DNA from: Fidelibacterota bacterium
GTDB taxonomy: Bacteria; Fidelibacterota; UBA8477
Assembly (NCBI GenBank): GCA_021734045.1
Contig: JAIPJR010000011.1
Coordinates: 1-42,114, forward strand
Direction: 5' to 3'
DNA length: 42,114 nucleotides
This document shows positions 1 through 42,114 of the stretch, piece after piece. The notes under the pieces were generated by a model. The model saw only the letters and a program-made list of their open reading frames with translations. It was not told the DNA's origin and searched no databases. Both the position numbers and the translations under genes were made by a program. How positions within the stretch are numbered: position 1 is the first letter of the stretch; the number at the start of each line of letters is the position of its first letter.

Positions 1-893
1 TCATTATCAGCAGCGGAACCAGTACCTGAGCCTACCAGCGTCACATTCATGAACTGGGGCTTGGAACGGGGCTGGGCATCCATATTGCTGCCGTCATTGT
101 CCATTTCGAATCCCCGGTTCCCGTCATCAGAAGCCACCAGGGCGAAGAGAAACTGTCCCCGGCCGGTATAGCCCAGGTCGGTATCGAAGGCATCATCACC
201 CACAAACAAGACGCTGCAATATTTCAAATCCACCGTGCCGCCGAAACACTCGATGCCGTCATCCAGATTCCAGGCCACTTCCACATGTTCTACAGTAGTC
301 CCGCGACCCACACCCGCCAAAGTTAATCCATTGATTTCGTTGTCCTGGCCAATGGAACGACCGCCGTACCAAATCCGCACATAGCGCAGAATGCCGCTGT
401 CGTCTTCCGCATCATCGCCGCCGAAGGGTACACCCACCAGACCTTCCACGAAGGATTCACTACCGGGTTTGTTAATGGGCGCTTTACCCAAAATGATTAA
501 TCCGCCCCAGGTACCGCGCTGCGGTAATTCCGATTCAGGCAGACTTGAGGTGAAGGTAATGGGCGCGGACGCGGAGCCATTGGCGATGATTTTCGCACCG
601 CGTTTGATGATGAGCGCTGGCGCCAGGCCATTACCGTCATCTGCATTGGATTTAATGGTTGTGCCGGCTTCGATGGTGAGCGTCACACCCGAATCCACAA
701 ACGTCTGGCCGGTGAGCAAATAGTCTTTATTGGCTGTCCAGGTTGAATTGGATGAAATGGTTCCGCTCAGTTGAACAACATCACCGGTGTTGTTGTCATT
801 ATCGTTATTGGTAAGATTATCATCTTTCTCACAGCTCATCATACCCGCCACCAGGAGGATTGAGAGGAGCAAAACAGGTAACCGTTTTTGCAT
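1..893 (-). CDS. Surface-type lipoprotein, beta-helix-like, 3' part missing
   Basis: The reading frame opens at an ATG at 893 and stays open to the left edge, so at least 297 codons are present and the C-terminus is missing. An AAAGGA ribosome binding site lies nine bases upstream of the ATG. The N-terminus is a lipoprotein signal with hydrophobic core LLLSILLVAGMMSC, so Cys21 would be lipidated. It is followed by EKDDN and an Asn/Asp-rich linker, resembling the acidic signal that sends lipoproteins to the cell surface in Bacteroidota. The rest is rich in Gly, Asp and short hydrophobic strands (GLTLAGVGRG, DDGIECFGGTV, GDDAFDTD), which suggests a right-handed beta-helix. It lies 92 bases downstream of the TonB-receptor gene and is probably co-transcribed, so it may be the receptor's surface partner. 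The ligand is unknown. Confidence 0.75.
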   Translation of the reverse strand, partial: MQKRLPVLLLSILLVAGMMSCEKDDNLTNNDNDNNTGDVVQLSGTISSNSTWTANKDYLLTGQTFVDSGVTLTIEAGTTIKSNADDGNGLAPALIIKRGAKIIANGSASAPITFTSSLPESELPQRGTWGGLIILGKAPINKPGSESFVEGLVGVPFGGDDAEDDSGILRYVRIWYGGRSIGQDNEINGLTLAGVGRGTTVEHVEVAWNLDDGIECFGGTVDLKYCSVLFVGDDAFDTDLGYTGRGQFLFALVASDDGNRGFEMDNDGSNMDAQPRSKPQFMNVTLVGSGTGSAADN

Positions 894-985
894 GGTTTGA
901 TTTCCTTTCTTGTTGGAATGACGCTTTGGGTCAATCCGGTTATTCTTTTTGGTCTTTCGATTCATTATTGATTGCGCATTTTCAA

Positions 986-3886
986 TTAAAATTTGTAGGT
1001 CATCCCCAGGCTAAAGCTGCGACCGGGTGCGTATGAACGGGTCAGTTTCAGCTCCCCTGTCGCCGGCTCGATTTGCCCAAACCGCACGCTGGAATCCAGG
1101 ATATTATTGGCTTTGAAGGACATTTTAACCCGGTTGAAAGATTTGCCCGCGGTGAGGTTCAGCGAATGGAAGGGATACTCATACCCATCCGGGCGGTTTC
1201 CGGTCCCCAGCCAGTCCAGGCGCCGACTGAATGTGTTGTATGCCAGGGTTGCCGCCAGCCCGGAAGCGGTGGCATAATCCAATCCCAGGTTGAATATCCA
1301 CTCCGACTGTCCCTGCAGCGGACGATCTCGAACCGGCGCACTGTTCTGCACTGTAACACCGTTAAAAAGCGTCACAATTTCCGGCGAAATAACGGAGCTC
1401 CGGGACCAGGTTGTGTTGAGCGTATAACTGAATTGCCCCCATTTTTCAGGCAGTTGGCTAACATGTCGTTTCACTTCTACCTCTATCCCTGCCGTGGAAG
1501 CGTTTTCCGCATTCTGGAAGGTTTTGTAGGTCAGGTCAGATGTTTCGATGAGCGCCATTTCGATGGGCTTTTCAAAGCGCTTGGAAAATGCCGATACCGC
1601 CATGCGCTCGCCCGGGCCGGAATACCATTCCAGTCGCACATCACTGTTGTAAATCCGGGTCGTCTCCAGTCCCGGATACCCCACTGCCACAGCCCCGCCG
1701 TAAAATTCCTGGTATTCAAAGGGTGCGATCTCCCGAAATTCACCCCTGGCAGCCGTGATGGCATAGGAAGCTCTCAGTTTCAGGTCATTGGAAAAATCGG
1801 TGAGCAGTGAAAATGAGGGTAGCAAGATGAGTTCGTTCACCTCCGACTTAATCGGCTCATCACTCACCAGTTGATTGGTGTAGGGCTGGCGGGTAACAGG
1901 ATTGTAGGGCTCCAGGTTGAGACCGTATTGCTCAGCACGCACCCCAAAAATGAAGCGTGAATTCTCCACGAATTTGGGTAATGCCAGGTGAAGGGGCCAT
2001 TCCAGCATGGCAAATCCGGCCAGATTCTGCTCCGAAGCCTGGTAAGCATTCCGACCGGCACCATCGATATTTTCCACCAGAATGAGACCTGTTCCGGATG
2101 AGTCCAGGAAATTTGACTCACTGAAAGTTGACCCGAAATCGCCGTCAGCCACCACCAGATCACCGGCGGTCACATCGCCGAAAAACATGTGATAGAAAGA
2201 GCGTATTTGAAACGAGCGGTACTTGTCGTCCAAAAAGAATCCCGCCTTGAATTTGTAGTCGTCATGGCCGCTCAATCGAAATTTCGTGGAATAATTCACA
2301 TCCATATGGGCATTTTGATCACGACCGGTGGTAAAATCCCGCAAACCGGCTTTCGCAGAGGAAGTCACCAGGACATAACTACCCGAATTGGCGTCGTAGG
2401 CATAATTGTGGGATTTGATGTCGGGTTCAGACAGGTGGGATATGGAAAGGTTTAGCTTCCAGTCCAGCCGCTGCTCGGATCGTCCAGGTAAGCGGTGCTC
2501 GCCACTCAGCGTCGAATTCCAGATGCTTTTTTCCGAATAATTTTCTTTAATAAATACGCCCCGATCCACATTGGGGGTTTGGCCTTCGGTATAAATGACC
2601 GTGTTCGCGGAGTTGTGGGTGTAGAGCTGGAATAATTTGATTTTTTGATGCTGTTTCCAGGTGAAACCGGTACTGACACCGGCACCCAGATTGGTTTTGT
2701 ATGTCGAACGGTAGTTGGTCAGGGTATGGGTGGTGGCTAATTGGTCGCCATAACGGGCGTATTGGTTATGTTCCTCCACCTGGTAGTTGTAATCATTGCC
2801 AAAATTCAGATTGGTGAAGAACCCGTATTCCCAATCGGTGTTGGGATTGTATTTATTTCCGAAATTCCACCCGAAGCTGATGGGTGAAGCGGGTTTGACG
2901 GCGTTTAGCCTGAAATCATGATTGAAAACTGTACCATACTGCCCCAGGATCTGTCGCCATTCATCAAAACCCATCCCGGATGGTGGTGACCATAAGTTCA
3001 GCATATCATCTTGTGGAATCGCATCAGGTAGCCGGCGGGAACCATCATCATATCCGAAATAGTCATAGGAGCCACCTGATGACAACAAGAACCGTGTGCT
3101 GTTTGTGAAGACCGGACGGTATTTAGTGGAAAATGAGCTATTCATAACCCGGTTATCGGGATAGGCTTTGGTGCGGATGTTTACCAGGCCACCGGCGAAA
3201 ATGCCCGGCAGATCCGGTGTAAAAGTTTTATAGGCGGTGATGCTCTCCAGCAGAGCGGCGGGAAACATGTCCAGGGGGATGGCTTTGCGTTCCGGCTCAG
3301 GACTGGCCACAGGAGCGCCGTTCAACACCGCATTGGCGTAGCGGTCACCCAAACCGCGCACATTAATATATTTCCCGTCGGTGACTGACACGCCCGTGAC
3401 GCGTTTCAGTGCGTCTGCAGCATTGGAATCACCGCTGCGGGAAATCTGGCTGGCGCTGATCCCGTCCTCGCTGTTGAGGGAGTTTTTTTGCTGGAGTAAG
3501 AGGGTAGCATCGGTATTGGTTTTGACCCGCGCTTCCACCACCACATTCTGTCCGGTTAAGACCTGCTCTTGTAGTACCACATCTACAACTTTATGGTCGT
3601 TTTGGGTGAGAATCAGGTCATCTACCTGTGTGGATTCATAAGCGATATAGGAAACGCGCAGGGTATAGGTTCCGGGTGCAATACCGCGCAAGAAATAGCG
3701 CCCTTCCAGATCGGTTGCCGCACCGATGGTGGTGTTTGTCAGCAGCACATTGGCTCCGATAAGCGGTTCGCCGGTCTGGGCATCGGTGATTTTACCGGAA
3801 ACGGTGGCCCCGGCAGCCCAGGCCACCGAAGCACTTAACAGGTATCCAATGATGATTAGTAGTATCAATTTTAGCTTTTGTCGCAT
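986..3886 (-). CDS. TonB-dependent outer-membrane receptor with CarboxypepD_reg-like domain
   Basis: This is a 966-residue outer-membrane active transporter that would take energy from TonB-ExbBD. Domains in order: a signal peptide ending near AWA; a carboxypeptidase-regulatory-like beta-sandwich at about residues 27-105 (VSGKITDAQTGEPLIGANV); a plug at about 120-245 with the motif INVRGLGDRYANAVLNG; and a 22-strand-type barrel ending in an aromatic residue (GMTYKF). I chose the ATG at 3886 over the one nine bases upstream. An AAAGGA site lies nine bases before 3886, the same spacing as in the next gene, but directly abuts the upstream ATG. It has no SusC-specific features that I recognise. 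Its substrate is unknown. The PhoBR-type pair upstream makes phosphate or organophosphate a possible guess. Confidence 0.9.
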   Translation of the reverse strand: MRQKLKLILLIIIGYLLSASVAWAAGATVSGKITDAQTGEPLIGANVLLTNTTIGAATDLEGRYFLRGIAPGTYTLRVSYIAYESTQVDDLILTQNDHKVVDVVLQEQVLTGQNVVVEARVKTNTDATLLLQQKNSLNSEDGISASQISRSGDSNAADALKRVTGVSVTDGKYINVRGLGDRYANAVLNGAPVASPEPERKAIPLDMFPAALLESITAYKTFTPDLPGIFAGGLVNIRTKAYPDNRVMNSSFSTKYRPVFTNSTRFLLSSGGSYDYFGYDDGSRRLPDAIPQDDMLNLWSPPSGMGFDEWRQILGQYGTVFNHDFRLNAVKPASPISFGWNFGNKYNPNTDWEYGFFTNLNFGNDYNYQVEEHNQYARYGDQLATTHTLTNYRSTYKTNLGAGVSTGFTWKQHQKIKLFQLYTHNSANTVIYTEGQTPNVDRGVFIKENYSEKSIWNSTLSGEHRLPGRSEQRLDWKLNLSISHLSEPDIKSHNYAYDANSGSYVLVTSSAKAGLRDFTTGRDQNAHMDVNYSTKFRLSGHDDYKFKAGFFLDDKYRSFQIRSFYHMFFGDVTAGDLVVADGDFGSTFSESNFLDSSGTGLILVENIDGAGRNAYQASEQNLAGFAMLEWPLHLALPKFVENSRFIFGVRAEQYGLNLEPYNPVTRQPYTNQLVSDEPIKSEVNELILLPSFSLLTDFSNDLKLRASYAITAARGEFREIAPFEYQEFYGGAVAVGYPGLETTRIYNSDVRLEWYSGPGERMAVSAFSKRFEKPIEMALIETSDLTYKTFQNAENASTAGIEVEVKRHVSQLPEKWGQFSYTLNTTWSRSSVISPEIVTLFNGVTVQNSAPVRDRPLQGQSEWIFNLGLDYATASGLAATLAYNTFSRRLDWLGTGNRPDGYEYPFHSLNLTAGKSFNRVKMSFKANNILDSSVRFGQIEPATGELKLTRSYAPGRSFSLGMTYKF

Positions 3887-4023
3887 CCTCGTCATCCTTT
3901 CGTTTCAAAATCAAAAATGGGTTCGTCACGCCGCATCTTTTGACCAACGATAGAGGCAGCCTGTTTGAATTGTGTTAGTGGGTTGTGAGAAGTGTGTTAT
4001 GGGAGGGGGCTAGAGGAAAGAAG

Positions 4024-4059
4024 AAGAATAGGACACGGATCTAACGGATGGAACGGATA
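4024..4059. repeat. Cacggat-type intergenic repeat, copy 1
   Basis: The block begins AAGAATAGGACACGGAT and continues with two more ACGGAT units. Copy 2 at 4161-4206 begins AAGAATAGAACACGGAT. Repeats built on the phrase (A)CACGGAT are a widely scattered type of intergenic sequence in many bacterial genomes. The relation of the two copies is seen directly. Their dispersal in this genome is inferred. Confidence 0.6.
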
Positions 4060-4080
4060 AAATTTCTAAGGATGGATTGG

Positions 4081-4145
4081 TAGGGACCGATCTCCGAGCG
4101 GTCCGGAGTCCTTCGTCCGGTGACTGCCGGACTACAGCGCGGTAA
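4081..4145. repeat. GC-rich hairpin-forming intergenic repeat
   Basis: The block contains GGACCG at 4084-4089 pairing with CGGTCC at 4099-4104 around a CTCCGAG-containing loop. It is followed by a second inverted pair, GTCCGG and CCGGAC, around 4111-4132. It sits between the two cacggat copies, as if nested between them. Blocks with the phrase CTCCGAGCGGTCC resemble dispersed repeats I know from intergenic regions of several phyla. Confidence 0.5.
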
Positions 4146-4160
4146 GAAAGCGGAAAGCGC

Positions 4161-4206
4161 AAGAATAGAACACGGATGACACAGATGAAACGGATTGGCA
4201 CAGATA
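4161..4206. repeat. Cacggat-type intergenic repeat, copy 2
   Basis: Direct repeat of 4024-4059. After the shared opening it reads through units ACACAGAT, GAAACGGAT and GGCACAGAT. The two copies lie about 137 bases apart and flank the GC-rich hairpin block. Confidence 0.6.
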
Positions 4207-4350
4207 ATGGAATAGAAATCCGCCATAAACTGACATATCCCTACGATCTGAGGATTTGGAATTTCCGTAGCCTCGGGATTTATCCCGGTGGGAGCTCTCT
4301 CCGAATGGGATTTCTACGCAGCCGGGTAGGTTTAGCGCGTTGCAGGCGTT

Positions 4351-4380
4351 AGAAGATGCTGAAATAAATTCAGCATGACT
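4351..4380. repeat. Palindromic intergenic repeat (ATGCTGAA...TTCAGCAT)
   Basis: Perfect 8-bp arms ATGCTGAA at 4356-4363 and TTCAGCAT at 4369-4376 enclose the five-base loop ATAAA. Elements of the form 'atgctgaaataaattcagcatgac' are a recurring intergenic family in Bacteroidota-like genomes. It could also act as a weak hairpin after phoR. It lies about 120 bases downstream of the phoR stop, on the same transcript. Confidence 0.55.
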
Positions 4381-4391
4381 TTACAGGTAGG

Positions 4392-4433
4392 TGTCATTTC
4401 GTGCCCGTCATTTTGAACCTGTTTCAGAGTCTG
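4392..4433. repeat. Gtcattttgaacctgtttcag-type intergenic repeat
   Basis: The core at 4407-4432 resembles the dispersed phrase GTCATTCTGAA..TTTCAGAATCT that often occurs together with the preceding palindrome in intergenic regions of FCB genomes. A second GTCATTT lies at 4393. This call rests on recognition of the phrase and not on a second copy inside the window. Confidence 0.45.
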
Positions 4434-4498
4434 AGTATTTACGCGAACAAATATAAGAACAAGCGTGAGTAGTTAGATTCCTAGGAATGAAAACAATT

Positions 4499-6265
4499 CT
4501 AACCCGGGATTTGGATAATAAACCGGCTGCCTGATTCAGGCTGGCTTTCCACGAAGACCTGCCCATGATGTGCCAACGCGATATGTTTCACAATGGCGAG
4601 TCCCAGTCCTGTGCCGCCCAGTTTGCGGCTACGGCCTTTATCCACCCGGTAAAAGCGTTCAAACAGACGGTCATGGTGGGCTTCCGGAATACCGGGACCG
4701 AAATCGGTAACACTAAGAATGAATTTTTCTCCATTTTGCTCAGCACGAATTTCGATCCCCTTCCTGGTGACAGCGTATTTCAACGCATTGTCCAACAGAT
4801 TGGCGACAGCTTGTCGAATTAAGTCAGCATTTATCACGGCGGTAAGCTCAGAAGAACAGATGAGCCGGAGCGGAACACCTTTGGTCTCTGCCAGATGACG
4901 ATAATCGGCCATGACCGATTCCAGCACCGGGCGCACCCGTTCGGATTGGATATTCAACCGGTGGCGATCCTGCTCCCGCTCAATACTGGAAAGGGTAAGC
5001 AGGTCATCGATAATGGTGTTGAGACGCTGAGCCTGCTCAGAAATAATGTTCAAAAAACGCCGGGCGTTAGCTTCATCCTGAAGTGCACCTTCCTTCAATG
5101 TCTCGATAAATCCGGTAATACTGGTGATGGGTGTTTTTAACTCATGGGATACATTGGCTACAAAATCCTGGCGCATGGTTTCCAGCTTTTTGAGTTGACT
5201 GATATCATTCAATACCACCAGCGCGCCAATTCGCTGACCGTCGTCTGATAAAAGCGGTGTGCCGTGCATGTGTAAGTACCGGTTTTGATCCAGGATAACC
5301 ATCTCTTGTTCCAGCGGTTTTTCCGATTGATTCACGGCTTGAAGAAAATCCTGAATGGGAGCGTTCCGAATGGTCGATTCCAGCGGTTTACCAACCACAT
5401 CCGGTTGTGAGACACCAAACATTCGTCGGGCGGTCGCATTAATACTCAAAATTTCAGATTCCGGATTAATGGCAATGACACCCTCGGACATACTGGTAAG
5501 AATCGCGCGCTGCTCGTTATGTTGCTGCCGGATTTGTGTCATGCTCTTTTCCAGTCTGCCAACCATGGCATTCAATGCCAGTACCAGTCTGTGGAATTCC
5601 TTTTCATCCGGAACCCGGATGCGATATGCCAAATCGCCTTGCGCCCAGCGTTGGGTTGCAGCGGTAATGTTTTCCAGCATTTTGCTCACATGATACCAAA
5701 TCAGTATCGTGACAATAATCACCACGAGAAAAAATACCAGGCCACCCAACAACAGGGTATTGCGGGTAGCGGTCAGCGCCCCGGCCAGGTTTTCCATGGG
5801 TACCGCAAGGCGCAGAAATCCTTGTACCTGACCCGATTCATCAACGATTGTTTGCGCGCAATAGAGCATATCCAATTCGCGGGTAAAACTATACCGGATA
5901 GCCGTTCCCACGCCATTGTCCTGCGCTGCCAGAATTTCCGGACGGTCGGCATGATTATCCATGAGTTCCGGATTTTCATGACTGTCTCCCCAGACCGTCC
6001 CATCCGGCCCAATGAGTGTAATACGCGTAGCGGTTTCTGTAGAAAGTGCCTGGCACAGGTCATCTTTTTCAGTCAGGTTGAGCGAGTCCAATCGCGGCAG
6101 GTTTTGATTGACCAACCGGGTACGCATCACCATATCCTGCGTCGTTTCCTGCACAAAAAAACGGGTCAGTGCACGGCCACCGTACCACCCAATTCCCACC
6201 AGGACCAAACTCATGAGAAAGAGGTAAGGGAGAACGATTTTCCAGAGCAGAGATCGGTTTCTCAT
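4499..6265 (-). CDS. phoR: PhoR-type membrane sensor histidine kinase
   Basis: A 588-residue kinase of the PhoR/PnpS architecture. It has a transmembrane helix at about residues 9-28, a periplasmic sensor region to about 160, a second helix at about 168-190 (LLLGGLVFFLVVIIVTILIW), a HAMP linker, a PAS domain at about 250-350, HisKA with the phosphorylated His374 in SHELKTP, and HATPase with an N box (LLDNALKYA, Asn493) and Gly boxes (DFGPGIP, GGTGLGLAI). It would phosphorylate the response regulator encoded just upstream, whose stop overlaps its ATG by four bases (ATGA). The kinase type is clear. Phosphate as the signal is only inferred from the family, and no pst or phoU genes lie in the window. 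Confidence 0.88.
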   Translation of the reverse strand: MRNRSLLWKIVLPYLFLMSLVLVGIGWYGGRALTRFFVQETTQDMVMRTRLVNQNLPRLDSLNLTEKDDLCQALSTETATRITLIGPDGTVWGDSHENPELMDNHADRPEILAAQDNGVGTAIRYSFTRELDMLYCAQTIVDESGQVQGFLRLAVPMENLAGALTATRNTLLLGGLVFFLVVIIVTILIWYHVSKMLENITAATQRWAQGDLAYRIRVPDEKEFHRLVLALNAMVGRLEKSMTQIRQQHNEQRAILTSMSEGVIAINPESEILSINATARRMFGVSQPDVVGKPLESTIRNAPIQDFLQAVNQSEKPLEQEMVILDQNRYLHMHGTPLLSDDGQRIGALVVLNDISQLKKLETMRQDFVANVSHELKTPITSITGFIETLKEGALQDEANARRFLNIISEQAQRLNTIIDDLLTLSSIEREQDRHRLNIQSERVRPVLESVMADYRHLAETKGVPLRLICSSELTAVINADLIRQAVANLLDNALKYAVTRKGIEIRAEQNGEKFILSVTDFGPGIPEAHHDRLFERFYRVDKGRSRKLGGTGLGLAIVKHIALAHHGQVFVESQPESGSRFIIQIPG

Positions 6266-6951
6266 GCTTCTTCTTTCATGCGATAGCCCACACCCCGTAC
6301 GGTTTCGATGTATTTCCCCGCGTCACCCAGTTTCTTCCGCAAACCCACGATTTGAAAGTCCACCGCCCGGTCGGTGACTGGATAATTGTCACCACGTACC
6401 GCTTCCACGATTTGATTCCGGGTGTAAACCCAGCCGGGATGGCGGGCCAGGAGATTGAGGATTTCAAATTCAGTGAATGTGAGGTCGGCAGGTGCCCCTG
6501 AGACCATCACCTCGCGTTTGCCCGGATGGAGGGCAATCGTATGAATCGAAAGCGTTCCCTGGGGCGTGCGTCCACCTGATTCAGCGCGACGCAGGAGGGC
6601 ATTTACACGTGCCAGCAGGACTTTGGGACTGAAGGGTTTGGTGACATAATCGTCGGCACCGGCTTCCAGGCCCGTAACCACATCCCGTTCGTCTCCTTTG
6701 GCGGTAAGCATGAGGATGGGAATTTGTGCCGTGGCCGGGTCGCGCTTGAGGCGTCGGCACACCGTGAGGCCATCCAGACCGGGCAGCATGAGATCCAGAA
6801 CAATGCAATCGGGTTGGCGTCTCCTGACGGAATCCAGGGCGTCTTCACCATTCGTGGTATCCCTCACATCAAAACCGGCCTGCATCAAATTGTAGCGGAT
6901 TAATTCCAGGATGGTTTCTTCGTCTTCGACAACTAAAATGTGGTTTGCCAT
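6262..6951 (-). CDS. phoB: PhoB-type OmpR-family response regulator
   Basis: A 229-residue transcription factor. The receiver domain at residues 1-120 has the acidic pocket at Glu9/Asp10, phospho-acceptor Asp53 in VLDLMLPGLDG, the switch Thr in MLTAKGDE and the conserved Lys of TKPF. A winged-helix DNA-binding domain follows at about 130-228, with NQIVEAVRG before the recognition helix and RGVGYRM at the end. AGGAG lies seven bases before the ATG. It forms an operon with the kinase and would be activated by it. Target genes are not shown by sequence. The downstream TonB receptor and lipoprotein are candidates by position. Confidence 0.9.
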   Translation of the reverse strand: MANHILVVEDEETILELIRYNLMQAGFDVRDTTNGEDALDSVRRRQPDCIVLDLMLPGLDGLTVCRRLKRDPATAQIPILMLTAKGDERDVVTGLEAGADDYVTKPFSPKVLLARVNALLRRAESGGRTPQGTLSIHTIALHPGKREVMVSGAPADLTFTEFEILNLLARHPGWVYTRNQIVEAVRGDNYPVTDRAVDFQIVGLRKKLGDAGKYIETVRGVGYRMKEEA

Positions 6952-7179
6952 AGGTCTGCTCCTGCCGGTTTCATTTTAAGTACAATAGGGCAGAATTGTT
7001 AGGATTTTGTGAGGTCGGAACGCCCAGGCCATTTTTTTAAGTGTACGGGTCAGGTAGTCATTCAGCGTGTAAAAATATCCGGGAAAAGGTGGGGAAACGG
7101 AAGGCTGAATCCTATATTCTGCCAGCATTGAGGAGACATTTGGCAATGATGAGAAAAGTGAATTCTGGAGGGGTAAATA

Positions 7180-8517
7180 ATGGCTGATGCAGCGGTAAAA
7201 ATTTCGGGATACGGTGATGATTTAACCGTGAATGGTGTGCGCTTGGGTGATCTGTCACCGGCTGAGCATGAGGCGATTGAAATGGAAAGGGGCGGGCGGA
7301 ATTATTCACCTCTGGAGAACGTGGTGGTTTCTCATGTCATGGATGATACGACACTGATTTGCCGTAAGCCGGATCCGGCGGGTGTGAAGGCCTATATTGA
7401 AGAAGAATTGCGCGATGGTCTGTGTTGTTACTCAGCTGTGAATCAGGGCCAGTTGAATCAGACAATTGTAGATGCCGTCGTGGCACATTTGACATCGGAG
7501 AAAATCCCAACTGTTCCCCGTTCTATTCGCCACAAATACATGGCGGCTTTTTTACTGGCCACAACCGCTGTGACAAAAATGGACCGTGTGGTGCCCAAGG
7601 TCGCCGGCGTGGAAGCGCCGGAACTCATGGCCAAGCTATCCCGACGCTGGGGGTATCGCGTGAAGGGCATTCCACAAAATGAGGCGATTCTGGTGGTAGC
7701 GGATGGCAATTTTCATGGTCGCTCCCTGTTTGCCGTATCAGCATCCAACGATCCCGAAAGCCGCGAGGACTATGGTCCCTTTCTGCCGGGCATTGAATCG
7801 GTGCCATTTAACGATATTGCGGCGTTGGAAGCTAAATTCAAGGAGAAGGGTGACCGGATTGCTGCGTTCATCGTTGAACCCATTCAGGGTGAAGCGGGTG
7901 TAATTGTACCAGAGGAGGATTATCATCAAAAAGTTTCTGAATTATGTAAACAATACAACATCCTCTTGTGCATGGACGAGGTGCAAACCGGGTTTGGTCG
8001 CACAGGCGCGAATTTCGCCCACCAGTTGTATGATGTAAAACCGGACCTCATGGCTTGTGGTAAAGCGGCTGGCGGCGGGATTATGCCGGTGAGTTTTGTG
8101 GCCGGTCGGGATGAGATCATTGGTGTGCTCACCCCCGGTTCAGAAGGGTCAACCTTCGGCGGATTTCCGCTGGCGGCGGTGACGGCGGTGTATGCTATTA
8201 AGGCGCTGGTGGACGAGAACCTGGCGGAGAATGCCCGGAATATGGGTGCGCGATTGTTAAAACATTATGATGACATCAAGACAGAATTCCCTGATAAAAT
8301 CAAAGAGGGGCGGGGGAAGGGTTTACTCACCGCGTTTGAGATGTGGGATGAACCCCATCTGGATGGTCACAAAGTCTCGCTGGGCCTGTTGAAGCGTGGT
8401 GTTTACGCCAAAGAGACCCACCATTCAACCGTCCGGGTTGCACCGGCCCTCACCATCAAGCCGCAGGATGTGGATTTGATTGCGGAAGCCGTGCGGAATG
8501 GAATTCGGGAATTGTAA
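7180..8517 (+). CDS. Class III PLP-dependent aminotransferase, ornithine aminotransferase-like
   Basis: 445 residues with GGAGG eleven bases before the ATG. From about residue 165 on it follows ornithine aminotransferase closely: RRWGYRVKGI, NFHGRSL, FIVEPIQGEAGV, Asp266 in MDEVQTGFGRTG (pairs with the PLP ring nitrogen), the Schiff-base Lys295 in CGKAAGGG, and GSTFGGFPL. YSAVNQG at about 86-92 is also typical. The phosphate-binding segment is odd: where the family has NTGVEAGE this protein has VAGVEAPE, and HCHP after YSAVNQG is replaced by QLNQ. The likely reaction is transfer of a terminal amino group from ornithine or a similar amine to 2-oxoglutarate, but the substrate is not certain. 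It is transcribed divergently from phoB. Confidence 0.8.
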   Translation: MADAAVKISGYGDDLTVNGVRLGDLSPAEHEAIEMERGGRNYSPLENVVVSHVMDDTTLICRKPDPAGVKAYIEEELRDGLCCYSAVNQGQLNQTIVDAVVAHLTSEKIPTVPRSIRHKYMAAFLLATTAVTKMDRVVPKVAGVEAPELMAKLSRRWGYRVKGIPQNEAILVVADGNFHGRSLFAVSASNDPESREDYGPFLPGIESVPFNDIAALEAKFKEKGDRIAAFIVEPIQGEAGVIVPEEDYHQKVSELCKQYNILLCMDEVQTGFGRTGANFAHQLYDVKPDLMACGKAAGGGIMPVSFVAGRDEIIGVLTPGSEGSTFGGFPLAAVTAVYAIKALVDENLAENARNMGARLLKHYDDIKTEFPDKIKEGRGKGLLTAFEMWDEPHLDGHKVSLGLLKRGVYAKETHHSTVRVAPALTIKPQDVDLIAEAVRNGIREL

Positions 8518-8561
8518 AACCCACAATTCGAACTAAAACCTATTTTTTTTGAATTATCCTA

Positions 8562-8585
8562 AGCCCCATCATGACAGATGGGGCT
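8562..8585 (+). terminator. Hairpin downstream of the aminotransferase gene
   Basis: Perfect 9-bp arms AGCCCCATC (8562-8570) and GATGGGGCT (8577-8585) enclose the loop ATGACA. It lies 44 bases after the aminotransferase stop. The T-run (ATTTTT) comes only about 15 bases after the stem, so intrinsic termination is uncertain. The right arm overlaps a second palindrome, GGCTATGCATAGCC, at 8582-8595. Confidence 0.45.
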
Positions 8586-8614
8586 ATGCATAGCCATTCT
8601 ATTTTTGGTCAGGC
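8580..8614. repeat. Imperfect direct repeat, copy 1
   Basis: It shares GGGGCTATGCA exactly with 8967-8977 and then continues at roughly 75-80% identity through ATTTTTGGTCAGGC (against ATTTTTAGTCGAGC). The pair looks like two decayed copies of one element. Confidence 0.5.
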
Positions 8615-8966
8615 TAATGGTTTAAATTATTTATTGTTTGATTAGTCCCCTCTGAAGAGCGGACCAAGGCGTGTGTCCTTGTGTCTTGAACGGATAGTTT
8701 TTCGATCAACCTCTCATTTTACGTGTTCGCCCAAATTTTTGGCCAACAGGATAGGTTTATAAGATTCATTGACACGGGCTTCAGCCTTAATTCTGGAAGG
8801 AGTGTAATAACAGAATGGAAGTCAGGAATAATTCTTGGGTGGTGTAGCCCCAAGCATTCCATCAGAACCGGGCTGCGTTTTCGTCATTGAGGATTGAAAG
8901 TTTGGGTTTGGGTGAAATTTGATGCTTAGGACTTGAGATTTTCTCAGTAGCGCCATTCTGATAAAC

Positions 8967-9003
8967 GGGGCTATGCACAACCAATCCATTTTTAGTCGAG
9001 CCG
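8967..9003. repeat. Imperfect direct repeat, copy 2
   Basis: Second copy of the block at 8580-8614. A related but shorter phrase (cattc..atcaga..cgggct) also occurs at about 8857-8876 and again just before this copy at 8953-8972, so a third remnant may be present. Confidence 0.5.
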
Positions 9004-9106
9004 GCGATTAAGAATTTTATCACCGCGATCTGCTTCGGAGCATGCCCGACTATCAGACAATAAAATTCAGTCAAACAGAAATCAGCAAACGAACTGAAGT
9101 AACCCC

Positions 9107-9213
9107 CCAGGGGTCAAGTGTGTGACCCCTGGAGGAAGCAATACAAACCGTGTGACTTCATCTCAACACGGTGAGGTTCCCTGTTGGTTTGTCGGGTTCA
9201 CCAGACTGTGACC
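9107..9213 (-). terminator. Cluster of stem-loops downstream of ftsZ
   Basis: Three inverted repeats lie in about 110 bases after the ftsZ stop. CGGGTTCAC (9191-9199) pairs with GTGACCCG (9206-9213) with one bulge. ACCGTGT (9145-9151) pairs with ACACGGT (9164-9170). CCAGGGGTCA (9107-9116) pairs perfectly with TGACCCCTGG (9121-9130) around a four-base loop. ACAAACC (9141-9147) can also pair with GGTTTGT (9184-9190), which would exclude the middle stem. None is followed by a proper T-run on the ftsZ strand, so this may be a 3' end-protecting or factor-dependent site and not a simple terminator. Confidence 0.4.
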
Positions 9214-9218
9214 CGGTT

Positions 9219-10457
9219 TTACCGGAATGAAGGCCGTTTTGAGAATTCGGGTATCACAAAGTCATCACCGAAGTGATGCGTCACCGATTTATTCTCACTG
9301 GCCGTTTCCTGACGCTCAATCCGGCGTTTATAAGCCGGTACGTCCAGATAATTATCCTTCTGCTTATCCATGGAAGCCTGTGCACCGTCGCCGTTGCTCG
9401 GTGTTTCGGTAGCGATGGCCGGCTGGTCGTTGTAGGAGAAATCCGGGCGCCGTTCAATCTTGGGCTCTTCCCGTTTTTCTTCCACTTTGCGTACCGATTC
9501 CTGATTAAAACCGGTGGCAATAATCGTAACACTGATCTGGCCTTCCAGCTCCTCATCAATCACCGCACCAAAAATGATGTTGGCTTCCTCGCCAACTTCA
9601 TCATAGATGATATTCATGGCCTCATCCACTTCCATGAGTGAAAGATCCGGTCCACCGGTGACATTCACCAGCAAGCCCCGGGCACCATTGATATCGGTGT
9701 TGTTTAGCAGGGGAGAGGAGATAGCTGACTGGGCAGCCAGTACCGCGCGTTCCTCACCGGTGGCCTGCCCTGTACCCATGATGGCATCACCCATCCCGGA
9801 CATGATGGTTTTCACATCAGCAAAATCCAGGTTGATGAGACCGTGGATATTAATCAGATCGGAAATGCCCTTCGTGGCCTGATGCAGCACGCTGTCCGCC
9901 ACCAGAAAGGCTTCCGTAATGCTGGTACCGCGCTCCACCACCTCTAAGAGTCGCTGGTTGGGAATCACGATGAGTGTATCCACGTGGTCTTTCAGGTACT
10001 GAATGCCTTCCAGTGCACGTTTTGTTCGCAGCGGACCCTCAAAGCGGAACGGCGTGGTGACGATGCCCACCGTCAGTGCGCCCTGTTCCTTGGCGATTTT
10101 CGCAATGACCGGTGCAGCACCAGTACCGGTACCACCGCCCATCCCGGCGGTGATGAAAATCATATCGGCACCATCCAATACAGCAGAAACTGCCTGCTGA
10201 TCCTCCTCGGCTGCATCCCGGCCAATTTCCAGATTCGCACCCGCTCCCAATCCCTTGGTGAGCTGTTTACCAATCTGGAGTTTTACATCAGCCAGATTAT
10301 TATCCAATGCTTGCGCATCGGTATTCACCGCTATGAATTCAACACCAGATAATTGGGCGTTAATCATTCGGTTAATGGCGTTACCACCGGCACCGCCGAT
10401 GCCAACAACCCGCATCTTCGCTTTTTGTCTAGCGAGATCATCAAATTCGAACAACAT
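9219..10457 (-). CDS. ftsZ: Cell division GTPase FtsZ
   Basis: The 412-residue tubulin homologue forms the cytoplasmic Z-ring and recruits the divisome. Visible motifs are [13 protein letters not shown] near the N-terminus, the tubulin signature [10 protein letters not shown] at about residue 106-115, the NLDFADV T7-loop region, a variable Gln/Glu/Lys-rich linker after about 330, and a C-terminal peptide [11 protein letters not shown] that would bind FtsA. A textbook AGGAGG lies five bases before the ATG. This is the last gene of the dcw cluster and the only one separated from its upstream neighbour (27 bases after ftsA), so its strong ribosome binding site probably gives it independent, higher translation. 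Confidence 0.98.
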
Positions 10458-10484
10458 GTGAACCTCCTTGTATGCTTACTTTTT

Positions 10485-11738
10485 TCAAAAGTTGTCCTTA
10501 AAAAAATCTTTAATTCGACCCAGGATTTTACCCACCTGCTTCCGGTTCCAGCGTGCACCACCGGCATCCTCAAGTGCGAACAAAACCAACCCTGCAGCCG
10601 TGCAATAAGCGCTGTCTTGTAGTCGCGTGGGATGATTCTGATCTGTAATGCCCTTGGGAGTACCAATACGGACTGGCACCTGAAACACCTTCTCAGCCAG
10701 GGGTATCAGACCCCGTAAACGGGCTCCACCACCGGTGATAACAATCCCTGAGTGCAGGTATTTCAACACACCCGCCCGGAACATGCGATCCCGCTCCAAA
10801 TGCAGGATTTCATCCATCCGGGCTTCGATATACTCTGCCAATTCGGTTTCGCTCACATTCTCATCCGGCCGGCCACCCACACCCTTGACCTCAAACAATT
10901 TGTCCCGAGCTGTATCCTCCACCCAGCAGGATCCGTATTTGATTTTTAATTCATCAGCCTGACTGGCGGTGATGCGTAAAAGCTGGGAAATGTCACTACT
11001 AATTGCACCGGACGCGATGGAGAGTACATCCGAGTACTGGACATCAAATTCATTAAAAACAACACAAGTTGTGGCGTCCCGACCAATATCCAGCAATCCC
11101 ACACCGATATTTTGCTCATCCTTGCTCAACGTTGCCCGGGATGCGGCCAGGGCGCTGAACACGAACTCACGAACCTTGGTACCTGACCAGGTGAAGGCAT
11201 GCACCAGGTTGCGCGTAGCGGATTGGGAACCTGTGATAAGATGTGTCTGACTCTCCAGCCGCCGGCCGGTCATCCCCACTGGATTCAGGATGCCGTGCTC
11301 TTCATCCACGGCAAATTGCTGGGGAATTGTGTGAATAATTTCCCGCCCTTCCGGAAGCTTCATGGCTTTGGCGGATTCCAGCACCTGGGCCACATGATCG
11401 TCCGTGATTTCCGCGATCGTCGAGGGTGCGTTGCCCCGCTTGGAAATGCCAATCACACCGGTTGAGTTCAAGCTCACGATGTGTTCACCAGCGATACTCA
11501 CGTAAGCCTGATCAGGGTGCACACCGGCTTCTTTAACCGCCAGGTCAATACATTCCCCGATAGCTCGGCTCATACTGTCAATGTCCACCACCATTCCACG
11601 CCGTAAACCGACGCTGGGTGTGACGCCCATTCCCAGTAAAAAGATCTGTTCGGTTTCCTGGTGTGACCCTGCGATTAACGCGCAGATTTCACTACTGCCT
11701 ACATCTACCCCCATGACGATTGATTGATACTGTGCCAT
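10485..11738 (-). CDS. ftsA: Cell division protein FtsA
   Basis: The 417-residue actin-like ATPase tethers FtsZ to the membrane. It begins with the phosphate-1 motif MGVDVGSSEICALIA and has the SHS2/1C region after about residue 80, LLDIGRDATTCVVF (phosphate-2) at about 200-215, and the adenosine motif IVITGGGARLRGL near 340. The C-terminus, KQVGKILGRIKDFFKDNF, is an amphipathic membrane-targeting helix. Its ATG overlaps the ftsQ stop by one base (TAATG), and AAAGGA stands nine bases upstream. Confidence 0.97.
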   Translation of the reverse strand: MAQYQSIVMGVDVGSSEICALIAGSHQETEQIFLLGMGVTPSVGLRRGMVVDIDSMSRAIGECIDLAVKEAGVHPDQAYVSIAGEHIVSLNSTGVIGISKRGNAPSTIAEITDDHVAQVLESAKAMKLPEGREIIHTIPQQFAVDEEHGILNPVGMTGRRLESQTHLITGSQSATRNLVHAFTWSGTKVREFVFSALAASRATLSKDEQNIGVGLLDIGRDATTCVVFNEFDVQYSDVLSIASGAISSDISQLLRITASQADELKIKYGSCWVEDTARDKLFEVKGVGGRPDENVSETELAEYIEARMDEILHLERDRMFRAGVLKYLHSGIVITGGGARLRGLIPLAEKVFQVPVRIGTPKGITDQNHPTRLQDSAYCTAAGLVLFALEDAGGARWNRKQVGKILGRIKDFFKDNF

Positions 11739-12505
11739 TAACTGCGTTCCTTTACCACCACTTGGTTTGCAAATCGTAAATCCACATATCGGTACGCCGG
11801 GAGAACCGGTCCCTGATCCAATTGCCGGATAAACGCATCCAGGGTTGCAATGTGGAGCGGGAGCTGGTGATATGTTCCCAGATAGACCGGGGTGCTGTTT
11901 GTGCTGGTGATAACTTTTAATCCTTCCTTTTCTGAGTAACTGATTTCTGAAATATCGTAATAAAGTTGGGGATAGGTCCGGCGGAGCTGTTTAAGAAATG
12001 CCACCAGATCGTTGATGTACTCATCCGCGACCACCGTGTTGGGCTCCAGCGCAGCTGTGTTGGAAATTTGGGTGATAATGGGCATGGTATAGATCATACC
12101 GTAATCCGGAAGTGGCAGGGTTTTGTTCTCCACATCAATGCTGAGATAGTGGGACCCCTGGAGATAGGCGATGGGATGAACTTCCCGCACATATACCTGT
12201 AGTTCGTCCGGGTAAATGCGACTGACTTTGACAGCCTTTACCAGTGGATACTGTAAAAATTGCGCTTGCAGTGAATCCAAATCGATGGTCTCTAAACGCT
12301 GCCACATATAAGGCTTCAGCATAGACTCCAGGCGCTGGGTACTCAATATCCGGTTGCCATGAATGGTGACCCGCTGGACGAGATTCGCATTCACATGTTC
12401 ACCGTACAGACTGCTGAATAATCCCAGCAGACCAAAACCCGCCAAGGCTACAAGCGACCAAAGCAAGCCACGATATTGCTCCGTATTAAAACGCGTCTTA
12501 ATCAT
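11738..12505 (-). CDS. ftsQ: Cell division protein FtsQ/DivIB
   Basis: 255 residues from the ATG at 12505, which overlaps the murC stop by eight bases. A start further upstream (12541) would only add a non-conserved extension inside murC. There is a short cytoplasmic tail, one transmembrane helix at about residues 14-33 (LLWSLVALAGFGLLGLFSSL), then a POTRA domain (VQRVTIHGNRILSTQRL ... YPLVKAVKVSRIYPDELQVYVRE) and an FtsQ-type beta domain. It is a bitopic divisome protein linking FtsA/FtsZ to the septal synthase through FtsL/FtsB. The family is poorly conserved, but the POTRA motif and the place between murC and ftsA make the call firm. Confidence 0.92.
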   Translation of the reverse strand: MIKTRFNTEQYRGLLWSLVALAGFGLLGLFSSLYGEHVNANLVQRVTIHGNRILSTQRLESMLKPYMWQRLETIDLDSLQAQFLQYPLVKAVKVSRIYPDELQVYVREVHPIAYLQGSHYLSIDVENKTLPLPDYGMIYTMPIITQISNTAALEPNTVVADEYINDLVAFLKQLRRTYPQLYYDISEISYSEKEGLKVITSTNSTPVYLGTYHQLPLHIATLDAFIRQLDQGPVLPAYRYVDLRFANQVVVKERS

Positions 12506-13895
12506 GCTCAGGCTGCTCCCAGGCTGCACGCATGGCGTCATTCAACTCATCAATGTCCCCGGCGCCCATGGTTACTACCACATCACCGGGACGTAATTGA
12601 CTGTGGATAAATTTTGGAATCGTACGGGTATCTGTGAAATAATGCACCACCGGCACACCCGCCGTGTGACAAGCATCTGCTACCAGCTGACTGGTTACGC
12701 CGGGAATCGGGTCTTCACGGGCCGGATAGATCTCGCAAATAACCGCCACATCTGCCAGCGTCAGCGCCTGTCCAAACTCTTTGGCAAGCGTTTCTGTGCG
12801 CGAAAAAAGATGGGGTTGGAAAAAAGCTACCAATCTGCGCTCCGGCCAGGCTGACCGGGCTGCTTCCAGGGTTGCCCGAATCTCACCGGGATGGTGGGCG
12901 TAATCATCAATGAAGACGATATCCTTAATGTCACCCTTCAACTCAAAGCGTCGCCGGATACCACCATATGCTTCCAACCCTTTCAGGGCATCGGTTAGCG
13001 ATAATCCCAATTCACTCACGACGGTAAGGGCTGCCAAGGCGTTTTTAATATTGTGCGCACCGGGAACTCTGAGCCGCACGGTGGCAAGGTGGGTACCTTG
13101 CTTGATCAGCTCAAAACAGGTGCGTAATCCATCAGTTGTTACATTGATTGCCCGATAGTCAGCCGCTTCCGTCAAGCCGAAGGTGACCACGCGCCGGTTG
13201 ATTTTTGGCAATATCACCTGGAGTTGAGGATCATCGATGCCCACCGCGATAAAACCGTAGAAGGCTACTTTATCGCAGTAGGCGAGAAAGCCATCAACTA
13301 GCTTCTCGTAGCTCTGATAAATATCCAGATGATCCGCTTCAATGTTATTAATGACCGCAATCGTCGGATTTAATGCATGAAAGGAGCGGTCATATTCATC
13401 CGCCTCGACGACAAAATATTCTGAATTGCCCAGATGCCCGGTGGTCTCATGGGCACTCATGATCCCGCCAATGACCCAGGACGGATCCACACCTGCGGCT
13501 TGCAGGGCACGGGTAATCATGGTCGTGGTGGTTGTCTTCCCATGGGTACCGGCCACACCAATGCTTGTTTTAAACAACCGCATCAGGTCACCCAGAACCT
13601 CCGCCCGCCGGATTTGGGGAATACCTGCCGCCAGGGCAGCCTGGCGTTCAGGATTAGATTGGGAAACTGCACTGGAATAAATCACCAGGTCAGCTTGGGT
13701 GATATTGGCGGCCGATTGATCGACAAAAACTTTCACACCCTGATCCGCCAGCCAACGGGTCGTGTCGGTTTTTCGTAAATCGGAACCGGAAACGGTAAAG
13801 CCCATCTGGTGCAGCACCCAGGCCATACTGCTCATTCCGGCTCCTCCGATGCCGATGAAGTGAAGGTGTAACTTATTTTCTGCTATGTTGTACAT
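12498..13895 (-). CDS. murC: UDP-N-acetylmuramate--L-alanine ligase MurC
   Basis: 465 residues from the ATG at 13895. It adds L-Ala to UDP-MurNAc in the cytoplasm, using ATP. It has the Rossmann-like FIGIGGAGMSSMA near the N-terminus, the ATP loop GTHGKTTTTTM at about residue 105-115, EADEYDRSF with catalytic acidic residues, NNIEADHLDIY, and DDYAHHPGEI in the C-terminal domain. A TTG at 13928 in frame would add 11 residues but lies further inside murG. The ATG already overlaps murG by 23 bases, the deepest overlap in the operon, and places the glycine-rich motif about where the family has it. Confidence 0.96.
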   Translation of the reverse strand: MYNIAENKLHLHFIGIGGAGMSSMAWVLHQMGFTVSGSDLRKTDTTRWLADQGVKVFVDQSAANITQADLVIYSSAVSQSNPERQAALAAGIPQIRRAEVLGDLMRLFKTSIGVAGTHGKTTTTTMITRALQAAGVDPSWVIGGIMSAHETTGHLGNSEYFVVEADEYDRSFHALNPTIAVINNIEADHLDIYQSYEKLVDGFLAYCDKVAFYGFIAVGIDDPQLQVILPKINRRVVTFGLTEAADYRAINVTTDGLRTCFELIKQGTHLATVRLRVPGAHNIKNALAALTVVSELGLSLTDALKGLEAYGGIRRRFELKGDIKDIVFIDDYAHHPGEIRATLEAARSAWPERRLVAFFQPHLFSRTETLAKEFGQALTLADVAVICEIYPAREDPIPGVTSQLVADACHTAGVPVVHYFTDTRTIPKFIHSQLRPGDVVVTMGAGDIDELNDAMRAAWEQPEHD

Positions 13896-15033
13896 ATTCC
13901 CAGGCTGTGTCAAAAATGGTTTGAACAATTATTGATGTTGCTTGCGGCTGACTCAGCGACAATGATTTGCGGCCCATAGCTTCACGCACATCCCGGTCCA
14001 TGATGAGATCCTTCAGTGCGTTCACCATTTTCTCCCGGGACAACTCGGGTTGAATTTGAACCTTAGCCGCGCCGCGTTTTTCCAATGAACGGGCATTGTA
14101 TTCCTGATGATTTGCAGCAGCACCGGGCAGGGGAATAAGGACCGCCGGAATCCCGAAAAAGGTCAGCTCTGCCAGTGTCATGGCACCTGCCCGACAAATG
14201 GCCACATCAGCCAATGAGTAGGCCATGGACATTTCATCGATAAATGCGGCAGTGTGCACCCGCTCCTGACCCGCAACCACCTGCTGACAATGGAAGAAAT
14301 CCTGGCCACCGGTCTGCCACAGGAATTGCACTGGAAAATGTTCCAGATAATAGTGAATATGGGTTTTGAAGTGCTCGTTAATGGCGTGGGCACCCTGTGA
14401 GCCACCGAAAATGAAAATCGTGGTATAATGGGGCGAAAGGCCAAAAAACTCAGCGGCAATCTGCCTGTCCTGACGGCGCATTTTGGGACGAATGGGATTC
14501 CCCACCACTTCTCCGGTGGCTGTTTTGGGTAAATAGTCCTGCGCTTCCTGATAGGTGAGAAAAACCTTTTTAGCCTTACCTGCATAGCGGCGGGTTACCA
14601 CACCCGGGTAGCTGTTCTGTTCCTGCAGAATGACCGGAATCCCCAATTTCAATGCCTGCCGGATGGGCAAGGCGCTGGCATAACCACCGGTTCCCACCAC
14701 CACATGGGGCTGGAACAGCGTTAGCCAATTTCTGGCCTGCCGATTGGCTACCAGGACACGAAGGGGAAAAATCAGGTTTTGTAACAGATTGCGCAGACTC
14801 AGTGTCCGATGAAAACCCTTAATCCACAGCGGAATCAGCCGATAACCGGCGGCTGGGATTATCTTGTTTTCCATACCGTATCTGCCACCGAAGAAAACAA
14901 ACTCAACCGAACTGAATCGCGTGCTGGTGGTGATGAAGGACCGAATGCCTTCCGCAATCGCCATTCCAGGGAAGATATGGCCACCGGTTCCGCCACCGGC
15001 GACAGCTACTCGGAGTTGTTTCTTAGGCGTCAT
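13873..15033 (-). CDS. murG: UDP-GlcNAc:lipid I GlcNAc transferase MurG
   Basis: 386 residues from the ATG at 15033. An in-frame GTG at 15048 is a weaker alternative. This GT28-family enzyme makes lipid II from lipid I on the inner face of the membrane. It has GGGTGGHIFPGMAIAEG at the N-terminus (G-loop 1), GTGGYAS (G-loop 2), GIPVILQEQNSYPG, the FGGSQGAHAIN loop at the start of the C-domain, CRAGAMTLAEL, and PAVLIPLPGAAANHQ for the nucleotide sugar. The ATG overlaps the ftsW stop by 11 bases. Confidence 0.96.
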   Translation of the reverse strand: MTPKKQLRVAVAGGGTGGHIFPGMAIAEGIRSFITTSTRFSSVEFVFFGGRYGMENKIIPAAGYRLIPLWIKGFHRTLSLRNLLQNLIFPLRVLVANRQARNWLTLFQPHVVVGTGGYASALPIRQALKLGIPVILQEQNSYPGVVTRRYAGKAKKVFLTYQEAQDYLPKTATGEVVGNPIRPKMRRQDRQIAAEFFGLSPHYTTIFIFGGSQGAHAINEHFKTHIHYYLEHFPVQFLWQTGGQDFFHCQQVVAGQERVHTAAFIDEMSMAYSLADVAICRAGAMTLAELTFFGIPAVLIPLPGAAANHQEYNARSLEKRGAAKVQIQPELSREKMVNALKDLIMDRDVREAMGRKSLSLSQPQATSIIVQTIFDTAWEYVQHSRK

Positions 15034-16168
15034 AGAGTCGTGTAACACTTCCTACGGTTTGTTTGGGTACTCCCGTACCGTTGGAACCGGCAATGTTGAA
15101 CAAAATGCCCAGCATAGCCGCAGTAATCATTAAGTGTGAGCCACCGTAGCTCACCAGCGGAAGCGGCAGGCCGGTGGTAGGCACTAAATCCACCACCACA
15201 GCGATATTCGCCAGGGCGTAGAGGAACAGCGAGAGACTGAGCCCCTCCGCCAGTAACATGCTGTAGATATCGGAGGAGTTGCGGGCGATACGCATGCCGC
15301 GCAAAAAAATGAGCAGGAACAGACTCAGTAGGAGAAAGGTCCCCACAAAACCCCATTCCTCACCGATTATTGCAAAAACAAAATCTGTATGGGGCTCGGG
15401 AAGGTACAACGCCTTGCCAAAACTATCCCCGAGCCCCACGCCGCTCAATCCGCCATGCGCTAACGTCACCAGGGACTGATGGATTTGATAGCCCGCGTGC
15501 GTGACATCGCGGCTGGAGTCAAAAAAGGTTAGAATGCGTTGACGCATATAGGGCGTCACCCAGGCCATAACCATGGCCCCGGAAATGGATGTGGCCAGAA
15601 ATCCGGAAATGTGACTGATGCGCACATTGCCCATAAAAAACATGGCGACCGCAATCGCTAAAATCATCATGGCTGACGATAGATCCGGCTCAAAAACCAC
15701 CAATGCACAGGTAAGACCCGTGATGAGAAACATGGGCATCACCGTGGATTTAAATTCACTCAACCGCGGTTGCATACGATGGATGTAATCGGCCATAAAG
15801 ATGATGAATGCCAACCTGGCAATGTCGGAAACCTGAATACTGAACGCTCCCAGATAGAGCCAGCGGGCCGGCCGCGAGACGTTCGACATTCGATGCTGGA
15901 AGATGACCCCAACCAACAGCATGAGGGCGATGAAAAGAATCGGTTTGGTCAATTTCCGGAAATACTGGTGATTGAAATGGGAGAAAATGACGAATACCAG
16001 AATGGCTACCAGGGAATTGCGTAAATGCTTCTTCAAATAATAACTGGCATCCTGATACTCCTGTTCCGCCACGGTGGTGGATGCAGAATACATTGAGACC
16101 GAGCCAAAGAGGAAGAGCCCCAGCACCAATATCAAGAGAATTCGGTCCAATGGTACCCGTTGGATCAT
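15023..16168 (-). CDS. ftsW: Septal peptidoglycan polymerase FtsW (SEDS family)
   Basis: A 381-residue polytopic membrane protein of the SEDS family that polymerises lipid II together with FtsI. About ten hydrophobic helices are visible. Family motifs include the conserved acidic region VVFEPDLSSAMMI, the GGLSGVGLGDSFGKALYLPEPHTDFVFAIIGEE loop and the C-terminal PTTGLPLPLVSYGGSHL. It is called FtsW and not RodA because it lies between murD and murG in a dcw cluster. The start codon overlaps the murD stop by four bases (ATGA). Confidence 0.96.
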   Translation of the reverse strand: MIQRVPLDRILLILVLGLFLFGSVSMYSASTTVAEQEYQDASYYLKKHLRNSLVAILVFVIFSHFNHQYFRKLTKPILFIALMLLVGVIFQHRMSNVSRPARWLYLGAFSIQVSDIARLAFIIFMADYIHRMQPRLSEFKSTVMPMFLITGLTCALVVFEPDLSSAMMILAIAVAMFFMGNVRISHISGFLATSISGAMVMAWVTPYMRQRILTFFDSSRDVTHAGYQIHQSLVTLAHGGLSGVGLGDSFGKALYLPEPHTDFVFAIIGEEWGFVGTFLLLSLFLLIFLRGMRIARNSSDIYSMLLAEGLSLSLFLYALANIAVVVDLVPTTGLPLPLVSYGGSHLMITAAMLGILFNIAGSNGTGVPKQTVGSVTRLYDA

Positions 16169-17544
16169 GGCGCTAACTGCTCCTTCCGCTGTTTCACAAT
16201 CGAAATGAAGAATTCACCTCGCTTCTCGTAATTGTCGAATTGATCGAAGCTGGCACATCCGGGACTTAGCAGGACCACATCACCTGCGTGGCCATATTGC
16301 AACGCGTAATCAATAGCATTATCGATGGTGCCCACTGTTTCCATTTCCACAACGCCGTCTAATTGCCGGGCAATGATGGGCGCCGCTTTGCCCACCAGTA
16401 ACACTTTTCGGGCGTGACGCGCCAATGCCATGGCCAGGGTGTAAAATTCACCACCCTTATCCTTGCCGCCCAGAATGACCCATTCCGGCTCGCTGAAGCT
16501 CTGTATAGCCACGGCCGTGGACGCCACATTGGTTGCTTTGGAGTCATTATAAAAACGGATACCTTTAATCGTATCCACGTACTCAATACGATGGGGGACC
16601 GGTGTAAAGGTTTTTAATGCTGCGCCAATTTTTGTACCGTCAGAGACGAATTGACTTACGGCTGTGATACAAGCCAGGGCATTGCTCACATTGTGCGGTC
16701 CTGGAATCGGTAATTCGGCCACCGGGAGAACCGGCTGGAATATCCCGTTCTGTAAAATCCCAAGTTGGTCATCACGACGGGCTGCAAAAAGATGCTGTGA
16801 ATCGGTCGTTCCAAAACCCAGAATCTGTGCGGCAGGTTTGCGCACTTTTTCCAGACGCTCGTCGTCCACATTGTAGCCAACCACATCCCCGGAGTCCAGA
16901 TTGTCCCAGATTCGATATTTGCTGGCGTAATAAGCTTCTGCAGAATCATAGCGGTCCAGGTGGTCTGGTGACAGATTTAGGATGAGGGCGATATTGGGAT
17001 GGAATTTCTCAACATGATCCAACTGAAAACTGCTGACTTCCAACACGAAAACCGCCTGCTCCACCTGAGCGGATTGTCTCGCCAGAATGACCTCGGAAAT
17101 CGCCTGCCCCACATTACCACCCAGAAAACTATTAATACCGCATGACTTCAGGACATGGTGAATCAGGTTCACTGTGGTCGTTTTCCCGTTGGATCCCGTG
17201 ACGGCGATAATTGGTTCGTTGATGAACCAACTGGCTACTTCAACTTCGGAGTACATGGGGATTTGTTTCGCCCGGAGTTTCTCCATAATCTCAGCATTTT
17301 CGGGAATTCCGGGTGAAACCACGATAAAATCAGCGTCAAAAACATCATCGGAATGATATCCGAACTCAAACTTGGCATTGAGGGACGCCAGTAATTCTCG
17401 CTTTTCGGCGGTGAATTTGAGTGCATCGTTTTCGCTCACCAGCAGTTTGGCGCCATGTTGTGCCAATAATTTGGCAGCGCCCAGTCCGGAGCGCTCCGCA
17501 CCCAGAATCGTCACACGCTTATTTTTTATTTCAACAGGCTGCAT
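16165..17544 (-). CDS. murD: UDP-MurNAc-L-Ala--D-Glu ligase MurD
   Basis: 459 residues from the ATG at 17544, which shares one base with the mraY stop (TGATG). The longer frame to 17601 would extend far into mraY. It adds D-glutamate to UDP-MurNAc-L-Ala. It shows the N-terminal nucleotide-binding ILGAERSGLGAAKLLA, the P-loop GSNGKTTTVNL at about residue 110-120, FVLEVSSFQLD, ILNLSPDHLDRY with the carbamylated-lysine region after it, and FYNDSKATN plus LSPGCASFDQF in the C-domain. Confidence 0.96.
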   Translation of the reverse strand: MQPVEIKNKRVTILGAERSGLGAAKLLAQHGAKLLVSENDALKFTAEKRELLASLNAKFEFGYHSDDVFDADFIVVSPGIPENAEIMEKLRAKQIPMYSEVEVASWFINEPIIAVTGSNGKTTTVNLIHHVLKSCGINSFLGGNVGQAISEVILARQSAQVEQAVFVLEVSSFQLDHVEKFHPNIALILNLSPDHLDRYDSAEAYYASKYRIWDNLDSGDVVGYNVDDERLEKVRKPAAQILGFGTTDSQHLFAARRDDQLGILQNGIFQPVLPVAELPIPGPHNVSNALACITAVSQFVSDGTKIGAALKTFTPVPHRIEYVDTIKGIRFYNDSKATNVASTAVAIQSFSEPEWVILGGKDKGGEFYTLAMALARHARKVLLVGKAAPIIARQLDGVVEMETVGTIDNAIDYALQYGHAGDVVLLSPGCASFDQFDNYEKRGEFFISIVKQRKEQLAP

Positions 17545-18653
17545 CAGCGTATCTTGAAGGTCGTTAGGGTTAGCATGGCGAACAGAATGCCCAGAATCCA
17601 AAAGCGGATGACGATTTTGTTCTCGTCCCAGCCTTTGAGTTCGAAATGATGGTGTAGCGGTGCCATTTTGAAGATACGACGTCCCTCGCCGTACTTCTTT
17701 TTGGTGTACTGAAAATAGCGCACTTGAATGATGACGGAAATGGACTCGATAATGAAAACCGCGGCAGCGAAGGGAAGGAGAAATTCCTTCCGCAACATAA
17801 CTGCCAGGGCGCCTAAGGCGGCTCCCATGGCGAGAGATCCGGTGTCGCCCATGAAGACCTCGGCGGGTCGGGCATTAAACCAGAGAAATCCCAGAATTGC
17901 GCCAATAAGAGCCGCACAATAGACGGTGAGCTCCCCTGCACCAGGGAGATAGAAAATATTCAGGTATTGGGAGAAATCAGCCCGGCCGGAGATGTAGGCG
18001 ATGGCAGCGAATACCAGAATGGCAATGGCCATCAATCCCGACGCGAGCCCGTCCAAGCCATCAGCTAAATTCACCGAGTTACTGGTGGCAGTGATGACAA
18101 AAACGATAAAAGCGATATAGAGCCACCACCATTGAAAATCCAATACAAAATTCTTGAAAAAGGGGATGGTGGTGCGCGTTCCCAGATCAGCAAAGTCTGG
18201 ATGCAGATAGAATACCACACCGATGAAAACGCCCAATGCAATCTGACCGGCCAGTTTGTAGCGGGCAATGAGTCCCTCTTTTTTACGTTTTACCGTCTTC
18301 AGGTAATCATCCAGAAATCCAACCATTCCCATCCAGATCATGGCGATGAGAATCAATTGGACATAAATATTTGATAAGTCGCCGAACAGCAGCATAGGCA
18401 GAAGGGTCGCACCCAAAATAATCAAGCCACCCATGGAAGGCGTGCCGGCTTTCACCTTGTGGGTGGTAGGTCCGCTGGTGCGAATGGTTTCGGTCAATTG
18501 CATGGCCGAGAGTTTTTTAATAATGCGCGGCCCCAGAATAAACGAGAATAGCAATGCGGTGATGGCGGCGATGGCGGATCGGAAGGTGATATACCGCATC
18601 AGGTTGAACCCCGAGACATACTCGGTCAGACTGTATAGCAGCTTATAGAGCAT
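17544..18653 (-). CDS. mraY: Phospho-MurNAc-pentapeptide transferase MraY
   Basis: A 369-residue integral membrane enzyme with about ten helices. It couples UDP-MurNAc-pentapeptide to undecaprenyl phosphate to give lipid I. It has GTPSMGGL near residue 70, the catalytic FLDDYLK, NLADGLDGLASG, FMGDTGSLAMGAALG and the lipid-facing histidine motif PLHHHFELKGW. The ATG overlaps the murF stop by 11 bases. Confidence 0.97.
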   Translation of the reverse strand: MLYKLLYSLTEYVSGFNLMRYITFRSAIAAITALLFSFILGPRIIKKLSAMQLTETIRTSGPTTHKVKAGTPSMGGLIILGATLLPMLLFGDLSNIYVQLILIAMIWMGMVGFLDDYLKTVKRKKEGLIARYKLAGQIALGVFIGVVFYLHPDFADLGTRTTIPFFKNFVLDFQWWWLYIAFIVFVITATSNSVNLADGLDGLASGLMAIAILVFAAIAYISGRADFSQYLNIFYLPGAGELTVYCAALIGAILGFLWFNARPAEVFMGDTGSLAMGAALGALAVMLRKEFLLPFAAAVFIIESISVIIQVRYFQYTKKKYGEGRRIFKMAPLHHHFELKGWDENKIVIRFWILGILFAMLTLTTFKIR

Positions 18654-20022
18654 TGACTGTCACTCCTTCTAGCATGGGTAACAATTTCTCAAGCCCCATC
18701 CCACGGCTGCCCTTCAACAAGACCATGTCCCCGGGTTGAATGAATTCGATTAACGCCTTCCCCAAAGCGTCCAAATCATCGTAATGGTTAGTTCTTACAA
18801 CATCAGCTGGTGCCAGCACCGCTTGTATTTCCAGACATTCCGGCCCCAGGAGAAAGGCTGCATCCATTCCAGTATCCATCATTGTCTGGGCAACCTTTGC
18901 ATGCTCAGCCTTGCTGCTTTCGCCCAATTCCAGCATGTCAGCAAAAACCACAATGCGTCGTCCGGTCACCGGCATCTGAGCCAGCGCATTCAGGCTATTG
19001 CGGGTACTCTCCGGATTGGCGTTGTAGGCGTCATGTATCACCGTGAAGCCGTGCAGATTCAAGCGCTGCATCCGACCCGGCTCACTTATATACCCGGCTA
19101 ATGCAGTGGCGATAGGTTCCAGCGGAATTCCGTGCGCCCGTCCAACGGCAATTGCCGCCGCAGCATTTGAAATCATGGCTGTCCCGCTCACATGTAGCTT
19201 GATTGTGACCTGGTTATTAACCCGGATGGCATGGCAGCCCCATTCATCCGGTCCCAGGTCTTCCAGTTTGAGTTCGCCCGCCCACTGGCGACTAAAAGGA
19301 ACCACCTGTCGGGCATTCTCGGTTAATGCCATGACCCGCGCATCATCAGCGTTTGCGAAAATGCGACCCCGGTCCTGCAGAAACGCAAATAGCTCACCTT
19401 TCACCTGTTGTACGGTCTCCAGAGAGTGGAAGTATTCCAGGTGTGCCCGGCCAATATTGGTTATCATTCCCTCCGTTGGTTCGGCAATTTCACAGAGATA
19501 GGCAATATCCCCTTCCCGACTGGCACCCATCTCCAGCACAGCGGCGGTATGATTCTGGTTCAGGCTCAAAAGGGTGATTGGCAGACCAAGTTGGTTGTTC
19601 AGGTTACCCGGTGTTTTCAATAGTGTGTAGCGGGTTTCCAGTACTGCAGCGACCATATTTTTCGTCGTGGTTTTGCCATTGGTGCCGGTGATAGCCAGTA
19701 CGGGAATATCAAAGCGTTGTCGATGACGGTGTGCCAATTCACCCAATGCGCGTTCCACATCAGGCACTGTGATCCGTGGGACGGCATAGGACCAAATTTC
19801 ACCCTCAGTCCAATCCTGATGCGCCAGAATAGCGGCGGCCCCATTTTTTACTGCCTGGGGAATAAATTTGTGCCCATCGGTCTGTTCACCGGGTAATGCG
19901 GCGAAAAGGTTGCCCGGCCTGACATTGCGTGAATCAATGACAGCACCTTCAATGGGGGTGCGGAATTCCCCGGAAATACGAGCACCGGTGAGCGCGCGAC
20001 AGTCCTGTGGGTTAACAGCCAT
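18643..20022 (-). CDS. murF: UDP-MurNAc-tripeptide--D-Ala-D-Ala ligase MurF
   Basis: A 459-residue cytoplasmic ligase for the last UDP-precursor step. The N-domain has GAVIDSRNVRPGNLFAAL, the central domain has the P-loop GTNGKTTTKNMVA at about residue 110-120, VLEMGASREGDI and TNIGRAHLEYF, and the C-domain has HDAYNANPESTRNSL. The ATG overlaps the murE stop by 11 bases. No ddl (D-Ala-D-Ala ligase) gene is in the cluster, so its dipeptide must come from elsewhere in the genome. Confidence 0.96.
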   Translation of the reverse strand: MAVNPQDCRALTGARISGEFRTPIEGAVIDSRNVRPGNLFAALPGEQTDGHKFIPQAVKNGAAAILAHQDWTEGEIWSYAVPRITVPDVERALGELAHRHRQRFDIPVLAITGTNGKTTTKNMVAAVLETRYTLLKTPGNLNNQLGLPITLLSLNQNHTAAVLEMGASREGDIAYLCEIAEPTEGMITNIGRAHLEYFHSLETVQQVKGELFAFLQDRGRIFANADDARVMALTENARQVVPFSRQWAGELKLEDLGPDEWGCHAIRVNNQVTIKLHVSGTAMISNAAAAIAVGRAHGIPLEPIATALAGYISEPGRMQRLNLHGFTVIHDAYNANPESTRNSLNALAQMPVTGRRIVVFADMLELGESSKAEHAKVAQTMMDTGMDAAFLLGPECLEIQAVLAPADVVRTNHYDDLDALGKALIEFIQPGDMVLLKGSRGMGLEKLLPMLEGVTVNAL

Positions 20023-21472
20023 TGGCCTCCAGACAGCGCGTTATCACCTCGGAATCGTCGAAATGATACCGGATGCCATGTTTCTCCTGATAATTCTCGT
20101 GACCTTTGCCCAATACGGCAATGACATCCGTTTCCGATGCCATCCGCAGCGCCCGCTGAATCGCACCATAGCGGTGGGGAATGACCTCAAAATCAGTTTT
20201 GGGTTTGCAGCCGGTGAGGATGTCGCGAATAATCGCCTCGGTGGATTCTGAGCGCGGATTGTCATCGGTAATGACGGTGTAATCACTCAGTTCTGTGGCA
20301 ATCTTTCCCATTATGGGACGCTTGCCTTTGTCCCGGTCGCCACCGCATCCAAATACTGTAATCAGACGCGACTCCGGATACGCATGGCGTAAAGCTGTGA
20401 GCACGGTCTCCATGGCGCTGGGTGTATGGGCATAATCGATAAAAACTTTTTTCTTGCCGGTGCCGACTTGCTGTAAACGGCCGGGAACTGCAGGCATTTT
20501 GGTCAGTGCAGAACGGAATTTGGCGAAATCGTACCCCAGCGCCATCACTGTAGCCATGGCAGCCAACAGATTGTATCCGTTATATAAGCCAACGATGTTG
20601 GTTGTGAATTTCAGTTCACCCTGCGGCGCCTGGATTGTCATTTCCGTCGATTCTGAACCGGGTACAAAGTGGGCAAGCCGATAATCACTAGACCCGCTCT
20701 GCCCGTAACGAATGACCCGAGCAGCGGTTTTTTCAATCATCACATTCGCGTATTCATCGTCGCTGTTAATCACGGCAAGGGCATCAGAATCGAGCGCATT
20801 AAATAAATTCTGCTTAGCGCTGGCATAAGCATCCATGGTCTGGTGATAATCCAGATGGTCCTGTGTCAGATTGGTGAAAATGGCGGCATTAAAGCTGATG
20901 TTATCTGCGCGATGCTGGATGAGTGCGTGAGAGGACACCTCCAGAACAGCAGCCCGGCAGTTATGAATCACCAGATCTGCCAAGATAGCCTGCAAATCCA
21001 CCGATTCCGGTGTGGTGTGAGGGAGTTCCTGGAACTGTCCGGCATAATGTACGCCGGTGGTTCCCACAATGGCAGCCTGCTGGTGCGCGGCGGCCAAAAG
21101 ATGTTGGATGTAATAGGTGATGGTTGTTTTGCCGTTTGTGCCGGTGACACCAATGGCGAGCATTTCGTTGGCCGGGAAATAGTAGAACCGGGCTGCCAGG
21201 TGGGGCATGGCCTCGCGTGAGTTTTTGACCCGGACATAGGTAATTTCTTCCCGGTAACGCTTTAGGTCACGATCGTGGACGATAACCATAGCGCCATTTT
21301 CAATCGCCCGGTCAATGAATTCATGCCCATCGGTAATCTCGCCCTTGATTGCGACAAAAATATTTCCCGTCCGGGCAGCGCGGGAATCGTAGGCCAAACC
21401 GGTAATGATTCGCTCTTTGCGACCAGTTACAACGGCATCCAGACCTTCCAGTAATTCAGTTAATTCTCTCAT
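20012..21472 (-). CDS. murE: UDP-MurNAc-L-Ala-D-Glu--meso-DAP ligase MurE
   Basis: 486 residues. It adds the third amino acid of the stem peptide. It has GLAYDSRAARTGNIFVAIKG at the N-terminus, the P-loop GTNGKTTITYYI, TTPESVDLQ, TNLTQDHLDYH, and the substrate-specificity motif DNPRSE with Asp404, Asn405, Pro406 and Arg407. DNPR is the signature of enzymes that use meso-diaminopimelate and not lysine, so the organism should have DAP-type peptidoglycan. The ATG overlaps the FtsI stop by four bases. Confidence 0.96.
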   Translation of the reverse strand: MRELTELLEGLDAVVTGRKERIITGLAYDSRAARTGNIFVAIKGEITDGHEFIDRAIENGAMVIVHDRDLKRYREEITYVRVKNSREAMPHLAARFYYFPANEMLAIGVTGTNGKTTITYYIQHLLAAAHQQAAIVGTTGVHYAGQFQELPHTTPESVDLQAILADLVIHNCRAAVLEVSSHALIQHRADNISFNAAIFTNLTQDHLDYHQTMDAYASAKQNLFNALDSDALAVINSDDEYANVMIEKTAARVIRYGQSGSSDYRLAHFVPGSESTEMTIQAPQGELKFTTNIVGLYNGYNLLAAMATVMALGYDFAKFRSALTKMPAVPGRLQQVGTGKKKVFIDYAHTPSAMETVLTALRHAYPESRLITVFGCGGDRDKGKRPIMGKIATELSDYTVITDDNPRSESTEAIIRDILTGCKPKTDFEVIPHRYGAIQRALRMASETDVIAVLGKGHENYQEKHGIRYHFDDSEVITRCLEANGC

Positions 21473-23433
21473 TCGGACAGGTACACCGTGCAGTTTGTTT
21501 GTGATGCTATCCGGGTTCCTGGAACCGGTACCTGGCGAACGACCCGGCCGCTGCCGACCCAGTGTGGCGTAATGCCTACTGCGGAAAGCGCTTGTAAGGC
21601 TTTGATTTTGCTAAGCCCACGAACATCCGGCATTTGGAGTATGCCGGTTGAAGATTTTGATACAGGAATGACGCTGGAGAGCAGATTCGCGGCCATCACA
21701 TGATCTTCCGGTGATGTGCTGGGACTCTCCGGTATGGGATTCAGAATAATCTCGTCTTGATTTAGATTGTAAATGCGACTAAAGACATTGTGACAAACCG
21801 GCGCAGCGACCTGGCCCCCGGTATACCCGCCCTGACGCGGACGGTCGACAATCACGGCCAGGACATAGGCCGGATTATCGGATGGAAAGAAGCTTACAAA
21901 AGAAGCCAGGTATTGGTTGACATACATTCCGTTGACCAGCTTTTTTGCCGTGCCGGATTTTCCCGCGATTCGAAGATTTGGAATATTGGCAGCATGCCCG
22001 GTGCCCTGCCGGACCACATCTTCCAACATATTCGTCAGCGTCTGGATGGCCTGGGTTGTGGCGACTTTGCGTACCACATCCACGTTGTCAACATCCAAAA
22101 ATTGGTTGTTGTGGTCGCGAATGTAGCGAATCAGGACCGGCTCCATGAGATAACCGCCATTGGCGATCGCGGCATACGCTAGCGCGAGCTGCAATCCGGT
22201 GACAGAGATCTCATAGCCAATGGACACTTCCGCCTGACTGATGCCTGACCAGTCTTTCACAGGTTTTAACACACCATCCGACTCGCCCTGGTAACTGACG
22301 CCTGTCCGTTCACCAAATCCAAAGTCACGTGCTGTGGCGAACAGATCTATGGGGTCCAGCCGGTTACTGACTTTAATCACACCGATGTTTGAGGATTCCT
22401 GAATGACCTGACGGAATGATAAATACTGAAAAGGCTTCCAGTCGGTGATGTTCACCTCGCTGGAGATCGGATAGCTGCCATTTTCACAATAAATGGTCTC
22501 ATCGGGTTGGACGATACCTTTTTCCAGGGCTGCGATGGCACTGACGATTTTAAAGGTGGACCCGGGTTCGAATGCCGATGTCACCGGCGCCAGCACCAGC
22601 GGCTGACCGGGTAATTTGTCCAGATTGTTTGGATTAAAAGAGGGGAGAGAGGCGATGGCTAAAATTTCCCCGGAATTGGGGTCCAGCAGAATACCCATTG
22701 CGCCATCTGCCCGGTGACGCCGAATGGCATTTTTTAGCTCCTGCTCCAGTATAATCTGCATTTCAACATCAAGACTGAGGTACACATCATTCCCATCACG
22801 AGGTGCTTGTCTTGGGAATTCTCCCCGCATTCTGGCTTTGCCAAGCCCATCGGCACCCACCACCATCCAGCCATCTTCGCCGGACAATTCATGATCCAGA
22901 TAGTATTCCTCGCCGGTTACGCCTTTGTTGTCCGTACCCACCAGCCCGATTAACGGCGCTGCAACCTCGCCATACGGATAATAGCGTCTAAATGAGGGTT
23001 CTTTGATGAGTCCCGGATCTTGAAAAGCCAGTAGTAGCTCACAGTCCTGCTTGGGGACGTTTCGTTTCAAATAGGTGAATATTTTGGACTTGTCGTTAAT
23101 TTTTTTGAGGAAATGCGACTTGGATTCACCGGTGAGTTTTGACAATAGCTCCGCCAGCTGTCGCGGCCGTTCCACCCGGTTGGGATTTACCGCGAAGGAG
23201 TAGTGCATCACATTCTGAGTGAGTTGCCGCCCATTCCGGTCATAAAAATTTCCCCGCATCGCCTTAATCGGCTTTTTGTTCAGAAATTGCTGGGTGATTT
23301 TGTGTTTCAGGTTGTAGTGATCCAGAATCTGAATCCGGAACAATTGGCCGGCAATCACCAGCCAGACCAGGACCACCATGATAAGCAAGATGCTCATGCG
23401 GACACGAAAGCGCTTGTATGTATTCACACTCAT
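21469..23433 (-). CDS. ftsI: Septal class B penicillin-binding protein FtsI with PASTA domain
   Basis: 654 residues. This transpeptidase cross-links septal peptidoglycan in the periplasm as partner of FtsW. It has an N-terminal transmembrane helix at about residues 13-32, a dimerisation domain starting at AMRGNFYDRNGRQL, and a transpeptidase domain with catalytic Ser292 in GSTFK, the SSN triad at 347-349 and Lys492 in KSGT. A single PASTA domain (residues about 598-654, MPDVRGLSKIKALQALSAVGI) closes the protein. PASTA-tailed FtsI is common in Gram-positives and also seen in FCB bacteria, where it may sense lipid II or glycan. The start shares one base with the ftsL stop (TAATG). Confidence 0.95.
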   Translation of the reverse strand: MSVNTYKRFRVRMSILLIMVVLVWLVIAGQLFRIQILDHYNLKHKITQQFLNKKPIKAMRGNFYDRNGRQLTQNVMHYSFAVNPNRVERPRQLAELLSKLTGESKSHFLKKINDKSKIFTYLKRNVPKQDCELLLAFQDPGLIKEPSFRRYYPYGEVAAPLIGLVGTDNKGVTGEEYYLDHELSGEDGWMVVGADGLGKARMRGEFPRQAPRDGNDVYLSLDVEMQIILEQELKNAIRRHRADGAMGILLDPNSGEILAIASLPSFNPNNLDKLPGQPLVLAPVTSAFEPGSTFKIVSAIAALEKGIVQPDETIYCENGSYPISSEVNITDWKPFQYLSFRQVIQESSNIGVIKVSNRLDPIDLFATARDFGFGERTGVSYQGESDGVLKPVKDWSGISQAEVSIGYEISVTGLQLALAYAAIANGGYLMEPVLIRYIRDHNNQFLDVDNVDVVRKVATTQAIQTLTNMLEDVVRQGTGHAANIPNLRIAGKSGTAKKLVNGMYVNQYLASFVSFFPSDNPAYVLAVIVDRPRQGGYTGGQVAAPVCHNVFSRIYNLNQDEIILNPIPESPSTSPEDHVMAANLLSSVIPVSKSSTGILQMPDVRGLSKIKALQALSAVGITPHWVGSGRVVRQVPVPGTRIASQTNCTVYLSE

Positions 23434-23729
23434 TACCGCACCACGATGGTTATGGATTCAGGAATTGGCTGGACCATGTCTAATCGTTGGACAGCCTGCT
23501 GCGTCAACTGGTCAGGCCGGGTGGCACGTTTTTGTTCTGAAATCAATACACTGTGCCGATTGCGTAATTGTGCCTCTTCTGCCCGCAATATTTCAATCCG
23601 TGCACTGGCTTCCCGGACCTGCTCCTCGATATGTACATACAGGAAAAGACCGCCGGCTACCACCGGGATAATGCTGATATACATCAGGCTTTTTAGGATT
23701 TCGCTTAATGTTCCGTTACGTCGTTTCAT
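23433..23729 (-). CDS. ftsL: Small divisome protein FtsL
   Basis: 98 residues: a short basic cytoplasmic tail (MKRRNG), one transmembrane helix at about 14-31 (LMYISIIPVVAGGLFLYV), and a coiled-coil periplasmic part rich in Glu, Gln and Arg (EEQVREASARIEILRAEEAQL). Sequence conservation of FtsL is very low, so the call rests on this topology and on the position between rsmH and ftsI. It would bridge FtsQ/FtsB and FtsW-FtsI. The start overlaps the rsmH stop by four bases (ATGA). Confidence 0.88.
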   Translation of the reverse strand: MKRRNGTLSEILKSLMYISIIPVVAGGLFLYVHIEEQVREASARIEILRAEEAQLRNRHSVLISEQKRATRPDQLTQQAVQRLDMVQPIPESITIVVR

Positions 23730-24664
23730 GAACGTCGCTCCACAACCCGAAGTTTGGCACTGCGCGCCCGTGGATTTTGAGCAACCTCTTCCTCGTCAGG
23801 CACAACAGGTTTCCGGGTGATGATGTCAATTCGACCGGGAACTGTATTTTGGTAAGGTTGAATTTCAGGCGGAGCTGGCTGTAGAGACTGAGATTGGAAA
23901 TAGCGTTTTACAATCCGGTCTTCCAGTGAATGATAGGAGATGACCGCCAGTCGGCCACCGGGGACCAGCAGGTCCACAGCTTTTTCCAGACCTGTTTTTA
24001 ATGCTTCAAATTCGTGATTGACTTCAATGCGAATCGCCTGGAACACGCGGGATAAGGCTTTTACCAGGTACTTGTAAGGCGTTAATTCTGCAACAATGGC
24101 GCGCAGGTCAGCGGTGGTTTTGAAAGATGTGGACTCTCTGCGCAGAACGATTGCCCTGGCCATTTTACGCGCTGCTTTTTCCTCCCCGTACTCGAAGAGA
24201 ATTTTACCCAGTGCTTTTTCACTATAGTCATTTAGTACACGTGCTGCTGTGAGGGGCTGGCTTTGGTCAAAACGCATGTCCAGAGGACCGTTTCGGTCGA
24301 AGGAAAAACCCCGCTCGGCATCTTCCAGCGTTGCTGAGTTCAACCCCAAATCGTATAGAATTCCGTTTACCTGTTGAATACCCATTGCCCTCAAAGCCTG
24401 ATCCAGATTTTCGAAATTGGCATGCACCAGATGAAGTGATTGTGCAATACCCGATTGATCAAATGTCTCCAGCAGGGAAGCGTCCTGGTCAATCCCTACC
24501 AGCGTCGCACCCTCATCGAGTGCGTTTGCTAAGGCCTGGGTATGACCACCCTTCCCGAATGTGCCGTCCACATAAATGCCCGTTTTTGATGTCACCAGGG
24601 AGGAAACCACAGCGTTCAGGAGAACGGGCGTGTGGTTGCCGGACGCTGGTGATTGAGCAATCAC
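23726..24664 (-). CDS. rsmH: 16S rRNA m4C1402 methyltransferase RsmH (MraW)
   Basis: A 312-residue SAM-dependent enzyme that N4-methylates C1402 in the ribosomal decoding site. It begins HTPVLLNAVV and has the SAM-binding YVDGTFGKGGHT, LGIDQD-like VGIDQDASLL, GILYDLGLNSATLEDAERGFSF and the C-terminal ISYHSLEDRIVKRYF. The start is a GTG at 24664 forming a GTGA overlap with the mraZ stop. No ATG is available nearby. Confidence 0.96.
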   Translation of the reverse strand: MIAQSPASGNHTPVLLNAVVSSLVTSKTGIYVDGTFGKGGHTQALANALDEGATLVGIDQDASLLETFDQSGIAQSLHLVHANFENLDQALRAMGIQQVNGILYDLGLNSATLEDAERGFSFDRNGPLDMRFDQSQPLTAARVLNDYSEKALGKILFEYGEEKAARKMARAIVLRRESTSFKTTADLRAIVAELTPYKYLVKALSRVFQAIRIEVNHEFEALKTGLEKAVDLLVPGGRLAVISYHSLEDRIVKRYFQSQSLQPAPPEIQPYQNTVPGRIDIITRKPVVPDEEEVAQNPRARSAKLRVVERRS

Positions 24665-25122
24665 GGTCGGCGCAATTCATCCGCCAGATTTTCAAAATCT
24701 TCCTGGTCGAGTTTGAAATCGGTCTGCTCATGCTGCTTCAGCAGCTCCGGATCCCAAATTTCGATTTCAGAGTTGAGGCCGATGATGGTCACATCTCGTT
24801 TAATTTTTGCGTACTCTAAGAGGTTCTGCGGAATGGCGATTCGCCCCTGCGAATCAAATTTGCAGTAGGAAGCCCAGCGGGTAAGACTACGAATAAAGTT
24901 GCGATGCAGCGGGTTAATCGTCGAGAGTTTGTTTAATCCCAGTTGGATTTTTTTCCACTCGTCCAGCGGGAATGCCACGATGTTCTCCGTTTGCCCACGA
25001 GTCAGCACAACCGTCTCCTCACTGGATTCCGGCAGTGCCTTTCGCAGCGGGGCTGGCAGGTTAACCCGCCCCTTAGCGTCTATGGAGTAGTGATACTCCC
25101 CGGTGAACGATAGATATGTCAT
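24661..25122 (-). CDS. mraZ: Transcriptional regulator MraZ
   Basis: 153 residues with two AbrB-like SpoVT-MraZ domains: FTGEYHYSIDAKGRVNLPAPLR at the N-terminus and the second copy CKFDSQGRIAIPQNLLEYA at about 80-100. MraZ forms a ring-shaped oligomer that binds direct repeats of TGGGN spaced by five bases and represses its own operon. I chose the ATG at 25122, preceded by AAGGGG, over a GTG at 25152, because the usual family start lies just before FxGEY and the GTG falls inside an operator box. It is the first gene of the dcw operon. Confidence 0.96.
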   Translation of the reverse strand: MTYLSFTGEYHYSIDAKGRVNLPAPLRKALPESSEETVVLTRGQTENIVAFPLDEWKKIQLGLNKLSTINPLHRNFIRSLTRWASYCKFDSQGRIAIPQNLLEYAKIKRDVTIIGLNSEIEIWDPELLKQHEQTDFKLDQEDFENLADELRRP

Positions 25123-25146
25123 CAGCCCCTTGTTTGTGGGAAATCG

Positions 25147-25181
25147 CCCCACTTTTCCCCAATTTTACACACTATTCCCCA
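25147..25181 (-). promoter_or_regulatory. MraZ operator array 1
   Basis: Read on the mraZ strand, four five-base boxes follow each other at exact 10-bp steps: TGGGG (25181-25177), TGTGT (25171-25167), TGGGG (25161-25157) and TGGGG (25151-25147), each separated by five bases. This matches the known MraZ recognition pattern of TGGGN repeats with 5-nt spacers. The second box is degenerate. The array ends 24 bases before the chosen mraZ start codon and spans the candidate -10 element. Confidence 0.85.
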
Positions 25182-25190
25182 CTAACACAA
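25162..25190 (-). promoter_or_regulatory. Candidate promoter of the dcw operon
   Basis: On the minus strand TTGTGT (25190-25185) and TAAAAT (25167-25162) are separated by exactly 17 bases, a fair sigma-70-like pair. Three of the four MraZ boxes lie within or beside it, so bound MraZ would block RNA polymerase. The predicted transcript would start near 25155, with a leader of about 33 bases. If the organism uses Bacteroidota-type promoters, the true elements could differ. Confidence 0.5.
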
Positions 25191-25210
25191 GAAAAAATTG
25201 TCAGCCTAAG

Positions 25211-25228
25211 GTGTAATTCGTGTTACAC
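25211..25228. promoter_or_regulatory. Dyad GTGTAA-N6-TTACAC upstream of the dcw promoter
   Basis: A perfect inverted repeat GTGTAA (25211-25216) and TTACAC (25223-25228) with a six-base spacer, about 20 bases upstream of the candidate -35. Its size and place fit a dimeric regulator's site. The binding protein is unknown. Confidence 0.4.
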
Positions 25229-25314
25229 ACTCAATGGATTTACCAGGTATAAGACAAGAGATATGTCTATAAAGTATTGTATTTACGGTTCTTGATGCCT
25301 GGCAGGAGTTAGGG

Positions 25315-25339
25315 TGGGATGATGTGGGGAAAATTGGCC
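25315..25339 (+). promoter_or_regulatory. MraZ-like box array 2, opposite orientation
   Basis: On the plus strand TGGGA (25315-25319), TGGGG (25325-25329) and the degenerate TGGCC (25335-25339) are phased at 10 bp with five-base spacers, the same geometry as array 1 but inverted. It lies about 135 bases upstream of array 1, with no gene reading in that direction. Confidence 0.5.
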
Positions 25340-25393
25340 GAATCGGCAATAAGCGCAGCAGAGGTTGTAAGCGTTAAGTTGTCCGGAATATAA

Positions 25394-25419
25394 AACAGGC
25401 CACACTTAAGCGGCCTGTT
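25394..25419 (-). terminator. Intrinsic terminator after rodZ
   Basis: Arms AACAGGCC (25394-25401) and GGCCTGTT (25412-25419) pair perfectly around a 10-base loop. On the minus strand the stem runs into TTTTAT, giving a short T-run, 36 bases after the rodZ stop. It would separate the porU-maf-rodZ transcript from the dcw operon. Confidence 0.7.
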
Positions 25420-25440
25420 CCAATGGTTGAGCGCCCCGGG

Positions 25441-25455
25441 TGGGGAGAAGTGGGT
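25441..25455 (+). promoter_or_regulatory. MraZ-like box pair 3, at the rodZ stop codon
   Basis: On the plus strand TGGGG (25441-25445) and TGGGT (25451-25455) are separated by five bases. The last base of the pair overlaps the rodZ stop codon. The same geometry as arrays 1 and 2, but only two boxes, so chance is harder to exclude on its own. Confidence 0.4.
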
Positions 25456-26258
25456 TATTTCAGCGTATAGGAATAGAGTATGCTCTCCGCACCCCTAACT
25501 TTTAGCTGTGTCCAGGAATTGCCCGGATTAAAGGACTGAAGCGGCTGATCCATAAGCACGAAGGCGGTACTATTGGAGGGGTAGGCGAAAATATCCAGTT
25601 CACTGACGAAGTAATTTTGGTAAACCTGTCCCGAATCAACACGGATGGTATCCGTGGGGAAAGTATCGCGCTTGATATAAATGGTAATCGGTATGCTGGC
25701 GCCAACCTCAACGGCGTTGGAATCGGATAATAAACCGGATAATCCCCAGGAAAGGGAGTCGGATTTTTCAAACAGACTCAAAGAGGGGGGCATTATCATG
25801 GGTGATCCAGGCGCTACCGGCTCAGCGGATGGACGCATAGCCAGTTTGCCAAATACGATAATCAGGATGAGGATTATGGCGGTGATTATAATTTTTTTGG
25901 TAGCCGGTTGATTGGGGTTCGTGAGTAGAATGCGCTGATTGGTGGGACCGGGTTTTGGCTTATCATCGGAAGAGGTCTCGTTTGTTACCCGGGCCGCTTC
26001 TTTGCGAACCTGCGATTCACTACGGCCGGCGAACTGTACCTCATTTTCGTAATTCCGTAAAACTTCCTCCTCAGCCATGCCGATCTCTTTGGCATAGGCT
26101 TTCAGAAAAAGGCGCACATACGTGGTGGGTAGACTACTGAAATCGCCCTCTTCGAATGCTTTGAGTGTATTGATGTTGATTTTTGTACGGTCTGAAATTT
26201 CTTCCAGCGTAATGTTCTGTTTCAGGCGGTAACTTTTCAAATCCTCATGGAAGGCCAC
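25455..26258 (-). CDS. rodZ: RodZ-like membrane protein with HTH domain
   Basis: 267 residues. An N-terminal helix-turn-helix of the HTH_25 type at about 5-70 (LKSYRLKQNITLEEISDRTKI, SLPTTYVRLFLKAYAKEIGM), a Lys/Thr/Pro-rich linker, one transmembrane helix at about 126-145 (IIITAIILILIIVFGKLAM) and a periplasmic DUF4115-like domain at the C-terminus. RodZ links MreB filaments to the elongation machinery. The start is a GTG, supported by AGGAG five bases upstream; there is no nearby ATG. It follows maf by 58 bases and is probably in the same transcript. Confidence 0.85.
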   Translation of the reverse strand: MAFHEDLKSYRLKQNITLEEISDRTKININTLKAFEEGDFSSLPTTYVRLFLKAYAKEIGMAEEEVLRNYENEVQFAGRSESQVRKEAARVTNETSSDDKPKPGPTNQRILLTNPNQPATKKIIITAIILILIIVFGKLAMRPSAEPVAPGSPMIMPPSLSLFEKSDSLSWGLSGLLSDSNAVEVGASIPITIYIKRDTFPTDTIRVDSGQVYQNYFVSELDIFAYPSNSTAFVLMDQPLQSFNPGNSWTQLKVRGAESILYSYTLK

Positions 26259-26316
26259 GGGTACTCCTAGCAGTTATTCAATATTGGGGGAATTTTAACG
26301 CTTGGGTCGTGGTAAA

Positions 26317-26916
26317 TCAAGCGGAGCTAAGCCGCTCACTCACAATTTTTAATGATCCAACCAAGTGACTTAACGGCAAGCCCACCACATTGTAAAAGCA
26401 TCCGTCAATAGCATCCACAAAAATGGCAGAGTAGTCCTGAATTCCATAACCACCGGCTTTATCGAAGGGACTACCGGTGCTAATATAATACTCAATTTCT
26501 GATGCAGAGATCGCCCGAAAATGGACACGGGTGGTTTGCTGACCTGCGAATTCAAATTGCTGATCTTTCTTAATCATTACATAGGCAGTACTCACTGAAT
26601 GCCAGCAATCGGATAACAAATTCAACATCTCGCGTGCCAGTACATCCGTGGCAGGTTTGCCTAAAATTTGGTCCCCGGCCACCACAACCGTATCAGCCCC
26701 AATCACCAGGTGATCAGGTAGGTCATTGGCAACCTTCCGGGCTTTTATACGCGCCATTTCCAGAGCATAGGTCAGGGGATTCTGGCCGGGAGATGGGGGT
26801 GGTTCCGGAATGCCGGCGGGATGCACGGTAAATTCAAGCCCGATTTTATGCAGCAGTTCAATGCGCCGTGGCGACTGACTGGCCAATGCGATGGGGCAGG
26901 TAAATGCCGGAATCAA
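26317..26916 (-). CDS. maf: Maf-family nucleotide pyrophosphatase (YhdE-like)
   Basis: A 199-residue cytoplasmic house-cleaning enzyme that hydrolyses dTTP, UTP and modified nucleotides to monophosphates. It has ALASQSPRRIELL at the N-terminus, the active-site GADTVVVAGDQILGKP at about 70-85, and FDKAGGYGIQDYSAIFV, which is the pattern of the dTTP/UTP type. The start is a TTG whose TTGA overlaps the stop of the upstream gene; no ATG lies near enough, so translation is probably coupled. Homologues have been linked to septum inhibition, which fits the neighbourhood of division genes. Confidence 0.93.
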   Translation of the reverse strand: MIPAFTCPIALASQSPRRIELLHKIGLEFTVHPAGIPEPPPSPGQNPLTYALEMARIKARKVANDLPDHLVIGADTVVVAGDQILGKPATDVLAREMLNLLSDCWHSVSTAYVMIKKDQQFEFAGQQTTRVHFRAISASEIEYYISTGSPFDKAGGYGIQDYSAIFVDAIDGCFYNVVGLPLSHLVGSLKIVSERLSSA

Positions 26917-29900
26917 CGTGAGATCACCAATTTTTGAATTTCCTGCCGCGGGTCAGCAGCCAGGTCATATTGGGCTTCCACCACATAGAGGTACACACCA
27001 TTCGCCAGTAACTGACCATAGGTGTCGCGACCATCCCAACGTTCCTGATGATAGCCTTTGCCCACATTACCCAGTGAGAGGGTGCGTAACAGCCGTCCCC
27101 CCAGGGAAAAAATCTTAACCTTTACATCCGCGGCATCGGTTAACCGGAACCAGAAAGTGGTTTCTGAGGTCATGGGATTGGGGTAATTATAGATATCCAC
27201 GATTTGGAATTCAGTTGAACTGGTGAAATTGAGGGAGATTTTACTGACATTAGGATTGTTAAAATTATCCCAGGCCTTCACACTCACCGAATGGGTACCC
27301 TCTTCCATGTTTGCCAGCAGGACATCGAAACGCCCCAATTCTGTGCGGTCCACATCGTATTCGAATAATTCGGTTACATCCACCGCATTCACCCAATCCT
27401 CGTCAATGGCCAGGGAAATCCCGTGCCCGGCCACACCCGTCAGGTTGATACCATTTTCGTCGAAAATTTCAATGGTGAGATTATCACTGCCCAAAACCTG
27501 ATGCCCGTTCATAAGCGGTTGACCAAAATAATAGAACTGAATATCCGGTCCAGTTTCGTCGGTGGTGCTGGAATCACTTCCGACGAAACTTAAGGTATCC
27601 ACAAATGCCACACCCGAATGCCCCTCCGAATCCCAATACTGGACATTTAAGATTCCGGTGCGGCCCACATAGCGGATATCCTTCGGAATCGTGAATTCAC
27701 CACTGAAAGCACCGGAAGTCACACTAATTAATCCACGGAAAATACGCTGCCCCGGTAATATGTAGGAGATATCACCCTCATAATACCCTTGGGAGCTATT
27801 GGGTACATATCCGGAATAGTGGCGCGTGACATTCCGCTTTGAGTCGAATGCCGTCACAACTGCCTGGCCGTTGACCGGTGTTCCGGATTGCACATTTCCG
27901 GAAAAAGCCAACTTCCCCAGTGCTCGGGGTTGTGTAGGGGTTACCTGCTGCATTTCACCCTTGTCTCTGGGGCTGGCGAGTTTTAATGCCGGGTCCGTGA
28001 AGAGCACATATTTCTCATCATTCATGGCATTGAAGCTGCCAAATGACTTTCCATACCGAACCGCATCGCCCAGTGTGTTGGACGTGCTCCGATCCCCAAA
28101 TTGAAATAATCCTTCATAGACCGATTTCATCAGGGTGGCATTGGAGAATGACCCAACCTTGCGGGTTGCAGTGAGAATACCAATGCCGCCTTCGTCACGC
28201 ATATTGAGAATTGTTTCCGGTACGCAATTGCTATTGACATCATCGAAATAGCCCCAGTCACAGGTACCGGCAACCCAGAAGGGGAGCTTCATACCCGTGT
28301 CCACCCGGGGTAAATCATTTTGGGTGAATACCCGCTCCTGCGCCCAAACGGTAGGACTACCATGTCCCATGTAGGTGATTATGGCCGCACCGTCATAGAT
28401 TTTTTGCAGCAAATCCTCCCGGGCATCAGGTTTGCGAACATATGCCGACGTGGGATCCTGGACATCCGGGTATTCGGTGAGATAGATTTTTTTGGTGATA
28501 AAAGATGCTGGCAGGCGATTGTATAAATCTTCGCATTGCCCGATATGCATTGTCTCACCTACCGAGGGACGCAAGGGATCATCACCTACCAGTATCGCCG
28601 TGTTGCGCCAGACGCCTGGCTCAGGATTGGTCAAATACGCATCAATTTTATCCACCATGGTGGTGAGAGAAGATAAGTCCCGCGCAGGCAAGCGTCCGAT
28701 TGCCAAATCCGGTGCGCGGTCCCCGGCACCTCCCGCTACATAAACATAAAAGTCATCCGTTGAGCGCGTGGCAATGTCACTGAGGTTACCGCTGCTGGTA
28801 CCGTCCGTCTCCCAGACGGGAACCAAAATCCTGGATTGGCCGGTATAATTTCGATAATCATAGTCAGCATCACCCAAAATGAAAACATAGTGTGGCTGCG
28901 TAGGCCAATTCCAATAGGCGTAACTGATAAAATTCCGAATGGCCACCGGATCCTGTGCTCCCGCGGCAAATTCCTGGTAGATATCTTCCACGTAGGCAAT
29001 TTTCACCGGCAGACGGTCGTCTGGAAGCACGCGATTTTCCCGCAAATCTTTGATGCGCTCTGCTTCCTGGCTGAAAACCTTGGGTGCAATGACGATATAC
29101 TCACCATCAATATCCGGTCGGCGCAATTGATACGCAAAATTTGGCACCGCTGTGATTTCTGCGGTTCGAACATCACTATCACTGAAGCCCAGCAAGTGTA
29201 ATTTCCCGGGACCATTTATCTGAAATTGATTGGACGCAATTTCCAATCGACGGGGGGATGCGGGATCACTCACATCCCAAAAATGGACATTATTGCTCAA
29301 ATTCGTGAAGACAAGCCGGTTCACGCCCGCTTCCAATTGGAGATGGGGCAGGGCAATTTTGCCTGATAGTGGTGCCAGGGGGCGCTCGTAACTCAGGCGC
29401 AATGAATCCAGGTAAATTTCGCTGTTATTGCGATTGGACTGATAATAGATCCGTATTTGGTTCTGACCGTGGTTCAGCACACCGGCGGTAGCTGTTCCAA
29501 AAACATTAAACGGACTGGAGCCGGTGGTACTGTACTGACGGAGCGTGGTTTGATTCGCCACGAGGGAAATGGTGTGATTATCGGAACCCAGACTACTTTC
29601 CAAACTTGGGTAGAAGCGGGCTGAAATGGTTAAGTCACCATTTGTAACCGGATCCCGGGCGTCAAAATTGAGTGTGAGCGTTGTACTGGTTCCCACCAAT
29701 TGTTCACCGAGCCAGGTCAGACCTGACCGTAGCGGGTTTTTCAATTCCCTTTCATGATAAAAAATTTCTTTATAAGTGGTGATAATATTGTCTGCATCGC
29801 CCTCCAGGGATGGAAGTGTTGGAATGTGTTTTCCCACTGCGTTTGGATCGGAAGGAATGAGCAGCCAATAGTAAACTTCATTGAAAAAGGGGTTAGTCAC

Positions 29901-30827
29901 GTAATCCCCTTGCAGGTCTCCATCGGGTCCCTGGGCGAAAAAACGCAATTGATCACCTTCGTTCAGTTCGCCATCGCCGAGTCCGATTCCTTCGTAGCTG
30001 ATTTCAACCAGATTCGGCGGGATGGCGCCGTCGCTCTCCAGATTCTGTGGTAATGACCTGCCCTGGGCGAATGGGGCAAACAGACGCCAATTTTCCGGTG
30101 CAACTTCCGGCAGCGTACCCGATAAAGCAGCCCGGGTAATGGCATAGACACCATTATCACGAATGGGGATTTTATACCAATGACCTTCGGGAAGATTCTC
30201 CGCCGATTTGGGTAATTTTCTTTCCCGGGGAATAATCCATTCTTTTGCCATCTCTCCATTCACAGCCGGAATTTTCACCGGCAGAGCATTAGTTTGGACG
30301 GTGGGTATCTGGCCAAAATCCAATCGCAGGGTGATCGCAGTGATTTGCTGCTCTTGTCGGGTGAGTGGCTGGATGAGTACTGCGCCAAGCCAGCGTTGGC
30401 CGCTGCGACCGGTCCTGATAACCTGCACGCTAACATCGGGATTCAGTGAGCCATCCGCCCGGGCAATTCCGGATAATCCAGCTTCACTTGCTGAAAATTC
30501 GGGGATATTAAAAGATAATGGTGCCACTGATTGCGCCAGAGTTTGGACTGCAGGGAGGCGACCGTCAGGTGGTAAGACAATGGGAATGTTAATGAGTGGT
30601 CGTAAGGTATTTTGGGTGGGGAAATAGGTCCACTCGCCGTCCGGAACGACCGGAAGTTTCAGGGAGCGGTCACCAACCGTGTACACTGCCTCGTTTGCAG
30701 AAACCGGCAGCTTTAATGAAAACACCAAATCGGTTTTTCCGGTAGAAATCTCTTCGACGCGGAAACCAAAAAGATATGTACTGAGAAACAGGAGTGTTAA
30801 AAATCGCATGGAAATGAAAACGCGCAT
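26913..30827 (-). CDS. porU: PorU-like C25 (gingipain-family) peptidase, type IX secretion sortase
   Basis: 1304 residues. After a signal peptide (MRFLTLLFLSTYLFG) comes a long beta-rich N-terminal part, then the C25 caspase-like domain at about 600-960. Its catalytic pair is visible: His822 in YMGHGSPTVWAQE and Cys856 in AGTCDWGYF, 34 residues apart as in gingipains. The C-terminus (YNYPNPMTSETTFWF ... GRLLRTL ... GVYLYVV) is a FlgD/type IX sorting-like Ig domain. PorU removes the sorting domain of type IX cargo and attaches the cargo to lipopolysaccharide at the cell surface. It could instead be a secreted C25 peptidase. I chose the ATG at 30827; a GTG at 30875 has no ribosome binding site, and an ATG at 30809 is also possible. 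Confidence 0.82.
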   Translation of the reverse strand: MRVFISMRFLTLLFLSTYLFGFRVEEISTGKTDLVFSLKLPVSANEAVYTVGDRSLKLPVVPDGEWTYFPTQNTLRPLINIPIVLPPDGRLPAVQTLAQSVAPLSFNIPEFSASEAGLSGIARADGSLNPDVSVQVIRTGRSGQRWLGAVLIQPLTRQEQQITAITLRLDFGQIPTVQTNALPVKIPAVNGEMAKEWIIPRERKLPKSAENLPEGHWYKIPIRDNGVYAITRAALSGTLPEVAPENWRLFAPFAQGRSLPQNLESDGAIPPNLVEISYEGIGLGDGELNEGDQLRFFAQGPDGDLQGDYVTNPFFNEVYYWLLIPSDPNAVGKHIPTLPSLEGDADNIITTYKEIFYHERELKNPLRSGLTWLGEQLVGTSTTLTLNFDARDPVTNGDLTISARFYPSLESSLGSDNHTISLVANQTTLRQYSTTGSSPFNVFGTATAGVLNHGQNQIRIYYQSNRNNSEIYLDSLRLSYERPLAPLSGKIALPHLQLEAGVNRLVFTNLSNNVHFWDVSDPASPRRLEIASNQFQINGPGKLHLLGFSDSDVRTAEITAVPNFAYQLRRPDIDGEYIVIAPKVFSQEAERIKDLRENRVLPDDRLPVKIAYVEDIYQEFAAGAQDPVAIRNFISYAYWNWPTQPHYVFILGDADYDYRNYTGQSRILVPVWETDGTSSGNLSDIATRSTDDFYVYVAGGAGDRAPDLAIGRLPARDLSSLTTMVDKIDAYLTNPEPGVWRNTAILVGDDPLRPSVGETMHIGQCEDLYNRLPASFITKKIYLTEYPDVQDPTSAYVRKPDAREDLLQKIYDGAAIITYMGHGSPTVWAQERVFTQNDLPRVDTGMKLPFWVAGTCDWGYFDDVNSNCVPETILNMRDEGGIGILTATRKVGSFSNATLMKSVYEGLFQFGDRSTSNTLGDAVRYGKSFGSFNAMNDEKYVLFTDPALKLASPRDKGEMQQVTPTQPRALGKLAFSGNVQSGTPVNGQAVVTAFDSKRNVTRHYSGYVPNSSQGYYEGDISYILPGQRIFRGLISVTSGAFSGEFTIPKDIRYVGRTGILNVQYWDSEGHSGVAFVDTLSFVGSDSSTTDETGPDIQFYYFGQPLMNGHQVLGSDNLTIEIFDENGINLTGVAGHGISLAIDEDWVNAVDVTELFEYDVDRTELGRFDVLLANMEEGTHSVSVKAWDNFNNPNVSKISLNFTSSTEFQIVDIYNYPNPMTSETTFWFRLTDAADVKVKIFSLGGRLLRTLSLGNVGKGYHQERWDGRDTYGQLLANGVYLYVVEAQYDLAADPRQEIQKLVISR

Positions 30828-31095
30828 CGGTATATGGTGTTCCTCTGGTTTGTTCTTTGAAAAATTGCGTGGCACGATTTGATGATTGGTGACCTGAATC
30901 GGAATGCTGGTTGTTCATCCCGGATCGCTCCTGCCAACTCGCCTGGTAAGTCCGCTACTAATTTCCGGTTTCCCGATGATATCTTTTCAAACAATCAATT
31001 TTGATGTGGTAGTTAATTTCAAATGTTTTAAATGACAACCCTTTTCATTCCGGTGGTCTAAGACGCGCGACATGGAACTAAAATAAGGTAAAAAC

Positions 31096-33765
31096 ATGCG
31101 TATAGCGATTCTATCTCTCTTTTTGTTTGCTCTGATGTTCGGGAAAAGTCAATCGGATACAGCTTGGGAACGTTCTTCTGAGAAGGTCTTTGTGACCCAA
31201 CGGATCGCTGCAGATGAAGAGATCCAGATCGATGGCAAATTGGATGACCAAGCCTGGCGGCACGCAGATTTTCGGTCAGACCTGATCCAGCGCCAGCCCT
31301 ATGATGGCGTTGCAGTGTCTGAACCTACCCGTTTTGCGGTGCTTTATGACGATCACCATCTGTATGTGGGAATTTATGCGTACGAATCGAATATCGATGA
31401 AATCAAAAGTATTTTGACTCGCCGGGATGAGGAATCACCGTCAGATTGGCTGTATGTTGGGTTTGACAGTTATAATGATAACCGGACCGGATTTGGATTT
31501 GGGCTCAATCCGGCGGGTGTCAAATCGGACATGCGGTGGTTCAACGATGATGGTCAGGATGAGAATTGGGATGCGCTTTGGGAGGGGAAAAGTGCGGTTC
31601 ACGACGATGGCTGGTCTGCTGAGTTCAAAATTCCACTGCGTGAATTGCGATTTTCCGACGCCAACAGTCATGCCTTCGGACTCCAGATTTATCGGAATAT
31701 CAGCCGCCTTGGTGAAGAAGATTGGTGGGCATACTGGCCACAGAACGAGTCTGGTTTTGTACGGCATTTCGGTGGATTGGTTGGTCTGGAAAATATTCCC
31801 CGCCAGCGCCGACTCTATGTGGCGCCCTATGCCAATACCGCTTATAACCGTTCACCAGCGTTGGTAAATGAAACTCACGGTGAAGATTATGATTTTTCCC
31901 GGAAAATGGGTGTGGATATAAAATATGGCCTCACCAATGACCTGACGATGGATGTTACCATAAATCCGGATTTTGGTCAGGTGGAAGCTGATCCGGCTGA
32001 ACTGAATCTGTCTGCTTTCGAAAGTTACTTCTCAGAAAAACGCCCATTTTTCGTTGAAGGCAGTAATATTTTTCACTACTCGCTTGGGTTCGGTGACGGT
32101 GATTTAGAAAATTTGTCCCTGTTTTATTCCCGCCGCATTGGGCGCTCGCCACAATCTTACCCCGATGCGGACCCCGATTCCGCTTATCACGTGGATATAC
32201 CCAAAAGCACCAATATCCGTACAGCGATTAAACTAAGTGGCCGTACACGGTCCGGATGGTCAATCGGTGTTCTGGATGCTATTACTGCCAGAGAAACAGC
32301 TAGACTGCGATCTGATATTGCTGATGATTATACCGAGACTGTGGAGCCGCCCACCAATTACTTTGTCTCTCGTGTACAGCGCGATTTTAATAACGGTCGG
32401 ACTGCCATTGGTGGCATTATAACGGCGACGAATCGTGACCTGACAGGTGAACCACAATTGAACTGGTTGCGCCGTGATGCCTACGCTGGTGGTATGGATC
32501 TGACCCATAATTTCTGGAATGATCGCTATTTTGTTCAGCTCGCTCTGGCGGGTACCAATGTTCTGGGATCTACTGAGGCGATGTTGAACACACAAACCAA
32601 CCCATCCCACTTCTTTCAGCGTCCGGGCGAAGGTGCGGAATATCTGAAGCTGGATTCAAGCGCCACATCCTTAAGTGGTGTTGCCCAGAAAGTTGTGTTC
32701 GGAAAATCTGGTGGTGGTGATTGGCGTGGCGCCATTGGATTCATCGGCTATTCACCGGGTTTTGAAGCCAATGACCTGGGCTACCATCAGGCAGTGGACA
32801 ATCAGATGGAGTTTATCTGGCTTGGCTACCGCAAGAATGAAGCAACCCGCTACTATAATAGTATTGGAATTAATTTCAACCAGTCCATGTCCTACTCCAA
32901 CGGTGGCGAGAAATTGGGTTTCAACCTGAATACCAACGGATGGTATAACCTACCCAATTACTGGAACATCAATATGGGTATAAATTACTCACAGTGGCGG
33001 TATTCGGTGAACCTGCTGCGCGGTGGACCACGGTTGTACATTGATCCGGCTGTCAATGGCTGGTGGGGAATGGAAACCGATTTTCGTAAAGACTGGATGG
33101 TGGGTTATAACGGTCATTCCGGACAAAATCTGGATGGGAGCAATTGGCGTGGTACAAGTATATACACAACTTACCGGCCCTTTTATAATGTGGTACTGAA
33201 TCTTTCCACAAGTTTGAACCATTCAATTGACAATACCGCATGGTATGCCAATCAGGTTGATGACCAAAGCGGTGAAAATCGTTATGTCGTGGCCAAGCTG
33301 AACCAGCGTTCCCTGAATACCACTTTAAGGGTGGATGTGACTTTGACACCAGAATTCACCGTACAGTATTACGCTTCGCCCTTTGTCACGGCTGGCCGGT
33401 ACACCCAGCATTTATTGGTTACCGATCCAGAATCTGAGGAATTCAACCAGCGTTACCACAAATTACAGGGCAGTGAAATTGCCTGGGATGAATCTTCAGA
33501 AGAATACACTGTGGATACGGAGCAGGACGGCGTGACCAATTTCACCTTGCCTCACCGGGATTTCAATTACAAGCAATACAATTCTAATCTGGTATTACGC
33601 TGGGAATACCGGCCTGGCAGCACGCTTTATCTGGTATGGTCGCAGGGGCGCACCGATTTCATGGAACAGGGCGATTTCGCGCTGCGGGAGGATTTGAATA
33701 CGCTGTTCAGCAGCACGCCCAATGACATTTTCCTCGTTAAGGCCAGCTATCTGTTCAACTTGTAG
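31096..33765 (+). CDS. DUF5916 protein with CBM9-like N-terminal domain, outer membrane
   Basis: 889 residues with a signal peptide (MRIAILSLFLFALMFGKSQS). A CBM9-like beta-sandwich spans about 30-220 (IQIDGKLDDQAW, LYVGIYAYES, DGWSAEFKIPLRELRF). The rest is the DUF5916 region with FFVEGSNIF and many alternating aromatic strands, ending in the barrel-like FLVKASYLFNL. The family is found in the outer membrane of FCB bacteria and its function is unknown. Carbohydrate or peptide handling is only a guess from the CBM9-like domain. AAGG precedes the ATG by seven bases. The gene is divergent from porU with a gap of about 270 bases, in which I could not identify a promoter. Confidence 0.85.
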   Translation: MRIAILSLFLFALMFGKSQSDTAWERSSEKVFVTQRIAADEEIQIDGKLDDQAWRHADFRSDLIQRQPYDGVAVSEPTRFAVLYDDHHLYVGIYAYESNIDEIKSILTRRDEESPSDWLYVGFDSYNDNRTGFGFGLNPAGVKSDMRWFNDDGQDENWDALWEGKSAVHDDGWSAEFKIPLRELRFSDANSHAFGLQIYRNISRLGEEDWWAYWPQNESGFVRHFGGLVGLENIPRQRRLYVAPYANTAYNRSPALVNETHGEDYDFSRKMGVDIKYGLTNDLTMDVTINPDFGQVEADPAELNLSAFESYFSEKRPFFVEGSNIFHYSLGFGDGDLENLSLFYSRRIGRSPQSYPDADPDSAYHVDIPKSTNIRTAIKLSGRTRSGWSIGVLDAITARETARLRSDIADDYTETVEPPTNYFVSRVQRDFNNGRTAIGGIITATNRDLTGEPQLNWLRRDAYAGGMDLTHNFWNDRYFVQLALAGTNVLGSTEAMLNTQTNPSHFFQRPGEGAEYLKLDSSATSLSGVAQKVVFGKSGGGDWRGAIGFIGYSPGFEANDLGYHQAVDNQMEFIWLGYRKNEATRYYNSIGINFNQSMSYSNGGEKLGFNLNTNGWYNLPNYWNINMGINYSQWRYSVNLLRGGPRLYIDPAVNGWWGMETDFRKDWMVGYNGHSGQNLDGSNWRGTSIYTTYRPFYNVVLNLSTSLNHSIDNTAWYANQVDDQSGENRYVVAKLNQRSLNTTLRVDVTLTPEFTVQYYASPFVTAGRYTQHLLVTDPESEEFNQRYHKLQGSEIAWDESSEEYTVDTEQDGVTNFTLPHRDFNYKQYNSNLVLRWEYRPGSTLYLVWSQGRTDFMEQGDFALREDLNTLFSSTPNDIFLVKASYLFNL

Positions 33766-33812
33766 TTTTATGTGAGCCAAGCAAGACTTCATCTCCAGCA
33801 TCATAGGTGAAG

Positions 33813-33845
33813 AAAGCCCGGACCTGGTAACAGGCTTCGGGCTTT
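33813..33845. terminator. Bidirectional terminator between DUF5916 gene and isoaspartyl peptidase gene
   Basis: Outer arms AAAGCCCG (33813-33820) and CGGGCTTT (33838-33845) and inner arms CCTG (33823-33826) and CAGG (33831-33834) form a stem capped by GTAA, a stable GNRA-type tetraloop. On the plus strand a T-rich run (TTTTGGTTTT) follows; on the minus strand TTCTTC follows. It lies between two converging genes, 48 bases after one stop and 6 bases after the other. Confidence 0.8.
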
Positions 33846-33850
33846 TGGTT

Positions 33851-34789
33851 TTAATACGCCCAGATGCGCACCACCGCCTCACCCGTATCATCCAGAAATC
33901 CACGATACATGCCCGGTGTATTATAGGGCATGGCAAGGTGTCCGGCTGCATCAACAGCAATGATTCCACCAGATCCACCCAAATCACCCAGTCGTTGCAT
34001 GATTACTGTTTGCGCAGCCTGAGCTAGGTTTTCATCCAAATATTCCATCCGGGCAGAAATATCATGACAAGCCACCCGACGGATGAAAAATTCACCCTCG
34101 CCGGTGGCGGATACCGCACACGTGCGATTATCCGCGTACAGGCCGGCTCCCACGATGGGCGAGTCACCAATGCGGCCATATTTTTTATTGGTCATTCCAC
34201 CGGTGGAGACACCGGCTGCCAGATTCCCGGCCTCATCCAGCGCTACGGCCCCCACCGTTCCGAATTTTTTACCTACCCCGTGGTCATCGGCATGATCCAA
34301 CTGGGTCTGATTTCGCTCCAAAGCTTGTTGGAGCTGCTTATACCTGTGCTCTGTATAGAAATATTCTGCCGGCTCGAAGGGCAGACCAAGCGCCAGTGCC
34401 AGCGCTTCTGCCCCCTCACTGGTAAGCAGGACATGGGGTGTTTTCTCCATTACCGCGCGTGCCAACCGCACGGGATTCCGCACACCGGTGACGCTGGCAA
34501 CCGCACCCGTGGATAAATCCTGCCCGGACATAAGGGCAGCATCCATTTCGTGTTTCCCGAAATGATTAAATACCGAGCCCCGCCCGGCATTGAACTCGGG
34601 CAAGTCTTCCAGAATCACGATCGCCTCGGTCACCGCATCCAATGATGAGCCACCTTTGCTCAGAATTTTTCTTCCGGTTTCCAATGCAGCCTTTAAACCA
34701 GCTCTTACCCGCGATTCTCGCTCAGGAGTCATATTTTCTTTTAAAATGACACCGGCACCACCATGGACTGCGAATGCGAATTTACCCAT
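33851..34789 (-). CDS. iaaA: Isoaspartyl peptidase/L-asparaginase (Ntn hydrolase)
   Basis: 312 residues. The precursor cleaves itself to free the catalytic Thr178 in FGTVGAVALDEAGNLAAGVSTGG. It begins FAVHGGAGVIL and has FNAGRGSVFNHFGKHEMDAALM for substrate and structural Na+, and GRIGDSPIVGAGLYAD. Such plant-type asparaginases hydrolyse isoaspartyl dipeptides and asparagine. No secretion signal is seen, so it is probably cytoplasmic. GGGAGAG lies nine bases before the ATG. Substrate preference cannot be read from sequence. Confidence 0.92.
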   Translation of the reverse strand: MGKFAFAVHGGAGVILKENMTPERESRVRAGLKAALETGRKILSKGGSSLDAVTEAIVILEDLPEFNAGRGSVFNHFGKHEMDAALMSGQDLSTGAVASVTGVRNPVRLARAVMEKTPHVLLTSEGAEALALALGLPFEPAEYFYTEHRYKQLQQALERNQTQLDHADDHGVGKKFGTVGAVALDEAGNLAAGVSTGGMTNKKYGRIGDSPIVGAGLYADNRTCAVSATGEGEFFIRRVACHDISARMEYLDENLAQAAQTVIMQRLGDLGGSGGIIAVDAAGHLAMPYNTPGMYRGFLDDTGEAVVRIWAY

Positions 34790-34868
34790 CTGCTATATCT
34801 CTCCCGGTTGTCGAATGTTTGATAAAAAGTGTATGGAATTCTGGATCACACATTAAGATAGCGCTGTA

Positions 34869-36053
34869 ATGATAAAAGTGCATTTAAAACCAAAAGCCGC
34901 TGTCCAGGCCAGACATTTTCACCCTTGGGTTTTTAGTCAGGGCATCGCTCAAATGAGCGCAGAGCCTCAGCCGGGTGAAACGGTTCAGATACTGGATGAG
35001 TCGGGACAATTCCTGGCTTATGCCCACTATTCACCCAAATCTAAAATCGCGCTGCGGCTCCTTTCATGGGATGAGTCGGAAACCATTGACTCGAAGTGGT
35101 ATGCAAGCCAGATAAATCAGGCGGTTCGTTTACGGCTGCCCGATGACATGCTGGCACCCGATTCGGCCCAGCGTCTCATTTTTAGTGAATCGGATCAACT
35201 GCCGGGGCTCATTCTGGATGCCTTCGGAAGATATCTCGTTATTCAAATTCTCAGCGCCGGTATGGAAAGTGTGCGGGAAATCCTCGTGGCGCATCTGTTA
35301 GCGCATTTCAAACCGGATGGGATTCTGGAGCGCAGCGATTCGGAAGTGAGAAAACTGGAAGGTCTCGAACCTCGTGTTACATGGCACCACGGTAAGGACC
35401 CGGGACAGGTGATGATTTCGGAAAATAATATCCGATTGAATATCCAGTTTGACGGTAGCCAGAAAACCGGTTTTTATCTGGACCAGGCTCAAAACCGCCG
35501 GATGATTGCCAGGTACTGCCAAGATAAAACTGTCCTGGACGCTTTCTGTTACACAGGCGGGTTTGGGTTGCACGCTCTTTCAAGCCAGGCATCGTCGGTG
35601 CAGTTCTTGGACAATTCCCACGCTGCACTGGAAATGCTGAAGCACAATTTGGCCTTGAATGAAATTAATCCATCTCGTGTCGCCATTGACGAAGGTGATG
35701 TATTTCAAGCTTTGCGCACTTACCGTGACGCTGCCCGGTCATTTGACGTAATTGTACTGGATCCACCCAAATTTGCACCCACACGAAGTACCCTGAAACA
35801 TGCCGAGCGTGCCTATAAGGATATCAATCTGTGGGCTATGAAACTGGTAAATCCGGACGGGATATTGGCCACATTTTCCTGCTCAGGAGCGCTGAGTCCG
35901 GGTCATTTCCAGCGCATTTTGCATTATGCGGCATTGGATGCCCGGCGGGATGTACAAATTCTGGAACAGTTGGGACAGTCCCCGGATCACCCCATTCGGT
36001 TAGCCTTTCCTGAATCACGCTATCTCAAGGGTTATATTCTGCGTGTGAGATAG
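34869..36053 (+). CDS. rlmI: RlmI-like 23S rRNA (cytosine-5) methyltransferase
   Basis: 394 residues: an N-terminal PUA-type RNA-binding domain (MIKVHLKPKA, HPWVFSQGI), a central EEHEE-like domain, then a Rossmann methyltransferase with GFYLDQAQNRRM, SAM motif VLDAFCYTGGFGLHAL and the motif DPPKFAPTRSTL. The family methylates C1962 of 23S rRNA in E. coli. It is divergent from the isoaspartyl peptidase gene across 79 bases. Confidence 0.9.
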   Translation: MIKVHLKPKAAVQARHFHPWVFSQGIAQMSAEPQPGETVQILDESGQFLAYAHYSPKSKIALRLLSWDESETIDSKWYASQINQAVRLRLPDDMLAPDSAQRLIFSESDQLPGLILDAFGRYLVIQILSAGMESVREILVAHLLAHFKPDGILERSDSEVRKLEGLEPRVTWHHGKDPGQVMISENNIRLNIQFDGSQKTGFYLDQAQNRRMIARYCQDKTVLDAFCYTGGFGLHALSSQASSVQFLDNSHAALEMLKHNLALNEINPSRVAIDEGDVFQALRTYRDAARSFDVIVLDPPKFAPTRSTLKHAERAYKDINLWAMKLVNPDGILATFSCSGALSPGHFQRILHYAALDARRDVQILEQLGQSPDHPIRLAFPESRYLKGYILRVR

Positions 36054-36138
36054 CGACCAGTAGTTGGCGTTGGGGTGCTTAGCGGACTATATTAATTGCG
36101 ATAAGACCGACAGATTTTTCATTCATCCGGGAGATAGC

Positions 36139-36621
36139 ATGTGGCGACGCTTTCAGATTGTGATTTTAACCATGATGCTGGTCATATTGGGCGCCTGCAG
36201 TCAGTCAGGAAATCTATTGCGTACACAACAACCGCCCTGGACACAGCGCGAGCCTGTCTTGCCGGGATATTTTCACGCCATTGGTATTCATGCTACCGGA
36301 GAGAATAGCGCTGAGCTGGCTGCACAGCAGGCACGGGATGAGATTAGCAAAACACTGCAACCCATGGTGTTATCGTGGATGGAAAATTATGTGGTGAGTC
36401 GGGCGGGCATGATTAACGAAGAACAACATTTTTATGTGAAACAGCTTTTACCGGCCATGCTGGATATGCTTTTGTTGGAAACACAGATCGAGGATACGTG
36501 GTCCGGTGGCGGTCAATACTGGGTCTTATTAAAGCTCCATGAAGAAACATCAAGACAACTGGTGATTGATGCACTGGAAAATGACCCCATTCTTCGCGAA
36601 AAAATACAGAGCTTGCCCTAA
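36139..36621 (+). CDS. Small lipoprotein, LPP20-like
   Basis: 160 residues from the ATG at 36139, preceded by GGGAG five bases upstream. An upstream in-frame start would put non-hydrophobic residues before the signal. The signal peptide ends at the lipobox LGAC (Cys20). The mature part has the YFHAIGIHATGENSAELAAQQARDE pattern of LPP20/LpoB-like domains, in which a beta strand leads into a long helix. Function is unknown; such proteins are often periplasmic or outer-membrane lipoproteins of the envelope or flagella. It lies between rlmI and obg. Confidence 0.75.
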   Translation: MWRRFQIVILTMMLVILGACSQSGNLLRTQQPPWTQREPVLPGYFHAIGIHATGENSAELAAQQARDEISKTLQPMVLSWMENYVVSRAGMINEEQHFYVKQLLPAMLDMLLLETQIEDTWSGGGQYWVLLKLHEETSRQLVIDALENDPILREKIQSLP

Positions 36622-36675
36622 TTATTTAAGCGACCATTGTATTTATCTACCAGAATCAGGATATTGTAAAGCACC

Positions 36676-37668
36676 ATGAGTACTGAGAGTGGTTTTGTTT
36701 TTATCGATTTCGTGCGCATCACGGTTGAAGGTGGCCGGGGTGGAAATGGTGTTGTCGCCTTCCGGCGGGAAAAATTTGTGCCGAAAGGCGGCCCCGCTGG
36801 TGGCGATGGGGGAAATGGCGGAAGCGTCATTCTGACTGTGAATCCGCAACTGCATACACTACAGGACATCCGTTACCACAAACAATATAAAGCACAAGCG
36901 GGCAGACACGGTGAGGGGAGCTTGAAAAATGGCCGCAGCGGGCAGGATTTAATAATTCAGGTTCCACCGGGTACCCTGGTGAAAGACGAACAGACGGACG
37001 AGGTTATCGCAGATCTTCAACTAGAGGAGGACAGGATTATCGTCGCACGTGGCGGACAGGGTGGGCGCGGGAATGCTCACTTTGCCACGCCGACTCATCA
37101 AACGCCACGCCGAGCTGAGGAGGGCAAGCCCGGAGAGTTTCGGGCTATCAGTTTGGAGTTAAAATTATTAGCAGATGTGGGGTTGGTGGGATTCCCCAAT
37201 GCAGGAAAATCCACATTACTCTCAGTCGTTTCCAGAGCCCGGCCGAAAGTGGCCGACTACCCGTTCACCACGCTGGTACCTAATCTTGGGATTGTGAAAT
37301 CGGGCGAGTACACCAGCTTTTTAATGGCTGATATACCCGGATTGATTGAAGGCGCTCACAAGGGGAAAGGTTTGGGGGATCGATTTTTACGCCATGTGGA
37401 ACGCACCAAAGTCTTGTTATTTCTGGTGGATGTGAATGATCCGGAACCGGTCGTTGTCTTTGAGAAACTTGTCCATGAATTGTCCCAGTATAATGACGAC
37501 ATGCTGAGAAAACCGCGTGCCATTGCCTTAACCAAGATTGACGCGATACCTGCAGTGCCGGCACTCAAATTTCCTGAAGATATCCCCGTATTTCCCATCA
37601 GCTCGCTGAATCGCACCGGATTGGATGCGCTAATTAAATTTCTGGCGGAGACGATTGCAGCTCACTGA
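36676..37668 (+). CDS. obg: Obg/CgtA GTPase
   Basis: A 330-residue ribosome-associated GTPase. The glycine-rich Obg fold covers about 1-160 (FRREKFVPKGGPAGGDGGNGG). The GTPase domain follows with GFPNAGKST (P-loop), ADIPGLIEGAHKGKGLG (switch II) and TKIDA (NKxD position). It lacks the C-terminal OCT domain found in some Gram-positive Obg proteins, as is usual for shorter versions. The ribosome binding site before its ATG is weak. Its end overlaps the dprA start by 14 bases. Confidence 0.95.
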   Translation: MSTESGFVFIDFVRITVEGGRGGNGVVAFRREKFVPKGGPAGGDGGNGGSVILTVNPQLHTLQDIRYHKQYKAQAGRHGEGSLKNGRSGQDLIIQVPPGTLVKDEQTDEVIADLQLEEDRIIVARGGQGGRGNAHFATPTHQTPRRAEEGKPGEFRAISLELKLLADVGLVGFPNAGKSTLLSVVSRARPKVADYPFTTLVPNLGIVKSGEYTSFLMADIPGLIEGAHKGKGLGDRFLRHVERTKVLLFLVDVNDPEPVVVFEKLVHELSQYNDDMLRKPRAIALTKIDAIPAVPALKFPEDIPVFPISSLNRTGLDALIKFLAETIAAH

Positions 37669-38755
37669 TTCCCAGATCGCCTTGTTGCGCCTTTTAGCGG
37701 TTCCAGGTGTGGGTCCGCGAAAAGCCATTGACCTGTTGCAGCACGTAGGCAACCCGGTGGATATTTTCAGTACACCCGCTAAAAGTCTCGGCAAAATCCC
37801 CGGCATTCACGCGGCGCTGACGGAAGCGATTTTAATGCCACCAGATGACGCATTGCTGGAGGGTCAGGTCAAACTGCTGGAAAAGTTTGATGTGGGCATG
37901 CTTTCCATTCTGGATGATGAGTTTCCTGAACCGCTAAAACGCATATACGATCCGCCGGTGGTGCTGTTTTACCGGGGTAACATTGAGTTGCTGAAGAATC
38001 CCATGTTGGGAATTGTGGGCACCCGGGCACCCACATCAGCAGGTAAGCGGGTGACACGGGAATTGAGCCAGGGGTTGGCTGAAGCTGGAATCAGCGTGGT
38101 GAGTGGGTTTGCCCGGGGGGTGGATACGACTGCCCATGAAACCGCGCTGCGGTACCCGGCATCCACTATTGCAGTGCTTGGGTGTGGTGTGGATCGTGTG
38201 TATCCGGCGGAGAATCGGCGGCTGTTTGAGGAGATGGTCACCAATGGACTGATCATTTCAGAGTTTATGGTGGGAACGAAACCGGATGCACCCAATTTTC
38301 CTCGCCGGAATCGCATTATCAGTGGATTATCCCAGGGAATCGTAGTGGTGGAAGCCGGCGCAAAAAGTGGGGCATTAATTACCGCGTACATGGCATTAGA
38401 TCAAAATCGGGAGGTGTTTGCTGTCCCCGGCTCCATTTACAATAACCAGAGCATGGGAACCAACCGGCTTATTCAACAAGGTGCGAAGCTGGTGACCGGG
38501 ATTGACGATATTTTACAAGAAATCGGGGGACGATTTGGATTGGGTGTGTCGCAGGGACAAATAGCCATGCCCATTGGGTTGGATGGAGAGGAAGCGCGCA
38601 TTTTTGAAGCACTGAGCAGCGAACCCCAGCACATTGACAATCTGGCAGAGAAGTTGGAAACCACCACATTTGCTTTGTTGGGGCTTTTGCTGCAACTGGA
38701 ACTGAAGGGACTGGCTCAACAGCTCCCCGGTAAACAATTTGTTCGCAAAGGATAG
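37655..38755 (+). CDS. dprA: DNA processing protein DprA (Smf)
   Basis: 366 residues. It loads RecA onto incoming single-stranded DNA in natural transformation. An N-terminal helix-hairpin-helix (VPGVGPRKAIDLL) is followed by the Rossmann-fold DprA domain (VGTRAPTSAGKRVTREL, VSGFARGVDTTAHE, VLGCGVDRVYP, FPRRNRIISGLS, AGAKSGALITA) and a C-terminal winged helix (DNLAEKLETTTFALLGLLLQLELKGL). The start is a TTG at 37655 inside the end of obg; GGCGGAG four bases upstream supports it, and no ATG is available. Other competence genes are not in the window. Confidence 0.94.
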   Translation: MQLTDSQIALLRLLAVPGVGPRKAIDLLQHVGNPVDIFSTPAKSLGKIPGIHAALTEAILMPPDDALLEGQVKLLEKFDVGMLSILDDEFPEPLKRIYDPPVVLFYRGNIELLKNPMLGIVGTRAPTSAGKRVTRELSQGLAEAGISVVSGFARGVDTTAHETALRYPASTIAVLGCGVDRVYPAENRRLFEEMVTNGLIISEFMVGTKPDAPNFPRRNRIISGLSQGIVVVEAGAKSGALITAYMALDQNREVFAVPGSIYNNQSMGTNRLIQQGAKLVTGIDDILQEIGGRFGLGVSQGQIAMPIGLDGEEARIFEALSSEPQHIDNLAEKLETTTFALLGLLLQLELKGLAQQLPGKQFVRKG

Positions 38756-38759
38756 AACC

Positions 38760-40094
38760 ATGAGTGGATTATCAAAAGATAGCATGTCGGCAGGACAAGA
38801 TTTGTTGGATTTTATAAACGCAAGTCCTACGGCATATCACGCTGTAATTGAAACCCGTAAACGACTGAAGGACAGTGGATATACGGAATTGCATGAGCAC
38901 GATGAATGGCAATTGGAGGCGGGTGGAAAATACTACACCACCCGCTCAGATACAGCACTGATTGCCTGGCACATGGGAACACAACCGGCGTGGGAAACAG
39001 GTATTCGCTTAATCAGCGCCCATTCGGATTCGCCCGGATTCCGTATCAAACCAAACGGCGCTTATACGCAAGCCGGCTACCTGCAATTTGGTATCGAGGT
39101 GTACGGCGGTCCGCTCATTGCCTCCTGGACTGACCGAGATCTCTCCATTGCCGGACGGGTTTTGGTAACCAATGACGGATTGATTCAGGCACAACCAGTT
39201 TGGGTGAGACGGCCGATACTTCGTATAGCGCAACTGGCGATTCACCTGAACCGCAAGGTGAATGAGGAGGGATTGGTGCTGAATCAGCAGCAACATATCC
39301 CGCCGATTGTCGCCTTAACAGATACAGGTGAAACAATTGATAGTCAGTCGGTTATCGATAACATTCTCAGTGAAGAATTGCAGGTTGAACCCGATCGAAT
39401 CGTGAGTTGGGAGTTAGAACTCATCGACACACAACCGGGGCAGGTCGGGGGGTTGAACAACGAATTTATTTTCAGCGGTCGTATCGATAATCTGGCCATG
39501 TGTCATGCTCAATTGACGGCATTACAGCAGATTGATAAAAGGCCGGTTGCCACCAGTATGATGGTTATGTTTGACAATGAAGAGGTGGGATCCAACACGG
39601 CAGCAGGTGGCGCATCGCCCTTTATTCGACATGTGTTCCAGCGTGTATTGGAATCAGGCCAGTCTCCGTCGCATGCGTTTCAACGCGGTTTGGCCAGGTC
39701 ATTCTGTATTTCGGCGGATGGTGCCCACGCTGTGCATCCCAATTATGTAGACTATCATGATAAGCAGCATCGCGTACAAATGAACGGCGGTCCGGTGATT
39801 AAACACAGTGCCCGGGAGCGGTATGCCACAGATGGTGACAGCACGGCAATCTTTAAAACCTTGTGCAAAGATGTGTCAGTTCCGGTGCAGCATTATATTC
39901 ATCGAACCGATTTACCGTGTGGTTCCACAATTGGTCCTATCACCGCTACAAATCTGGGCATCCCCGTAGTGGATGTGGGTACGGCCATGTTGAGTATGCA
40001 TTCGGTACGGGAGACGTGCGGCACGGCAGATTCTGCCATGATGATAAAAGTCTTGCAGCGATTTTTCGAGAAAGAAACGCTGTGGCAGGTTTAG
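38760..40094 (+). CDS. apeB: M18-family aminopeptidase
   Basis: 444 residues from the ATG at 38760, preceded by AAAGGA seven bases upstream and only four bases after the dprA stop. A TTG at 38739 would lie inside dprA. It is a zinc metallopeptidase of the M18 family (dodecameric, acidic-residue preferring). Metal and catalytic motifs are SAHSDSPGFRIK, SGRIDNLAMC, MFDNEEVGSNTAAGGASPF and SADGAHAVHPNYVDYHD, and a final His in MHSVRETCGTAD. The role is cytoplasmic peptide turnover. Confidence 0.93.
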   Translation: MSGLSKDSMSAGQDLLDFINASPTAYHAVIETRKRLKDSGYTELHEHDEWQLEAGGKYYTTRSDTALIAWHMGTQPAWETGIRLISAHSDSPGFRIKPNGAYTQAGYLQFGIEVYGGPLIASWTDRDLSIAGRVLVTNDGLIQAQPVWVRRPILRIAQLAIHLNRKVNEEGLVLNQQQHIPPIVALTDTGETIDSQSVIDNILSEELQVEPDRIVSWELELIDTQPGQVGGLNNEFIFSGRIDNLAMCHAQLTALQQIDKRPVATSMMVMFDNEEVGSNTAAGGASPFIRHVFQRVLESGQSPSHAFQRGLARSFCISADGAHAVHPNYVDYHDKQHRVQMNGGPVIKHSARERYATDGDSTAIFKTLCKDVSVPVQHYIHRTDLPCGSTIGPITATNLGIPVVDVGTAMLSMHSVRETCGTADSAMMIKVLQRFFEKETLWQV

Positions 40095-40203
40095 CGCTAA
40101 CCGATAATGCGCTTCAAACAAACCATCCTCATTGATAGAACGAAGAGAAGGCGTTGAAAATGCCCACTAGTAAGTCATTAAAAATCAGAAGAATAGGGTT
40201 GAA

Positions 40204-42114
40204 ATGATATCCAAGATTGATGAATTAAGTATAAACACCATCCGTATTTTATCTGCAGAAGCGGTTCAACGGGCCAATTCAGGTCATCCCGGTGCGCCCA
40301 TGGGTGCGGCTCCACTGGGTTTTACCCTTTTCCATCGTATCATGCGTTTTAATCCCCAGGATCCGGCATGGTTGAATCGCGATCGGTTTGTGCTCTCTGC
40401 CGGGCACGCCTCCATGTTGCTATACAGTTTGTTACATCTCAATGGGTATGCTGTCAGCCTGGAGGATATCAAGAATTTCCGGCAGTGGGGTAGTATGACG
40501 CCCGGGCATCCGGAATATGGTCTCACACCTGGTGTGGAAACCACGACTGGCCCGCTGGGGCAGGGGTTTGCCCATGCGGTGGGAATGGCCATGGCTCAGG
40601 CGCATCTGGGTACCCGGTTTAACCGTCCAAAATACAACTTGTTTAACCATTTTATCTTTGGGCTTATGGGTGATGGCGACATGCAGGAGGGCGTTACGGG
40701 AGAGGCTGCCAGCCTGGCGGGGCATTTAAAGCTGGGTAGACTGATTTTTCTCTACGATGACAATAGTATCCAAATCGAAGGCTCCACTTCATTGACCTGT
40801 TCGGATGATGTGCGCAAACGCTTCGAGGGCTATCGCTGGCATGTGGCAGGTCCTGTGGATGGGAATGATTTAACCGCAGTGGAAAATGCTGTTCAAATGG
40901 GGATGGCTGATGATACCAAACCCACACTGGTCATTTGCAAAACCCATATTGGTTACGGTAGTCCCAATAAAGTGGATTCAGCCGACGCCCATGGTGCGCC
41001 GCTGGGTGAAGATGAAATTGAACGGGTGAAGGAAACATTGGGTTGGCCGCACAGTGAGCCTTTTGTCATACCGGATACGGTACGGGCTCATTTTGACACG
41101 GGGCGGGAACGCGCCATGCGCGGTTATGACCGTTGGGAGAAAATGTGGCGGGATTATCAGGAGCACTTCCCAGATGAAGCAGCGGAACTAAACCAACTTC
41201 TTACGGGCGATGGGAAAGTGGGTTGGCAGGCAGCACTGGATGCTATTGGGGAGCCGGAATCCAGTATGGCGACACGAGCGGCTAACGGCAAAGCCCTAAA
41301 TGCTGTAAAACCGTTTTTCCCTGGGCTGCTGGGAGGTTCGGCGGATCTGGCGCCTTCCAATAAAACCATGCTCAAAGATGCGGGAGATTTTGCCTATGGT
41401 TCATACGCTGCTTCCAATATCCATTTTGGCGTGCGGGAGCACACCATGGGTGCTATTGTAAACGGCTTGACACTCAGTGGTTTACGGGCTTATGGCGGGA
41501 CATTTCTGGTTTTCGCCGATTATATGAAACCGGCAATCCGCCTGGCAGCTTTGATGAAATTGCCCAGCGTTTTTATTTTTACACACGACAGCATCGGCGT
41601 AGGGGAAGATGGTCCCACCCATCAGGCGGTGGAGCAACTGGCCATGTTACGGGCCATTCCGGATGTGGTAGTCTTACGCCCGGCCGATGCACAGGAGACC
41701 ACCCAAGCATGGCAAATTGCACTGGAACGGAAAAATGGTCCCACAGTATTGGTTTTTACCCGGCAAAAAACTGCGTCATTACCAAAAATCCCTGCGGATG
41801 CCGTTTCGCGGGGTGGTTACACGCTTTTGGATGCTGATGATCCGGAGCGACTTATCATCGCAACAGGATCTGAAGTTGGGATTGCCCTGGAAGCTGCCCG
41901 AGAGCTCATTGCTGAAGGCAAAGCAACCCGTGTTGTTTCCCTGCCCAGCTGGGAATTATTCCGACAGCAGCCGGCGGCATACCGGGATGATGTATTATTG
42001 CCCGGCATTAGTAACCGCTTGGTGGTGGAAGCCGGCTCACCCCTCGGATGGCATGAATTTGCCGGAAGACAGGGCAATATTTTGGCGATGACCACCTTTG
42101 GCGCTTCAGCACCG
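40204..42114 (+). CDS. tkt: Transketolase, 3' end cut by the window edge
   Basis: 637 codons are present without a stop, close to the usual 650-670, so only a small piece is missing. It is a ThDP-dependent enzyme of the pentose phosphate pathway moving two-carbon ketol units. Visible are [22 protein letters not shown], the ThDP motif [63 protein letters not shown], and [17 protein letters not shown], with [20 protein letters not shown] in the pyrimidine domain. The 109 bases upstream contain no gene; I saw only a weak TTGAAA around 40155. Confidence 0.95.

Follow-up and report, generated by a model that had tools for sequence, protein, structure and literature searches.

A putative second MraZ operator, remote and inverted, ahead of mraZ in a Fidelibacterota bacterium

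The mraZ locus and its proximal operator

The stretch of DNA analysed here (the window; 42,114 nucleotides) carries mraZ in the minus-strand order maf, a rodZ-like gene, mraZ, rsmH (mraW), an ftsL-like gene and then peptidoglycan genes (Table 1). The rodZ-like gene is co-directional with mraZ and separated from it by a gap of 332 bp, counted from the rodZ-like end at 25455 to the mraZ start at 25122. Elsewhere in the window, a 1320-aa protein is encoded on the minus strand at 26913-30875; by inspection it looks like a secreted peptidase of the C25 (gingipain-like) type that carries a sorting domain at its C terminus.

The MraZ encoded in the window is an ordinary member of the MraZ family. It matched the Pfam MraZ profile (PF02381) in two stretches with 6.8e-30, and sequence comparison also returned MraZ entries of the PDB. 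The two MraZ/AbrB-like repeats with D-x-x-x-R motifs that define membership of the family are present, D15/R19 and D90/R94 being invariant among 32 sequences. The AlphaFold model (pLDDT 91.5) aligned to MraZ structures with TM values of about 0.8, and the structures matched were MraZ of M. pneumoniae and M. genitalium, including cryoEM entries on promoter DNA. Identity to MraZ of the closest named relatives, the Candidatus Neomarinimicrobiota genomes Tobar14m-G39 and CG1_02_48_14, amounted to 99% and 84%, respectively, and a search of viral_contigs with the window MraZ found no relative.

Table 1. Coordinates of genes and sequence features around the rodZ-mraZ gap
Feature	Position	Strand	Description
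mraZ CDS	24661..25122	-	ATG at 25122-25120; heads the dcw cluster
Inverted box closing the proximal operator	25137..25141	+	TGGGA (TCCCA on the mraZ strand), in 10-bp phase
Array 1, predicted proximal MraZ operator	25147..25181	-	TGGGG 25181-25177, TGTGT 25171-25167, TGGGG 25161-25157, TGGGG 25151-25147; interleaved with the mraZ core promoter; conserved phylum-wide
Inferred -10	25162..25167	-	TAAAAT; alignment of phylum promoters
Inferred -35	25190-25185	-	TTGTGT; alignment of phylum promoters (phylum consensus TTGACA)
Array 2, TGGGA-N5-TGGGG	25315..25329	+	TGGGA 25315-25319, TGGGG 25325-25329, further TGGCC 25335-25339; in the genus, only a GGGG core near 25326-25333 is conserved
rodZ terminator-like hairpin	25394..25420	-	located between arrays 2 and 3; retained in the genus despite sequence change
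Array 3, remote inverted MraZ-type pair TGGGG-N5-TGGGT	25441..25455	+	TGGGG 25441-25445, TGGGT 25451-25455; ca. 300 bp upstream of array 1; one-base overlap with the rodZ stop codon
rodZ-like gene (HTH_25 protein)	25455..26258	-	Pfam HTH_25, 4.3e-16; upstream of mraZ

Three arrays of MraZ-type boxes had been noticed in a preliminary description of this DNA, and re-reading of the sequence confirmed all of their strings and coordinates. A consensus promoter scan did not list the -10 and -35 elements of mraZ, and their assignment rests on comparison with the promoters of the phylum. In the promoter so defined, -35 and -10 flank the distal box of array 1, the direct pair begins just past -10, and an inverted box, overlooked in the preliminary description, follows.

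Across the phylum, 105 mraZ upstream regions were aligned on their last TGGG. Relative to this anchor at position 0, TGGG was found at -10 in 71 regions and at -30/-31 in 60. In 92 regions +11 was occupied by an inverted CCC[A/T], a motif nearly absent from the adjacent offsets. The count of 92 is slightly inflated because the choice of anchor favoured loci matching well at that slot; even so, it exceeds the counts at other offsets by a very large margin. Among the 82 loci outside the order of the window, 69 carried NCCC[A/T] at the slot of the inverted box. The full grammar TGGGN6TGGGN7CCCW occurred once in the genome to which the window belongs, at the mraZ operator; a wider MraZ regulon sharing this grammar was therefore rejected. 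In array 1 as in the phylum alignment, TGGGN boxes follow one another every 10 bp across the mraZ promoter, the pattern of an MraZ operator; array 1 is thus predicted to be the usual MraZ operator of this promoter.

In the E. coli mraZ promoter, MraZ boxes have been described as TGGGN direct repeats with 10-bp spacing (Eraso et al. 2014, cited in PMC8475190 and PMC5138195). The K-12 promoter contains TGGGA, TGGGG and TGGGA together with AGGGG, all direct, and shares with the window the direct repeats at this spacing just upstream of mraZ. In contrast, the inverted last-slot box and the remote pairs are features of the window and not of K-12: the K-12 cra-mraZ gap holds no TGGG or CCCA pair further up and no inverted box at the last slot. 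PMC8475190 reports autorepression by MraZ in both E. coli and M. genitalium. The site of the Mollicutes consists of direct repeats AAAGTG[T/G], which in M. genitalium occur only at the mraZ promoter; a remote inverted set, as present in the window, is not reported there (PMC8475190). Complexes of Mycoplasma genitalium MraZ with promoter DNA have been solved (PDB 9r4j, and 9sz7 titled '4 box promoter'); they share with the window the MraZ fold and, by entry title, a promoter of repeated boxes.

Remote boxes in the rodZ-mraZ gap

The preliminary description had proposed that the gap holds MraZ-type boxes with a remote inverted set. Such a set exists. Lack of conservation of arrays 2 and 3 in relatives had been named beforehand as refuting the proposal; array 3 is conserved, both of its boxes being kept in three of three members of the genus, although the most distant member has a different spacer between them. 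Array 2 fared differently: its second box and TGGCC are lost in both genus relatives, which leaves two of its three slots unconserved and the claim of a multi-box array unsupported. What is left is one CCCC box, contained in the block TTTTCCCC, which is invariant in the alignment of all three members. The surrounding DNA has diverged, with identity between genus members G000 and G001 decreasing from 89% in mraZ and 76% in the 3' part of rodZ to 53% in the inner gap. Despite this scrambled gap, the array 3 pair, TTTTCCCC, the rodZ hairpin and the promoter persist in the three species. The hairpin was not listed by a consensus terminator scan. Array 3 lies 303, 303 and 311 bp away from the proximal operator in the three genus members, and these distances are not clearly in phase. 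A divergent promoter at array 2 was considered and rejected, as no -35/-10 pair spaced like that of the proximal operator could be made out by eye and array 2 lacks conservation.

The frequency of the pattern was also evaluated. TGGG-N6-TGGG occurs 9 times in the window, where 3.0 occurrences are expected and no shuffle reached 9; the earlier estimate of about one chance pair was thus too low. In the genome of 2.54 Mb it is found 128 times, compared to 93 for the reversed control pattern. Single pairs are therefore common, but three within 309 bp are still unusual, as had been stated. This clustering was borne out by the remote regions of the three genus members (711 bp together), which contain 4 inverted pairs versus 0.03 expected, a number reached in 0 of 2000 shuffles.

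Recurrence in the sister family and in Bacteroidota

In the sister family, the rodZ-mraZ gap holds an element of a different form from the inverted pair of the genus, namely a palindrome, [A/T]GGGN-N5-ACCC[A/C], present in 19 of the 19 species examined of genus g3. Counted in the strict TGGG/CCCA form, the family has 14 phased convergent pairs versus 0.07 expected, and inverted pairs at 11 bp number 7 versus 0.22 expected; as the species are related, these counts are not fully independent. Measured from the centre of the palindrome, the last direct TGGG is 218 bp away in 14 species, 219 bp in two and 216 bp in one, and hence 216-219 bp in 17 of 19. Two species are outliers: one has 212 bp, off by roughly half a turn, and the other 356 bp, which exceeds 218 bp by 138 bp, or 13.1 turns.

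The 139-bp inner spacer of genus g3 shows an ungapped identity of 22-79% with a median of 35%, close to random, and the palindrome lies anywhere from 26 to 107 bp away from the rodZ stop. Since the length of the spacer is kept while its letters are lost, this looks like a constraint on spacing. The perfect letters of the palindrome are partly circular because a pattern search found it; the fixed distance is not. The sole genome of the other genus of the family (L008) has a single CCCCA at that place, without a palindrome. Neither a small protein nor a known structured RNA accounts for the 218-bp interval, as no open frame is common to the species and eight loci gave no Rfam match. A second, weakly conserved AT-rich block (TAT..T.TTGTt.t..at....TTAt) was observed about 70-95 bp downstream of the palindrome in L016 and other loci of the family. 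It is possibly a bend site or a second promoter; a role as loop apex was rejected, the block being off the midpoint of the spacer.

Remote pairs also recur in two classes of Bacteroidota. In the class of G239, which we take to be Rhodothermia- or Balneolia-like, an inverted 10-bp pair lies at -380 to -140 in 9 of 57 loci versus 0.37 expected. The class of G199, whose locus L182 is titled Ignavibacteriae, yielded 6 direct pairs versus 0.18 expected and 3 inverted pairs versus 0.38. Its direct TGGG pairs stand 220-280 bp upstream of mraZ besides the proximal array, with 10-bp spacing in L276, L280 and L326 and 11-bp spacing in L275, L279 and L321. Further upstream, between -1200 and -600, no significant excess was detected in the Bacteroidota classes. 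For remote distances of 113 to 201 bp in Bacteroidota, a clustering at whole helical turns is only suggestive (class of G239, p 0.066 for an assumed helical repeat of 10.5 bp and 0.003 for 11.0). In the sampled loci with remote arrays, translations showed upstream genes other than rodZ, with peptidase-like and CTP-synthase-like proteins among their products by reading. Sensing of rodZ transcription, as had been suggested for the arrays, is therefore not needed, and it found no support in the window either, where the terminator-like hairpin intervenes between arrays 3 and 2. The rest of Marinimicrobia, with mostly short intergenic regions, has 0 remote pairs in 83 loci and does without the site, which is thus not essential.

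A predicted auxiliary operator and alternative readings

Taken as a whole, the sequence comparison favours, with a probability of roughly 0.6, the reading that array 3 and the one remaining box of array 2 form a remote auxiliary MraZ operator, bridged to array 1 by DNA looping. MraZ would act as an autorepressor on array 1, across the -35, -10 and start region of the mraZ promoter; as the proximal operator overlies the core promoter, occlusion is the simple reading. A ring-shaped MraZ oligomer would most likely sit on both sites and bridge them, the DNA between being held as a loop, and this loop would strengthen the repression of mraZ and the dcw genes or raise its cooperativity. We infer MraZ as the bound protein, its repression at this locus and the loop contact from the arrangement of the boxes: an oligomer touching both sites is the most economical reading because the half-boxes and their phase are the same and the distance is set in the sister family. 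The looping or ring complex put forward in the preliminary description, or another distance-dependent contact, is indeed favoured by this near-constant spacing. One may speculate that the inverted orientation speaks against continued wrapping round one ring and for another loop geometry or two rings.

Auxiliary operators with DNA looping are familiar from lac and gal, where dimeric or tetrameric repressors bind palindromic sites. The likeness is that the promoter operator is accompanied by another one, which shares its half-sites and keeps a constrained distance to it. Shared half-sites at a remote position are seen in array 3 and in the sister-family palindrome; the constrained distance is seen in the sister family, and the genus of the window contributes three members. 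Unlike in lac and gal, the predicted regulator here is a ring oligomer on phased half-boxes, and the loop is a proposed one.

If the remote boxes bind MraZ, they might still act locally without a loop, either as a roadblock to rodZ read-through or as a reservoir titrating MraZ. That array 3 begins at the rodZ stop codon would suit a roadblock, and the absence of the remote site in the rest of the phylum, with its mostly short intergenic regions, agrees with local action. However, local action needs no set distance, yet 17 of 19 sister species keep one across a scrambled spacer; moreover, the sampled Bacteroidota loci have genes other than rodZ upstream, and in the window the terminator-like hairpin follows downstream of array 3. 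We consider this explanation unlikely. It is less probable again that the palindrome and array 3 serve another regulator with a GGG/CCC half-site, such as a dimeric factor, that sets mraZ transcription from upstream. Dimeric factors usually bind palindromes, and the AT-rich block in the sister-family spacer could be counted in favour of this reading, but the remote elements have the half-site and the 10-bp phase of the proximal operator, in which the TGGGN-N5-NCCC[A/T] unit itself occurs, and the half-site is constant while the form varies by lineage between inverted pairs, palindromes and direct pairs.

Chance occurrence of a common 8-base pattern would fit its abundance in the genome and the poor conservation of array 2. 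As an account of both arrays it is very improbable, given that array 3 is retained throughout the genus, that inverted pairs exceed expectation there and convergent pairs in the sister family, and that two other classes are enriched. Conservation disfavours chance for array 3; array 2 as a multi-box site may be due to chance. Finally, a parallel G-quadruplex has been reported downstream of the Staphylococcus aureus mraZ promoter, and G-quadruplex formation has been proposed there (PMC11796246). Carried over to the G-rich repeats of the window, the idea is scarcely credible, as array 3 has only two G-runs on one strand, the sister palindrome one per strand and array 1 three runs with long loops, and it explains neither the 10-bp phase nor the inverted boxes.

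Extended beyond the window, the looping reading would have an MraZ ring bridge the promoter operator and an inverted remote operator that lineages of Marinimicrobia and Bacteroidota repeatedly acquired or retained; for this wider statement we put the odds somewhat below even. If it is true, MraZ would be a looping repressor upstream of the dcw cluster and not a purely local one. The gene cluster that MraZ heads is among the most conserved in bacteria. The remote operator and the inverted box bear on why MraZ forms a large ring and pose the concrete question of whether this ring holds two DNA segments at once. Widening the operator grammar past direct repeats also helps to locate MraZ sites in other genomes.
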